Shown one piece after another: positions 1 through 36,064 of a stretch of DNA of 36,064 nt. Origin of the DNA: a virus; the IMG/VR virus record IMGVR_UViG_3300023103_000009, positions 1 to 36,064 of that record. One strand, given 5' to 3'. Below the pieces are notes generated by a model. The model saw only the letters and a list, made by a program, of their open reading frames with translations, did no database searches and had not been told where the DNA came from. A program made the position numbers and the translations under genes. Numbering within the stretch: position 1 is the first letter of the stretch; every line of letters starts with the position of its first letter.

Positions 1-227
1 ATAAAGGTGTTTCCCCTTCTGTATTTGCCGTTTGTCTTTCTATACGTTTTTTCTTTCGTGTCAGGCTTGTCGGATCTTAAGAAAGCCCCTATTCTTACTT
101 GCTGGTATTCTCCTGGGAAACTTTCATAATCAAACTGATACGCATTGAAATCGTTCCTGTAGGATAAAACTAAATTATCACAGTCCGAAGTAATGGTGAA
201 TTGATTTGACCTTGCCAGCGCTATCAT
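1..227 (-). CDS. Tail-region protein, 3' end cut by the window edge
   Basis: Seventy-five codons are visible before the sequence runs off the left edge. The start ATG (225-227) shares an ATGA overlap with the stop of the preceding gene at 224, which fixes the start. The visible part is polar and contains PGEYQQVRIGAF and then YRKTNGKYRRGNTF. I do not recognise a family with certainty; position after the tape measure, large tail and fibre-like genes suggests a tail-tip or baseplate component. The frame stays open to base 1 and is in register with the truncated ORF at the right edge (35902-36064) if the ends are joined, which would give a 129-residue protein. Confidence 0.75.
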   Translation of the reverse strand, partial: MIALARSNQFTITSDCDNLVLSYRNDFNAYQFDYESFPGEYQQVRIGAFLRSDKPDTKEKTYRKTNGKYRRGNTF

Positions 228-793
228 ACTATATAAGTAATAACCAAATACCCTCTACTGAATAAAATCGAATCAAAATCCGTAGAATCAAATATTTCCG
301 CTACTGCAGGATTGTATGACGCTCGATACATTGTAACATTTGTAGCATCAAAACTTGTAATACCAGTTCCAAGGCTTGACACTCCGCGCTGGTTAATAAC
401 GTATCTTAATGTATTTGCATCATTTCGAATAATGCCTGTGATAGCAACGATCTTTTCAGCATTTAGCCCGTGAGCAGCGTTTATGCTGTCATCTGCATCC
501 ATATTCCAAACACCAATAGGAACTACTTTAATGCCTATCGTATTTGTGCCATCGGTCAATTTTTCAGAGGTGCCGGCCGTTGTTGCGCTGTCTGCCGTGT
601 TTGCGTTCCCTGCAGTGTCAGCGTAAAAAGGGTTGGGGATATCTTGCCATTGCGGATCTGTTGCCCCGTCTCCCTGAGAAACTAAAACTTGCCCAGCATA
701 CCCGCCAAGCAATTTTGTAATGATGTCATTTATTTTATTCTTTCCTGTAGGGGAGACCTGATCTGTTCCTAGTAGTTTATTTAATAATCCCAT
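224..793 (-). CDS. Small tail-fibre-like structural protein
   Basis: A 189-residue protein. Residues about 57-75 are a low-complexity run rich in Ala, Thr, Asn and Asp (ADTAGNANTADSATTAGT), a composition typical of the shaft segments of phage tail fibres. The N-terminus (MGLLNKLLGTDQVSPTGKNK) looks like a short attachment segment. The C-terminal half, about residues 95-189, is beta-rich with no recognised catalytic motif. It begins where the 145-residue gene ends and overlaps the next gene by ATGA. Role inferred from composition and neighbours: a minor fibre or receptor-binding tip. It could also be a baseplate spike subunit. Confidence 0.65.
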   Translation of the reverse strand: MGLLNKLLGTDQVSPTGKNKINDIITKLLGGYAGQVLVSQGDGATDPQWQDIPNPFYADTAGNANTADSATTAGTSEKLTDGTNTIGIKVVPIGVWNMDADDSINAAHGLNAEKIVAITGIIRNDANTLRYVINQRGVSSLGTGITSFDATNVTMYRASYNPAVAEIFDSTDFDSILFSRGYLVITYIV

Positions 794-1230
794 TATTCTA
801 ATTCGTCAAATGTGCAGTTAATATCTCCTATAAGTGTTTCCATTGCTTCTAGTTCATCAAACGTAATCCCTGACAATTCCGAGCAATCAACCGGATTATA
901 GTCTGTGTATATGATGAATTCGTAACACTTATCAAAATCAATATTTAAAGGCATGGTAGCAGTACAGAAAAATTGAGTAGCAGATGCCGTTATAGTCCCT
1001 ATGTTTGGATAAACAAGCTCACAATCTAATGTAATGCCTATTTTAAGATCTACCAAATCATAATCATCCAACAGTGTACCTATTTTCTGAATCCATTTAA
1101 CTACATCCCCTCTTTTTAGAGGAAGCGGGTAATCATAATGCTCTCCGCAATACTCTGTATTGTCAATAGGGCAATCTCCTACTTCTGGATCAAATCTTTG
1201 CTCTGTTAGCCGGATGAATGATTTTAACAT
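793..1230 (-). CDS. Tail-region protein of unknown function
   Basis: A 145-residue, acidic protein with eight cysteines. Its C-terminus contains the hexapeptide TFDELE twice (in GITFDELEAM and at the very end, CTFDELE). Motifs of this kind, Phe-Asp followed by acidic or Ser residues, also end two other tail-region proteins of this genome (1224-3497 and 7293-7691). The start overlaps the stop of the large tail gene by 7 nt. No family recognised. Its place between the large tail protein and a fibre-like protein points to a tail-tip part; this is inference. Confidence 0.7.
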   Translation of the reverse strand: MLKSFIRLTEQRFDPEVGDCPIDNTEYCGEHYDYPLPLKRGDVVKWIQKIGTLLDDYDLVDLKIGITLDCELVYPNIGTITASATQFFCTATMPLNIDFDKCYEFIIYTDYNPVDCSELSGITFDELEAMETLIGDINCTFDELE

Positions 1231-3497
1231 GTTCCTATATCAAAGGATTCATCAAATGAATCATCGAAAGCTCCAAATGTACAGAAGCCTTCCAATACTG
1301 TAAAGTTTAATATACCTCCATCTTCTGAATTTGGCTCAAAAGACAGTTCTTTTATAAACCCTGGAATAAAGTTACTATTTCCGCATGAGAATTCAATGCT
1401 TTTGTTTGAGTTTAAGCGGAGGAATCTAAAGTCGGTCATTGTGCCAGGGTATGTAAACACATGCAGGATAGGCTTAAAGAACGCTTCCTTTTTATAGTTT
1501 TCAAAGTCCGATCGTAAAAGATCCTGCTTTTGGAAAACCTCTCCAATAATAGGCTGGCAACCATCAATTAACACGTCTGATTCATCAATGTTTCCCTCTC
1601 CTGATTGGAATTTTACCGGCTTTTCTGGTGCCTGAGTAGTGGACGTTGCTAAGATAGGGTGCCAATTAAGAGCCATTCTTACAGGTGAAATCCTTAAATT
1701 ATACGCAGTTTCGGGGGAGAAATAGTTTGTAACATAAGTAAAGGCCTCGTTTCTTTCCGGTACCGTGTTCTTTAAATAGGTATGAGGATATGTAATACCG
1801 TTTCCTATGTAGAAATATGGATCTTCTTCAGCGCTTTCAAATGTCTGGTCAATTTTAGAAAGGCAGATAATGAAAATATTATCATCATACCGCCAATCTG
1901 TAGTTGGAGTAGTTTTAAATTGCTGTCTCCTGGTATACTCAATCGCGTACCCTCCTGCAATAAATGGGGAAATCTTGCTTAACTTATTTGATCCGGTGGT
2001 TATGGGGATGGTATACTGGTGCTTGGTATTTATCTCATCAATACCGTTTATCTCTTCAATTTGCCACTCTGTATAACCGACTTCAAAGTTATTATAAATG
2101 TCTTTTGTTGAAATGCTCGTTTTGATGTCCGAAACATTTGCAAACTGCATTACAGACTCATAATTATAGAAATATTCCTTAGGCTCTATTCTCATGTACT
2201 GCTTTTCTCCGTCTGATTCAATTCTAAACCCGATAGAGAATTGAGCGTCCAAATCATCAAATAATTCCTTAAATGAAAATGATGTAGTGGCAAAATTCCC
2301 ATCAACATCTATTATTCTTCTTAATGCCTTGCCAGAAAGCCGTACCTGTGAACAACCGCACCCGTCCGAAGCGTAAGCTTGAGGTGAGCTATTAGTTCTT
2401 CCGAAGAAATCAGAACGTATAGCATCGGTTGTGTCAGAAATAGACTCCACCACCCTATTAAGGGCTTCATAAATCATATACGCGGGGGCGCTGGATGAAG
2501 CATAAACAGATTTAGAGCTAATCTTTAGTGTTGCCACTGTAATTAACTGGCGAATCGTTGCCGATCTGCTAGGCGTAGAGTTAAACATTGAACTGAAAAG
2601 GTAAACGTTCTCATTCGTGTTCAGTGTCAGGGTTACGGTTCCAGTATTTGAATATGGTATAGTTATAGTGCCGCCTGTGTCATTGTGAAAACTTGCTGGG
2701 CGAATGGTTGTTATTGCGCCACCCGCAATCCCGCCCATAGAATTTACAAACTGAATTCCGTACTCAAACTGTCTGGCCCCTCCAGTGGATTCAAATAATG
2801 TGCCTCTTAAATCATAATCAAATGTATAATCCCCCGCTATTGGCGCTTGAAATATTTTATATCCCCCGTAAGGAAGAGAAGCGTTTAAATCGAAAATAAT
2901 TGGAACCTCTTCTATTGTTTCGTATTCATCGGAAAGAACCTGTAAGGGGAAGTAGAGTCCATTAAACCCTTCGTCATTTACTCCTACTTCTTCGTAATCT
3001 GCAAGGGCTTCGTTCAGCCCAAGACGGCCGGTTAAAAGAATATTCTTAGAATGTAAAGGAAGCATAACCGGATCTAACGGAGTTAAAGCCTCGCCTTCAA
3101 TTGATTCTTCAGCTTGTAAATCAATAATCGTTTCAATCCTGTTTAAAATCTTTCTAGAAAAGCTGGATTCCTCTATTTTTACGCTGACTTCGTTATTGAT
3201 TTCAGAGTATGTCATCATGTTGATAGCTCCAAAATAGGTATCTATCAATACCCCATTACAGTAGTACTCATACTTAAAATCTAATAACGCATCAAACAGA
3301 TAGATAGCAAATTTAGCCTGTAAGTAAGCCGCTCCTGCATCAACAAATGTTAACGTATCGGAATAGCTATTTTCAAGCCCCGTATAAGCATCAGACCTTT
3401 GGATAGTGAATGTTACTGCATCCCATCCGTCCGGTTCGTCTATTTCCGTGTAATCGGTTTCTGTTTTGGGATCTCTTAAATAGAATCTGTAATCCAT
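1224..3497 (-). CDS. Large tail protein, possible distal-tail or tail-hub component
   Basis: A 757-residue protein encoded directly after the tape measure gene, starting on the last base of the tape measure stop. In long-tailed phages this slot is normally filled by the distal tail or tail-associated hub proteins. The N-terminal ~130 residues are beta-rich, with repeated YDTYFGAI-like strands; about residues 375-385 form a Cys cluster (DGCGCSQVRLSG). The C-terminus is GAFDDSFDESFDIGTC, which resembles the end of the 7293-7691 product. No peptidase or lysozyme motif was seen. Calling it a tail structural protein is safe from context; the exact role is not shown by sequence. Confidence 0.75.
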   Translation of the reverse strand: MDYRFYLRDPKTETDYTEIDEPDGWDAVTFTIQRSDAYTGLENSYSDTLTFVDAGAAYLQAKFAIYLFDALLDFKYEYYCNGVLIDTYFGAINMMTYSEINNEVSVKIEESSFSRKILNRIETIIDLQAEESIEGEALTPLDPVMLPLHSKNILLTGRLGLNEALADYEEVGVNDEGFNGLYFPLQVLSDEYETIEEVPIIFDLNASLPYGGYKIFQAPIAGDYTFDYDLRGTLFESTGGARQFEYGIQFVNSMGGIAGGAITTIRPASFHNDTGGTITIPYSNTGTVTLTLNTNENVYLFSSMFNSTPSRSATIRQLITVATLKISSKSVYASSSAPAYMIYEALNRVVESISDTTDAIRSDFFGRTNSSPQAYASDGCGCSQVRLSGKALRRIIDVDGNFATTSFSFKELFDDLDAQFSIGFRIESDGEKQYMRIEPKEYFYNYESVMQFANVSDIKTSISTKDIYNNFEVGYTEWQIEEINGIDEINTKHQYTIPITTGSNKLSKISPFIAGGYAIEYTRRQQFKTTPTTDWRYDDNIFIICLSKIDQTFESAEEDPYFYIGNGITYPHTYLKNTVPERNEAFTYVTNYFSPETAYNLRISPVRMALNWHPILATSTTQAPEKPVKFQSGEGNIDESDVLIDGCQPIIGEVFQKQDLLRSDFENYKKEAFFKPILHVFTYPGTMTDFRFLRLNSNKSIEFSCGNSNFIPGFIKELSFEPNSEDGGILNFTVLEGFCTFGAFDDSFDESFDIGTC

Positions 3498-6043
3498 TAG
3501 TTCCTAAAGTAGTTATTTACAAATTCATTCTCTGAGTTCCCTGAAACCATCATTGTTCTTATTCCTCTCTTGTCCACGGTAACATGTGCCATAGGTTTAT
3601 TCTGAAGCATATTTTTAATAGCTTTCAATTCTCCTACAATGTCTTGCCCGTGGTTATTTTCTGCTTCCTGCTTAATCCCTGAGTAGTTCATTTGTTTGAA
3701 AATATTAGGATCTAACGTCCCATCTATAATCCCAGCCACCAAAGGAGCGTATTTTTTATTCTGAGCCACAGGAATAACGGCTTCTTCTGGTTGTAACAGA
3801 GCAAGAATGGTATCTTCTCCTGTCTGATGGCCTGGAACAGATTTAGTCCCTTTCTTATACTTAGGAATAGGTTTCGAAGCCACCACACCCGCCTGAATCG
3901 CTCCCTGAGCAAGCGCAAAGGCTGAGAATGGAAGACCAAACGTTTGAGGGCTAATAGAAATAGCCTTAGCCACTGCTTGGGCGGTATTTATAGCAATATT
4001 GAATAATGCCGCCGCCTTGTCCGCTTTTGCCTGCCTAGTTTTTATATCGGCCTCCTGTTTTGCGTACCTTGAGTTAATGACTGCTTGAGCTTGTTTATTA
4101 TCTCCGACTGCAGCAAGTTCTTTTTTCTGGTTGATCTGTAACTGTGTTAAATCCCCCTGCAGACTATTCTGATAAATTTGAGACAGCCCGTTAATAAAGG
4201 AAACTCCAAGATTAAATTGTTCCTGGCGAATGGCTTTTTTCCTGTCTTCAGCTTCTTTGGTGTTTTTCACATCCAAATCAAGTAAAGCCTTTTTCTGTGC
4301 CTGAATTTCTAGCTCTAAATCAATAGTTTCCTTTCCTGCGTTCTGAGCAAGTAGTTTTTTCTCTTCTAAGGATCCAATAGTAGCTTCAATTTCCGCGCGC
4401 TGTCCGGCTTCTTCTGCTAGTCCAGCATCTCTAATCCTTAGTATGGTATTTTTTAGCCTGAAATCATTATCTTCTACTGTTTTGTCAAAGTTTGCCTGTT
4501 GTCCTTTTTCATAATCAGCGTTAAATTTGGTCTGATCTGCTAAACGTTGATGAAGTTCTTTTTCTAAAATATCAGTATATTCCGATTCAAGTTCCTGGCC
4601 TTTTAACTTAACAGATTCAAATTCTAATCCTACTGCTTTGCCGTATCTTTGATATAAACCTATTCTCCGATCATTGTAGTATTGAGAAATCATGTTAATT
4701 TCTCCTTCTGTCTGATCGGCTAATTTAGCCCTTCTAATGGCTATTTGTTCTTCTAATGAAAGGGATGAAAGTCTACGCTTAAACTCCTTTTCAGCATTCT
4801 TAGCGGCCTCTTCTGCAGCTTTTGCCGCCTCTATCCCGCGCGCCTTTTCCGCTTCCGTTTCTTTTTTGATTGCAAGGGTTAAATTGTCAATAACCATCTG
4901 CTGGCCTCTTGCAACCCCTTGGTACTGTATGAATTCTTTAGTGCCAAAGATGTATTCTTCAGCTAGTTCCTCATTAGCTTTTTTGGAAGCCTGCAAAGCA
5001 ATAATTTCATTTTCGTAAATCTTAATCAGATTCAATCGTTTGCCGGCCGCCTGAGCCGCTGCTAGATCTTGATCTATGTATCCTTGAACTAGTTCAGACG
5101 TGGCTTTTGCCTGTGCGTTTACCTGCTTTTCGTATAGCTGATCTTCTGTTAAAAGAGCCGTTTCTAATCCCCCCACTAAATCATTTAAAAGCGAAATAGC
5201 CTTACTTAAAACGCCTGAATTGCCCGAACCTATCGTATTTAAAAGTGAATCGTATGAGTCTCCAAGGTTGGAAACCTTACCTTCCAGTGTTTCAGAAATA
5301 GCAGCCATCGCGCCTGTTACTCCTTCGGCTTCCCCTAATGAAAGAACGTAGTCGCGGATAGCCTGAGACGTAAATTTAGTTTGGGTTTCTACTCCCTTAA
5401 AGGTGAATGTTACGTTATCCCCTTCTTTTTTGGCTCTAATACCAAATTCTTTTAATCGCTCAAATTCTCCCGTCTGAGCATCTATAATACCCTCAGTAAG
5501 TTGATCGAAAGATTTACCTGTGCTGGATGCTAAGTCTCCTAATTTGGTTAGTTCTGCACGTGTAGGAATGAAACCCTGGTTGGCCAGCTTAACAAATGAT
5601 TCCGTAAGTTCAGCAACCCCGAAAGGCGTAGTGCTTGCAAAGTCTTTTATTAGGGAAAGAGAAGCCTGAGCTGCAGACTTAGATCCGAGCGTGTTTGTGA
5701 GGACTGCTTCAAGTCGCTGGAATTGACCTGTAACAGCTATGATTTCTTTAGTAAATGAAATAACCTGAGAAACAGCAAAAGCGGCCACAATTGCCCCGCC
5801 AACCTTTTGTATTCCTTTGCCAAACGCATCAGAGGATTTAGAAGTTTTGTTTATTGCATCTTCTGACTTCTTGGACTCGCTTTGTATTGTGGAATTGGTT
5901 TTTTTGGCCTCTGAATCTACCTTACGAAAATTATCTATTAACGCCTTTTCCTCAGCATTAAGATTGTTAAGGGATTTATCAGCCTTATCTAAATCGGTAG
6001 TGTCTACTACATATTTAATCCTTATATTCTGAACGTCTGCCAT
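3497..6043 (-). CDS. Tail tape measure protein
   Basis: At 848 residues the second longest protein here, and the hallmark of a long-tailed phage. Residues about 1-70 are charged and helical, 75-100 contain a Gly/Ala/Val hydrophobic segment (GGAIVAAFAVSQVISF), 105-260 match the style of the tape-measure N-domain (STTPFGVAELTESFVKLANQG), about 380-690 are long coiled coil rich in Glu, Lys, Ala and Gln, and about 690-735 form a second apolar helix region. By the usual rule of ~0.15 nm per residue the tail would be near 125 nm long; this is an estimate. It lies 42 nt after the end of the frameshift ORF of the chaperone gene, the canonical order. It serves as the ruler around which the tail tube assembles. 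Confidence 0.93.
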   Translation of the reverse strand: MADVQNIRIKYVVDTTDLDKADKSLNNLNAEEKALIDNFRKVDSEAKKTNSTIQSESKKSEDAINKTSKSSDAFGKGIQKVGGAIVAAFAVSQVISFTKEIIAVTGQFQRLEAVLTNTLGSKSAAQASLSLIKDFASTTPFGVAELTESFVKLANQGFIPTRAELTKLGDLASSTGKSFDQLTEGIIDAQTGEFERLKEFGIRAKKEGDNVTFTFKGVETQTKFTSQAIRDYVLSLGEAEGVTGAMAAISETLEGKVSNLGDSYDSLLNTIGSGNSGVLSKAISLLNDLVGGLETALLTEDQLYEKQVNAQAKATSELVQGYIDQDLAAAQAAGKRLNLIKIYENEIIALQASKKANEELAEEYIFGTKEFIQYQGVARGQQMVIDNLTLAIKKETEAEKARGIEAAKAAEEAAKNAEKEFKRRLSSLSLEEQIAIRRAKLADQTEGEINMISQYYNDRRIGLYQRYGKAVGLEFESVKLKGQELESEYTDILEKELHQRLADQTKFNADYEKGQQANFDKTVEDNDFRLKNTILRIRDAGLAEEAGQRAEIEATIGSLEEKKLLAQNAGKETIDLELEIQAQKKALLDLDVKNTKEAEDRKKAIRQEQFNLGVSFINGLSQIYQNSLQGDLTQLQINQKKELAAVGDNKQAQAVINSRYAKQEADIKTRQAKADKAAALFNIAINTAQAVAKAISISPQTFGLPFSAFALAQGAIQAGVVASKPIPKYKKGTKSVPGHQTGEDTILALLQPEEAVIPVAQNKKYAPLVAGIIDGTLDPNIFKQMNYSGIKQEAENNHGQDIVGELKAIKNMLQNKPMAHVTVDKRGIRTMMVSGNSENEFVNNYFRN

Positions 6044-6085
6044 GATCGCAAGTCATTAAAATTATATTTGCGATGCCGAAGCCAG

Positions 6086-6358
6086 TTATTTTGATTTTTT
6101 CCATACCTCAATATAGAGATTATAATCCAGAATACTTAAAGCGCGGAGGCTGATAAGTGTAATGCCTCCATATCCTCTATTTGCGACTGCAGCGTTAAAA
6201 TCAAATCGCTGTTTTCTGAGCTTTTCTGTTGAATAGACAAATGATATTTTAGGGTCGACAACTCTTTTAGACTTAACCCTTGGATATAAGCCTTCAAATC
6301 TTGTCTGGATATATTGAGTTGTGGCAATGATTCCCGTATACGACTTTGCAAAAAAAAA
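6086..6358 (-). CDS. -1 frame extension of the tail assembly chaperone (GT-type fusion tail)
   Basis: An 88-codon frame open from the slippery run to a TAA at 6086-6088. In this frame a stop (6371-6373) lies five codons before the U9 run, with no ATG, GTG or TTG between, so it can only be reached by frameshifting. After the slip the reading is AKSYTGIIATTQYIQ and it ends DYNLYIEVWKKSK, passing the frame-0 stop by about 50 nt. With the frame-0 N-terminal part the fusion would be about 241 residues. The layout copies the lambda G/GT chaperone pair placed just ahead of the tape measure gene. Frame 0 remains open for 70 codons too, so the share of each product is unknown. Confidence 0.6.
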   Translation of the reverse strand, partial: FFFAKSYTGIIATTQYIQTRFEGLYPRVKSKRVVDPKISFVYSTEKLRKQRFDFNAAVANRGYGGITLISLRALSILDYNLYIEVWKKSK

Positions 6359-6810
6359 GCAAGCGCCTCCTTATCCTTTTTCCATTCGCTTATTTTCTTT
6401 TCTGCTGTTTCCTCGTCAAAGGTGTAAGGATTTTCGTCTTTAGAGAAATACCAGACTGCAGCAAGATTATACAGAAGGTTCACGTTAAACACATAACCTC
6501 TCAAGTCTCTAAGGTTCTTATTCAGGATAGAAGCATTAACCAAGTCCCCCTTTTTAAGATATTCATCCATCAAATCCTGAAACACATTCAAATGAGATCC
6601 GGTGCAACGTTGTTCGATCTCGTTTAAGCGATCCTGTGCAGCCATATAGCGCTCATAGTACATTTGATGCCCTGCAGTGAATTCATGGTACTCAATACCG
6701 CCAGAAACGAACGCAAGGTTAGTTTCCTTATCAGGCTTAACCCTCCAATCCTTTTGAATTGTCTTTACCATCTTGCGACGATTGAGCCAGTATTTGAGTT
6801 TTTTAAACAT
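6136..6810 (-). CDS. Tail assembly chaperone (lambda G-like), frame-0 product
   Basis: A 224-residue helical protein if the ATG at 6808-6810 is used; a GTG two codons upstream is also possible. The gene lies immediately before the tape measure gene, where phages encode chaperones that coat the tape measure protein until the tube forms. Features: a basic N-terminus (FKKLKYWLNRRK), a Glu/Asp-rich middle (SKDENPYTFDEETAEKKISE, about residues 124-143), and a run of nine U at 6350-6358 (codon ~151) where a -1 slip can occur. No direct sequence homology to gpG is visible; the call rests on position, helical make-up and the slip site. Confidence 0.65.
   Translation of the reverse strand: MFKKLKYWLNRRKMVKTIQKDWRVKPDKETNLAFVSGGIEYHEFTAGHQMYYERYMAAQDRLNEIEQRCTGSHLNVFQDLMDEYLKKGDLVNASILNKNLRDLRGYVFNVNLLYNLAAVWYFSKDENPYTFDEETAEKKISEWKKDKEALAFFLQSRIRESLPQLNISRQDLKAYIQGLSLKELSTLKYHLSIQQKSSENSDLILTLQSQIEDMEALHLSASAL
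6350..6358 (-). promoter_or_regulatory. U9 slippery site for -1 ribosomal frameshifting
   Basis: The mRNA reads GC-U9-GCAAAG, frame 0 being GCU UUU UUU UUG. A one-base backward slip on UUU UUU gives UUU GCA AAG and enters a frame that is open to 6086. Both tRNAs can re-pair completely in the shifted frame. I did not find an obvious strong stimulatory hairpin just downstream. Confidence 0.65.
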
Positions 6811-6901
6811 CGGCACTATAAATTAAGATGCCAAATACTTTAACCTCTGTAATCACAGGCTTATCTTGCAATCCAAATCTGCCGTACTTAACTTTTATCA
6901 T
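6803..6901 (-). CDS. 32-residue small protein
   Basis: Starts with an ATGA overlap on the stop of the upstream membrane-protein gene and runs into the first codons of the chaperone gene. The peptide (MIKVKYGRFGLQDKPVITEV...) is basic and beta-like with no signal peptide. It may be a genuine tiny tail-module protein or a leader that couples translation of the chaperone; the overlaps on both sides favour real translation. No family recognised. Confidence 0.5.
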   Translation of the reverse strand: MIKVKYGRFGLQDKPVITEVKVFGILIYSADV

Positions 6902-7155
6902 AACTTTTCTAATATTTTAATCCAAATGAAATTTAAGCCTATTCCTAAGAATAGTGCAAGTAATTGAAGTGTTTTACCGTGAAATTCGCTACTCATTGTT
7001 AAAATATACAGGAATAATACAATAAATATCCATGCCCCATTGCAATAAATGCACAGTCCGGCAGGTTTAAGCCAGAACCTTTTCCATCTGTCTTTCTGTC
7101 TCCAATTCTTTAACCATAGATACTGAAGACAAAGTCCGTAACGCCCGAATATCAT
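6898..7155 (-). CDS. Small integral membrane protein with CxxC motif
   Basis: An 85-residue protein from the ATG at 7153-7155. After a basic segment (RQKDRWKRFWLKPAG) comes CIYC within LCIYCNGAWIFIVLFLYIL, a first membrane segment, then SSEFHGKTLQLLALFLGIGLNFIWIKIL, a second. The cytosolic or interfacial CxxC at the entry of the first helix is a distinctive feature. The frame is open further upstream to a GTG at 7266, but that part overlaps the 71-residue gene and looks like its shadow. Role unknown; its place between terminase and tail genes is unusual for a membrane protein and may reflect superinfection or inner-membrane functions (speculative). Confidence 0.55.
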   Translation of the reverse strand: MIFGRYGLCLQYLWLKNWRQKDRWKRFWLKPAGLCIYCNGAWIFIVLFLYILTMSSEFHGKTLQLLALFLGIGLNFIWIKILEKL

Positions 7156-7282
7156 CGTTGGTTCCAAGCACTTCTGAAAGAATAGGCTTAAGGACGCTGT
7201 TCCAAGGCAAAGGAGTATTAAGCTGCATAAGCTCATGACTCTCAGATGAATTTCCACATTTTCCACATCTTCTGTTTTTCAT
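7067..7282 (-). CDS. Small zinc-finger-like protein (CxxC)
   Basis: Seventy-one residues from the ATG at 7280-7282. The N-terminus carries CGKCGN (a Cys-x-x-Cys knuckle) followed by a helical acidic part ending LETERQMEKVLA. Only one CxxC pair is present; the neighbouring, overlapping gene (6898-7155) encodes another, so a shared metal site is conceivable but unproven. It overlaps that gene by 89 nt in a different frame, which is a long overlap; one of the two N-terminal assignments could be wrong. Family not recognised. Confidence 0.55.
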   Translation of the reverse strand: MKNRRCGKCGNSSESHELMQLNTPLPWNSVLKPILSEVLGTNDDIRALRTLSSVSMVKELETERQMEKVLA

Positions 7283-7292
7283 AGTGTTAAAT

Positions 7293-7691
7293 TTATATTG
7301 CGAAACTAAAATCAAATGAAGCATCGAACTCCGCGAAGCTATCACATCCGGTAAGATCAATTGTAAACGATGTTCCTGCGAGTGTTGTTGCGATAGCCTG
7401 CAGAATCATTGAGTTATACTTTTTATCACAGCTAACTTCCAATAAAGTGCCATCAATATAAATAAGCATCCCAAATTGACCCGCAAACCTGTTTAAAAGA
7501 CTGTAGTGAAGCTCTCCGAACTCTAACGAAAGAGTAATATCCCCCGTTGTTGTCCCGGTAAAAATGTACTGTCTTTTGAACTTATCAAACAGCATTACTT
7601 TATAATCTCCTATTTTGCCTGTCTTAATAACAAGCGATTCAAGGCACTCAGGAATGTATTTACAGATTGACACGTATTTGCTGCAGTTCAT
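7293..7691 (-). CDS. Tail-module structural protein, unknown role
   Basis: A 132-residue beta-rich protein just after the large terminase gene. The start MNCSKYVSICKYIPEC is Cys-rich; residues about 40-90 are alternating hydrophobic strands (TGTTTGDITLSLEFGELHYS). The C-terminus FAEFDASFDFSFAI echoes that of the 757-residue tail protein (FDDSFDESFD), suggesting the two act together or share an assembly or attachment tag. Candidate roles include a minor tail or adaptor protein; sequence alone does not decide. Confidence 0.65.
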   Translation of the reverse strand: MNCSKYVSICKYIPECLESLVIKTGKIGDYKVMLFDKFKRQYIFTGTTTGDITLSLEFGELHYSLLNRFAGQFGMLIYIDGTLLEVSCDKKYNSMILQAIATTLAGTSFTIDLTGCDSFAEFDASFDFSFAI

Positions 7692-7705
7692 AATTCAAAG
7701 TTAAC

Positions 7706-8986
7706 CTATATTTGTTCAAAGTCAATGGTTTTAAAAAATTCCTGATGCTCTGAATTAGCATGATAGCGAATTGGATCTAACCAGTGAGATAAAGCAGGGT
7801 TGTCTTTCTTCCATTTATCTAAAGATCCGTTTTCGTCAACTATAGCGCTTTCAATATCCTTTATCAAATCTTCGCATTGTTCGTGTATTATAACCGTTCC
7901 GAAGTCAAACAAGGCGTTACATTGAATTCTAGAACGCTTGTGTGATGGATTGGCCTTTGGTACGTTAAACTGGCTCCACGATATGCCTAAACACTGTTTA
8001 ATGATCTCGTAAGAGGTGGAATTGTCCGTTAAATTACGTGAATGATGTCCGGAAGCATCCCCATTGATTTGAAAGAATGCTTCTGGATAGTCATTTTTGA
8101 TCTGAGCGCAAACGTAAGGAAGAACAATACCTTTTGCCCCGTAGGACTTTAAAACCACAAAACCATTCTCTAATAATTGAACAGCATGACAAACAGGGTC
8201 GTAATTTAAATCCCAAGCTAAGAATAAGTCATAATCTTCATCGTATTCAGGCGTTCCGACGTGTTTTAATCTATCAAAATTACGAATGAATAGCTTATCA
8301 GTGTCCTCAACACCCCAATCGCCCAACGCCCAAACTTTATAAAGAGCCTCGCCCGATTTTCCCCTGGATTTTATCTTAAGAAGCTTTTGATTTAATGCCT
8401 CACGGTCAATCAGATAGTTTTGCCAGAATGTGGACTTAATAAGCACACAATTAGGTCTTGTTGCAAATGAATCGCTTTCAGCCTTAAGCCAGTGTGAAAT
8501 ACTTTGAGGGTTCCAATCCAAAATCATGGATATTTCCACACCTAAATTACCTCGAATGGTCGTGTCTATATAGTCGTAATCATCTAAGGAGAACTGATTA
8601 GCTTCATTCATCCATGCGATATTAGCCCCCTCAATAGACTTAGCATTCTCAGCCTTATCCATGCCTAAGCCTCTAAACCAGTTGCCTGTGTGCTTGTTTA
8701 TGATCTGAAAGTGGTCTTTTTTGATTATAAAGTCATCTTTGAAGTCTTTATTGATAATATCGCAAAGAATCTTGAAAGTAGAGCCTTCAATCTTATTGTA
8801 CTCCTTTCTTGCATGAACAACATTAAACTGCTTAGGTAAAAATGAATGCCTGATTAGCTTTCTTCCTATTTGGTGAGTTTTACCGGACTGTCTGGTTCCG
8901 TAATGCCCTTCAATCTCATATATTTTCTCAATATGAGGCCAGTACCATTTTAGCCACCACTTTATATCAAAATTTATTTTCCTCAT
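7706..8986 (-). CDS. terL: Terminase large subunit (packaging ATPase and nuclease)
   Basis: A 426-residue protein of normal length for this family. The Walker A loop is GTRQSGKT (residues 30-37), the Walker B region ends in WMNEAN (125-130) with the catalytic Glu at 128, and DWNP (157-160) fits the coupling motif. The C-terminal RNase H-like nuclease shows acidic residues in FLAWDLNYD (Asp259), NGDASG (Asp310) and SHWLDPIRY (Asp404). It resembles the Terminase_3/6 type. It pumps DNA into the prohead and cuts genome-length units. Its start overlaps the stop of the small subunit gene by 4 nt. Unusually, the next genes downstream are tail genes, not portal and capsid genes. Confidence 0.95.
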   Translation of the reverse strand: MRKINFDIKWWLKWYWPHIEKIYEIEGHYGTRQSGKTHQIGRKLIRHSFLPKQFNVVHARKEYNKIEGSTFKILCDIINKDFKDDFIIKKDHFQIINKHTGNWFRGLGMDKAENAKSIEGANIAWMNEANQFSLDDYDYIDTTIRGNLGVEISMILDWNPQSISHWLKAESDSFATRPNCVLIKSTFWQNYLIDREALNQKLLKIKSRGKSGEALYKVWALGDWGVEDTDKLFIRNFDRLKHVGTPEYDEDYDLFLAWDLNYDPVCHAVQLLENGFVVLKSYGAKGIVLPYVCAQIKNDYPEAFFQINGDASGHHSRNLTDNSTSYEIIKQCLGISWSQFNVPKANPSHKRSRIQCNALFDFGTVIIHEQCEDLIKDIESAIVDENGSLDKWKKDNPALSHWLDPIRYHANSEHQEFFKTIDFEQI

Positions 8987-9432
8987 TCACCTTCGGGCGG
9001 TTCCGTTCCGGTTACTGTGGTTTCTACACCTGTAATTGTAATATCCTGCTGAATTTTCTCACCGTATTTCTTAGGCAATAACTTAGAAGAAATCCATTTT
9101 CTGGTCTCAATTCTCAATTTACTACGGCTGGTTACCTCTTTATTCTCCATTTCATAAGACTGATCCCCTTTAACAATCGTCATTAGGTCATTAGAGCCGT
9201 CGTCAGCGATCTCTAGCATCTCATCGGCTATGTTTTCCGCTTGCATCTCTTTCGCGCGCGTGTAAAGGTCAAGAAATGCCTTGTTTGTGGCTAACCAATT
9301 GAATATTGTTGCGTGTGAAGGAAAATCTTCATGCAATTTACACAATGATTTTAACCCTAGCGTTGTTACTGATATTTCAGAACAAATCTTTAGGGCTAAT
9401 TCCTCTGTAAAGTCTGTTGGCCTTCCTGCCAT
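8983..9432 (-). CDS. terS: Terminase small subunit
   Basis: 149 residues from the ATG at 9430-9432; an upstream in-frame extension exists but overlaps the previous gene, which ends with TAA one base before this ATG, so the short form is preferred. MAGRPTDFTEELALKICSEI starts a typical N-terminal HTH (GRP..., KICSEISVTTLGLKSLCK, then SHATIFNWLATNKAF as recognition segment), followed by a helical oligomerisation region and a basic stretch (SKLRIETRKWISSKLLPKKYG). Recognises the packaging site and stimulates the large subunit. Directly upstream of terL with a 4-nt overlap. Confidence 0.88.
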   Translation of the reverse strand: MAGRPTDFTEELALKICSEISVTTLGLKSLCKLHEDFPSHATIFNWLATNKAFLDLYTRAKEMQAENIADEMLEIADDGSNDLMTIVKGDQSYEMENKEVTSRSKLRIETRKWISSKLLPKKYGEKIQQDITITGVETTVTGTEPPEGE

Positions 9433-9433
9433 G

Positions 9434-9799
9434 TTATCTTGAATGGTTAAACGGGTTGAAAATGTGGTGTTTGCCGTCTGGCTTACCTTCTTTTGCCCCA
9501 AGGAATGATTCTACTGTTAAGTGATTAACCGGTTCAGTAAACAATGGGTAATCGATTCCGTGCGAAAATACGTGATCTGTACCTTCTTTTATCATATAAT
9601 AGTCTACTATAACACCAGTTACTGGATCTTTCACTGTTCCCCTCTTACCGAAACGTAGGTAATCGCACATTTCGGCTATATTATCATTGGCTTCTTTGGC
9701 TCTCTGATTGATAAAATTTTGCAAATCTTTCTTTGCTTCCTCTATCGGATCAACTTTAAATATTATTTCCGTACAGTTTACAATATTGTAGTTTACCAT
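9434..9799 (-). CDS. Hypothetical protein upstream of terminase
   Basis: 121 residues, with a helical N-terminal half (IEEAKKDLQNFINQRAKEAN) and a C-terminal half rich in His, Pro and Asn (GKPDGKHHIFNPFNHSR). There is one base between its stop and the terS start, so the two are likely translated together. No family recognised. It is the last gene of the early-type small-gene block or the first of the packaging module. Confidence 0.7.
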   Translation of the reverse strand: MVNYNIVNCTEIIFKVDPIEEAKKDLQNFINQRAKEANDNIAEMCDYLRFGKRGTVKDPVTGVIVDYYMIKEGTDHVFSHGIDYPLFTEPVNHLTVESFLGAKEGKPDGKHHIFNPFNHSR

Positions 9800-9801
9800 C
9801 C

Positions 9802-9990
9802 TTATTTCTGTTCAAAGTGTATGCATCCGAAGTTTTCACCGACCTTAATATTTTCTTCATCAATGACTTTAGAGTGAACTAATATTCGATCCATAGTGCC
9901 ATTACTGTGATACCCAACTTTTTTGCATATCCCAAACTGATATTTTTCGCTTGGTCGGTAATTCTTGCAGTTCTTACAGGTGTTATCCAT
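9802..9990 (-). CDS. Small Cys-rich, probably zinc-binding protein
   Basis: 62 residues with CKNCKNY at residues 5-11, a Cys in FGICKK (about 22) and FGCIHFEQ at the end: four cysteines spaced as in small zinc-binding folds seen in phages of this phylum. No membrane segment. Ends two bases before the next gene. Function unknown; one of at least six tiny Cys-rich proteins in this genome. Confidence 0.7.
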   Translation of the reverse strand: MDNTCKNCKNYRPSEKYQFGICKKVGYHSNGTMDRILVHSKVIDEENIKVGENFGCIHFEQK

Positions 9991-10016
9991 AATGCTAATT
10001 TACAAAGTTTTGCCCG

Positions 10017-10220
10017 TTATTTCCACTTTTGATCAATTTCTTTACTTAGATCGGATATTCCTTTCAAATATTCATCTCTGATTTCACCGGAATTAGGGCC
10101 ATAGGTAACAAAGAAGTTAATATTATATGATGCGTTTTCTCTGATAGCATTCTTCCAATTTAATGAAAAAGCTATTCTGAATGCATTAATTAATTGTATA
10201 AAGTTTATTACCTTAATCAT
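10017..10220 (-). CDS. Hypothetical protein, paralogue of 10528-10752 product
   Basis: 67 residues. The C-terminal half aligns by eye with that of the 74-residue protein two genes upstream: NFFVTYGPNSGEIRDEYLKG against DVFVFKGDHNEEVSDEYRRE, both then ending in a charged helix (SDLSKEIDQKW and KELTDNIREKY). The pair flank a secreted protein gene. The start overlaps the stop of that gene by ATGA. Family unknown; duplication is inferred from the alignment. Confidence 0.65.
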   Translation of the reverse strand: MIKVINFIQLINAFRIAFSLNWKNAIRENASYNINFFVTYGPNSGEIRDEYLKGISDLSKEIDQKWK

Positions 10221-10531
10221 CTTATCAAATATTTAAACGTGTGTCTTTTATTCCAAACAATCAATTCTTCGCCCTTAATGTAGGGAAATGTTATACGTGA
10301 GTCAAAATACATCCTTAGGTCGTTGTGAAAGGTTTTATAGCCTTTATTCTGGACGTTGCACCAGTGCTTTCCTCTCATGTAGATACGGGCCTGGACTACT
10401 TTTGTTATGGTGTCCACTCTTATCCATACCTCACGGGATTCTATTTCATATCCTTTGAGAGTTTTGGTGTAGGTTTGCGCCTGTCCCACCATTGGAAGAA
10501 TCAGGATAAATAAGGATATAATGGTTTTCAT
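10217..10531 (-). CDS. Secreted or periplasmic small protein
   Basis: 104 residues with a clear type I signal peptide: MKTIISLFILILPMVGQAQ, cleavage probable after GQA. The mature part is about 85 residues, basic and Tyr/Trp-rich (WIRVDTITKVVQARIYMRGK), with a single Cys. A phage early-region gene for an exported protein is unusual and would fit superinfection exclusion or modification of the periplasm, but nothing in the sequence proves this. Both ends overlap neighbours by 4 nt, so all three genes are translationally linked. Confidence 0.7.
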   Translation of the reverse strand: MKTIISLFILILPMVGQAQTYTKTLKGYEIESREVWIRVDTITKVVQARIYMRGKHWCNVQNKGYKTFHNDLRMYFDSRITFPYIKGEELIVWNKRHTFKYLIR

Positions 10532-10752
10532 GGCTTAGAATATTTTTCTCTTATATTATCAGTCAGTTCTTTCATTTCACGCCTGTATTCATCCGAAACC
10601 TCTTCATTATGATCTCCTTTAAAGACGAATACATCAATATTGATAGATATATCCTCACAGGTATAAACCAAATGAACATTTTTGTAGAATGATCTTTGCA
10701 TGCCGATAAAAAATATCAGACTGCATTTTATTTTATAGTAAAACTCTTTCAT
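10528..10752 (-). CDS. Hypothetical protein, paralogue of 10017-10220 product
   Basis: 74 residues; an N-terminal basic and aromatic segment (MKEFYYKIKCSLIFFIGMQR) that is weakly hydrophobic, then the shared GDHNEEVSDEYRRE region and a terminal charged helix. Ends with a 4-nt overlap into the secreted-protein gene. The weak hydrophobic patch may be a membrane-associated helix. No function recognised. Confidence 0.65.
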   Translation of the reverse strand: MKEFYYKIKCSLIFFIGMQRSFYKNVHLVYTCEDISINIDVFVFKGDHNEEVSDEYRREMKELTDNIREKYSKP

Positions 10753-10758
10753 TTTGTT

Positions 10759-11133
10759 CTATTCTCTTACTTCAGTGATTGAAACAGGGGCTTCAGGCAA
10801 TGCCATCCAGTGGGTTACTTCCTCGCATTCGTCCAGCGATTCATTGTGAGGATTGTATGCCCAAAACTCTCCTCTTTGGTATAAGGCTGTGAATTGTCGA
10901 TCTCCTAATCCGTACATTAATACTCTCTGGTTTTCTTCCGGCATCCTGTCCTTTATTGAAATCCATAGGTTCGTAGTTATTAAAAGAGGGATAAGTGCAT
11001 ACCCTTTTTCAATGAAACCTTGAAATTCAAATGCTTTGAATAAGGCATCGTAATTTATACTTGTTGTGTTGAATAGTATCTTTCCTTGCGGCTCCTTCAC
11101 CGCCCACGCCTTTACTTCTGCTTTAGTAGTCAT
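10759..11133 (-). CDS. DUF551-domain protein
   Basis: 124 residues. The central WISIKDRMPEENQRVLMYG and the later VTHWMALPEAP are the signature of the DUF551 family (W-x-x-x-x-x-R-x-P ... V-T-H-W-x-P-L-P), widespread among phage early genes with no known biochemical role. The N-terminal ~50 residues (TTKAEVKAWAVKEPQGKILF) are an additional segment seen in some members. Begins by ATGA overlap with the gene before it. Confidence 0.82.
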   Translation of the reverse strand: MTTKAEVKAWAVKEPQGKILFNTTSINYDALFKAFEFQGFIEKGYALIPLLITTNLWISIKDRMPEENQRVLMYGLGDRQFTALYQRGEFWAYNPHNESLDECEEVTHWMALPEAPVSITEVRE

Positions 11134-11300
11134 ACTTTTTCAATGTTAGATATTTTAAAATTAGATACATCAGCCCCTTGCTTTATTATTTGCGTATAAA
11201 ACAAATTAACAACATGTTTTTCATCAGTTGCTTTACACACATATTCTGTTTTTGTCATTTCTCCATCAAAACGATAAAAAGAAACATTATATTCTGTCAT
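11130..11300 (-). CDS. 56-residue hypothetical protein
   Basis: MTEYNVSFYRFDGEMTKTEY begins an alpha/beta-looking peptide with DEKHVVNLFYTQIIKQG in the middle and ISNIEKV at the end. Both ends overlap neighbours by ATGA (11297-11300 and 11130-11133), which is strong evidence for real translation although it is short. No family recognised. Confidence 0.75.
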   Translation of the reverse strand: MTEYNVSFYRFDGEMTKTEYVCKATDEKHVVNLFYTQIIKQGADVSNFKISNIEKV

Positions 11301-11548
11301 TGTTCTATAGTAGGTTGAGGTGAAACACGGGCTTTTAACATTGCATCGGCTACTTCATAGGCATGTTTTGCCGATCTGTCTAATTGTGTAAGATCGTAAA
11401 CGTAAGCAGGGCCGAACAATTGGTTAATCGCTTTAGCTGCGAAGTAGTCTCTTAATGTAAGTCCGTCTTCAGTTTCTAAACTTTCTTTTGTAGCTCCGAT
11501 CGGTCTTGTTGTCGGGAATGCTGGAATTTGTTTTGTTTCTTCGCTCAT
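11297..11548 (-). CDS. Hypothetical phage early protein
   Basis: 83 residues. The core EDGLTLRDYFAAKAINQLF resembles the GLTKREYFAA motif of small proteins common in phage early regions, followed by a helix (RSAKHAYEVADAMLKARV). Biochemical role unknown. 4-nt overlaps at both ends join it to its neighbours. Confidence 0.72.
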   Translation of the reverse strand: MSEETKQIPAFPTTRPIGATKESLETEDGLTLRDYFAAKAINQLFGPAYVYDLTQLDRSAKHAYEVADAMLKARVSPQPTIEQ

Positions 11549-11760
11549 GGCTTTTGATGGTTAAAAAGTGCTTTATAATCAGTAAATAATTTATGAGAAG
11601 TACGTCCTGCAATAACCTCGTTTGCGATCCAGTGGGCGTATGATTTAGCTTCCTGATCGGCATAAAGTTGCATGGCCTCCTGAATGTAAGGCTTAAATTC
11701 GTCTGCCAGATGGTAAGGCATTATATCACACATCTTTTTTATTATCTCTTCCGGTGTCAT
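11545..11760 (-). CDS. Hypothetical phage early protein
   Basis: 71 residues, helical: MTPEEIIKKMCDIMPYHLAD, then EAMQLYADQEAKSYAHWIAN. Such small all-helical proteins are frequent next to the GLT-x-x-YFA type gene in related phages (family memory, not checked). Overlaps the next gene by ATGA. Function unknown. Confidence 0.7.
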   Translation of the reverse strand: MTPEEIIKKMCDIMPYHLADEFKPYIQEAMQLYADQEAKSYAHWIANEVIAGRTSHKLFTDYKALFNHQKP

Positions 11761-11772
11761 TGCTTATAAGGG

Positions 11773-11886
11773 TTATTTATATGGAATAAGTTTTTTGCAG
11801 TTTTGACAATATCTACCATAATACATTGGTATGCTTTTTTTATGCCTACAAAAAATATTCTGAATCCAGTTTATTAATCTGTTCAT
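11773..11886 (-). CDS. 37-residue Cys-rich microprotein
   Basis: MNRLINWIQNIFCRHKKSIP followed by YCQNCKKLIPYK. An amphipathic N-terminal helix, a C-R-H knuckle, then C-x-x-C: the same plan as the 56-residue product of 22243-22413 (WINRILEKWCCMHKW ... CCSLCGK), so the two look like paralogues. The residues suit a single zinc site (Cys, His, Cys, Cys). It lies 21 nt after the previous gene and 12 nt before the next. Confidence 0.6.
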   Translation of the reverse strand: MNRLINWIQNIFCRHKKSIPMYYGRYCQNCKKLIPYK

Positions 11887-11907
11887 GTGTTTACTGTTCA
11901 ATAAGTG

Positions 11908-12075
11908 TTACAACTCCCATTTTAAACATACGGGATTATTTAGTGTTTGCTGAGTTTCAAACCTCTCAGATGCAGGATTTGTGCATGAATGCCTTTTTAG
12001 CTTTCCTGTACTATAGGCTTTCAGAAACTTGCAGTCCTTACACTTTGCCGGACGTGTCCATTCAATTACTGTCAT
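11908..12075 (-). CDS. 55-residue Cys-rich, probably zinc-binding protein
   Basis: MTVIEWTRPAKCKDCKFLKA is followed by GKLKRHSCTNPASER and ends VCLKWEL. The Cys pattern C-x-x-C ... H-x-C ... C is a plausible four-ligand zinc site, and the W-x-x-P-x-K-C-x-D-C opening and closing C-x-x-W-E-L are typical of a family of small phage proteins in this phylum. The start overlaps the stop of the upstream gene by ATGA. No catalytic function suggested. Confidence 0.72.
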   Translation of the reverse strand: MTVIEWTRPAKCKDCKFLKAYSTGKLKRHSCTNPASERFETQQTLNNPVCLKWEL

Positions 12076-12332
12076 TGCTCAATAAGGGTAACATAATACT
12101 CTGCTTTCTTCATTTTAGGGTCGAGGCGGTACTGATCTTTTACGTATAGGAAATCGTAATAGTCAAATTCGTTTTCTATTAAATAGTGTTTTCCCTTAAT
12201 ATACACTTCTTGCGAATTTGGAACTGCCACTGTTTTATAATGTAACCGAAATAAAGCCTGCTTTAATGGACTATAGTACTTACTATCGAAGTCTTCCGGC
12301 CTTAGGTATATGTGTAAAACATCGCCCTTCAT
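12072..12332 (-). CDS. Hypothetical protein with MKGD-x-L-x-IYL N-terminus
   Basis: 86 residues; begins MKGDVLHIYLRPEDF, nearly the same N-terminus as the 41-residue product just upstream (MKGDILTIYLKDD). The remainder is Tyr-rich (FDYYDFLYVKDQYRL) and may be a small beta fold. Both ends carry 4-nt overlaps with neighbours. Unknown function. Confidence 0.68.
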   Translation of the reverse strand: MKGDVLHIYLRPEDFDSKYYSPLKQALFRLHYKTVAVPNSQEVYIKGKHYLIENEFDYYDFLYVKDQYRLDPKMKKAEYYVTLIEQ

Positions 12333-12454
12333 ACTCTTACTGGTTTAAGACATCCGCAATGTATACATTTCATCCATTGACTGTCAATAAGACGATAACT
12401 ATGTCTGCATAATAAATCGTCTTTCAGGTATATGGTTAGTATGTCGCCTTTCAT
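12329..12454 (-). CDS. 41-residue Cys-rich microprotein
   Basis: MKGDILTIYLKDDLLCRHSY, then WMKCIHCGCLKPVRV. C-R-H followed by C-x-x-C-G-C gives a probable zinc knuckle. Its N-terminus is shared with the next gene product and its metal-site plan with the 37- and 56-residue microproteins. Both ends overlap neighbours by ATGA (12451-12454 and 12329-12332), which decides that it is translated. Confidence 0.7.
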   Translation of the reverse strand: MKGDILTIYLKDDLLCRHSYRLIDSQWMKCIHCGCLKPVRV

Positions 12455-12669
12455 GATCTGTTCGGTTTTTGTTTTTTCTTACGCTTCTTTTTCTTCTGAG
12501 TATATGGATTAATTCCTTTTCGGTCTATCTTCTGGCAGGACTCGAAATATTCATCCTTTTCATGGCCTGTAAGCTCCCAATCTATTTCACCATTAGGAAG
12601 TAAAGGATAGCCATTTTCGTTTCGCTCTACCGCCTTAGAATCAATAATAGTTTTATTAAATTCTGTCAT
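12451..12669 (-). CDS. Hypothetical protein with strongly basic tail
   Basis: 72 residues. The first part is acidic to neutral (NGYPLLPNGEIDWELTGHEK), the end a poly-Lys/Arg tail (QKKKKRKKKQKPNRS). The tail may bind nucleic acid non-specifically. Overlaps the next gene by ATGA. No family recognised. Confidence 0.65.
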   Translation of the reverse strand: MTEFNKTIIDSKAVERNENGYPLLPNGEIDWELTGHEKDEYFESCQKIDRKGINPYTQKKKKRKKKQKPNRS

Positions 12670-12699
12670 GGTTTAGGTGTTATGTTAGTAGTGGAGAGT

Positions 12700-12879
12700 T
12701 TAAAGCTTTTTATCTGTATATTCTAACTCGAAAAGGAATTTTTGATTTTCATAATCCACACACTTTACCTGTAATACTTTCACTGGAAGATCTCTGTATG
12801 TTGGATTTTCTTTTAATAAATTACCAACAGGCACATTCATTTCTTTTGTGAAGAAACTGTTTTGACTAGTCTTTTTCAT
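12700..12879 (-). CDS. 59-residue hypothetical protein
   Basis: MKKTSQNSFFTKEMNVPVGN, then NPTYRDLPVKVLQVKCVDYE and a strand-rich end (QKFLFELEYTDKKL). Starts 14 nt inside the end of the 440-residue gene, a typical spacing in this operon. The alternation of charged and apolar residues looks like a genuine small beta protein. Unknown function. Confidence 0.7.
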   Translation of the reverse strand: MKKTSQNSFFTKEMNVPVGNLLKENPTYRDLPVKVLQVKCVDYENQKFLFELEYTDKKL

Positions 12880-14188
12880 TGGATAGTTTGTTTAATTCCT
12901 CTTTGAATGCCTCGATAAATGCTACTAAATGTTTTTCAGCTACCTCAGGTTGAAATCTTTCAAATAAAAACTTCTCTGCCATTTTTTCAACGTCGCTTAC
13001 CTTTACCATCCGATTATCCCGAAGGTGAGCTTCACACGCTTCACGGGTGGAGGCTGTATCAACTCCTTTTACCGGATTGTAATAATTGAGTGCTATTGCT
13101 TTAACCGGATTTCCCCGATCTGTACATTGGAAATATTCATCACCTTCCCATACCGGAATATTGTCAATAGATGTAAAGAAGATGGGAGAACAATGGTTTA
13201 TTATGCGTGCTAATTCCGTTGGATCAAAAACGCCATTTAACAACTCCTTTCTTTTATCAATGGATTGTAGTATTGTATACAGTTCTTTTTTCTCTTCGGT
13301 ACTTAGTTCTTGCTTTTCCATGATGGGAGGCGTAGATGTTTGAATGGTTTCTGGTTGTTTGCACAATGTATCCTGAACCATGTTTGTGGTTTCCGGCTTC
13401 TTCAGCACCCATCTATCGAACTGTTCGTCTGTCAAATAATAAGTTATATGAGTTATTTTCTTTTCATAAACCTGCCCATTGAATTTTATAAAACTACCAA
13501 CGATTTCATTATATGGATTATTTTCAGGATATTTTTCAGTGAAATATTTATCCAGCTTAACTTTATTGTATTCTGTTACTTCAATAGCCCATCTTTCTGG
13601 TAGTGATTCCAACTCATGAACTTTTTGCACAGGTTGGACTTCCGGCTTGTCTTGGTCTACTATCTTAGCCCATGTGCCTGAAACATATACTTTAATACCA
13701 CAGAACCAACCCATATTTAAGTGGCTACTATATTCAAAACGGCCTCCCCCTAAAATTTCTCCGGTTTCAATTTGCACTCCTTTCTTATACCCTTTCGACA
13801 AGGCTACGGCAGACAGTACTCTTTCTATTTGGACGGGGGTGGCTGTTATCTTTGTATCTTTTCTATGTGAGCGAGGACAACAAACCTCTCCTGAATCGAA
13901 CAATTGATATATCTCTGACCGATCTAACCTAAATAACACATCGGAGATGTCAAGTCTTTCAAACATCCACTGCTTAGGATTGCCCTCTTTGAACTCCTGC
14001 GAGCTTTCCTGAATGGCTTCTGAAGGAGGGGAGACAATGGAACAGTCGGATTTTAGGATACCTTTAGCATCAAATGTGCAACGATACCAATCAGGTGCTC
14101 CATACCAATCAATTACGTTAAACTCCTGTCCGATTTTATTTGAATACCAGAAAGTATCTTTGTCCGATTTTTCTATTTTGACTCTCAT
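12866..14188 (-). CDS. 440-residue early protein of unknown function
   Basis: The longest early-region protein apart from DnaB. The N-terminal ~50 residues contain a Trp/Tyr-rich block (WYGAPDWYRCTFDAKG); residues ~75-95 WMFERLDISDVLFRLDRSEI; ~138-165 KGVQIETGEILGGGRFEYSS. A Pro/Thr/Gln-rich linker (about residues 268-295) joins a C-terminal helical domain (EVAEKHLVAFIEAFKEELNK at the end). It has the look of a multi-domain phage protein assembled from short modules, but I recognise none by name. It is too dissimilar and misplaced to be the missing portal. Confidence 0.7.
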   Translation of the reverse strand: MRVKIEKSDKDTFWYSNKIGQEFNVIDWYGAPDWYRCTFDAKGILKSDCSIVSPPSEAIQESSQEFKEGNPKQWMFERLDISDVLFRLDRSEIYQLFDSGEVCCPRSHRKDTKITATPVQIERVLSAVALSKGYKKGVQIETGEILGGGRFEYSSHLNMGWFCGIKVYVSGTWAKIVDQDKPEVQPVQKVHELESLPERWAIEVTEYNKVKLDKYFTEKYPENNPYNEIVGSFIKFNGQVYEKKITHITYYLTDEQFDRWVLKKPETTNMVQDTLCKQPETIQTSTPPIMEKQELSTEEKKELYTILQSIDKRKELLNGVFDPTELARIINHCSPIFFTSIDNIPVWEGDEYFQCTDRGNPVKAIALNYYNPVKGVDTASTREACEAHLRDNRMVKVSDVEKMAEKFLFERFQPEVAEKHLVAFIEAFKEELNKLSNEKD

Positions 14189-14211
14189 AATGCTTTTTGT
14201 TTGTTCTCCCC

Positions 14212-14583
14212 CTACTTAATTAAATTGCCGTGCTTAATCACAAAATATAATTTGCCTTCTTCTGCGCCCCAAGCCGGATTTCCTTCTCTGATCTCAACAC
14301 CTGCGTGTTCGTACTTCAGGATTCTATCGGAGTCCGTTGATTTGGGATAGCCTAATGTCATGGTGTTTGTGGTAAAAGTTTTAAAAGCAAAGTGATCCGC
14401 ATAATATTGGTTTACCTGTTTTCCGTTAACATATTTCACGAACTCCGAAAAGGTCATATCTTCTCTACACAAGTATATCAGCCTATTACACCAGTATTCA
14501 TTCAGCTCTCTATAGTCCTCAGTCTTTACACCGGACTTTGTAAGCTCAAACCACTGCATTTTTAATGATAATTGAAGGTTCAT
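14212..14583 (-). CDS. ASCH/DUF3850-like small protein
   Basis: 123 residues. The opening MNLQLSLKMQWFELTKSGVK followed by TEDYRELNEYWCNRL matches the ASCH-type pattern (hydrophobic strand, W/F-F-x-x-x-x-S-G-x-K-x-x-x-Y-R), a PUA-like fold that contacts RNA or modified nucleotides. The residues expected for the pocket (Lys20, Glu22, Arg25 by eye) are present. Phage members are usually of unknown target. Ends 23 nt before the next gene. Confidence 0.6.
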   Translation of the reverse strand: MNLQLSLKMQWFELTKSGVKTEDYRELNEYWCNRLIYLCREDMTFSEFVKYVNGKQVNQYYADHFAFKTFTTNTMTLGYPKSTDSDRILKYEHAGVEIREGNPAWGAEEGKLYFVIKHGNLIK

Positions 14584-14586
14584 AAT

Positions 14587-14787
14587 CTATTTCTTTTTTA
14601 CTGCTACACTTGTAGGAGAGGTGATGTGAAATACTATTTTGTCCGCTACAAAGCACCCTGAGGTTATTCTTATCAAAAACGAGTCGGAAATAGATTTGTC
14701 CTTGCCTAATTTTTCGAATGCATTTGCACGCTGATCCTTATTCAGCTGCGAGTACTTTACCGGTGGATTGTTAGCGTATGTTTTCAT
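14587..14787 (-). CDS. Hypothetical protein
   Basis: 66 residues: a basic N-terminal part (PVKYSQLNKDQRANAFEKLG) and a strand-rich end (VFHITSPTSVAVKKK). Its start overlaps the upstream stop by 4 nt. Nothing more can be said from sequence. Confidence 0.62.
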   Translation of the reverse strand: MKTYANNPPVKYSQLNKDQRANAFEKLGKDKSISDSFLIRITSGCFVADKIVFHITSPTSVAVKKK

Positions 14788-15020
14788 TCACAATACCTCC
14801 AATATTTAGGTTCATCACAAATTAATCCGGTATCGCATCCGTTTTCTCCATCCGTTGCAAAGCCCTCTCCAAAGTAACCGTGACCACCTGCTATTCCAGC
14901 CATCATGCACGTTCTTCTATCAGTATAATCCATAGTTCCTTCTGATGTTATACCATCTTCAGAATACTCTACATTGATTCCAATCGAAGGTTTTTTGTCA
15001 GCGGTTAATATCCAATCCAT
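14784..15020 (-). CDS. Hypothetical protein, Cys- and Gly-rich
   Basis: 78 residues from the ATG at 15018-15020 (MDWILTADKKPSIGINVEYS); an upstream TTG would add eight residues but looks less natural. Residues 37-65 are Gly-rich (MAGIAGGHGYFGEGF) and the end holds CDTGLICDEPKYWRYCE. The N-terminus MDWI-x-T-x-D-K-x-P resembles the start of DUF551-type proteins (W-I-x-x-x-D-x-x-P), so it may be a divergent relative. Overlaps the next gene by ATGA. Confidence 0.6.
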   Translation of the reverse strand: MDWILTADKKPSIGINVEYSEDGITSEGTMDYTDRRTCMMAGIAGGHGYFGEGFATDGENGCDTGLICDEPKYWRYCE

Positions 15021-15093
15021 GACTTTTATTTTAATTGTTAACACTTATTTACAGTAGATAAAATATTGGAAGGCGATACTGGGCGGTAAGAAA

Positions 15094-15711
15094 CTAATCC
15101 TTGACAGAATTAATAAAATCCTGATACCATTTGTTTGCATCATTACACCTTTTAACATCTTCCAGATGCTTTTCAGTGTTGTATTTCAAATCTTTTCGTG
15201 CCTTAGCGATCTTTTCTGCTCTGATTTTATCGGCAGAAAGAGAGGATAATTTTTTATCTATCTCAGCTATTGCATCTTGATGATAATTGAACCCTAGTTC
15301 CGACTTTATTGTGATTTCAATCTGGTTGACCATAAATTCAGCAATCCCTACATGCTCAGGAGTAACTGGACTATATCCTTTAGCCTTTACAAGAAACTGG
15401 TTTAGTTTTTCTACTGATGCATTCTCCTTTTCGATAGCCTTTGTATGGTATTCTTTGCTTTTCAAAAGCTCTTTCTTTTCAGCTTTTACAATTTGAGCAT
15501 CGGTGCTTTTGCCGATCAAATCAATATATTTATTTGCCTTATTAATTTCATCTAAATAATAAGAAGATGGTTCGGAAGGCTTATATTCAGAAGTCATTGA
15601 TTCGTCCCGAAGGTGCATTGTAGCCCCGAAAGCTCTTGTGCATAGTTTTGCAAACTCTTGGAATGTGTCAATTTCACCATCTATTATTCCTGCTGTATAA
15701 CCTGTGGGCAT
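15094..15711 (-). CDS. Conserved-type phage protein (MPTGYTAGI family)
   Basis: 205 residues. The N-terminus MPTGYTAGIIDGEIDTFQEF, followed by FAKLCTRAFGATMHLRDE, is a pattern I associate with a widespread family of phage and prophage early proteins with no assigned function. The rest is long coiled coil (about residues 55-200), rich in Lys, Glu and Ile. The gene follows a 106-nt non-coding gap with stem-loops. Probably cytosolic. Confidence 0.75.
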   Translation of the reverse strand: MPTGYTAGIIDGEIDTFQEFAKLCTRAFGATMHLRDESMTSEYKPSEPSSYYLDEINKANKYIDLIGKSTDAQIVKAEKKELLKSKEYHTKAIEKENASVEKLNQFLVKAKGYSPVTPEHVGIAEFMVNQIEITIKSELGFNYHQDAIAEIDKKLSSLSADKIRAEKIAKARKDLKYNTEKHLEDVKRCNDANKWYQDFINSVKD

Positions 15712-15817
15712 ATAATTATTTTTTAAGTGTACCGGAGAACAACCGCTCCGGCTCGGTCACGCTTACTTCTGAACCTTTTTTGTTTGTCTACCTCTCCGCC
15801 TATTACGCAGGAGAAAA
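15712..15817 (-). other. Non-coding gap with stem-loops, GC-richer than surroundings
   Basis: Transcribed as RNA on the minus strand between the methylase-like gene and the 205-residue gene. One perfect 6-bp hairpin (15732-15737 with 15746-15751, loop of 8) and one 5-bp hairpin (15793-15797 with 15810-15814) are visible. Just upstream of the first hairpin the RNA reads GACCG, able to pair with the loop CGGUU. There is no U-tract, so it is not a standard terminator. One frame is open for about 31 codons (ending RAGAVVLRYT) but lacks any usual start codon. Could be a leader or processing element. Confidence 0.4.
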
Positions 15818-16456
15818 TTACTGATTAGCTTCTGCAAAAGCCCACGCAAAGCCCATAGGCGTAACACTTCTTAATTCTTTTACTTTTTCGCTTTTGCCTC
15901 CCATATATTTCCAGCCTGGATTTTCCTTTTCAATTGGATCTATGCGTTTTTTTTCTGGAATGTTGAATTTTCCCCATAACCACGTAGCCTTATTGTATCT
16001 GCTTTTCTCTGGATCTGGATCGTAACCGGCAAAATCGCAAGGGTTAAACTTTAATCTTGGTTTTCCCATCCAAGGGTTAAGAGTATGAATACGGCTCATA
16101 GGGTTCTCTATTTGCCAGAAAGTTAAAATGCCCAGCCTATCAAAGAAGTCAATTATTTCTTTTGACTTAGCAACCAGTATCTGACTTTGTGCCGTTCTTC
16201 CGTCTTGGTCTTTTGCTTTAAAATGCCTTGCGCCTGAGAGAGCATAATCAGTGCATGGAATCATTAGAATCAGTCCCACTTCTGGGAATACATCACTAGA
16301 GCCTATCCGGCTTCTGAAGTCTGCTTCATAATCCCAATTTAATACGTCTATACCGTTCTTAATGTCAATCTTAACGACTGTCCAGCCCATTGCTTCGAAA
16401 GGACGTGAAGAGTTACCTGAATGATCAAAAATGCTGTATAATATCTTTTTTACCAT
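15818..16456 (-). CDS. DNA cytosine-5 methyltransferase-like protein, short
   Basis: 212 residues. Motif I is represented by IFDHSGNSSRPFEAMGW (SAM-binding Gly loop, changed from the usual FAGIGG), motif IV by IPCTDYALSG (Pro-Cys with the catalytic Cys68), and motif VI by IENPMSR (Glu-Asn, residues 117-118). The target-recognition domain and C-terminal motifs of full-length (>300 residue) enzymes are largely missing, so specificity must be minimal or provided otherwise. Possible roles: methylating the phage's own cytosines against host restriction. The order of motifs supports the fold; activity is not proven. Confidence 0.7.
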   Translation of the reverse strand: MVKKILYSIFDHSGNSSRPFEAMGWTVVKIDIKNGIDVLNWDYEADFRSRIGSSDVFPEVGLILMIPCTDYALSGARHFKAKDQDGRTAQSQILVAKSKEIIDFFDRLGILTFWQIENPMSRIHTLNPWMGKPRLKFNPCDFAGYDPDPEKSRYNKATWLWGKFNIPEKKRIDPIEKENPGWKYMGGKSEKVKELRSVTPMGFAWAFAEANQ

Positions 16457-16491
16457 AGTCGTACTTTAAGTGGTTGCTACACCCGTATAGA

Positions 16492-16848
16492 TTAATTATT
16501 TGAGTTGTACCATTTGATGAACTGAACTGCAATATTATATCTAGCCTCTTTTTCAGTAATTGGAGTGCCGTATTCTACATTGCATATCAATTCTTCAAAT
16601 CCTGATAGGTATTCGTGAATCTCAATAGTCCACGGAGTAGTTGAAACGGCATATCCTAAAGAGTTCATTCTTTCAAATACAGGCATTAGCCAATCCCATG
16701 AGGAATGAAACTTTAGCTTACTAGGAGATGTGCTAGGCAAACTATCAAATATATAATGTTCATAAACTACCCATGATTCTTTAATAAGCTTCCCGCCCAT
16801 GAATCCAGCGATCAATTTATTCCCTTCTGTTATCTCTTCAATTGTCAT
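16492..16848 (-). CDS. Hypothetical phage early protein
   Basis: 118 residues: EGNKLIAGFMGGKLIKES at the start, then FHSSWDWLMPVFERMNSLGY, then a C-terminal helix (NIAVQFIKWYNSNN). The LIA-x-FMG ... YH-x-SWDWLMPV pattern is familiar from Bacteroidota phages and prophages but has no known function. Separate gene with 35-nt and 43-nt gaps to its neighbours. Confidence 0.75.
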   Translation of the reverse strand: MTIEEITEGNKLIAGFMGGKLIKESWVVYEHYIFDSLPSTSPSKLKFHSSWDWLMPVFERMNSLGYAVSTTPWTIEIHEYLSGFEELICNVEYGTPITEKEARYNIAVQFIKWYNSNN

Positions 16849-16891
16849 ATTATTTTAGGTTACTCCGTATAGGGGGATTGAGTTAAACTGA

Positions 16892-17116
16892 TTACAAAAT
16901 TTTTAATTCTATTTTTACATCTAAATAGAATTTGTAAGTGCTAATGGAGGCAGAATCGTTAGATAGTGCTAACGACAATATTTCATCGCAAACAATTATC
17001 GCCTTTCTTTTAAGATCATTTCTAGCATACTCTGAGCAGTTATCCCATTCAGATTCAGATATGGGCGCATTGTTCATTTTTTCTAGCAATTGTTTTGCCT
17101 TTTTCTTTGTTGTCAT
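16892..17116 (-). CDS. Hypothetical helical protein
   Basis: 74 residues, helix-rich and acidic/basic mixed: MTTKKKAKQLLEKMNNAPIS at the start and YKFYLDVKIELKIL at the end. Start overlaps the upstream stop by ATGA. No motif seen. Confidence 0.65.
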   Translation of the reverse strand: MTTKKKAKQLLEKMNNAPISESEWDNCSEYARNDLKRKAIIVCDEILSLALSNDSASISTYKFYLDVKIELKIL

Positions 17117-17376
17117 AAAACTGATGCGTCAGAATAGAAATATGAGGAACGAATTAGCGCACTGTGCATACTATCATGTATGTCACTGGCTACCATAATG
17201 TCTTCCAATACGGAGTAATCTAAATGCCTCTCTAATCCACCTTTTACCCACTGATTATTTATAGCCTCGATCATTAATGGGAGTGTATAATCAAACTGCT
17301 CTTTTATCCTAGCATGAGACCCATCTTGACCTACAGATATTACCTTTTCTCCTGATTCATTAATAATATGGTTCAT
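17113..17376 (-). CDS. Hypothetical protein
   Basis: 87 residues, acidic, with His residues in MVASDIHDSMHSALIRSS. It begins 71 nt after the preceding gene and is linked to the next by ATGA. No family recognised. Confidence 0.65.
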   Translation of the reverse strand: MNHIINESGEKVISVGQDGSHARIKEQFDYTLPLMIEAINNQWVKGGLERHLDYSVLEDIMVASDIHDSMHSALIRSSYFYSDASVL

Positions 17377-17447
17377 GTTCGTATTGTTTAGAGTTGTTTT
17401 CCTTATTGCTATGATGTAAAGGTAATAGAATACTTTTTAATTGCAAA

Positions 17448-17663
17448 CTATTTTGCAATATATTTTAATAATTCTTTTTCAATAGCCTCTAAAACACTGA
17501 AATTCAATAGATTTAAATTCATTACGTGCCTGAATTTAATAGGCTCAATTGTCGGGAATTGTTTTGTATAAGAGAAAATTCGAAGCCTTGCGTACTCTTT
17601 CCTGATCTTTCCAACCCTTTTTTGGAAATCCTTCTTTTCTTCTATGGTGTATGTTTTCGGCAT
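17448..17663 (-). CDS. Hypothetical basic protein with its own promoter
   Basis: 71 residues, strongly basic (KKDFQKRVGKIRKEYARLRI), mainly helical; a nucleic acid-binding role is possible but not shown. A terminator (17711-17755) separates it from upstream genes and a Bacteroidota-type promoter lies just before its ATG, leaving a leader of about ten bases. It therefore starts a new transcript. Confidence 0.68.
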   Translation of the reverse strand: MPKTYTIEEKKDFQKRVGKIRKEYARLRIFSYTKQFPTIEPIKFRHVMNLNLLNFSVLEAIEKELLKYIAK

Positions 17664-17678
17664 AGTTATATATTTTTA

Positions 17679-17710
17679 CAAGTATACCAAAAATAACTAT
17701 AATTTGCAAG
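17679..17710 (-). promoter_or_regulatory. Bacteroidota-type promoter for the 17663 gene
   Basis: Read on the minus strand: CTTG (17710-17707), 20 nt, then TATACTTG (17686-17679). The Bacteroidota sigma-ABfr consensus is TTTG, 19-20 nt, TAnnTTTG; each box has one mismatch. The predicted start is near 17672, about ten bases ahead of the ATG. Lies right after a terminator. Confidence 0.5.
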
Positions 17711-17755
17711 ATAAAAATAAGGGAGAGCCGGTATGGTAGCCGGTAAATCTCTCCC
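17711..17755 (-). terminator. Rho-independent terminator inside the early region
   Basis: On the minus strand GGGAGAG (17755-17749) pairs with CTCTCCC (17727-17721); within the loop CCGG can pair with CCGG. A U-rich tail (TTATTTTTAT, 17720-17711) follows. It closes the replication and nuclease operon three bases after the stop of the 36-residue ORF. Confidence 0.75.
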
Positions 17756-17757
17756 AT

Positions 17758-17868
17758 TCACGTATACTTCCTTAGTTCAACCCTCATTGAATCCGGTTTA
17801 TCACACGTGAATACTGCGCCTTGAGAAGAACATCTAATATTTTTCGGACAGTTAGAGTTTAGGCGCAA
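17758..17868 (-). CDS. 36-residue Cys-containing small protein (TTG start)
   Basis: Starts with TTG at 17866-17868 within the end of the nuclease-like gene (17-nt overlap) and stops just before the terminator. Sequence features: NCPKNIRCSSQ, then FTCDKPDSMRVELRKY; three Cys could form part of a metal site. The overlap and tight fit to the terminator favour a real gene, but the TTG start makes it less certain. Confidence 0.45.
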   Translation of the reverse strand: MRLNSNCPKNIRCSSQGAVFTCDKPDSMRVELRKYT

Positions 17869-18178
17869 TGCTTTTAAGTATGTTTTTTATGTCTTTTTGT
17901 AACGCTCCGAAATTAAGGGCGGTGTATCTTAATATAATCCACCCATCCATAGACGCTATATTATATTTTTCACAATCGTTTGAATATCCTATTATACCAG
18001 TGTGCCTACTTTTGGCTGATATTATACCCTCATATTCAACTATCGCTTTAAATGGGCTTAAAATAGCGAAATCTGCCCTGAAACGTCTGCTTTCACAGAA
18101 TTTATATTCAGGCTCCCACAATACCCCCGATTGCTTTAACATTTCACGGATAGCAATTTTGTTTAAATCCCCTCTCAT
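17852..18178 (-). CDS. PD-(D/E)xK-type nuclease (VRR-NUC/DUF559-like)
   Basis: 108 residues. Motifs: RRFRADFAIL (Asp36), AIVEYEGI (Glu48, Glu50), SRHTGIIGYSNDCEKYN (His59), GWIILRYTA. The order D ... ExE ... H ... D-x-x-KYN ... GW-x-x-LR is that of small phage VRR-NUC/DUF559-like endonucleases. The usual Lys of the E-x-K motif is Glu here, which may affect catalysis. Suitable for cutting branched or recombination intermediates. Overlaps the HNH gene by ATGA, and follows two DnaA-like genes. Confidence 0.68.
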   Translation of the reverse strand: MRGDLNKIAIREMLKQSGVLWEPEYKFCESRRFRADFAILSPFKAIVEYEGIISAKSRHTGIIGYSNDCEKYNIASMDGWIILRYTALNFGALQKDIKNILKSIAPKL

Positions 18179-18534
18179 AATCTATTCAGGCTATACCCCA
18201 TCTTTTTAGCCCATAGTGGCTTTAATTCTATTTCACCATGGCAATACTCGCAGACAGCAAGAAAGTATCTTATATCCGTTAATAATGAACCTATGCGCCC
18301 TTTTCGATGGTGTATCTGATTTGCAGGATGCATGCAGCCCTTCACTTCGCATACTCGATGCTCTTCCAAATACTCCAATCGCAACTTTCGGTATTCTTCA
18401 TTCTGAATCATACGTTTTGAAGAAAACTTTTTGATTGCTTTAGGCTTTTTCTTTATAGCTGTACGCTTTAAAGGTTTTGAAACTTTTGGCTCTCTATTGT
18501 TTCGGGTAGAATCTTCTTTTGAATATGCTGGCAT
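18175..18534 (-). CDS. HNH-type nuclease or zinc-finger recombination protein
   Basis: 119 residues from the ATG at 18532-18534 (a TTG two codons upstream is less likely). The N-terminus is Lys-rich (RTAIKKKPKAIKKFSSKR). Then VCEVKGCMHP (C62, C67), QIHHRKGR (H75, H76), VCEYCHGEIE (C95, C98, H99): a Cys4 zinc site around an HNH-like H-H-R core. Typical HNH length is matched. Could be a NinG-like recombination nuclease. It directly precedes the PD-(D/E)xK-like gene. Confidence 0.72.
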   Translation of the reverse strand: MPAYSKEDSTRNNREPKVSKPLKRTAIKKKPKAIKKFSSKRMIQNEEYRKLRLEYLEEHRVCEVKGCMHPANQIHHRKGRIGSLLTDIRYFLAVCEYCHGEIELKPLWAKKMGYSLNRL

Positions 18535-18536
18535 AA

Positions 18537-18848
18537 TCAATTTAACGAAGGGTAGTTTTTAAGTATAAATTCCATCTCGATCCGGTCAACTTTACTTTTG
18601 AATTGTGGATAAATTCTCATTTCCTGAATCACTTTTACTTCTGCATGAATAAGCGATGAATGATGACGGTTGAATAATTCAGCCTTCTTTATAAGCGTTC
18701 CGGCATCGTGATTGTGTAGGATGTAAATAGCAATGAACCTGGGAACTTTGTATTTTGCGTACCTGTGTACGGATAGTATTTGCTCTTTGGTTACTTCAGG
18801 ATATTCTTTTTGAATGCACCCGATAATTAGGTCTAGTTTTTCTTCCAT
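18537..18848 (-). CDS. DnaA domain IV-like DNA-binding protein (second copy)
   Basis: 103 residues. RFIAIYILHNHDAGTLIKKA then ELFNRHHSSLIHAEVKVIQE corresponds to the DnaA domain IV HTH plus its signature loop (consensus G-R-D-H-S-T-V-x-x-A); the changed residues (NRHHSSLIHA) are conservative. No AAA+ ATPase is present. It follows the other DnaA-like gene with one base overlap, so the two form a tandem pair. Role inferred: binding origin DNA for replication start or regulating host initiation. Confidence 0.72.
   Translation of the reverse strand: MEEKLDLIIGCIQKEYPEVTKEQILSVHRYAKYKVPRFIAIYILHNHDAGTLIKKAELFNRHHSSLIHAEVKVIQEMRIYPQFKSKVDRIEMEFILKNYPSLN
18604..18612 (-). other. Perfect DnaA box (TTATCCACA)
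   Basis: Read on the minus strand, the nine bases match the strong DnaA-box consensus exactly. It lies within the coding sequence of the second DnaA-like protein. I found no second perfect box nearby, so it could be chance (about one per 130 kb per strand in random sequence) or part of an origin or an autoregulatory site. Confidence 0.35.
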
Positions 18849-19285
18849 TAGTTTAAATTTAATAGGCTTTCAATTTGTTTTTCCAGTACCGATATCCTTT
18901 CCTCCAGTAAAACCATTTTTCTGGGGGTTAATAGATTTGGGGCTACTTTGCTTTTTCTCTTTATTTTAAAAACAAACTTTTCAGGCTCCTTTTCCTTTAA
19001 CTTGTCTCCTATTTCAGCTTCAATCTCATCAAACAACTTAGCAAAAGCCTTTTCTGTATGCTTTAAATCTTCTAAAGTTTGAAGTGCATTTACCACTGTT
19101 GAATGATCTCTTCCAAATTCTTTCCCTATTTTAGTATATGTTAGGCCTTGTTTTTTAAGAAAGTACATTACGATAAATCTAGGATAAGCCGCTTTCCACC
19201 TATCACGAGAATTACTAATAACAACATCTCTTTCCAATTGGCACATCCAATGTTTTTGTATGGATTGTAATATAATATCTATCAT
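18848..19285 (-). CDS. DnaA domain IV-like DNA-binding protein (first copy)
   Basis: 145 residues. AAYPRFIVMYFLKKQGLTYT then IGKEFGRDHSTVVNALQTLE is close to canonical DnaA domain IV with the signature GRDHSTV (58-64). A charged linker (KLKEKEPEKFVFKIKRKSK) leads to a C-terminal coiled coil (MVLLEERISVLEKQIESLLN) that may dimerise the protein. No ATPase domain. It lies two bases after dnaB, a setting that fits origin recognition and helicase delivery. Confidence 0.82.
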   Translation of the reverse strand: MIDIILQSIQKHWMCQLERDVVISNSRDRWKAAYPRFIVMYFLKKQGLTYTKIGKEFGRDHSTVVNALQTLEDLKHTEKAFAKLFDEIEAEIGDKLKEKEPEKFVFKIKRKSKVAPNLLTPRKMVLLEERISVLEKQIESLLNLN

Positions 19286-19287
19286 AA

Positions 19288-20709
19288 TTAAAATTTATCT
19301 TCCGGTTCTTCTTTTTTTGAAAAGAAATTGTTATGATTTTGACTATCAAAAGTTTCTATAACTTTAACTGGTTCTGAATAATTTATATCCTCAATTTTGT
19401 TGAATGCGATCTGACAGAAATTGTGAATATCCCCTACAGCACCGCCCCTGTTCTTTGCAACAATATTTATCATTAAGTTTTTTGTGCTATCACCGTTTGG
19501 CATTTGTTCAATTCCGTAATATTCAGGCCTTAAAGGGAAAATTACAATATCTGCATCCTGTTCAATGCTTCCGGATTCTCTTAAATCTGACAACTGAGGC
19601 CTTTTGTCGGATCTCTTTTCTACTTCCCTGGAAAGCTGAGCTATTAGAATGATTGGAATGTCCAGCTCTTTTGCCAATGCTTTTAATCCGCTGGTTAAAA
19701 TACCCAAATCCCTGTCCCGTGTACCACTGGATTTTCCGGTATCAATCAACTGTAAATAATCAATTACGATCATATCTAATCCTTTTAACGCCTTGAGTGA
19801 ATAAGCAGATGAACGTATTTCAGTCAATTTAATACTGGAAGCCTCTACAATTTCAATATAATCATTGCATATACGCCCGATGCTATTTCCCATCCTTGCC
19901 AGTTCTTCTTTTGTAATTCTACCATCAATCGCACGGGAATAGGAAACTCCCGATTCACTAGAAATTAACCTTTGACCTAATTGAGAATTGCTCATTTCAA
20001 GAGAAAAGTACATGCACCTCTTTTGCTGAAGCATTACATTTTTCATCAATGCAAGAGCCAAAGCGGACTTACCCATTGCAGGGCGTGCAGCAATAACAAT
20101 TAAGTTATTACCTTTCAGTCCGCCAATCTTTTTATCCCAGTCTCCCCATCCGGTTGAAATTCCAGCGAATCCGCCATTATTCATTGCAGTTTGTGTTTCG
20201 TCCAAACATTTTTTAAGGATTTCCACCATTGTTTTGGCCTTATTCCGGTTCAGCTCAGCGGATATTTTAGAAAGCTGTTTCTGGTTTTCCTCAAGTAGTT
20301 CAAAAACATCTTTCGTTTCATCCAATGCGTTATGATAATTAATTAATGCGGAATCAATAAGCGTTCTCCTTATCCATAATTCTTTAAGAATTAAAATGTG
20401 GTGTTCAATTTTTTCATTCAAAACACCTGAATAGGATAAATCTGTAATGAACTGAAGCCCTCCGACAGAGTCAACAAGTCCGCTTTTCTTTAGCTGAACG
20501 AATAAAAGTTTCGTTGAAATTGGAAGCCCTTGATCGAAAACAGCCTTTAAATTATCATAAATTATTCTATTGGCATTAACAAAGAAAATTTCAGATGTTT
20601 TTATTAGCCCAAAAGAAGCGCTCTGAGCGTGTTTGTCATTCAATATAGAGCAAAGTACCGCCCTTTCTATTTGAATGTCCTGAGGTGGCTTATTCTTCGT
20701 TAAATTCAT
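19288..20709 (-). CDS. dnaB: Replicative DNA helicase DnaB
   Basis: 473 residues, full length. N-terminal primase-interacting domain (about 10-130: IQIERAVLCSIL), linker, then RecA-like motor domain: Walker A AARPAMGKSA (207-216, Lys214), Walker B MIVIDYLQL (313-321), IAQLSREVEKR (357-367) and LRESGSIEQDADIVI (376-390). Unwinds DNA at the phage replication fork. The start overlaps the initiator-like gene by 20 nt. Carrying a DnaB of its own together with DnaA-type proteins suggests partly autonomous initiation. Confidence 0.96.
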   Translation of the reverse strand: MNLTKNKPPQDIQIERAVLCSILNDKHAQSASFGLIKTSEIFFVNANRIIYDNLKAVFDQGLPISTKLLFVQLKKSGLVDSVGGLQFITDLSYSGVLNEKIEHHILILKELWIRRTLIDSALINYHNALDETKDVFELLEENQKQLSKISAELNRNKAKTMVEILKKCLDETQTAMNNGGFAGISTGWGDWDKKIGGLKGNNLIVIAARPAMGKSALALALMKNVMLQQKRCMYFSLEMSNSQLGQRLISSESGVSYSRAIDGRITKEELARMGNSIGRICNDYIEIVEASSIKLTEIRSSAYSLKALKGLDMIVIDYLQLIDTGKSSGTRDRDLGILTSGLKALAKELDIPIILIAQLSREVEKRSDKRPQLSDLRESGSIEQDADIVIFPLRPEYYGIEQMPNGDSTKNLMINIVAKNRGGAVGDIHNFCQIAFNKIEDINYSEPVKVIETFDSQNHNNFFSKKEEPEDKF

Positions 20710-21352
20710 GTGTTGTAATTATTGGTTGATGTGTATTGTTTTCTTGTTTCAATTCGTCCTCCCATCTCTTCCCATTCAAATAGGTTGTTGGGTTTGGGTG
20801 TGAATATGTAGGAAATGGTTTAAACCTTGCAAAATTCGGAACAGTCTGTATTATTTTTTTTATTTCCTCAATAGTTAGTGAAAGAAATATTGCTTGAGCT
20901 TTTTTCTTTTCTACCTTTTTGGGGTATAAATTCCAAAATATTTCAAATTGAGAGATTAAAAACTCGTCCCTCTCTTTCTTTTCTTTTTTAATTATATCTT
21001 TATTTTTATTTTCATCTTCCATATGATTAACATATGATTTTGACTTGTTTTTTACTTCTTTTGTTTTACCTAGCTTATTATTTCTTCTTGAATCAGAAAA
21101 AGCCTTTCTCTTTTCAACTTCAGATTCTAATCGCTCGTTGTAATAAAGACCTTCTGTATCAATAGTAAATTTTCTCATTACTTCATTATCAAGTGTTTTT
21201 GATATGATAATCACTTGTTTTTCTGTCAACCTACCGTGTTGGTGTTGAGCCATTAGCAATCTCAAGTAAATTCCTACTTGCTCATTACTAAAGAACTGTG
21301 TTCCTGTTGAAAAGTCCCCTGTATAAAAAAGGAATGCTGGATCTTTTGCCAT
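20690..21352 (-). CDS. Replication initiator/helicase-loader-like protein (DUF1376-type)
   Basis: 220 residues. The N-terminal winged-helix-like part, KDPAFLFYTGDFSTGTQFFS then EQVGIYLRLLMAQHQHGRLT, is the hallmark of the DUF1376/phage replisome organiser group. A Lys-rich linker (about 90-125) follows and then a second domain, FWNLYPKKVEKKKAQAIFLS with PNPTTYLNGKRWEDEL, typical of DnaD/replisome proteins. Likely binds the origin and recruits DnaB, encoded directly after it with 20-nt overlap. Confidence 0.82.
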   Translation of the reverse strand: MAKDPAFLFYTGDFSTGTQFFSNEQVGIYLRLLMAQHQHGRLTEKQVIIISKTLDNEVMRKFTIDTEGLYYNERLESEVEKRKAFSDSRRNNKLGKTKEVKNKSKSYVNHMEDENKNKDIIKKEKKERDEFLISQFEIFWNLYPKKVEKKKAQAIFLSLTIEEIKKIIQTVPNFARFKPFPTYSHPNPTTYLNGKRWEDELKQENNTHQPIITTHEFNEE

Positions 21353-21606
21353 TATTTTTCTTTTATTATTGATTCTTCCAATCCCTTCGCATGAGCCTTT
21401 ACATCTGCCAGGTAAAATTCCATCAATTCAGGATCTAAAATTTCCGTTACCTGATCGCTTGAATCAACAAACCTAGCACCGGATTTAAGCTGTTCCATTA
21501 AGTCTTTGCCTAATAAAACCCTTCTTACTAGCTCAAATTTGTCATCGTATAGGTAAAACTGAACAGAACCTAATCCCGTTGCATCAAATGATTTAAGGTA
21601 TGGCAT
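21352..21606 (-). CDS. Hypothetical protein at the head of the replication genes
   Basis: 84 residues, acidic. PYLKSFDATGLGSVQFYLYD begins a beta-rich start, then a helical end (LADVKAHAKGLEESIIKEK). It is the first gene after a structured 147-nt leader and overlaps the initiator-like gene by one base, so it may be controlled by that leader. Family not recognised. Confidence 0.68.
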   Translation of the reverse strand: MPYLKSFDATGLGSVQFYLYDDKFELVRRVLLGKDLMEQLKSGARFVDSSDQVTEILDPELMEFYLADVKAHAKGLEESIIKEK

Positions 21607-21753
21607 AAAATAAATAAACCTTACTGCTTTCGGAAGTGGGGTTTCCTACGGCAATAAGGTTTTAGATTAAAGGTTTTGTTTCGTCCCCACAACGAATATA
21701 TTCAACCCGATTGAATACAGATGCTAGTTACTTCTTTCTACTCACTTTTGCAA
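21607..21753 (-). ncRNA. Candidate structured leader with loop-to-leader pseudoknot
   Basis: On the minus strand this gap has no ORF. The RNA has a hairpin UUCAA-UCGGG-UUGAA (21715-21701), then GUGGGG (21690-21685), then a long stem CCUUAUUGC/GCAGUAAGG (21659-21651 with 21627-21619, one mismatch) that holds an inner stem GGAA/UUCC whose loop contains CCCCAC (21641-21636). GUGGGG and CCCCAC are exactly complementary, which would form a pseudoknot. An AU-rich stretch (UUUAUUUAUUUU) then leads to the ATG at 21606. The layout resembles cis-regulatory leaders such as riboswitches or autoregulated mRNAs; no known class is recognised. Confidence 0.5.
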
Positions 21754-22089
21754 CTAAACGCCAGTAATTATATCATACAATTCCCTTCTTTCATCAGCAT
21801 TTAGCTTTGATAATAAAGCATTAATACGATTCTGTTTATGCTTATTGATTTCGTCAATTTCTTTGCGACGTTGATCGTTTTTGGACTTCTCTTTTTCCCT
21901 TTCTTGCTCCCTAAGAGCCTCATCAATACTGCTGTCAATATGCCATTCAGTACCTCCATATCCGTCCGCACATTTTTCAATTGTAACGGTAACGCCATTT
22001 TCAAATTCTATTTCTAAGCCACTATAATCGAAACTTAATGTTTTAACACAAAATTCTTTTGCCATTAAGGATAATTCATCTACTTCCAT
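21754..22089 (-). CDS. Hypothetical protein with helical tail
   Basis: 111 residues: a beta-rich N-terminal half (SLMAKEFCVKTLSFDYSGLE) with GYGGTEWHIDSS, then a highly charged helix (ALREQEREKEKSKNDQRRKE) and a second short helix. Probably forms a coiled coil. Function not recognised. It is the last gene before the structured leader. Confidence 0.65.
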   Translation of the reverse strand: MEVDELSLMAKEFCVKTLSFDYSGLEIEFENGVTVTIEKCADGYGGTEWHIDSSIDEALREQEREKEKSKNDQRRKEIDEINKHKQNRINALLSKLNADERRELYDIITGV

Positions 22090-22090
22090 A

Positions 22091-22246
22091 CTATTTTTTT
22101 GATTTAATTTTCACTTCAAATTTTATCCATAGCACAGTAAACATGTACTTGTATCCTGTCTCCCATGCGTACTCCGAAACAGTATTCTTTATTCGATCTT
22201 CTGATTCTTTAAGTTCGGAAGGAGTGGAATGAAAGATTATCTGTTT
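22091..22246 (-). CDS. 51-residue hypothetical protein (GTG start)
   Basis: KQIIFHSTPSELKESEDRIK begins after a GTG at 22244-22246, preceded by AAAAAGGTAAGAAT, a rare clear Shine-Dalgarno here. A longer version from a TTG at 22285 would run over the zinc-finger-like gene and is less likely. The end is aromatic and basic (YKYMFTVLWIKFEVKIKSKK). Overlaps the stop of the upstream gene by 4 nt. Confidence 0.6.
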   Translation of the reverse strand, partial: KQIIFHSTPSELKESEDRIKNTVSEYAWETGYKYMFTVLWIKFEVKIKSKK

Positions 22247-22413
22247 CACATTCTTACCTTTTTGAATTTGCCACAAAGAGAGCAACAGTAAGTGTTTTTA
22301 ATTGAGTTTGGTATTTTTTGACCATCATACTCAATACTTTTGCATGTATAAACATGATCCCACTTATGCATACAACACCACTTTTCAAGTATTCTATTAA
22401 TCCATTTGCTCAT
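22243..22413 (-). CDS. 56-residue Cys-rich, probably zinc-binding microprotein
   Basis: MSKWINRILEKWCCMHKWDH opens with an amphipathic helix and a CC-x-H-K-W motif; then HVYTCKS and YCCSLCGKFKKVRM. Six Cys and His residues make a zinc-ribbon-like fold likely. Same plan as the 37-residue product of 11773-11886. The ATG overlaps the upstream small ORF by 17 nt, and the stop overlaps the next start by 4 nt. Confidence 0.7.
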
Positions 22414-22549
22414 AAACATATATTGTCTTACCTGATTTACTTTTGTACTTGAATGTGCAGAAATATTTTATAAAGTTTATTCTGCGTGGCCTTTCTAAGG
22501 CTTCCGGCTCTCGTTCTTTTTTATCTGAATTACAACTAGAATAGCCCAT
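22397..22549 (-). CDS. 50-residue hypothetical basic protein
   Basis: MGYSSCNSDKKEREPEALER, then RRINFIKYFCTFKYKSKSGK and a short end (TIYVYEQMD). It overlaps the tiny membrane-protein ORF (22495-22590) by 55 nt in another frame and the next gene by 17 nt. A charged linker followed by aromatic strands seems protein-like, but the heavy overlap leaves some doubt. Confidence 0.5.
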   Translation of the reverse strand: MGYSSCNSDKKEREPEALERPRRINFIKYFCTFKYKSKSGKTIYVYEQMD

Positions 22550-22590
22550 ATTAAAAAGAGTGTTAAGCCTATTATGTGATGAGTGCTCAT
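22495..22590 (-). CDS. 31-residue single-pass membrane microprotein
   Basis: MSTHHIIGLTLFLIWAILVV followed by IQIKKNESRKP: one hydrophobic helix with positive residues after it, so the C-terminus probably stays in the cytoplasm. It starts by ATGA overlap with the preceding gene, which supports translation. Function unknown. Confidence 0.58.
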   Translation of the reverse strand: MSTHHIIGLTLFLIWAILVVIQIKKNESRKP

Positions 22591-22943
22591 GGTTCTAATC
22601 TTGTTCTAATTTGCATGATTAACTTTTCCATCCGGTCAGCATAGAACTGTTTGAAGTCTGTATAACCGTCCGGTTGCTGTTGGAAAAGAACGTAAAGAAC
22701 ATTCCTAAGCCTTTCGGACTTGCTTTTGCTGTCAATTTCTGCATCAATAGACTCAATTTCTTTTATCTCTTTTGCGCTCATTGACTCCCTTCTGCTGAAT
22801 CCGATAACGCCTACACTATTTCGAAGCACGTGGAAAGATGCAACATCTGCAGGTGTTAATTCTCCTGTTTCAAAACAAAGTACTGCTGATCCGTCTTTAC
22901 GAACCCTATATGTGTCGAATATTACCGCCTTAGTTATATCCAT
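22587..22943 (-). CDS. Hypothetical protein after ERF
   Basis: 118 residues. VRKDGSAVLCFETGELTPAD is strand-rich, then VLRNSVGVIGFSRRES and a helical end with Glu/Ile/Lys (ESIDAEIDSKSKSERLRNVL). It directly follows the ERF gene, overlapping by one base, so a role in recombination or replication is possible by context. No motif confirms it. Confidence 0.65.
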   Translation of the reverse strand: MDITKAVIFDTYRVRKDGSAVLCFETGELTPADVASFHVLRNSVGVIGFSRRESMSAKEIKEIESIDAEIDSKSKSERLRNVLYVLFQQQPDGYTDFKQFYADRMEKLIMQIRTRLEP

Positions 22944-23503
22944 TACTTAGCAGCCTCAGATATTAAAAGGTCTTGATTTGCCTTTGTGATACGATACTTT
23001 TTCTTAATGTCTTCAATTGTGTAAATACCTTTTAACGCTAACACACAGTCATCGAAGTTCTTAGTTTTAGGGTTTAACCATGGCAATTCATTTGCTTCAG
23101 ATTTAGGCTTTGATTTATCCGGCGTGCTTGCTCCGTTTCCGTCATCATCAGCGTCTATGTTCAACCCAAGTATAGAACCTAAGGAATAACGCCTTTGGTA
23201 TGTTATCGCTGAACCTTGCCCCTGCGGATCGTTTTTAGCTGGCTTCATGAAATAGGTAGCTGAAATGTATTCGCCAGACTCATGCATAAGCATTGTTGTC
23301 ATGCCGTGTTCCTGTTCTGGGAACTGCACAAAAGAAAGTCCGTTAACCTGTAAAGGCTCTCTAATCACATCTAGTATATCCGCAAGGTTGGCATACTTTG
23401 AATTAAAGAATGGATTGGTTGCTGTTTTAACGATCTTTTCAACCGTCCCCTGGAATTTACACAAAGCAATTGCAAGGTTTTTTATAGATTCTGACTTTTC
23501 CAT
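22943..23503 (-). CDS. erf: ERF-family single-strand annealing protein
   Basis: 186 residues. Core ERF pattern: CKFQGTVEKIVKTATNPFFN, SKYANLADILDVIREPLQVN, GLSFVQFP, then SGEYISATYFMKPAKNDPQG, QGSAITYQRRYSLGSILGLN and a D-rich tract (DADDDGNGAS). This is the single-strand annealing protein used in phage recombination and genome circularisation. The C-terminal ~55 residues are extra, with DDCVLALKGIYTIEDIKKKY as a small helical end. The usual partner exonuclease or SSB was not recognised nearby. Confidence 0.9.
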   Translation of the reverse strand: MEKSESIKNLAIALCKFQGTVEKIVKTATNPFFNSKYANLADILDVIREPLQVNGLSFVQFPEQEHGMTTMLMHESGEYISATYFMKPAKNDPQGQGSAITYQRRYSLGSILGLNIDADDDGNGASTPDKSKPKSEANELPWLNPKTKNFDDCVLALKGIYTIEDIKKKYRITKANQDLLISEAAK

Positions 23504-23964
23504 TATGAGTTCAATGCTTGTTTAAGAATGCTATATACTATTTCTGGATTGTCCTCTAAGAAAGATCTTAAAGGTCTTTTACTTTTGTTGTTCAGGTATC
23601 GAATGAACCCATCATTATCGAAACGATAGGTGGCGTATTCCTGCATATGTCCGCTTTTCTCCTGCTCCATCTCATAACTATTCAATTTCCTAAACTCATG
23701 AAAGGCGTTTTTGCTACGGATATGATTTTTTAGATCATCGAAAGGAATTGAAGCCTTAATGTATAGGCCGAAGTAAAATGTTTTTTCATCGGCTGATAGT
23801 TCGCATAATCCAATAGGAAGTTCTGAAAGGGTTGCAAGGCATATTCTTATATTTTGCAATTCAGCATTAAACTCAGAACTAGGACAACTAATATCATGCA
23901 TTGAATCTTCCAGTATTTTTTTGAAATACGGATCAAAGTTTGGTTCTGCTAATTTCATTTCCAT
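23503..23964 (-). CDS. Hypothetical protein before ERF
   Basis: 153 residues, with a middle FYFGLYIKASIPFDDLKNHI and an end GFIRYLNNKSKRPLRSFLED. Ends on the first base of the ERF start, so it is translated with ERF. It might be a nuclease inhibitor or accessory protein, but nothing in the sequence shows this. Confidence 0.62.
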   Translation of the reverse strand: MEMKLAEPNFDPYFKKILEDSMHDISCPSSEFNAELQNIRICLATLSELPIGLCELSADEKTFYFGLYIKASIPFDDLKNHIRSKNAFHEFRKLNSYEMEQEKSGHMQEYATYRFDNDGFIRYLNNKSKRPLRSFLEDNPEIVYSILKQALNS

Positions 23965-24137
23965 TCAGTTCTATTGTTGCGCCTTCTTTCTTCCAGCTCG
24001 TCAAATGATTTCAGAGCCTCTTCTATGGTATCACAGGTCTTTATATCTGTGAATATACCAACGAGTTTAACGTCCTTTTGCGTTGTGCTTCCAGCTGCTG
24101 GCGGCATGATAAAACGCTTTTTATAGAGTGGCGTCAT
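23955..24137 (-). CDS. 60-residue hypothetical protein
   Basis: MTPLYKKRFIMPPAAGSTTQ, then VKLVGIFTDIKTCDTIEEAL, ending in a charged helix (FDELEERRRNN). Joined by ATGA overlap to the gene upstream and by a 10-nt overlap to the next. No family recognised. Confidence 0.62.
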   Translation of the reverse strand: MTPLYKKRFIMPPAAGSTTQKDVKLVGIFTDIKTCDTIEEALKSFDELEERRRNNRTEWK

Positions 24138-24364
24138 ATAATTCCCTGTGAAACTCGTTCGTTAAACTGATCCGTATCGCAACGCAATGACTTAATATCA
24201 ACTCCAGCACGTCCGGCCTCATAAAATGCGTAACTAATCATTTCGGTACGCATAGGCTCTTTTAAACAATTGGCATCTACGCACATTTCACGGGCTATTC
24301 TTGCAATTGATATTCTATGAGAGAATATTTTTACGTCTGCTTCTTCTTTTGTGATGTTTTCCAT
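24134..24364 (-). CDS. Hypothetical helical protein
   Basis: 76 residues: EEADVKIFSHRISIARIARE then MCVDANCLKEPMRTEMISYA. Probably all-helical; a helix-turn-helix cannot be excluded (SIARIAREMCVDANCLKEPM) but is not clear. Linked by ATGA to the next gene. Confidence 0.6.
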   Translation of the reverse strand: MENITKEEADVKIFSHRISIARIAREMCVDANCLKEPMRTEMISYAFYEAGRAGVDIKSLRCDTDQFNERVSQGII

Positions 24365-24367
24365 AAC

Positions 24368-24511
24368 TTAAAAGTTTTCGTTTGAAACATGTACTCTTTG
24401 TACTATACTTGATTTTAACCACTTTAAAGCGCTTTTTATTTGTGGTGCGAATAGGAACTGGATAATAGATACAAGTCCAGTAATCGGTAAAAGAACAATT
24501 ATAAATTCCAT
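24368..24511 (-). CDS. 47-residue membrane microprotein
   Basis: MEFIIVLLPITGLVSIIQFL opens a single long hydrophobic helix, then APQIKSALKWLKSSIVQRVH, an amphipathic basic helix. Overlaps the end of the HTH gene by 13 nt. Second gene of the early operon. Position and shape suggest early takeover or superinfection functions (speculative). Confidence 0.62.
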   Translation of the reverse strand: MEFIIVLLPITGLVSIIQFLFAPQIKSALKWLKSSIVQRVHVSNENF

Positions 24512-24708
24512 ATCTGTATTTTTAAAAGGCTTTCAATTTTTAACTGATCTAAGTACTGAGGAAGAACTTTGCCTCTAAATAACATGAAGCACCAATTTTC
24601 TGATTTACCGATTTCTTCTGCAAACTTTGTAACAGGGAAATTCTTTTTTAGCAATTCGTCCCGTACCGTTTTGCCAATCTCTTTTAGTTTTTCTTTGTCC
24701 TGAATCAT
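24499..24708 (-). CDS. Small HTH-like protein, first gene of the early operon
   Basis: 69 residues. RDELLKKNFPVTKFAEEIGK then SENWCFMLFRGKVLPQYLDQ looks like a compact helix-turn-helix (F-A-x-x-I-G-x-S-x-x-x ... RGK), as in small Cro- or XRE-type proteins. It could act on the palindrome TGTTATAACA found ~60 bases upstream of its start. Position at the head of the early genes suits a regulator. A repressor of a lysogenic switch is not evident, since no integrase was recognised. Confidence 0.6.
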   Translation of the reverse strand: MIQDKEKLKEIGKTVRDELLKKNFPVTKFAEEIGKSENWCFMLFRGKVLPQYLDQLKIESLLKIQIWNL

Positions 24709-24822
24709 TTTATAATTGCGTTTCTGATGATGTAAAACTAATAACTTTTACGATACAATCCTAATATTGTTATAACATTATTACACATTTATTATAATTA
24801 ATTGATTTTCAACGAGAATAAT
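24709..24822. promoter_or_regulatory. AT-rich divergent intergenic region with palindrome
   Basis: No ORF. The sequence is about 80% A+T. A perfect 10-bp palindrome TGTTATAACA sits at 24768-24777. On the minus strand TAGTTTTA (24740-24733) is a weak match to the -7 box TAnnTTTG, lying about 25 nt before the first early gene. No TTTG box at the right distance was found, so the early promoter here is uncertain. Confidence 0.35.
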
Positions 24823-24853
24823 TTTGAATATTGGAATGATTGTTTTACTTTTG
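24823..24853 (+). promoter_or_regulatory. Strong Bacteroidota-type promoter, plus strand
   Basis: TTTG (24823-24826), 19 nt, then TACTTTTG (24846-24853): both boxes match the Bacteroidota consensus (TTTG and TAnnTTTG) with ideal spacing. The expected transcription start, 4-8 nt after the second box, falls at 24857-24861, at the first base of the tRNA-like RNA. It is the only good plus-strand promoter found. Confidence 0.75.
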
Positions 24854-24859
24854 GATTAT

Positions 24860-25011
24860 AGTAATGTGGTGGAATTGGCAAACACACCCTCCTTGTCTCG
24901 GGGGCGCTGAATCTAAATAAAGACATTGTACAGTCGAAAGACGGGGATTGACCACCAAAACCTTGCAATGTTCCTAATTACAGCTTACAGGTTCGATGCC
25001 TGTCTTTACTG
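24860..25011 (+). tRNA. tRNA-like RNA, class II-like body with a structured ~82-nt insert
   Basis: Parts: acceptor stem AGTAATG (24860-24866) with CTTTACT (25004-25010), 6 of 7 pairs; D arm GTGGAATTGGCAAACAC, close to tRNA-Leu; anticodon stem CCTCC/GGGGG (24888-24892, 24900-24904) with loop TTGTCTC; T arm ACAGG-TTCGATG-CCTGT (24987-25003), a normal TTCRANY loop; discriminator G, no encoded CCA. Between the anticodon arm and T arm lie 82 nt instead of the usual 4-24: GCTG/CAGC base stem, ACATTG/CAATGT (24923-24928, 24966-24971) and a GTC-GAAA-GAC tetraloop hairpin. The loop would read as anticodon GUC (Asp) or, shifted, UGU, and has an unusual pyrimidine at 37. Possibly intron-bearing, an enlarged variable arm, or a tRNA mimic. 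Function in decoding is uncertain. Confidence 0.55.
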
Positions 25012-25076
25012 CACATAATAATCGTTGTACCAGAACGAGAAAGAATATTAAAGGAAGTGATTTCTTTTCCTTTATT

Positions 25077-25117
25077 AGCCCGATTGAACTGGTACTTCAA
25101 TCGGGCTTTTGCTTTTT
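25077..25117 (+). terminator. Strong rho-independent terminator, plus strand
   Basis: A perfect 12-bp stem AGCCCGATTGAA/TTCAATCGGGCT (25077-25088, 25096-25107) with 7-nt loop CTGGTAC, followed by TTTTGCTTTTT. A second, weaker hairpin AAAGGAA/TTCCTTT (25050-25056, 25067-25073) lies just before. The loop is exactly complementary to GTACCAG at 25027-25033. Its orientation ends the tRNA-like transcript; on the minus strand there is no U-tract. Confidence 0.85.
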
Positions 25118-25382
25118 GGCCTTATACTAAAACAGAGCAACTTTGGAAATATCATTCATTGGATCAGGCCTTTTGTTTGCGCTCGAAAGACAACGCAGAC
25201 GGGCAATTTTGTTTTTCATGGGGCTTTTTCTTCTCTTTCCTTTCTTGACTGACAAGGGTTCTTTCGGTTTCTGTTCTTTTAAAATGGGCTGACTTTGACA
25301 ACATAAAAAGGCTAAAAAAGATAGACAAATAAGTTTGTTAATTAAAAATGAGGGTCAAATATTAAATAAGGGCATCTCTAGT
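25118..25382 (-). other. Intergenic stretch with a possible lipoprotein-like ORF lacking a proper start
   Basis: On the minus strand, the frame ending at TAG 25127-25129 is open from 25354: NKLICLSFLAFLCCQSQPIL followed by a basic part (KGKRRKSPMKNKIARLR). This looks like a lipoprotein signal (LCC-Q-S-Q) but the frame lacks ATG, GTG or TTG there; an in-frame ATG at 25373-25375 is cut off by a TGA at 25355-25357. It may be a decayed gene, use a rare start such as ATT, or be chance. Otherwise nothing recognised here. Confidence 0.3.
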
Positions 25383-25414
25383 TAAAAAATCCCGCTCAAA
25401 TCAATGAGACGGGA
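25383..25414 (-). terminator. Rho-independent terminator closing the lysis operon
   Basis: On the minus strand TCCCG-(A)-CTCA pairs as TCCCGTCTCA/TGAGCGGGA with one bulge, stem 25414-25405 and 25398-25390, followed by TTTTTT (25388-25383). Lies about 20 nt after the stop of the u-spanin candidate. Confidence 0.72.
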
Positions 25415-25436
25415 CAAACCAAACGGCTGAAAGGTT

Positions 25437-25886
25437 TTATTTTCTTGACAAAGCCCATATTCCGATTATAAGCATTAAAGCGAAAAGGATTAGCCAAATA
25501 TACCATACTGCTTTTAAGTGGTCTGTAAAGGTGTATTCTGTGGCTTTTACGATAGTCTGCTGTACTTCTCTTACAATGACAGTATCATGATTATTCACTA
25601 TTGTTTTAAGGTAGTGTTTTTGTGTTACAGTGTCCCGATAAAAGAACGTGGTGAAGTTTTTATCCTGAAGTACAATAGTGTCTGAAGAATACAGAAATGA
25701 CGTATCTTTTGAAGATCCGTAGAATTTAACGGTATCAATCAGCTTTATTTTAGATGTATCAATCCATCCCCGTTCAAAACCTTTTTTCACGAATTGTTTT
25801 TGAGACTGGCAGGAAGTAAGGCATGCACCAATAATGCATACGAATAGAATTAAGCATATAATTTTTGTTGTTGTCCAGTCGTTCAT
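25437..25886 (-). CDS. Candidate unimolecular spanin (lipoprotein with C-terminal membrane helix)
   Basis: 149 residues from the ATG at 25884-25886 (ATGA overlap with the upstream stop; four extra N-terminal codons are possible but not needed). The N-terminus is a lipoprotein signal: WTTTKIICLILFVCIIGACL, lipobox candidates IGAC (Cys22) and LTSC (Cys26). The middle ~90 residues are polar and beta-like (DTVKFYGSSKDTSFLYSSDT). A C-terminal membrane helix (AVWYIWLILFALMLIIGIWA) is followed by LSRK. Outer-membrane lipid anchor plus inner-membrane helix in one chain is the u-spanin plan that fuses both membranes at the last step of lysis. Position after endolysin and holin-like genes agrees. Confidence 0.68.
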   Translation of the reverse strand: MNDWTTTKIICLILFVCIIGACLTSCQSQKQFVKKGFERGWIDTSKIKLIDTVKFYGSSKDTSFLYSSDTIVLQDKNFTTFFYRDTVTQKHYLKTIVNNHDTVIVREVQQTIVKATEYTFTDHLKAVWYIWLILFALMLIIGIWALSRK

Positions 25887-26146
25887 TTCGGATCGCATTC
25901 GTTAGGTTTGTGAAGATCTTCCGGTTTTTCTACTGCAAACTGAGCTATAACTATAGAAACAAATCCGGCTACAATCCCATACTTTACAATTTCATCCAGC
26001 CAAATCATTCCGGTTTCTGGATAAGCCAATTTAAAGGCCGTACATGCAGCTGCAAAACCTGCTGAAATGGTTTTAACTCTCTTGAAGAAAGAGGGGGTTT
26101 CCATACAAAGACGTTTCCATAATACGGATAGATAAACTTTTTTCAT
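25883..26146 (-). CDS. Holin-like small membrane protein
   Basis: 87 residues from the ATG at 26144-26146, which overlaps the endolysin stop as ATGA; a longer N-terminal version would lie within the endolysin gene. Two hydrophobic segments: RVKTISAGFAAACTAFKLAY and YGIVAGFVSIVIAQFAVE. The basic N-terminus (MKKVYLSVLWKRL) and an acidic C-terminus (EKPEDLHKPNECD) follow common holin topology. It sits between the endolysin and u-spanin genes. Could be holin or antiholin. Confidence 0.65.
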   Translation of the reverse strand: MKKVYLSVLWKRLCMETPSFFKRVKTISAGFAAACTAFKLAYPETGMIWLDEIVKYGIVAGFVSIVIAQFAVEKPEDLHKPNECDPK

Positions 26147-26583
26147 AATGGTATGTAAACTGTTTTCCCGTTCACTTTTTTTGCTCTTAATATTTGCTTT
26201 CTGTTTCCTGTTGGCTTGTAAGAAACGTGTACCCAATCCGGTGTCGAATCATTGCCAAACTCATAAATGACCTGGTCAAAATCAAGCGTTTTAACGAACT
26301 CAAATATAGCCTTGTTGTAAATAGTCGAATCAATGTCTACCGCCTCACCTTTGGCGTGCTGAGAGCCTTTTGCACCCCCTATTTTAGCGTTTAGCTTTTC
26401 ACTTCTGAAAAAAGAGCTTACAAATGCTTCTGGAAACTTATCTTTTACCGGATCAAATATTTTCTGAACAACCAAAGCAATAGATCGCATCTGCTCAGGT
26501 GTTGGCGTATTGTCAATTCCTGCACGGATAGCTGTTTGGCTTTTCGTTATATCGTCAATCGTCAAGTATTTGCCTATTTTCAT
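26143..26583 (-). CDS. Endolysin, M15-type zinc peptidase
   Basis: 146 residues. Zinc ligands of the M15 (VanY/L-Ala-D-Glu endopeptidase) fold are visible: SQHAKGEAVDID gives His76 and Asp83, PDWVHVSY gives His119. SSFFRSEKLNAKIGGAKGS matches the conserved lead-in to the first zinc motif. No signal peptide, so export needs a holin. It cuts peptidoglycan cross-link peptides. Tightly coupled (ATGA) to the downstream holin-like gene. Confidence 0.9.
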   Translation of the reverse strand: MKIGKYLTIDDITKSQTAIRAGIDNTPTPEQMRSIALVVQKIFDPVKDKFPEAFVSSFFRSEKLNAKIGGAKGSQHAKGEAVDIDSTIYNKAIFEFVKTLDFDQVIYEFGNDSTPDWVHVSYKPTGNRKQILRAKKVNGKTVYIPL

Positions 26584-26658
26584 AACGGCCTATTTAAAGT
26601 CAGTGATTTCCCCTTACGGTAATCAGCGTAAAGAGATTTTAGTATTACTATGAATCGT

Positions 26659-26934
26659 TTAACTTTCACTTCTTTTCTTGAATAAATTAGGAAAGAATCG
26701 GTCACAGAATTTCCTTATTGCAAAGGCAAAGAATCCCGACACTATAGCCCCGAAGGCAGCTAGTACAATACAATCCATTACCATAAAACAAAACTGCTTA
26801 AATCCTCCACTGTGGAGCATATAATCAGTTGCTAGCTTATTCAAGAAAATCCACAAGCCCCACAAAGCGCTTATGAGCTTTTCGTACCATGTAAGACCTT
26901 GTTGGTTATCTGAGTATTCCATCTTTGTTTTCAT
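26659..26934 (-). CDS. Membrane protein, holin-like
   Basis: 91 residues. A helix with Trp (YEKLISALWGLWIFLNKLAT) may be amphipathic; QFCFMVMDCIVLAAFGAIVS followed by GFFAFAIRKF forms a strong membrane segment; a basic tail ends the protein (PNLFKKRSES). Just upstream of the endolysin. Its ATG is only six bases after a terminator-like hairpin, whose U-tract contains the start codon, so translation may be restricted. Confidence 0.6.
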   Translation of the reverse strand: MKTKMEYSDNQQGLTWYEKLISALWGLWIFLNKLATDYMLHSGGFKQFCFMVMDCIVLAAFGAIVSGFFAFAIRKFCDRFFPNLFKKRSES

Positions 26935-26939
26935 AAAAT

Positions 26940-26965
26940 AGCCCCTCCTTTTTATGGGAAGGGCT
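26940..26965 (-). terminator. Terminator-like hairpin directly before the holin-like gene
   Basis: On the minus strand AGCCCTTCC (26965-26957) pairs with GGAGGGGCT (26948-26940, one G-U), loop of 8, then ATTTTATG. The ATTTT run is short and runs into the start codon of the next gene. It may end most late transcripts after the fibre-region genes, or occlude the holin start. Confidence 0.65.
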
Positions 26966-26971
26966 AAATAA

Positions 26972-27382
26972 TTATTCCGTTATCTCAGCTTTCATTTCTA
27001 CTTCTTTAACTTCAGGCGCATATTCCCCCGCAAGTATCAAAACAGAATCAAAATCGATGTTTTCCGCTTCAAATCTTTCAAGAACTTCTCTTTTAATTGG
27101 AGAGAATGAAAACTTTGAAACTGGCAATTCCAGAAGCTCATTAATTTCACTCACTGCTTTATCATGGTTTTCGTGGTCAACAGGAAGCCCTTCTTCTTTA
27201 CTTCCTCCATTGTCAATAATGATTCCCATGCGTAATTCTTCAATAGTATTGTACTTGGCAAAAAACTTTTCACGGTTTTCTTTCAGCTTTAATTTGTCCC
27301 CTATGAGCATTCTTTGAGGAATCAACTGATCGCATAAAATAATTAACCCGATTAGGTGTTTGTTTTTAAAATTTGCTTGCAT
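26972..27382 (-). CDS. Hypothetical protein after the tail-fibre genes
   Basis: 136 residues. FKNKHLIGLIILCDQLIPQR at the start, DKLKLKENREKFFAKYNTIE, then an acidic C-terminus (EYAPEVKEVEMKAEITE). No signal peptide or membrane segment. Might be a fibre-assembly chaperone by position (right after two fibre-type genes); no motif shows this. Confidence 0.62.
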   Translation of the reverse strand: MQANFKNKHLIGLIILCDQLIPQRMLIGDKLKLKENREKFFAKYNTIEELRMGIIIDNGGSKEEGLPVDHENHDKAVSEINELLELPVSKFSFSPIKREVLERFEAENIDFDSVLILAGEYAPEVKEVEMKAEITE

Positions 27383-27419
27383 TGTCGTTTGGTTTTGGTT
27401 TCCTAAATATAGGAATTAT

Positions 27420-27710
27420 TTACATTTTATACCACTTACTTGTAGATGAAACATACTGATACCTTCCCCTCGATCCGGCTGTCATTCCGGTTAAGGCGTT
27501 TATAATTGTTCCGATCGTAGCCGTAAGGTTTAAGGCTGTTATGCCTCCCTGACTTCCTATTGTGAATATCTGACCATTTATAGGGGTAGAAGGGAAGGCA
27601 ATCGTAAGAGACAAAGTAAGTCCTGCATCATGAATCAAGTCAACGTCCTGACCTGTGTCATTTGCTGTTACTGTTCCGCTCGTAGCGGTTGTAATTTGAA
27701 GTACTCCCAT
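27420..27710 (-). CDS. Small tail-fibre-like beta protein
   Basis: 96 residues, Thr/Gly/Ile-rich: SGTVTANDTGQDVDLIHDAG, then FPSTPINGQIFTIGSQGGIT and GRYQYVSSTSKWYKM. It resembles the C-terminal ~70 residues of the large fibre protein (strands followed by T-I-N/D-G and a Trp near the end), as if both share a terminal knob domain. Starts two bases after the fibre stop. Confidence 0.6.
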   Translation of the reverse strand: MGVLQITTATSGTVTANDTGQDVDLIHDAGLTLSLTIAFPSTPINGQIFTIGSQGGITALNLTATIGTIINALTGMTAGSRGRYQYVSSTSKWYKM

Positions 27711-27711
27711 A

Positions 27712-30700
27712 TTAGAACATGCCTATAATTATCCAGTTTGCACCATTTGATTGAACCTTATACCCAGCGTATTGAGTGTTTAAAACTTTTGTAGTAAACC
27801 CATCAATAGTTTGACTTGAAGTTGTTGCGATAGTTATTACACCAGCCCCGCTATTTTTTACTACAAATACCTTTCCAGTTACCCCCACGGCCGTAGGAAG
27901 CGTTACTGTGAATGTTCCCGAAGTGCAGTCTATCGTGTGGTCGGCGTTTGCTATTGAATATGTAGATGTTTTTGCCACATACCCAACGCTTAATCCACTT
28001 GTAGTAAGTCCTAATGTAGAACTAAATGAGAATGCAGCATTAGAATCTAAACTGCCATCTGATTTCCAGTAAGGAATATATCCTGTAGTTGTAACAGAAG
28101 ACATTGCTACTTTAAAACGCCCCGTTGTGGCTGTCATTAAGAAGTTGGTGCCATCATATTCAACAGCTCCAGGCAAAAGAGTTGTTACATTTGTTCCTGA
28201 TATGAATACAAGGGGAGTCATTGTCGTCGTTCCCGCCGCCAAACTTAATCTGCCCCCTAAAGTAGCCCCGCCAGATAGCGTTAATAGGCCAGCGGCAGTT
28301 AAGGTCATATTATTGACTGTTCCGTGATACCAAGTATGTGCAAGCCCAGAAGGGGTTACATAGTCTACAGATCCAGGCGAAAACGTAAAACCTGCATTTG
28401 TCCACAACCTTATCTTAAAGTTTGTAGCGGCCGTTGCAGAAAAACTTGTCCCTAAATCTATGTAACTAGGAGTTGTTTGTGATCCTGTCAGGGTTGTCCC
28501 TAGTAATATATTAGTAGCCACGGACGCAAGGCCTTTTGTGTAAAAAGGCTGATAGGCGGTTACTCTTCCTGCGCCAAAAGCCCCGAAAAGAACCAATCCA
28601 TCGGTTGTTGAGAATCCAAGCCCACCGCCACCAAAGGCTCCAAGTCCTCGCAAGAATAAATCGTTGTATGTGAATGTTCCGGTATTAGATGAATACTGGT
28701 TGCCCATTTCAATATAAGGAGGTGCTGCAACGGCACCAGACAGCAATGATTGAACCCTAAGGTTCCCATTAAACCAATGGTCGTTCATAGATGAAATTTT
28801 ACCACCAGTACCTACGGCTGAACTAAATGATAAACCATCAGTTGTTGAAATACCTATGCCAGTATTAGTCCATAGCTTAATTTTGAAAGCAGTACCAATT
28901 GCCCCTGTAATGAATGTTGTCCCTAAATCAATGGACGGTAAAGCAGCGGCAGATACCGATCCTGTAACCTTCTGCCCTATCTTAACGACTCCGTCAAAAT
29001 AATGATCATTAGCTGAAGTAATGCGTTTTTGATAATCGATTAAATTAGGGGAAGCCTCTAAAATTAATCCGTCCGTTGTTAGATCGCCACCATATATTCT
29101 ATTTCCTACACTTAAATTACCGGAAACTACCAGCGATTGATTGATTGTAGAGAACGGCTTAAACGTAGAGTAGTTAGCGGCAATACAGGCGTTATAAATA
29201 ACTCTGTGTCCGGCATTTGATGGGTGTACGTTGTCAGGTGCGTTTAATGATGTGCCGCCGTTATTAATCATTGCCTGCTGGGCATCAATAACAGTTACGC
29301 CCTTTGAGGCAGCAAGCCCAAGAACAATATTTTTTACTGTAGGGTTACCAACAAATATAACGGCATATGGAGGTGTGATACAAATAATATCTACTGCCGC
29401 CCATCCCTTTGCTGTACACGCATCTATAACCTGTTCATACGCTGCCTGGAAGTTTGCTGCATTAAACGGCCCATAACCACCATAAGCATCATTAATTCCA
29501 TAGTTAAAGACTATACATTTGTATGCAGATGTTTTGGTTGGTATTTCAGCAATACGGGCAATCATTGAGTTGTCGTTTGGTGAAAATTGAACCAAAGTCG
29601 TTCCAACAATTGCTTTATTAACTAATGTAGTTCCTATACCATTGGCAAATAATGCCAGCCAGCTATATGCAGAATTATTGGTGGCCAAAGATCCTACTGA
29701 GGTGCTGTCTCCAAAGCCAATCATTATCTTATAGGCAGACGCATCATACAACGCCCCGCCTTGTAAAGATAAAGCAGTTAAGGTATAATTTCCTAAATCA
29801 GTATTAGTTGTTGCGCCTGTATATGGTACATACCCTGAAATGGTTCCGGTAATATCCGAAAGCATAGCGAAGGTTTGAGGAACCCCGCCTTTTTCTGGAA
29901 TGGAATAATCAGTAGCAGACAGTATAGATGCTGTGTCTATGTAAGCAAGATTAGCAGTTAGTCCGCCTGATGCAATTTTTAAAGTGTAAGTAGTTCCGCC
30001 TCCGCCAGTAGCTTGGAATAAGTTTTTATTATGCAAAGACCCATAAACCCCGTTAGCCACTGTACTCGAGCTAAATGAGTGTTGCGCTTGATTAATTGTA
30101 TAGCTTATTGAATCACTATTAGAGCTATCTGCATAAGACCATGTAAGCTGTCCTGGGCTTGCTTGATTGCCGAATGCTGTTGATTTAGTTCCAGATACTG
30201 TTGCGTCATTAAAAAGTAGGAATCCAGATCTGTTAAAAACATTTGCCCCCGTGTTTGATACTAAAACATCGGCAGTATTTACATACATTAAATATCTAGC
30301 GTCACCAAAAGCCGCTGTAAACAAACCTCTTGTGGATGCTGAAGCATTTGGGAAAGTAAAAACCCCAGTATTGCTTAGTGCAAATGTCCCAGGCGTTGCA
30401 CTTAACGAAAGTGTACGGGCTGTCCCCACATTACCGGAAGAGCCTACGTATACCTGTCCGCTGTTAAGAGTAGTGCTTAATCCAGGGGCAATTGCACCGG
30501 CCGTGTCGTCTACGTACTTTTTAGTCGCAAAAGCATGGTCTGAAGAAGGCGTTATGGCTGTTGAATAGCCGGATTCAGCCTGTATAACCAACCCGCCCCC
30601 TTTAATATTTAAAAAGGAGTCAATAACATCTTTGATCTGAGACCTTACATCTTCTGCAGATATAGACCTTGTGTTGTTATCCGGTATTCTGCTACTATTT

Positions 30701-30735
30701 AGCGCGGTCAGTTCTGCATTATTTTTAACACTCAT
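27712..30735 (-). CDS. Tail fibre/spike with embedded SGNH (GDSL) hydrolase domain
   Basis: 1007 residues. N-terminus SISAEDVRSQIKDVIDSFLN, then ATKKYVDDTAGA near 70-80, a known fibre repeat motif. GYVPYTGATTNTDLGNYTL (about 300-318) is a Bacteroidota fibre motif. Residues ~335-515 are an SGNH hydrolase: FGDSTSVG (Ser344), NYGINDAYG (Gly413, Asn415), DNVHPSNAGH (Asp501, His504). This is followed by three ~60-residue repeats (IDLGTTF ... KLWTNTG; IDLGTSF ... RLWTNAG) and a C-terminal knob. The enzyme type removes acyl groups, often from host polysaccharide. Together: receptor binding plus O-deacylation, inferred from domains. Confidence 0.85.
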   Translation of the reverse strand: MSVKNNAELTALNSSRIPDNNTRSISAEDVRSQIKDVIDSFLNIKGGGLVIQAESGYSTAITPSSDHAFATKKYVDDTAGAIAPGLSTTLNSGQVYVGSSGNVGTARTLSLSATPGTFALSNTGVFTFPNASASTRGLFTAAFGDARYLMYVNTADVLVSNTGANVFNRSGFLLFNDATVSGTKSTAFGNQASPGQLTWSYADSSNSDSISYTINQAQHSFSSSTVANGVYGSLHNKNLFQATGGGGTTYTLKIASGGLTANLAYIDTASILSATDYSIPEKGGVPQTFAMLSDITGTISGYVPYTGATTNTDLGNYTLTALSLQGGALYDASAYKIMIGFGDSTSVGSLATNNSAYSWLALFANGIGTTLVNKAIVGTTLVQFSPNDNSMIARIAEIPTKTSAYKCIVFNYGINDAYGGYGPFNAANFQAAYEQVIDACTAKGWAAVDIICITPPYAVIFVGNPTVKNIVLGLAASKGVTVIDAQQAMINNGGTSLNAPDNVHPSNAGHRVIYNACIAANYSTFKPFSTINQSLVVSGNLSVGNRIYGGDLTTDGLILEASPNLIDYQKRITSANDHYFDGVVKIGQKVTGSVSAAALPSIDLGTTFITGAIGTAFKIKLWTNTGIGISTTDGLSFSSAVGTGGKISSMNDHWFNGNLRVQSLLSGAVAAPPYIEMGNQYSSNTGTFTYNDLFLRGLGAFGGGGLGFSTTDGLVLFGAFGAGRVTAYQPFYTKGLASVATNILLGTTLTGSQTTPSYIDLGTSFSATAATNFKIRLWTNAGFTFSPGSVDYVTPSGLAHTWYHGTVNNMTLTAAGLLTLSGGATLGGRLSLAAGTTTMTPLVFISGTNVTTLLPGAVEYDGTNFLMTATTGRFKVAMSSVTTTGYIPYWKSDGSLDSNAAFSFSSTLGLTTSGLSVGYVAKTSTYSIANADHTIDCTSGTFTVTLPTAVGVTGKVFVVKNSGAGVITIATTSSQTIDGFTTKVLNTQYAGYKVQSNGANWIIIGMF

Positions 30736-31186
30736 AGCATTCTGTTTTATAAACTACCTGATAACGGATAGCAAATACATATTTTTTCGGATCATAACTA
30801 TTCAGGTTTCCTACCTCTCTTCTGTAAATTCCTACAGAGTCCCAATCTATCCCCTGAATGTTCAAATGGTTCACATCGCTTAATTTTGAGACTAAATAAT
30901 CATCAAAATCCCTGTATTCAGTCATTACTAACAGATCCATTGTCGCGGTTCTGTTAAATACTTTTCTTTTGCCTCTTGATTGAAGCAAATCAAACGTTTC
31001 AGATACTATTTTATGATAAAAATAATTCTGAAACTTATCATCAAAGGTTATCTGATCTTCTCCAATGTAGTTTTTGTCTACCGCATCGTGCAAAACAACG
31101 CGCGCAATCCCAGCGGAAAAGAACGTTCCTTTTATTCCGGTTAAAGAACAATTAATGTTAGATACTATTTCGTCTAATAATTTCAT
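30725..31186 (-). CDS. Tail completion/head-tail connector-type protein
   Basis: 153 residues. NINCSLTGIKGTFFSAGIAR begins a helical domain; later YFYHKIVSETFDLLQSRGKR and a strand-rich end (YVFAIRYQVVYKTECYEC). The position after a gp10-like protein and before the fibre matches tail-completion (terminator) proteins. Overlaps both neighbours (11 nt and 29 nt). Function inferred from context. Confidence 0.55.
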   Translation of the reverse strand: MKLLDEIVSNINCSLTGIKGTFFSAGIARVVLHDAVDKNYIGEDQITFDDKFQNYFYHKIVSETFDLLQSRGKRKVFNRTATMDLLVMTEYRDFDDYLVSKLSDVNHLNIQGIDWDSVGIYRREVGNLNSYDPKKYVFAIRYQVVYKTECYEC

Positions 31187-31637
31187 TTACATTATCTGCT
31201 ATTGCTTGGCCTACCTGTGAAATTTCCTCATTTGAAGCCTGAAATACTGTTCCATAGTAGGCTTCTGCGTATTCCGCTTTATCGGCCGGACCTTTCCCTT
31301 GAAATCCTACTATGTATTCATTTTGGCCGTTAGCTGAAGGAAGAAAGTTATCCATCATATCGCCCGTTAAGGTTAGGTCTACGTGATTAATTTGTCTCCC
31401 CGACTTTATCCTTGTGTATTTACCATAATCAAATGAATATGCACCTGCTTTGTATGGGGAACCTGTCATCATCTTATCCCCGTTCGTTTTTTCTCCCCGT
31501 TGCTGGATCCTATCTGAAATTAAGGCTGCCAAATCAAAAGATGCCTGCCTTAACACCCGATCTTGATGTAGTCCCAATTGAGACAACATTTCCTTCTGAG
31601 CGGATATAAACTGACTTATATTTGATTGAATTGGCAT
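31158..31637 (-). CDS. Head-tail joining protein (HK97 gp10-like)
   Basis: 159 residues. The C-terminal half has the pattern seen in gp10/minor tail proteins: VDLTLTGDMMDNFLPSANGQ followed by YIVGFQGKG and AEYAEAYYGTVFQASNEE, i.e. a folded beta layer that recognises the tail terminator or head neck. The N-terminal helix (ISQFISAQKEMLSQLGLH, ASFDLAALISDRIQQRG) is typical. Predicted to link capsid and tail. Confidence 0.65.
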   Translation of the reverse strand: MPIQSNISQFISAQKEMLSQLGLHQDRVLRQASFDLAALISDRIQQRGEKTNGDKMMTGSPYKAGAYSFDYGKYTRIKSGRQINHVDLTLTGDMMDNFLPSANGQNEYIVGFQGKGPADKAEYAEAYYGTVFQASNEEISQVGQAIADNVNEIIRRNSI

Positions 31638-31759
31638 ATTCTGTACTTAATTATTCCACGTGAAACATAAGATTCAAGATAATAACCCTTTCCCATTTCA
31701 ATACACCTTTTGAAAGCATTCATCATGCTCACAATATCAATTCTAAGCGATTGATCCAC
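31616..31759 (-). CDS. 47-residue small protein bridging two structural genes (GTG start)
   Basis: Frame open from a GTG (31757-31759) overlapping the end of the 338-residue gene by 17 nt to a TAA overlapping the next gene by 22 nt. Peptide: DQSLRIDIVSMMNAFKRCIE, then GKGYYLESYVSRGIIKYRIC. An internal ATG pair could start a shorter, 36-residue version. Without it the gap would be about 105 nt, unusual in this tightly packed module. Confidence 0.5.
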   Translation of the reverse strand: MDQSLRIDIVSMMNAFKRCIEMGKGYYLESYVSRGIIKYRICQFNQI

Positions 31760-32759
31760 CCGTATAAACGTTCAGAGTTCCTTCACATGAAATACATATA
31801 TCATTCTTCGGTAAACTTTCTAACGTCCTGTCAAGAGCGTCCAGATACTGTTTTTCGTATCTCGATCTTAGGAATGCCGTTGCTTCTAAATTAGAAGTCG
31901 TAAACATGTTTATTCTGAAAGATCCAAGTTTTTGCAAAAGTGTTTGAGTGGCCAAAAGGTACATCCACGCAGTTTGCAGGAATTTTTTATTTTCACAAAT
32001 AAACTGAGACACGGAACACATTAAATCCGCGTCTATCCCAACTCCAAAACCTGATCCATTTTGTTCAATGTTTTCAAATATGGCTTCATCCGACAAACCT
32101 AATTGCGCTGGCCAATACTCAAAAGAATTGGAAGGGAAGTAATATTCATGAGCGCACTCGCAATCATCCAATCCCCAATCGTAAATACCTCTTTCTGTTT
32201 CTATGCTTGTTAAATCAGTAGCATCCACCCCCATAAAAAGCACAATATTTGCATATTTAATGGTAATGACCTGATCTATTTCGATTGTGTTTAATCCGGC
32301 AGACAAAACTACTTCTTTAGTGAATAGTACTGATCCATCGTTTACATCGAATATTTTAAATGTTGTTGTTAAAGCTGATTGAGAATAAACCCAAAGGTTT
32401 TTAATATTTAATTCAGTGTATTTGCTTGCCGGAACACGCATATATACACCATTGTAATTTAAAGAAGGGGCAATAAATTCAGGATTTCGGCTTATGTTCC
32501 CGATCCTGTTTGTCTGAAATAATACTTCGTCAAATTTGGAAGCCTTATTTTTACGTAAAAAAATAGCAATATCATTCGCGAAAACATCAAAAGCGGCATC
32601 CTGAATATCAGACCACACCCCGTTAAATGTTACTTGTTCAGAATTGGCGATATTGTCTACAAGTTCAGTACTCATCCCAGGCAAGATATTGATATACTTG
32701 CCTGAGGATGGAGTAATTGAACACGATTTTATGCCTATGTAATCAGTTAGGCAGTTCAT
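31743..32759 (-). CDS. Structural protein, unknown role (head-tail region)
   Basis: 338 residues, beta-rich and acidic: CLTDYIGIKSCSITPSSGKY at the start; middle FKIFDVNDGSVLFTKEVVLS; then DWGLDDCECAHEYYFPSNSF and a helical C-terminal part (MYLLATQTLLQKLGSFRINM). Begins at the last base of the preceding gene. Located between the Ig-domain protein and neck genes. Could be a minor head, connector or tail protein. Confidence 0.65.
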   Translation of the reverse strand: MNCLTDYIGIKSCSITPSSGKYINILPGMSTELVDNIANSEQVTFNGVWSDIQDAAFDVFANDIAIFLRKNKASKFDEVLFQTNRIGNISRNPEFIAPSLNYNGVYMRVPASKYTELNIKNLWVYSQSALTTTFKIFDVNDGSVLFTKEVVLSAGLNTIEIDQVITIKYANIVLFMGVDATDLTSIETERGIYDWGLDDCECAHEYYFPSNSFEYWPAQLGLSDEAIFENIEQNGSGFGVGIDADLMCSVSQFICENKKFLQTAWMYLLATQTLLQKLGSFRINMFTTSNLEATAFLRSRYEKQYLDALDRTLESLPKNDICISCEGTLNVYTGGSIA

Positions 32760-33607
32760 CAGATAATGTTGATTGTTAAATCAAACACACCAGCGATACC
32801 GCAAGCATTCGTAGCTCTGATAGTAACTATCTGAGACGTTGCAGCGGCAACTGTACCTGAAATAATAATTCCCTGATCCTGAATCGAGATCGAAAGGCCT
32901 GTAGGAAGTGTACCTTCATCAATAGATACTGAAGAAAGAACGACGTTTGTATCAAGGCCGATAGACATTGAGTCTCCTGCATCGTTTGTAATAACGTTAC
33001 CTGAGATAATGGCAGTGGATCCTGACCTGTTTACAAACCCTGCAAGGGCGTCAAAGTCAAACAATACCTGACATTCTTCTAAAGCATCTGTATCAGCATC
33101 GTAAGGTAGCGGATTGCCTTTTTGAGCCCATTTAATAGTGATAACACCCTCAATGTAAGTTGTATTATCATCTGTAATAGGATCTGCAGCAGAAGCCGAT
33201 ACACGTGTATTAGAAACTACCCATCCTTTAGAATCGGTAAAGTAGTACACATCGTAATTCTGTGATGCATTTTCAAAATCATTCCAGAAACCTACATTTT
33301 TCATGTAGTTAAAATCTACGAAATTGATTGTATGCTGTTTTGCAAGAATACGCGTGTTTTGTTTGCCGGCACCTTTGCCCTCCTGAACGGTTGGAGCGTC
33401 TTTTGTTCCGTTCACATTGCGAATAATAACAGCATCACAGGCCAGTTCAGCAGCAAGCAAGCTTGAAGCAAAAAGAGCGGCAGTAGATGTGTTTATTGTG
33501 CTGGTTCCTTTACGAACAGCCGCAACGTGTATAATTCTATTCAATTCCTCGTCTACGCAGTCATCGCAACGTCTTACGGGATTGGTTGTACATCCAAATA
33601 AACCCAT
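32759..33607 (-). CDS. Structural protein with C-terminal Ig-like domain, possible major tail tube protein
   Basis: 282 residues. N-terminal part with NPVRRCDDCVDEELNRIIHV and AAELACDAVIIRNVNG, a middle beta domain (TYIEGVITIKWAQKGNPLPY). About residues 190-282 look like a putative-Ig (He_PIG) fold: EGTLPTGLSISIQDQGIIIS then GTVAAATSQIVTIRATNACG. Many major tail proteins and capsid decorations carry such Ig domains. Position: 42 nt after the capsid gene, separated by a terminator hairpin. Tail tube is favoured; a head decoration protein is the alternative. Confidence 0.6.
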   Translation of the reverse strand: MGLFGCTTNPVRRCDDCVDEELNRIIHVAAVRKGTSTINTSTAALFASSLLAAELACDAVIIRNVNGTKDAPTVQEGKGAGKQNTRILAKQHTINFVDFNYMKNVGFWNDFENASQNYDVYYFTDSKGWVVSNTRVSASAADPITDDNTTYIEGVITIKWAQKGNPLPYDADTDALEECQVLFDFDALAGFVNRSGSTAIISGNVITNDAGDSMSIGLDTNVVLSSVSIDEGTLPTGLSISIQDQGIIISGTVAAATSQIVTIRATNACGIAGVFDLTINII

Positions 33608-33623
33608 GATTTAAGTTAGTTTA

Positions 33624-33646
33624 AAAGGGGGCTATTAACCCCCTTT
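33624..33646 (-). terminator. Terminator/attenuator hairpin after the capsid gene
   Basis: On the minus strand AAAGGGGG (33646-33639) and CCCCCTTT (33631-33624) form a perfect 8-bp stem with a 7-nt loop, then TTTAAAC. The U-tract is short, so it is probably partial, keeping capsid mRNA more abundant than the downstream genes. Confidence 0.72.
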
Positions 33647-33649
33647 GTT

Positions 33650-34768
33650 TTATGATACGTAACCTGCGAATCCTTTGAAGATACCGTTAACACCATTCAA
33701 TCTATCAGAAGATTTGAATAGGTTTTGAGGTGCAAAATAGAAATCGTAATCTAAATCTACCCATAGATCCCAATATTCACCGCACTCATTAGGTCTCATG
33801 CGAATATCGTATCTTAGACCTGGAAGTTTTGGATCTGGCAATGTGCCTCTTTCCATTGTTCCGATAGCTTTTGAGAAAGTCGGGCCTACATACTTATTGT
33901 ATGTAATCAACTGAGCCATTTTAGGGAAGAAAGAAATGAACGGCTGAGCGCCATCAGGCAATACACCAAAGTGAGAAGCCATATCTGCAGCGTCATAGAA
34001 GAATTTAGCATCCTGACGAGATCCAAGTTTGCCAATGTCCTGTCCACCAATGTTGCAACATCCGATGCCTAGCTCGTCGAATGCGTAAGAGATAACACCG
34101 TTACCAACTACAAGTGGCATTCCGGTCATACCGATTTTACGCATGTCTTCTTTCCACTTGTTGAATGCTGCAGTAACAATGGAGTGATCCGTTGCTGACT
34201 TAAGCATTTTATACTCGTTGAAAGTTGCGCCACCTTGGTATTTACCAAAGTTCAATTCAAATGCTTCAAGAGCCGTGTCATCAACTTTCTGACGAATAGC
34301 ATCTAAATCCATGTTGATTTCTTCGGCAATTTCTCTCATTACCATAAGAGAGTTTTGAGCTACTCCATTAGAGCTTCTCAATGCTGCAGGGATTGCAACA
34401 AGAGCGGAGTATGCATCGCATAATCTACGAACAGTTGCCTCACTTACCTTAATAGCAAGTTCCGCGTTCATGTTTACATCGAAAGTAGTCTCGAAACGTG
34501 GCTTTTCTGTGCCGGTATCGCAAGACTTAGCAGTGCGCACGTCAGAAATAGACTGTCTTTGCTTGTGCATGATACGAACAGATTTGCGGTGGCCTTCGCC
34601 TCCTGCACCTAATTGTTCGATTGTTACTCCTGCCACGTTGGTAGGATCTAAAAGGGCATCTAATACACCTACTGGTGTTTTTAGATTTGCCATATTGTTT
34701 GGTGCTGCTAATTCTTCAAAGGAAGCAAGGACAGCCGGACAAACCCCATTTTGTTGGAATATTGACAT
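33650..34768 (-). CDS. Major capsid protein
   Basis: 372 residues, the right size for an HK97-fold shell protein. The N-terminal arm has AAPNNMANLKTPVGVLDALL, later YSALVAIPAALRSSNGVAQN; the C-terminal part includes GPTFSKAIGTMERGTLPDPK and DLWVDLDYDFYFAP. It follows directly after a scaffold-like gene, two bases apart, and is followed by an 8-bp terminator hairpin that fits a highly expressed gene. No direct homology is known to me; the call rests on place, length and composition. Confidence 0.8.
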   Translation of the reverse strand: MSIFQQNGVCPAVLASFEELAAPNNMANLKTPVGVLDALLDPTNVAGVTIEQLGAGGEGHRKSVRIMHKQRQSISDVRTAKSCDTGTEKPRFETTFDVNMNAELAIKVSEATVRRLCDAYSALVAIPAALRSSNGVAQNSLMVMREIAEEINMDLDAIRQKVDDTALEAFELNFGKYQGGATFNEYKMLKSATDHSIVTAAFNKWKEDMRKIGMTGMPLVVGNGVISYAFDELGIGCCNIGGQDIGKLGSRQDAKFFYDAADMASHFGVLPDGAQPFISFFPKMAQLITYNKYVGPTFSKAIGTMERGTLPDPKLPGLRYDIRMRPNECGEYWDLWVDLDYDFYFAPQNLFKSSDRLNGVNGIFKGFAGYVS

Positions 34769-34770
34769 GA

Positions 34771-35619
34771 TTATTGCATGTTTTGATCTGCCTTAGACTG
34801 AGCGAAAGCCGCTGAAATTCTAGGGTCAATAGATCGTGTTTGTGTTTGTGCTGCGGTTTGTACCGGTGGTACAACAGGGTGGGGCGTGTCCGGTGATACC
34901 GAACCAAAATTTTTAGCTGCGAAGATATTATCTCTTAGCTCTGTAAATGTAATTTTTTTATTTGTTTCATCAAAATAATCCTGATCTTTATTATCAGATC
35001 GAACTAATTTAATTGATTTGCCATCTTTTACGATAGAAATACCCTTTTGTTCCAGTTCTTTTTGAAGAGCGATACGAGCAATATCCCCGCGCATATCCTC
35101 AGGAAATGCAGAACTCCAATTTTTAGACAGAAACTCTCTTGATACGTATTCATCAATCTGATCCTGTTCAAACTTAGAAAGAAGTTGATTTTTTTCAGAT
35201 TCGTAATCTTCTCGCTGTTTTTTAAGATCAGCATTTAGTTTTTCAATGATAGCTTTGCTGTCTGTGTCGGGCTTGTCTTTGCCTTTCCCCTTTTCAGCTA
35301 CTTTTGCTAAGATGGCTTTGGTTTTATCCGAAACAGTTTTATTGTTCTGGAAAATTTCATCGCGTTCTTCCTGGCTAAGTCCGTGTTCAGAAGCCATAAT
35401 ATCAAGGCTCTTATTCTGACCATTGGCCATATTATCCAAGTAATGCTTTTTAATCACAGGATTGCTTTTGGCTCCTTCCTCTGTCATTAACTTGTCGATG
35501 CCTAAAGATAATGTTTCCGGCACGTCTAATTGAGACGCTAAAATATCTTTGTAAGATTCATCTGTAATATCAAGGCCTAGCTTTTCAATTACTTTTGCAA
35601 ATGATTCACCTAGTTTCAT
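34771..35619 (-). CDS. Scaffold-like capsid assembly protein
   Basis: 282 residues, immediately upstream of the major capsid gene. Middle ~105-165 is coiled coil (IIEKLNADLKKQREDYESEK, NQLLSKFEQDQIDEYVSREF), flanked by charged helical regions and by a Pro/Thr/Gln-rich stretch (PHPVVPPVQTAAQTQTRSID) near the C-terminus. This is the usual make-up of phage scaffolding proteins that shape the prohead and leave afterwards. No protease motif seen. Confidence 0.72.
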   Translation of the reverse strand: MKLGESFAKVIEKLGLDITDESYKDILASQLDVPETLSLGIDKLMTEEGAKSNPVIKKHYLDNMANGQNKSLDIMASEHGLSQEERDEIFQNNKTVSDKTKAILAKVAEKGKGKDKPDTDSKAIIEKLNADLKKQREDYESEKNQLLSKFEQDQIDEYVSREFLSKNWSSAFPEDMRGDIARIALQKELEQKGISIVKDGKSIKLVRSDNKDQDYFDETNKKITFTELRDNIFAAKNFGSVSPDTPHPVVPPVQTAAQTQTRSIDPRISAAFAQSKADQNMQ

Positions 35620-35927
35620 ACAGTTCTGTTTCTTTTACGTGGAATTTCGATTTGATTGGAAGGCGCCGATTCTTCAGTTTGTTCCTGCTTTTCAGCTTTG
35701 GCAGATTCTTTTACTACTTCCTTGTAGCGAACGCCTCTCCAATGTGGGTTTCTTTCCTCTTTTGGAGTGTTAAGGTGTCTTTCCGCGGCTACTTTAGAGA
35801 CCATAATCTCTATTTCTCCCATGTACTCATTATCTACGATGTTTTGCTTTAGGACTACTACGAACCCTTCCGGCACTTCTTCTGGTTTTTTCATATTGGT
35901 TTTATCTAATTGAACTTCTTGTTCCAT
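35616..35927 (-). CDS. Hypothetical protein upstream of the scaffold gene
   Basis: 103 residues. PEEVPEGFVVVLKQNIVDNE, then MVSKVAAERHLNTPKEERNP and a charged tail (ESAKAEKQEQTEESAPSNQI, RKRNRTV). Overlaps the scaffold start by 4 nt and the upstream partial ORF by 26 nt. Likely a head-morphogenesis accessory by context; no known fold seen. Confidence 0.62.
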   Translation of the reverse strand: MEQEVQLDKTNMKKPEEVPEGFVVVLKQNIVDNEYMGEIEIMVSKVAAERHLNTPKEERNPHWRGVRYKEVVKESAKAEKQEQTEESAPSNQIEIPRKRNRTV

Positions 35928-36064
35928 CTTGTTTTACTATGTTTGGATAAATTGCATACACGTTTAAACCTTCCTGTACATCGGCTAGAACTCCGTCTAT
36001 ACTCGCATAAAGCACCTCTGTACCTTTTATTAAAGTGTCTACGGCCTTTTGGCGAACGATATAC
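35902..36064 (-). CDS. Partial ORF at the right edge, 5' end missing
   Basis: Only 53 codons are visible: YIVRQKAVDTLIKGTEVLYA, then VLADVQEGLNVYAIYPN and a short end. The 5' part lies outside the window. If the molecule is circular it continues in frame from the left-edge ORF (1-227) through one Met codon. If not, it is the C-terminus of an unknown head-region protein. Stop at 35902-35904. Confidence 0.6.
   Translation of the reverse strand, partial: YIVRQKAVDTLIKGTEVLYASIDGVLADVQEGLNVYAIYPNIVKQDGTRSSIR

What the first reader, a model, noticed from the sequence alone, without database searches (positions are those of the whole stretch)
24860..25011. tRNA-like RNA with an 82-nt structured insert in a class II-like body
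Seen: acceptor, D and T arms of a tRNA (acceptor 6/7 pairs, normal T arm, D arm close to tRNA-Leu), but 82 nt between the anticodon and T arms, folding as a base stem, a distal stem and a GNRA tetraloop. Bacterial variable arms rarely exceed ~24 nt. The anticodon loop would read GUC in a Leu/Ser-type body and has pyrimidine 37. Inference: a tRNA with a giant variable arm, a small novel intron, or a tRNA mimic acting on synthetases, RNase P or stalled ribosomes.
Basis: partly seen in the sequence, partly recalled or inferred. Interest (0 to 1): 0.75.

Follow-up and report, generated by a model that had tools for sequence, protein, structure and literature searches.

The report
Phage tRNA-shell RNA with variable core
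This phage makes a small RNA that looks like a transfer RNA on the outside but has a large folded insert where the codon-reading part should be, and it belongs to a widespread, apparently undescribed family of such RNAs found almost only in bacterial viruses, sometimes a dozen per genome.

Summary
In detail: window 24860-25012 has a tRNA acceptor (6/7 pairs), a tRNA-Leu-type D arm and a normal T arm, with an 82-nt structured insert. It is not a one-off. A pattern search of IMG/VR gave dozens of tRNA-Leu-like shells with 85-115 nt inserts that are not ordinary tRNAs. One subfamily (acceptor AGTCAGG/CCTGACT) matched 142 viral contigs, against none (same pattern) or 10 (3' half only) in 84,980 prokaryote genomes, with up to 12 copies per phage. 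The shell is nearly invariant and keeps leucine identity bases (A15-U48, G18G19, A20a; A73 in 91%). The core is hypervariable, lacks an anticodon arm above chance, and often forms a stem ending 2 nt before the T stem (35/83 versus 4.4 by chance), pseudoknotted in several subfamilies. The window copy has its own promoter and a terminator with a covarying kissing loop. In a related phage it is 99% identical while flanking genes are 70-77%; a second relative has a tRNA-like RNA of unrelated core at the same place. Best reading: a new phage family of tRNA-shell mimic or decoy RNAs. Function is untested; the window copy has G73, so its charging is doubtful.

The parts
24802..24826 (+). Probable Bacteroidota-type promoter: TTG (24802-24804) and TAATTTTG (-7 type TAnnTTTG, 24819-24826)
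   Evidence: Sequence. The block conserved in L308 starts here (24801), just upstream of the RNA. The positional homologue L254 has TATATTTG upstream. The 14-nt spacing is shorter than the textbook consensus (own knowledge).
24860..25012 (+). tRNA-shell RNA: acceptor, Leu-type D arm, variable core, T arm
   Evidence: 1 change in 153 nt versus L308.
24860..24866 (+). Acceptor stem 5' strand AGTAATG (pairs with 25004-25010)
   Evidence: Sequence, 6/7 pairs.
24869..24885 (+). D arm, tRNA-Leu type (A14, A15, G18G19, A20a)
   Evidence: Sequence; same D arm type in 182/210 AGTCAGG-family members.
24888..24904 (+).
   Evidence: Sequence; competes with P1. Canonical anticodon arms are at chance level in the family.
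24891..24898 (+). P1 5' strand CCUUGUCU, 8 bp with AGACGGGG 24939-24946 (crosses P2: pseudoknot)
   Evidence: Duplex -9.4 kcal/mol. Same topology in L254 and several subfamilies. Not settled for the window.
24906..24928 (+). P2 5' strands GCUG (24906-24909) and ACAUUG (24923-24928)
   Evidence: Pairs with 24966-24984. The only change in L308 (A24925 to G) turns A-U into G-U.
24966..24984 (+). P2 3' strands CAAUGU (24966-24971) and CAGC (24981-24984), ending 2 nt before the T stem
   Evidence: Offset 2 is the enriched position in the family: 35/83 versus 4.4 +- 2.8.
24987..25003 (+). T arm ACAGG-UUCGAUG-CCUGU; U48 precedes it
   Evidence: Sequence.
25004..25012 (+). Acceptor 3' strand CTTTACT, discriminator G73, C74
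   Evidence: Sequence. G73 is the minority state: A73 in 165/182 family members.
25022..25038 (+). Trailer hairpin H1 with 7-nt loop GUACCAG
   Evidence: the loop is fully complementary to the H2 loop, and L308 keeps the complementarity with a different sequence.
25077..25112 (+). Intrinsic terminator H2 (12-bp stem, loop CUGGUAC) and T-rich tail
   Evidence: the only 7-nt kissing pair of this kind on the + strand of the window.

Best explanation
Window 24860-25012 is a dedicated phage non-coding RNA gene of a widespread, phage-restricted family of tRNA-Leu-derived 'tRNA-shell' RNAs. The upper half of a tRNA (acceptor stem, D/T elbow) is kept. The anticodon and variable arms are replaced by a hypervariable folded core, often a pseudoknot whose second helix ends 2 nt before the T stem. 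Shown: the shell, its conservation, the near-absence of an anticodon arm in the family, the P2 helix, the promoter/terminator-like unit, phage restriction and multi-copy arrays. Inferred: host RNase P, RNase Z and the CCA enzyme mature and protect it; members with A73 can be leucylated and bound by EF-Tu; none can decode. The most likely role is a tRNA mimic that ties up or misleads tRNA-handling host factors, above all tRNA-targeting anti-phage nucleases or LeuRS, with the core diversifying under an arms race. I put about 0.85 on the structural and family claim and about 0.35 on the decoy role.
For: Family: one pattern scan gave 46 tRNA-Leu-like long-insert candidates that ARAGORN does not call. 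The AGTCAGG subfamily is in 111 + 31 viral contigs, 0 genomes by the same pattern and 10 MAG contigs by the 3' half only. Up to 12 copies per record. They occur beside full ordinary tRNA sets including tRNA-Leu (L427). Shell: A15 180/182, U48 165/182, A73 165/182; A20a 157 of 169 scored. Ordinary tRNA-Leu in the same loci have A73 127/127 and U48 126/127. An independent set of 21 with other acceptors has U48 21/21 and A73 17/21. The literature says leucylation in E. coli needs A73, A15-U48, G18G19 and A20a, and that tRNA-Leu lacking both the anticodon and variable arms is still charged (PMC9976931). Core: no anticodon arm above chance; P2 35/83 versus 4.4 and 7/21 versus 1.8 in the independent set; compensatory changes in both crossing helices of one subfamily and in core hairpins of another. 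Window: L308 99% identical RNA between 70-77% genes; L254 positional homologue with unrelated core and pseudoknot-compatible helices. Phage tRNAs as counter-defence are known (PMC13096335; PMC11555353).
Against: No expression, processing or charging data. The window copy has G73, an antideterminant for E. coli LeuRS, so leucylation of this member is doubtful. P1 is only weakly supported over the whole set (Fisher p = 0.009; 6 of 46 individually significant), and in the window a nested anticodon-like hairpin competes with it. The AGTCAGG statistics come from contigs chosen by D-arm patterns. No partner protein or target was found. The window core shows no extra fold stability.
Confidence: 0.55

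Rival explanations
1. A tRNA-displayed regulatory or effector RNA: the tRNA shell is only a stabilising and processing chassis (a natural 'tRNA scaffold'), and the variable core does the work, binding a protein or pairing with an RNA that differs from phage to phage.
For: Shell constant, core hypervariable even between paralogues in one genome. Core helices show compensatory changes inside subfamilies. Insertions of new hairpins also occur in the D loop.
Against: A mere chassis would not need leucine identity bases (A15-U48, A73) kept at ~91%, though descent from tRNA-Leu plus gene conversion could explain that. No target found.
Confidence: 0.3
2. A functional class II tRNA with a giant variable arm and anticodon GUC that decodes, perhaps as a miscoding or special-purpose tRNA.
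For: The window has a possible 5-bp/7-nt anticodon arm with U33 (nested model).
Against: The positional homologue L254 shows no such arm, and the family has canonical anticodon arms only at chance. Position 37 is a pyrimidine. Some phages with these RNAs also carry nearly full ordinary tRNA sets.
Confidence: 0.07
3. An intron-containing tRNA-Leu whose insert is spliced out.
For: A few other phage loci do look like tRNA-Leu(UAA) with 62-68 nt inserts in the anticodon loop (L087, L065).
Against: Default ARAGORN with introns allowed finds nothing in the window. The P2 strand lies 2 nt from the T stem, leaving no 3' anticodon strand or variable loop.
Confidence: 0.04
4. Decayed tRNAs or attachment-site remnants.
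For: Many phages carry tRNA pieces as attP (seen here in S-TIP37 and S-TIP28 next to an integrase).
Against: Complete shell with conserved tertiary bases, helices with compensatory changes, own promoter-like and terminator-like elements. No integrase hit among the window proteins tested. 1 change in 153 nt versus L308 between diverged genes.
Confidence: 0.04

Closest known systems
tRNA-Leu (class II tRNA)
   Same: Leu-type D arm, A14, A15-U48, G18G19, T arm, 2-nt gap between the variable-arm-like helix and the T stem; A73 in most members
   Different: No anticodon arm above chance in the family, core of 20 to >150 nt, frequent pseudoknot, window copy has G73, not called by ARAGORN or Rfam (the Rfam tRNA model weakly matches some relatives)
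tmRNA (SsrA)
   Same: Upper half of a tRNA joined to a pseudoknotted non-tRNA domain; no working anticodon
   Different: Intact D arm, ~100-nt core, no conserved tag ORF, Leu-type rather than Ala-type determinants, no ARAGORN or Rfam tmRNA hit, multiple diverged copies
Plant-virus tRNA-like structures
   Same: Viral RNA mimicking a tRNA
   Different: Stand-alone DNA-phage RNA genes, real cloverleaf acceptor and elbow rather than a 3' end of a genomic RNA (own knowledge)
ROOL and GOLLD RNAs
   Same: Phage non-coding RNAs often near tRNA islands; kissing loops (PMC12286853)
   Different: Much larger, no tRNA shell, unrelated sequence; no Rfam match here
Phage tRNAs that counter tRNA-cleaving defences (T5/T6 tRNA-Tyr versus retron-Eco7/Septu)
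   Same: Phage-encoded class II tRNA-derived RNA, expansion in copy number, GIY-YIG SegB/SegE-like genes in one array
   Different: Those are decoding tRNAs; these lack an anticodon

Membership tests
Elongator tRNA | 7-bp acceptor, D arm, T arm with TTCRA loop | tested here: met
   (acceptor 6/7)
Elongator tRNA | Canonical 5-bp/7-nt anticodon arm | tested here: inconclusive
   A possible hairpin in the window; absent in L254; at chance level in the family, 4/167 versus 3.55
tRNA-Leu | A15-U48, G18G19, A20a | tested here: met
   Sequence; family values
tRNA-Leu | Discriminator A73 | tested here: not met
   Window has G73 at 25011; A73 in 165/182 of the AGTCAGG relatives
Intron-containing tRNA | Removal of the insert leaves a tRNA with a cognate anticodon | tested here: not met
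tmRNA | Detected by tmRNA models, tag ORF | tested here: not met
   no conserved ORF seen
tRNA-shell RNA family (this work) | tRNA acceptor, D and T arms with U48 around a long non-anticodon core, with a helix ending 1-3 nt before the T stem | tested here: met
   family statistics
Any Rfam family | Score above gathering threshold | tested here: not met
Aminoacylatable RNA | Charging by an aaRS, CCA addition | not testable with these tools
   Needs biochemistry

The most novel reading that the evidence does not exclude
Phages keep repertoires of anticodon-less, leucine-accepting tRNA-shell RNAs whose hypervariable cores are exchanged and diversified like effector modules, displayed on a host-processed tRNA chassis to block host factors. 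This would be a class of viral RNA effectors not previously described.
Probability: 0.4. Interest if true: 0.92.

Novelty: categorically new. Interest (0 to 1): 0.82.

Why it matters
tRNA finders miss these RNAs or give the short ones nonsense anticodons, so a common part of phage genomes has been overlooked. If they are charged or bound by tRNA enzymes, they would be the first phage tRNA mimics without an anticodon that I know of. They would give a direct way to ask which host tRNA factors phages need to block, and they are a natural counterpart of the engineered tRNA scaffold used to express RNAs.

Tried and rejected
Fold energy of the insert: not better than shuffles. Rfam: no hit at gathering score; only sub-threshold sRNA matches in the terminator region. 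Isolated phages: no record holds both shell ends; Synechococcus podovirus hits were integrase-adjacent tRNA-Leu 5' ends. Intron reading tested and dropped. tmRNA reading dropped, although GCT GAA TCT AAA TAA in the window looked like a tag ORF; members with 20-nt cores cannot hold one. Crossing-helix test over all members by top stems only was weak until anchored on the T stem. First version of the descriptor found nothing because its D-loop rule was wrong; corrected. Kissing-loop trailers are not general in the family (4/237). Proteins around three arrays gave no common partner; only GIY-YIG endonucleases in one. Exact core pattern of the window: only the L308 contig. Literature searches in an open-access library found no description of the family; subscription papers were not searched.

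Full report
What is there. The window is a 36-kb viral record with terminase, tape measure, DnaB-like helicase, Erf-like annealing protein, a DNA methyltransferase and an endolysin, nearly all on the minus strand. At 24860-25012, alone on the plus strand, lies a tRNA-like sequence. The acceptor pairs 6/7, the D arm is of tRNA-Leu type, the T arm is canonical, and 82 nt separate the putative anticodon arm from the T arm. ARAGORN and Rfam do not call it. The insert does not fold better than shuffled sequence, so the case rests on comparison.

The window gene. In a related phage (L308, neighbouring protein 63% identical) the block 24801-25013, promoter plus RNA, is 96.7% identical, and the 153-nt RNA has a single change (A24925 to G, A-U to G-U in the distal stem). 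Flanking genes are 70-77% identical. This means strong constraint or recent exchange of the cassette. Downstream, the sequence differs, but both phages keep a hairpin and a terminator hairpin whose 7-nt loops are fully complementary: GUACCAG/CUGGUAC in the window and CUCGUAC/GUACGAG in L308. This pair is the only one of its kind on the plus strand of the window. In another relative (L254, annealing protein 68% identical) the same position holds a tRNA-like RNA of quite different sequence. It has acceptor 7/7 with one G-U, A73, A15-U48, P1 UUAUAUA/UAUAUAA, and P2 GCAAUU/AAUUGC ending 2 nt before the T stem. A sequence-independent descriptor found just these three RNAs in 1.55 Mb of relatives, against one weak hit in shuffled sequence.

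The family. About half of the hits are two adjacent ordinary tRNAs, but 46 are not. A third of those share the acceptor AGTCAGG/CCTGACT. Two exact scans gave 111 and 31 contigs with that shell. The same pattern gave none in 84,980 genomes, and the 3' half alone gave 10 MAG contigs, several labelled Chitinophagaceae or Bacteroidetes, all but one with long shells. Whole-record searches found up to 12 copies per phage. One phage has about 27 ordinary tRNAs, including tRNA-Leu, plus 5 of these RNAs. The core is hypervariable: the distinct members fall mostly into singletons when clustered by core sequence. Total lengths run from about 70 to over 190 nt.

What is conserved. In members picked by acceptor and T arm only (in loci first found by D-arm patterns), 182/210 have a Leu-type D arm. 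Of these, A15 is kept in 180, U48 in 165 and A73 in 165; A20a in 157 of 169 scored. Genuine tRNA-Leu in the same loci have A73 127/127 and U48 126/127. Twenty-one members with other acceptors have U48 21/21 and A73 17/21. These are the determinants of leucine charging in E. coli, where tRNA-Leu without anticodon and variable arms is still charged (PMC9976931).

What the core does structurally. A helix whose 3' strand ends exactly 2 nt before the T stem is present in 35/83 non-redundant cores versus 4.4 +- 2.8 in shuffles, while offsets beyond 5 are at background. The independent set gives 7/21 versus 1.8. A second helix crossing it (pseudoknot) is clear in several members (L162, L247, L061, L225) but only weakly enriched overall (Fisher p = 0.009). 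In one subfamily both crossing helices carry compensatory changes. In another, nested core hairpins do, with 4 pairs changed on both sides versus 1.5 in shuffles. So the core is a real folded RNA, but there is no single fold for all members. In the window the P2 helix fits this rule. P1 versus a nested anticodon-like hairpin is open.

How it may work. Shown: shell, core helices, promoter- and terminator-like elements, phage restriction, arrays. Inferred: tRNA-type maturation, stability, charging of A73 members, lack of decoding. A mimic or decoy of tRNA-handling factors fits best. Phage tRNAs are known to counter tRNA-cleaving defences, including nucleases that cut the variable loop of a class II tRNA (PMC13096335; PMC11555353). 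A chassis for effector cores is the main rival. The window member has G73, which argues against its own leucylation.

Limits. The literature library is open access only, there are no expression data, the AGTCAGG counts are biased by the patterns used, and no target is known. I call it categorically new because no family found here or known to me combines a tRNA shell, loss of decoding and hypervariable multi-copy cores. A reader who counts tmRNA as the same kind would call it a new variant.

Noticed in passing
L065:3273-3442 (+): tRNA-Leu(UAA) whose anticodon loop holds a 68-nt insert that itself looks like a tRNA (T-arm-like GAGTTCAAGTCTC, then ACC): a possible tRNA nested in a tRNA.
   Followed up: partly
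L087:8714-8863 (+): tRNA-Leu(UAA) with a 62-nt insert in the anticodon loop, closed by CGAGG/CCTCG and holding GGTGCGAATCC: a possible very small intron in a phage tRNA.
   Followed up: partly
L060, reverse strand 1350-1500: A tRNA-like shell holding a second T-arm-like stretch (GAGAGTTCAATTCTCTC) inside.
   Followed up: no
L427:2206-2835 (-) and 4233-4871 (-): GIY-YIG (SegE-like) endonuclease genes inside a phage array of ~27 tRNAs and 5 tRNA-shell RNAs, in line with the SegB/tRNA association in PMC13096335.
   Followed up: partly
L187:551, L203:5130, L202:10875, L228:11105, L145 reverse strand 5125: Members with extra hairpins inserted in the D loop as well as in the core.
   Followed up: no
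L297:864-980 and 3917-4026: Two long-insert tRNA-like genes in a 735-kb uncultured phage (LR756501), one with acceptor AGTTAAG/CTTAACT.
   Followed up: no
window 25022-25038 and 25077-25107: Intrinsic terminator whose loop is fully complementary to the loop of an upstream hairpin; complementarity kept with changed sequence in L308.
   Followed up: yes
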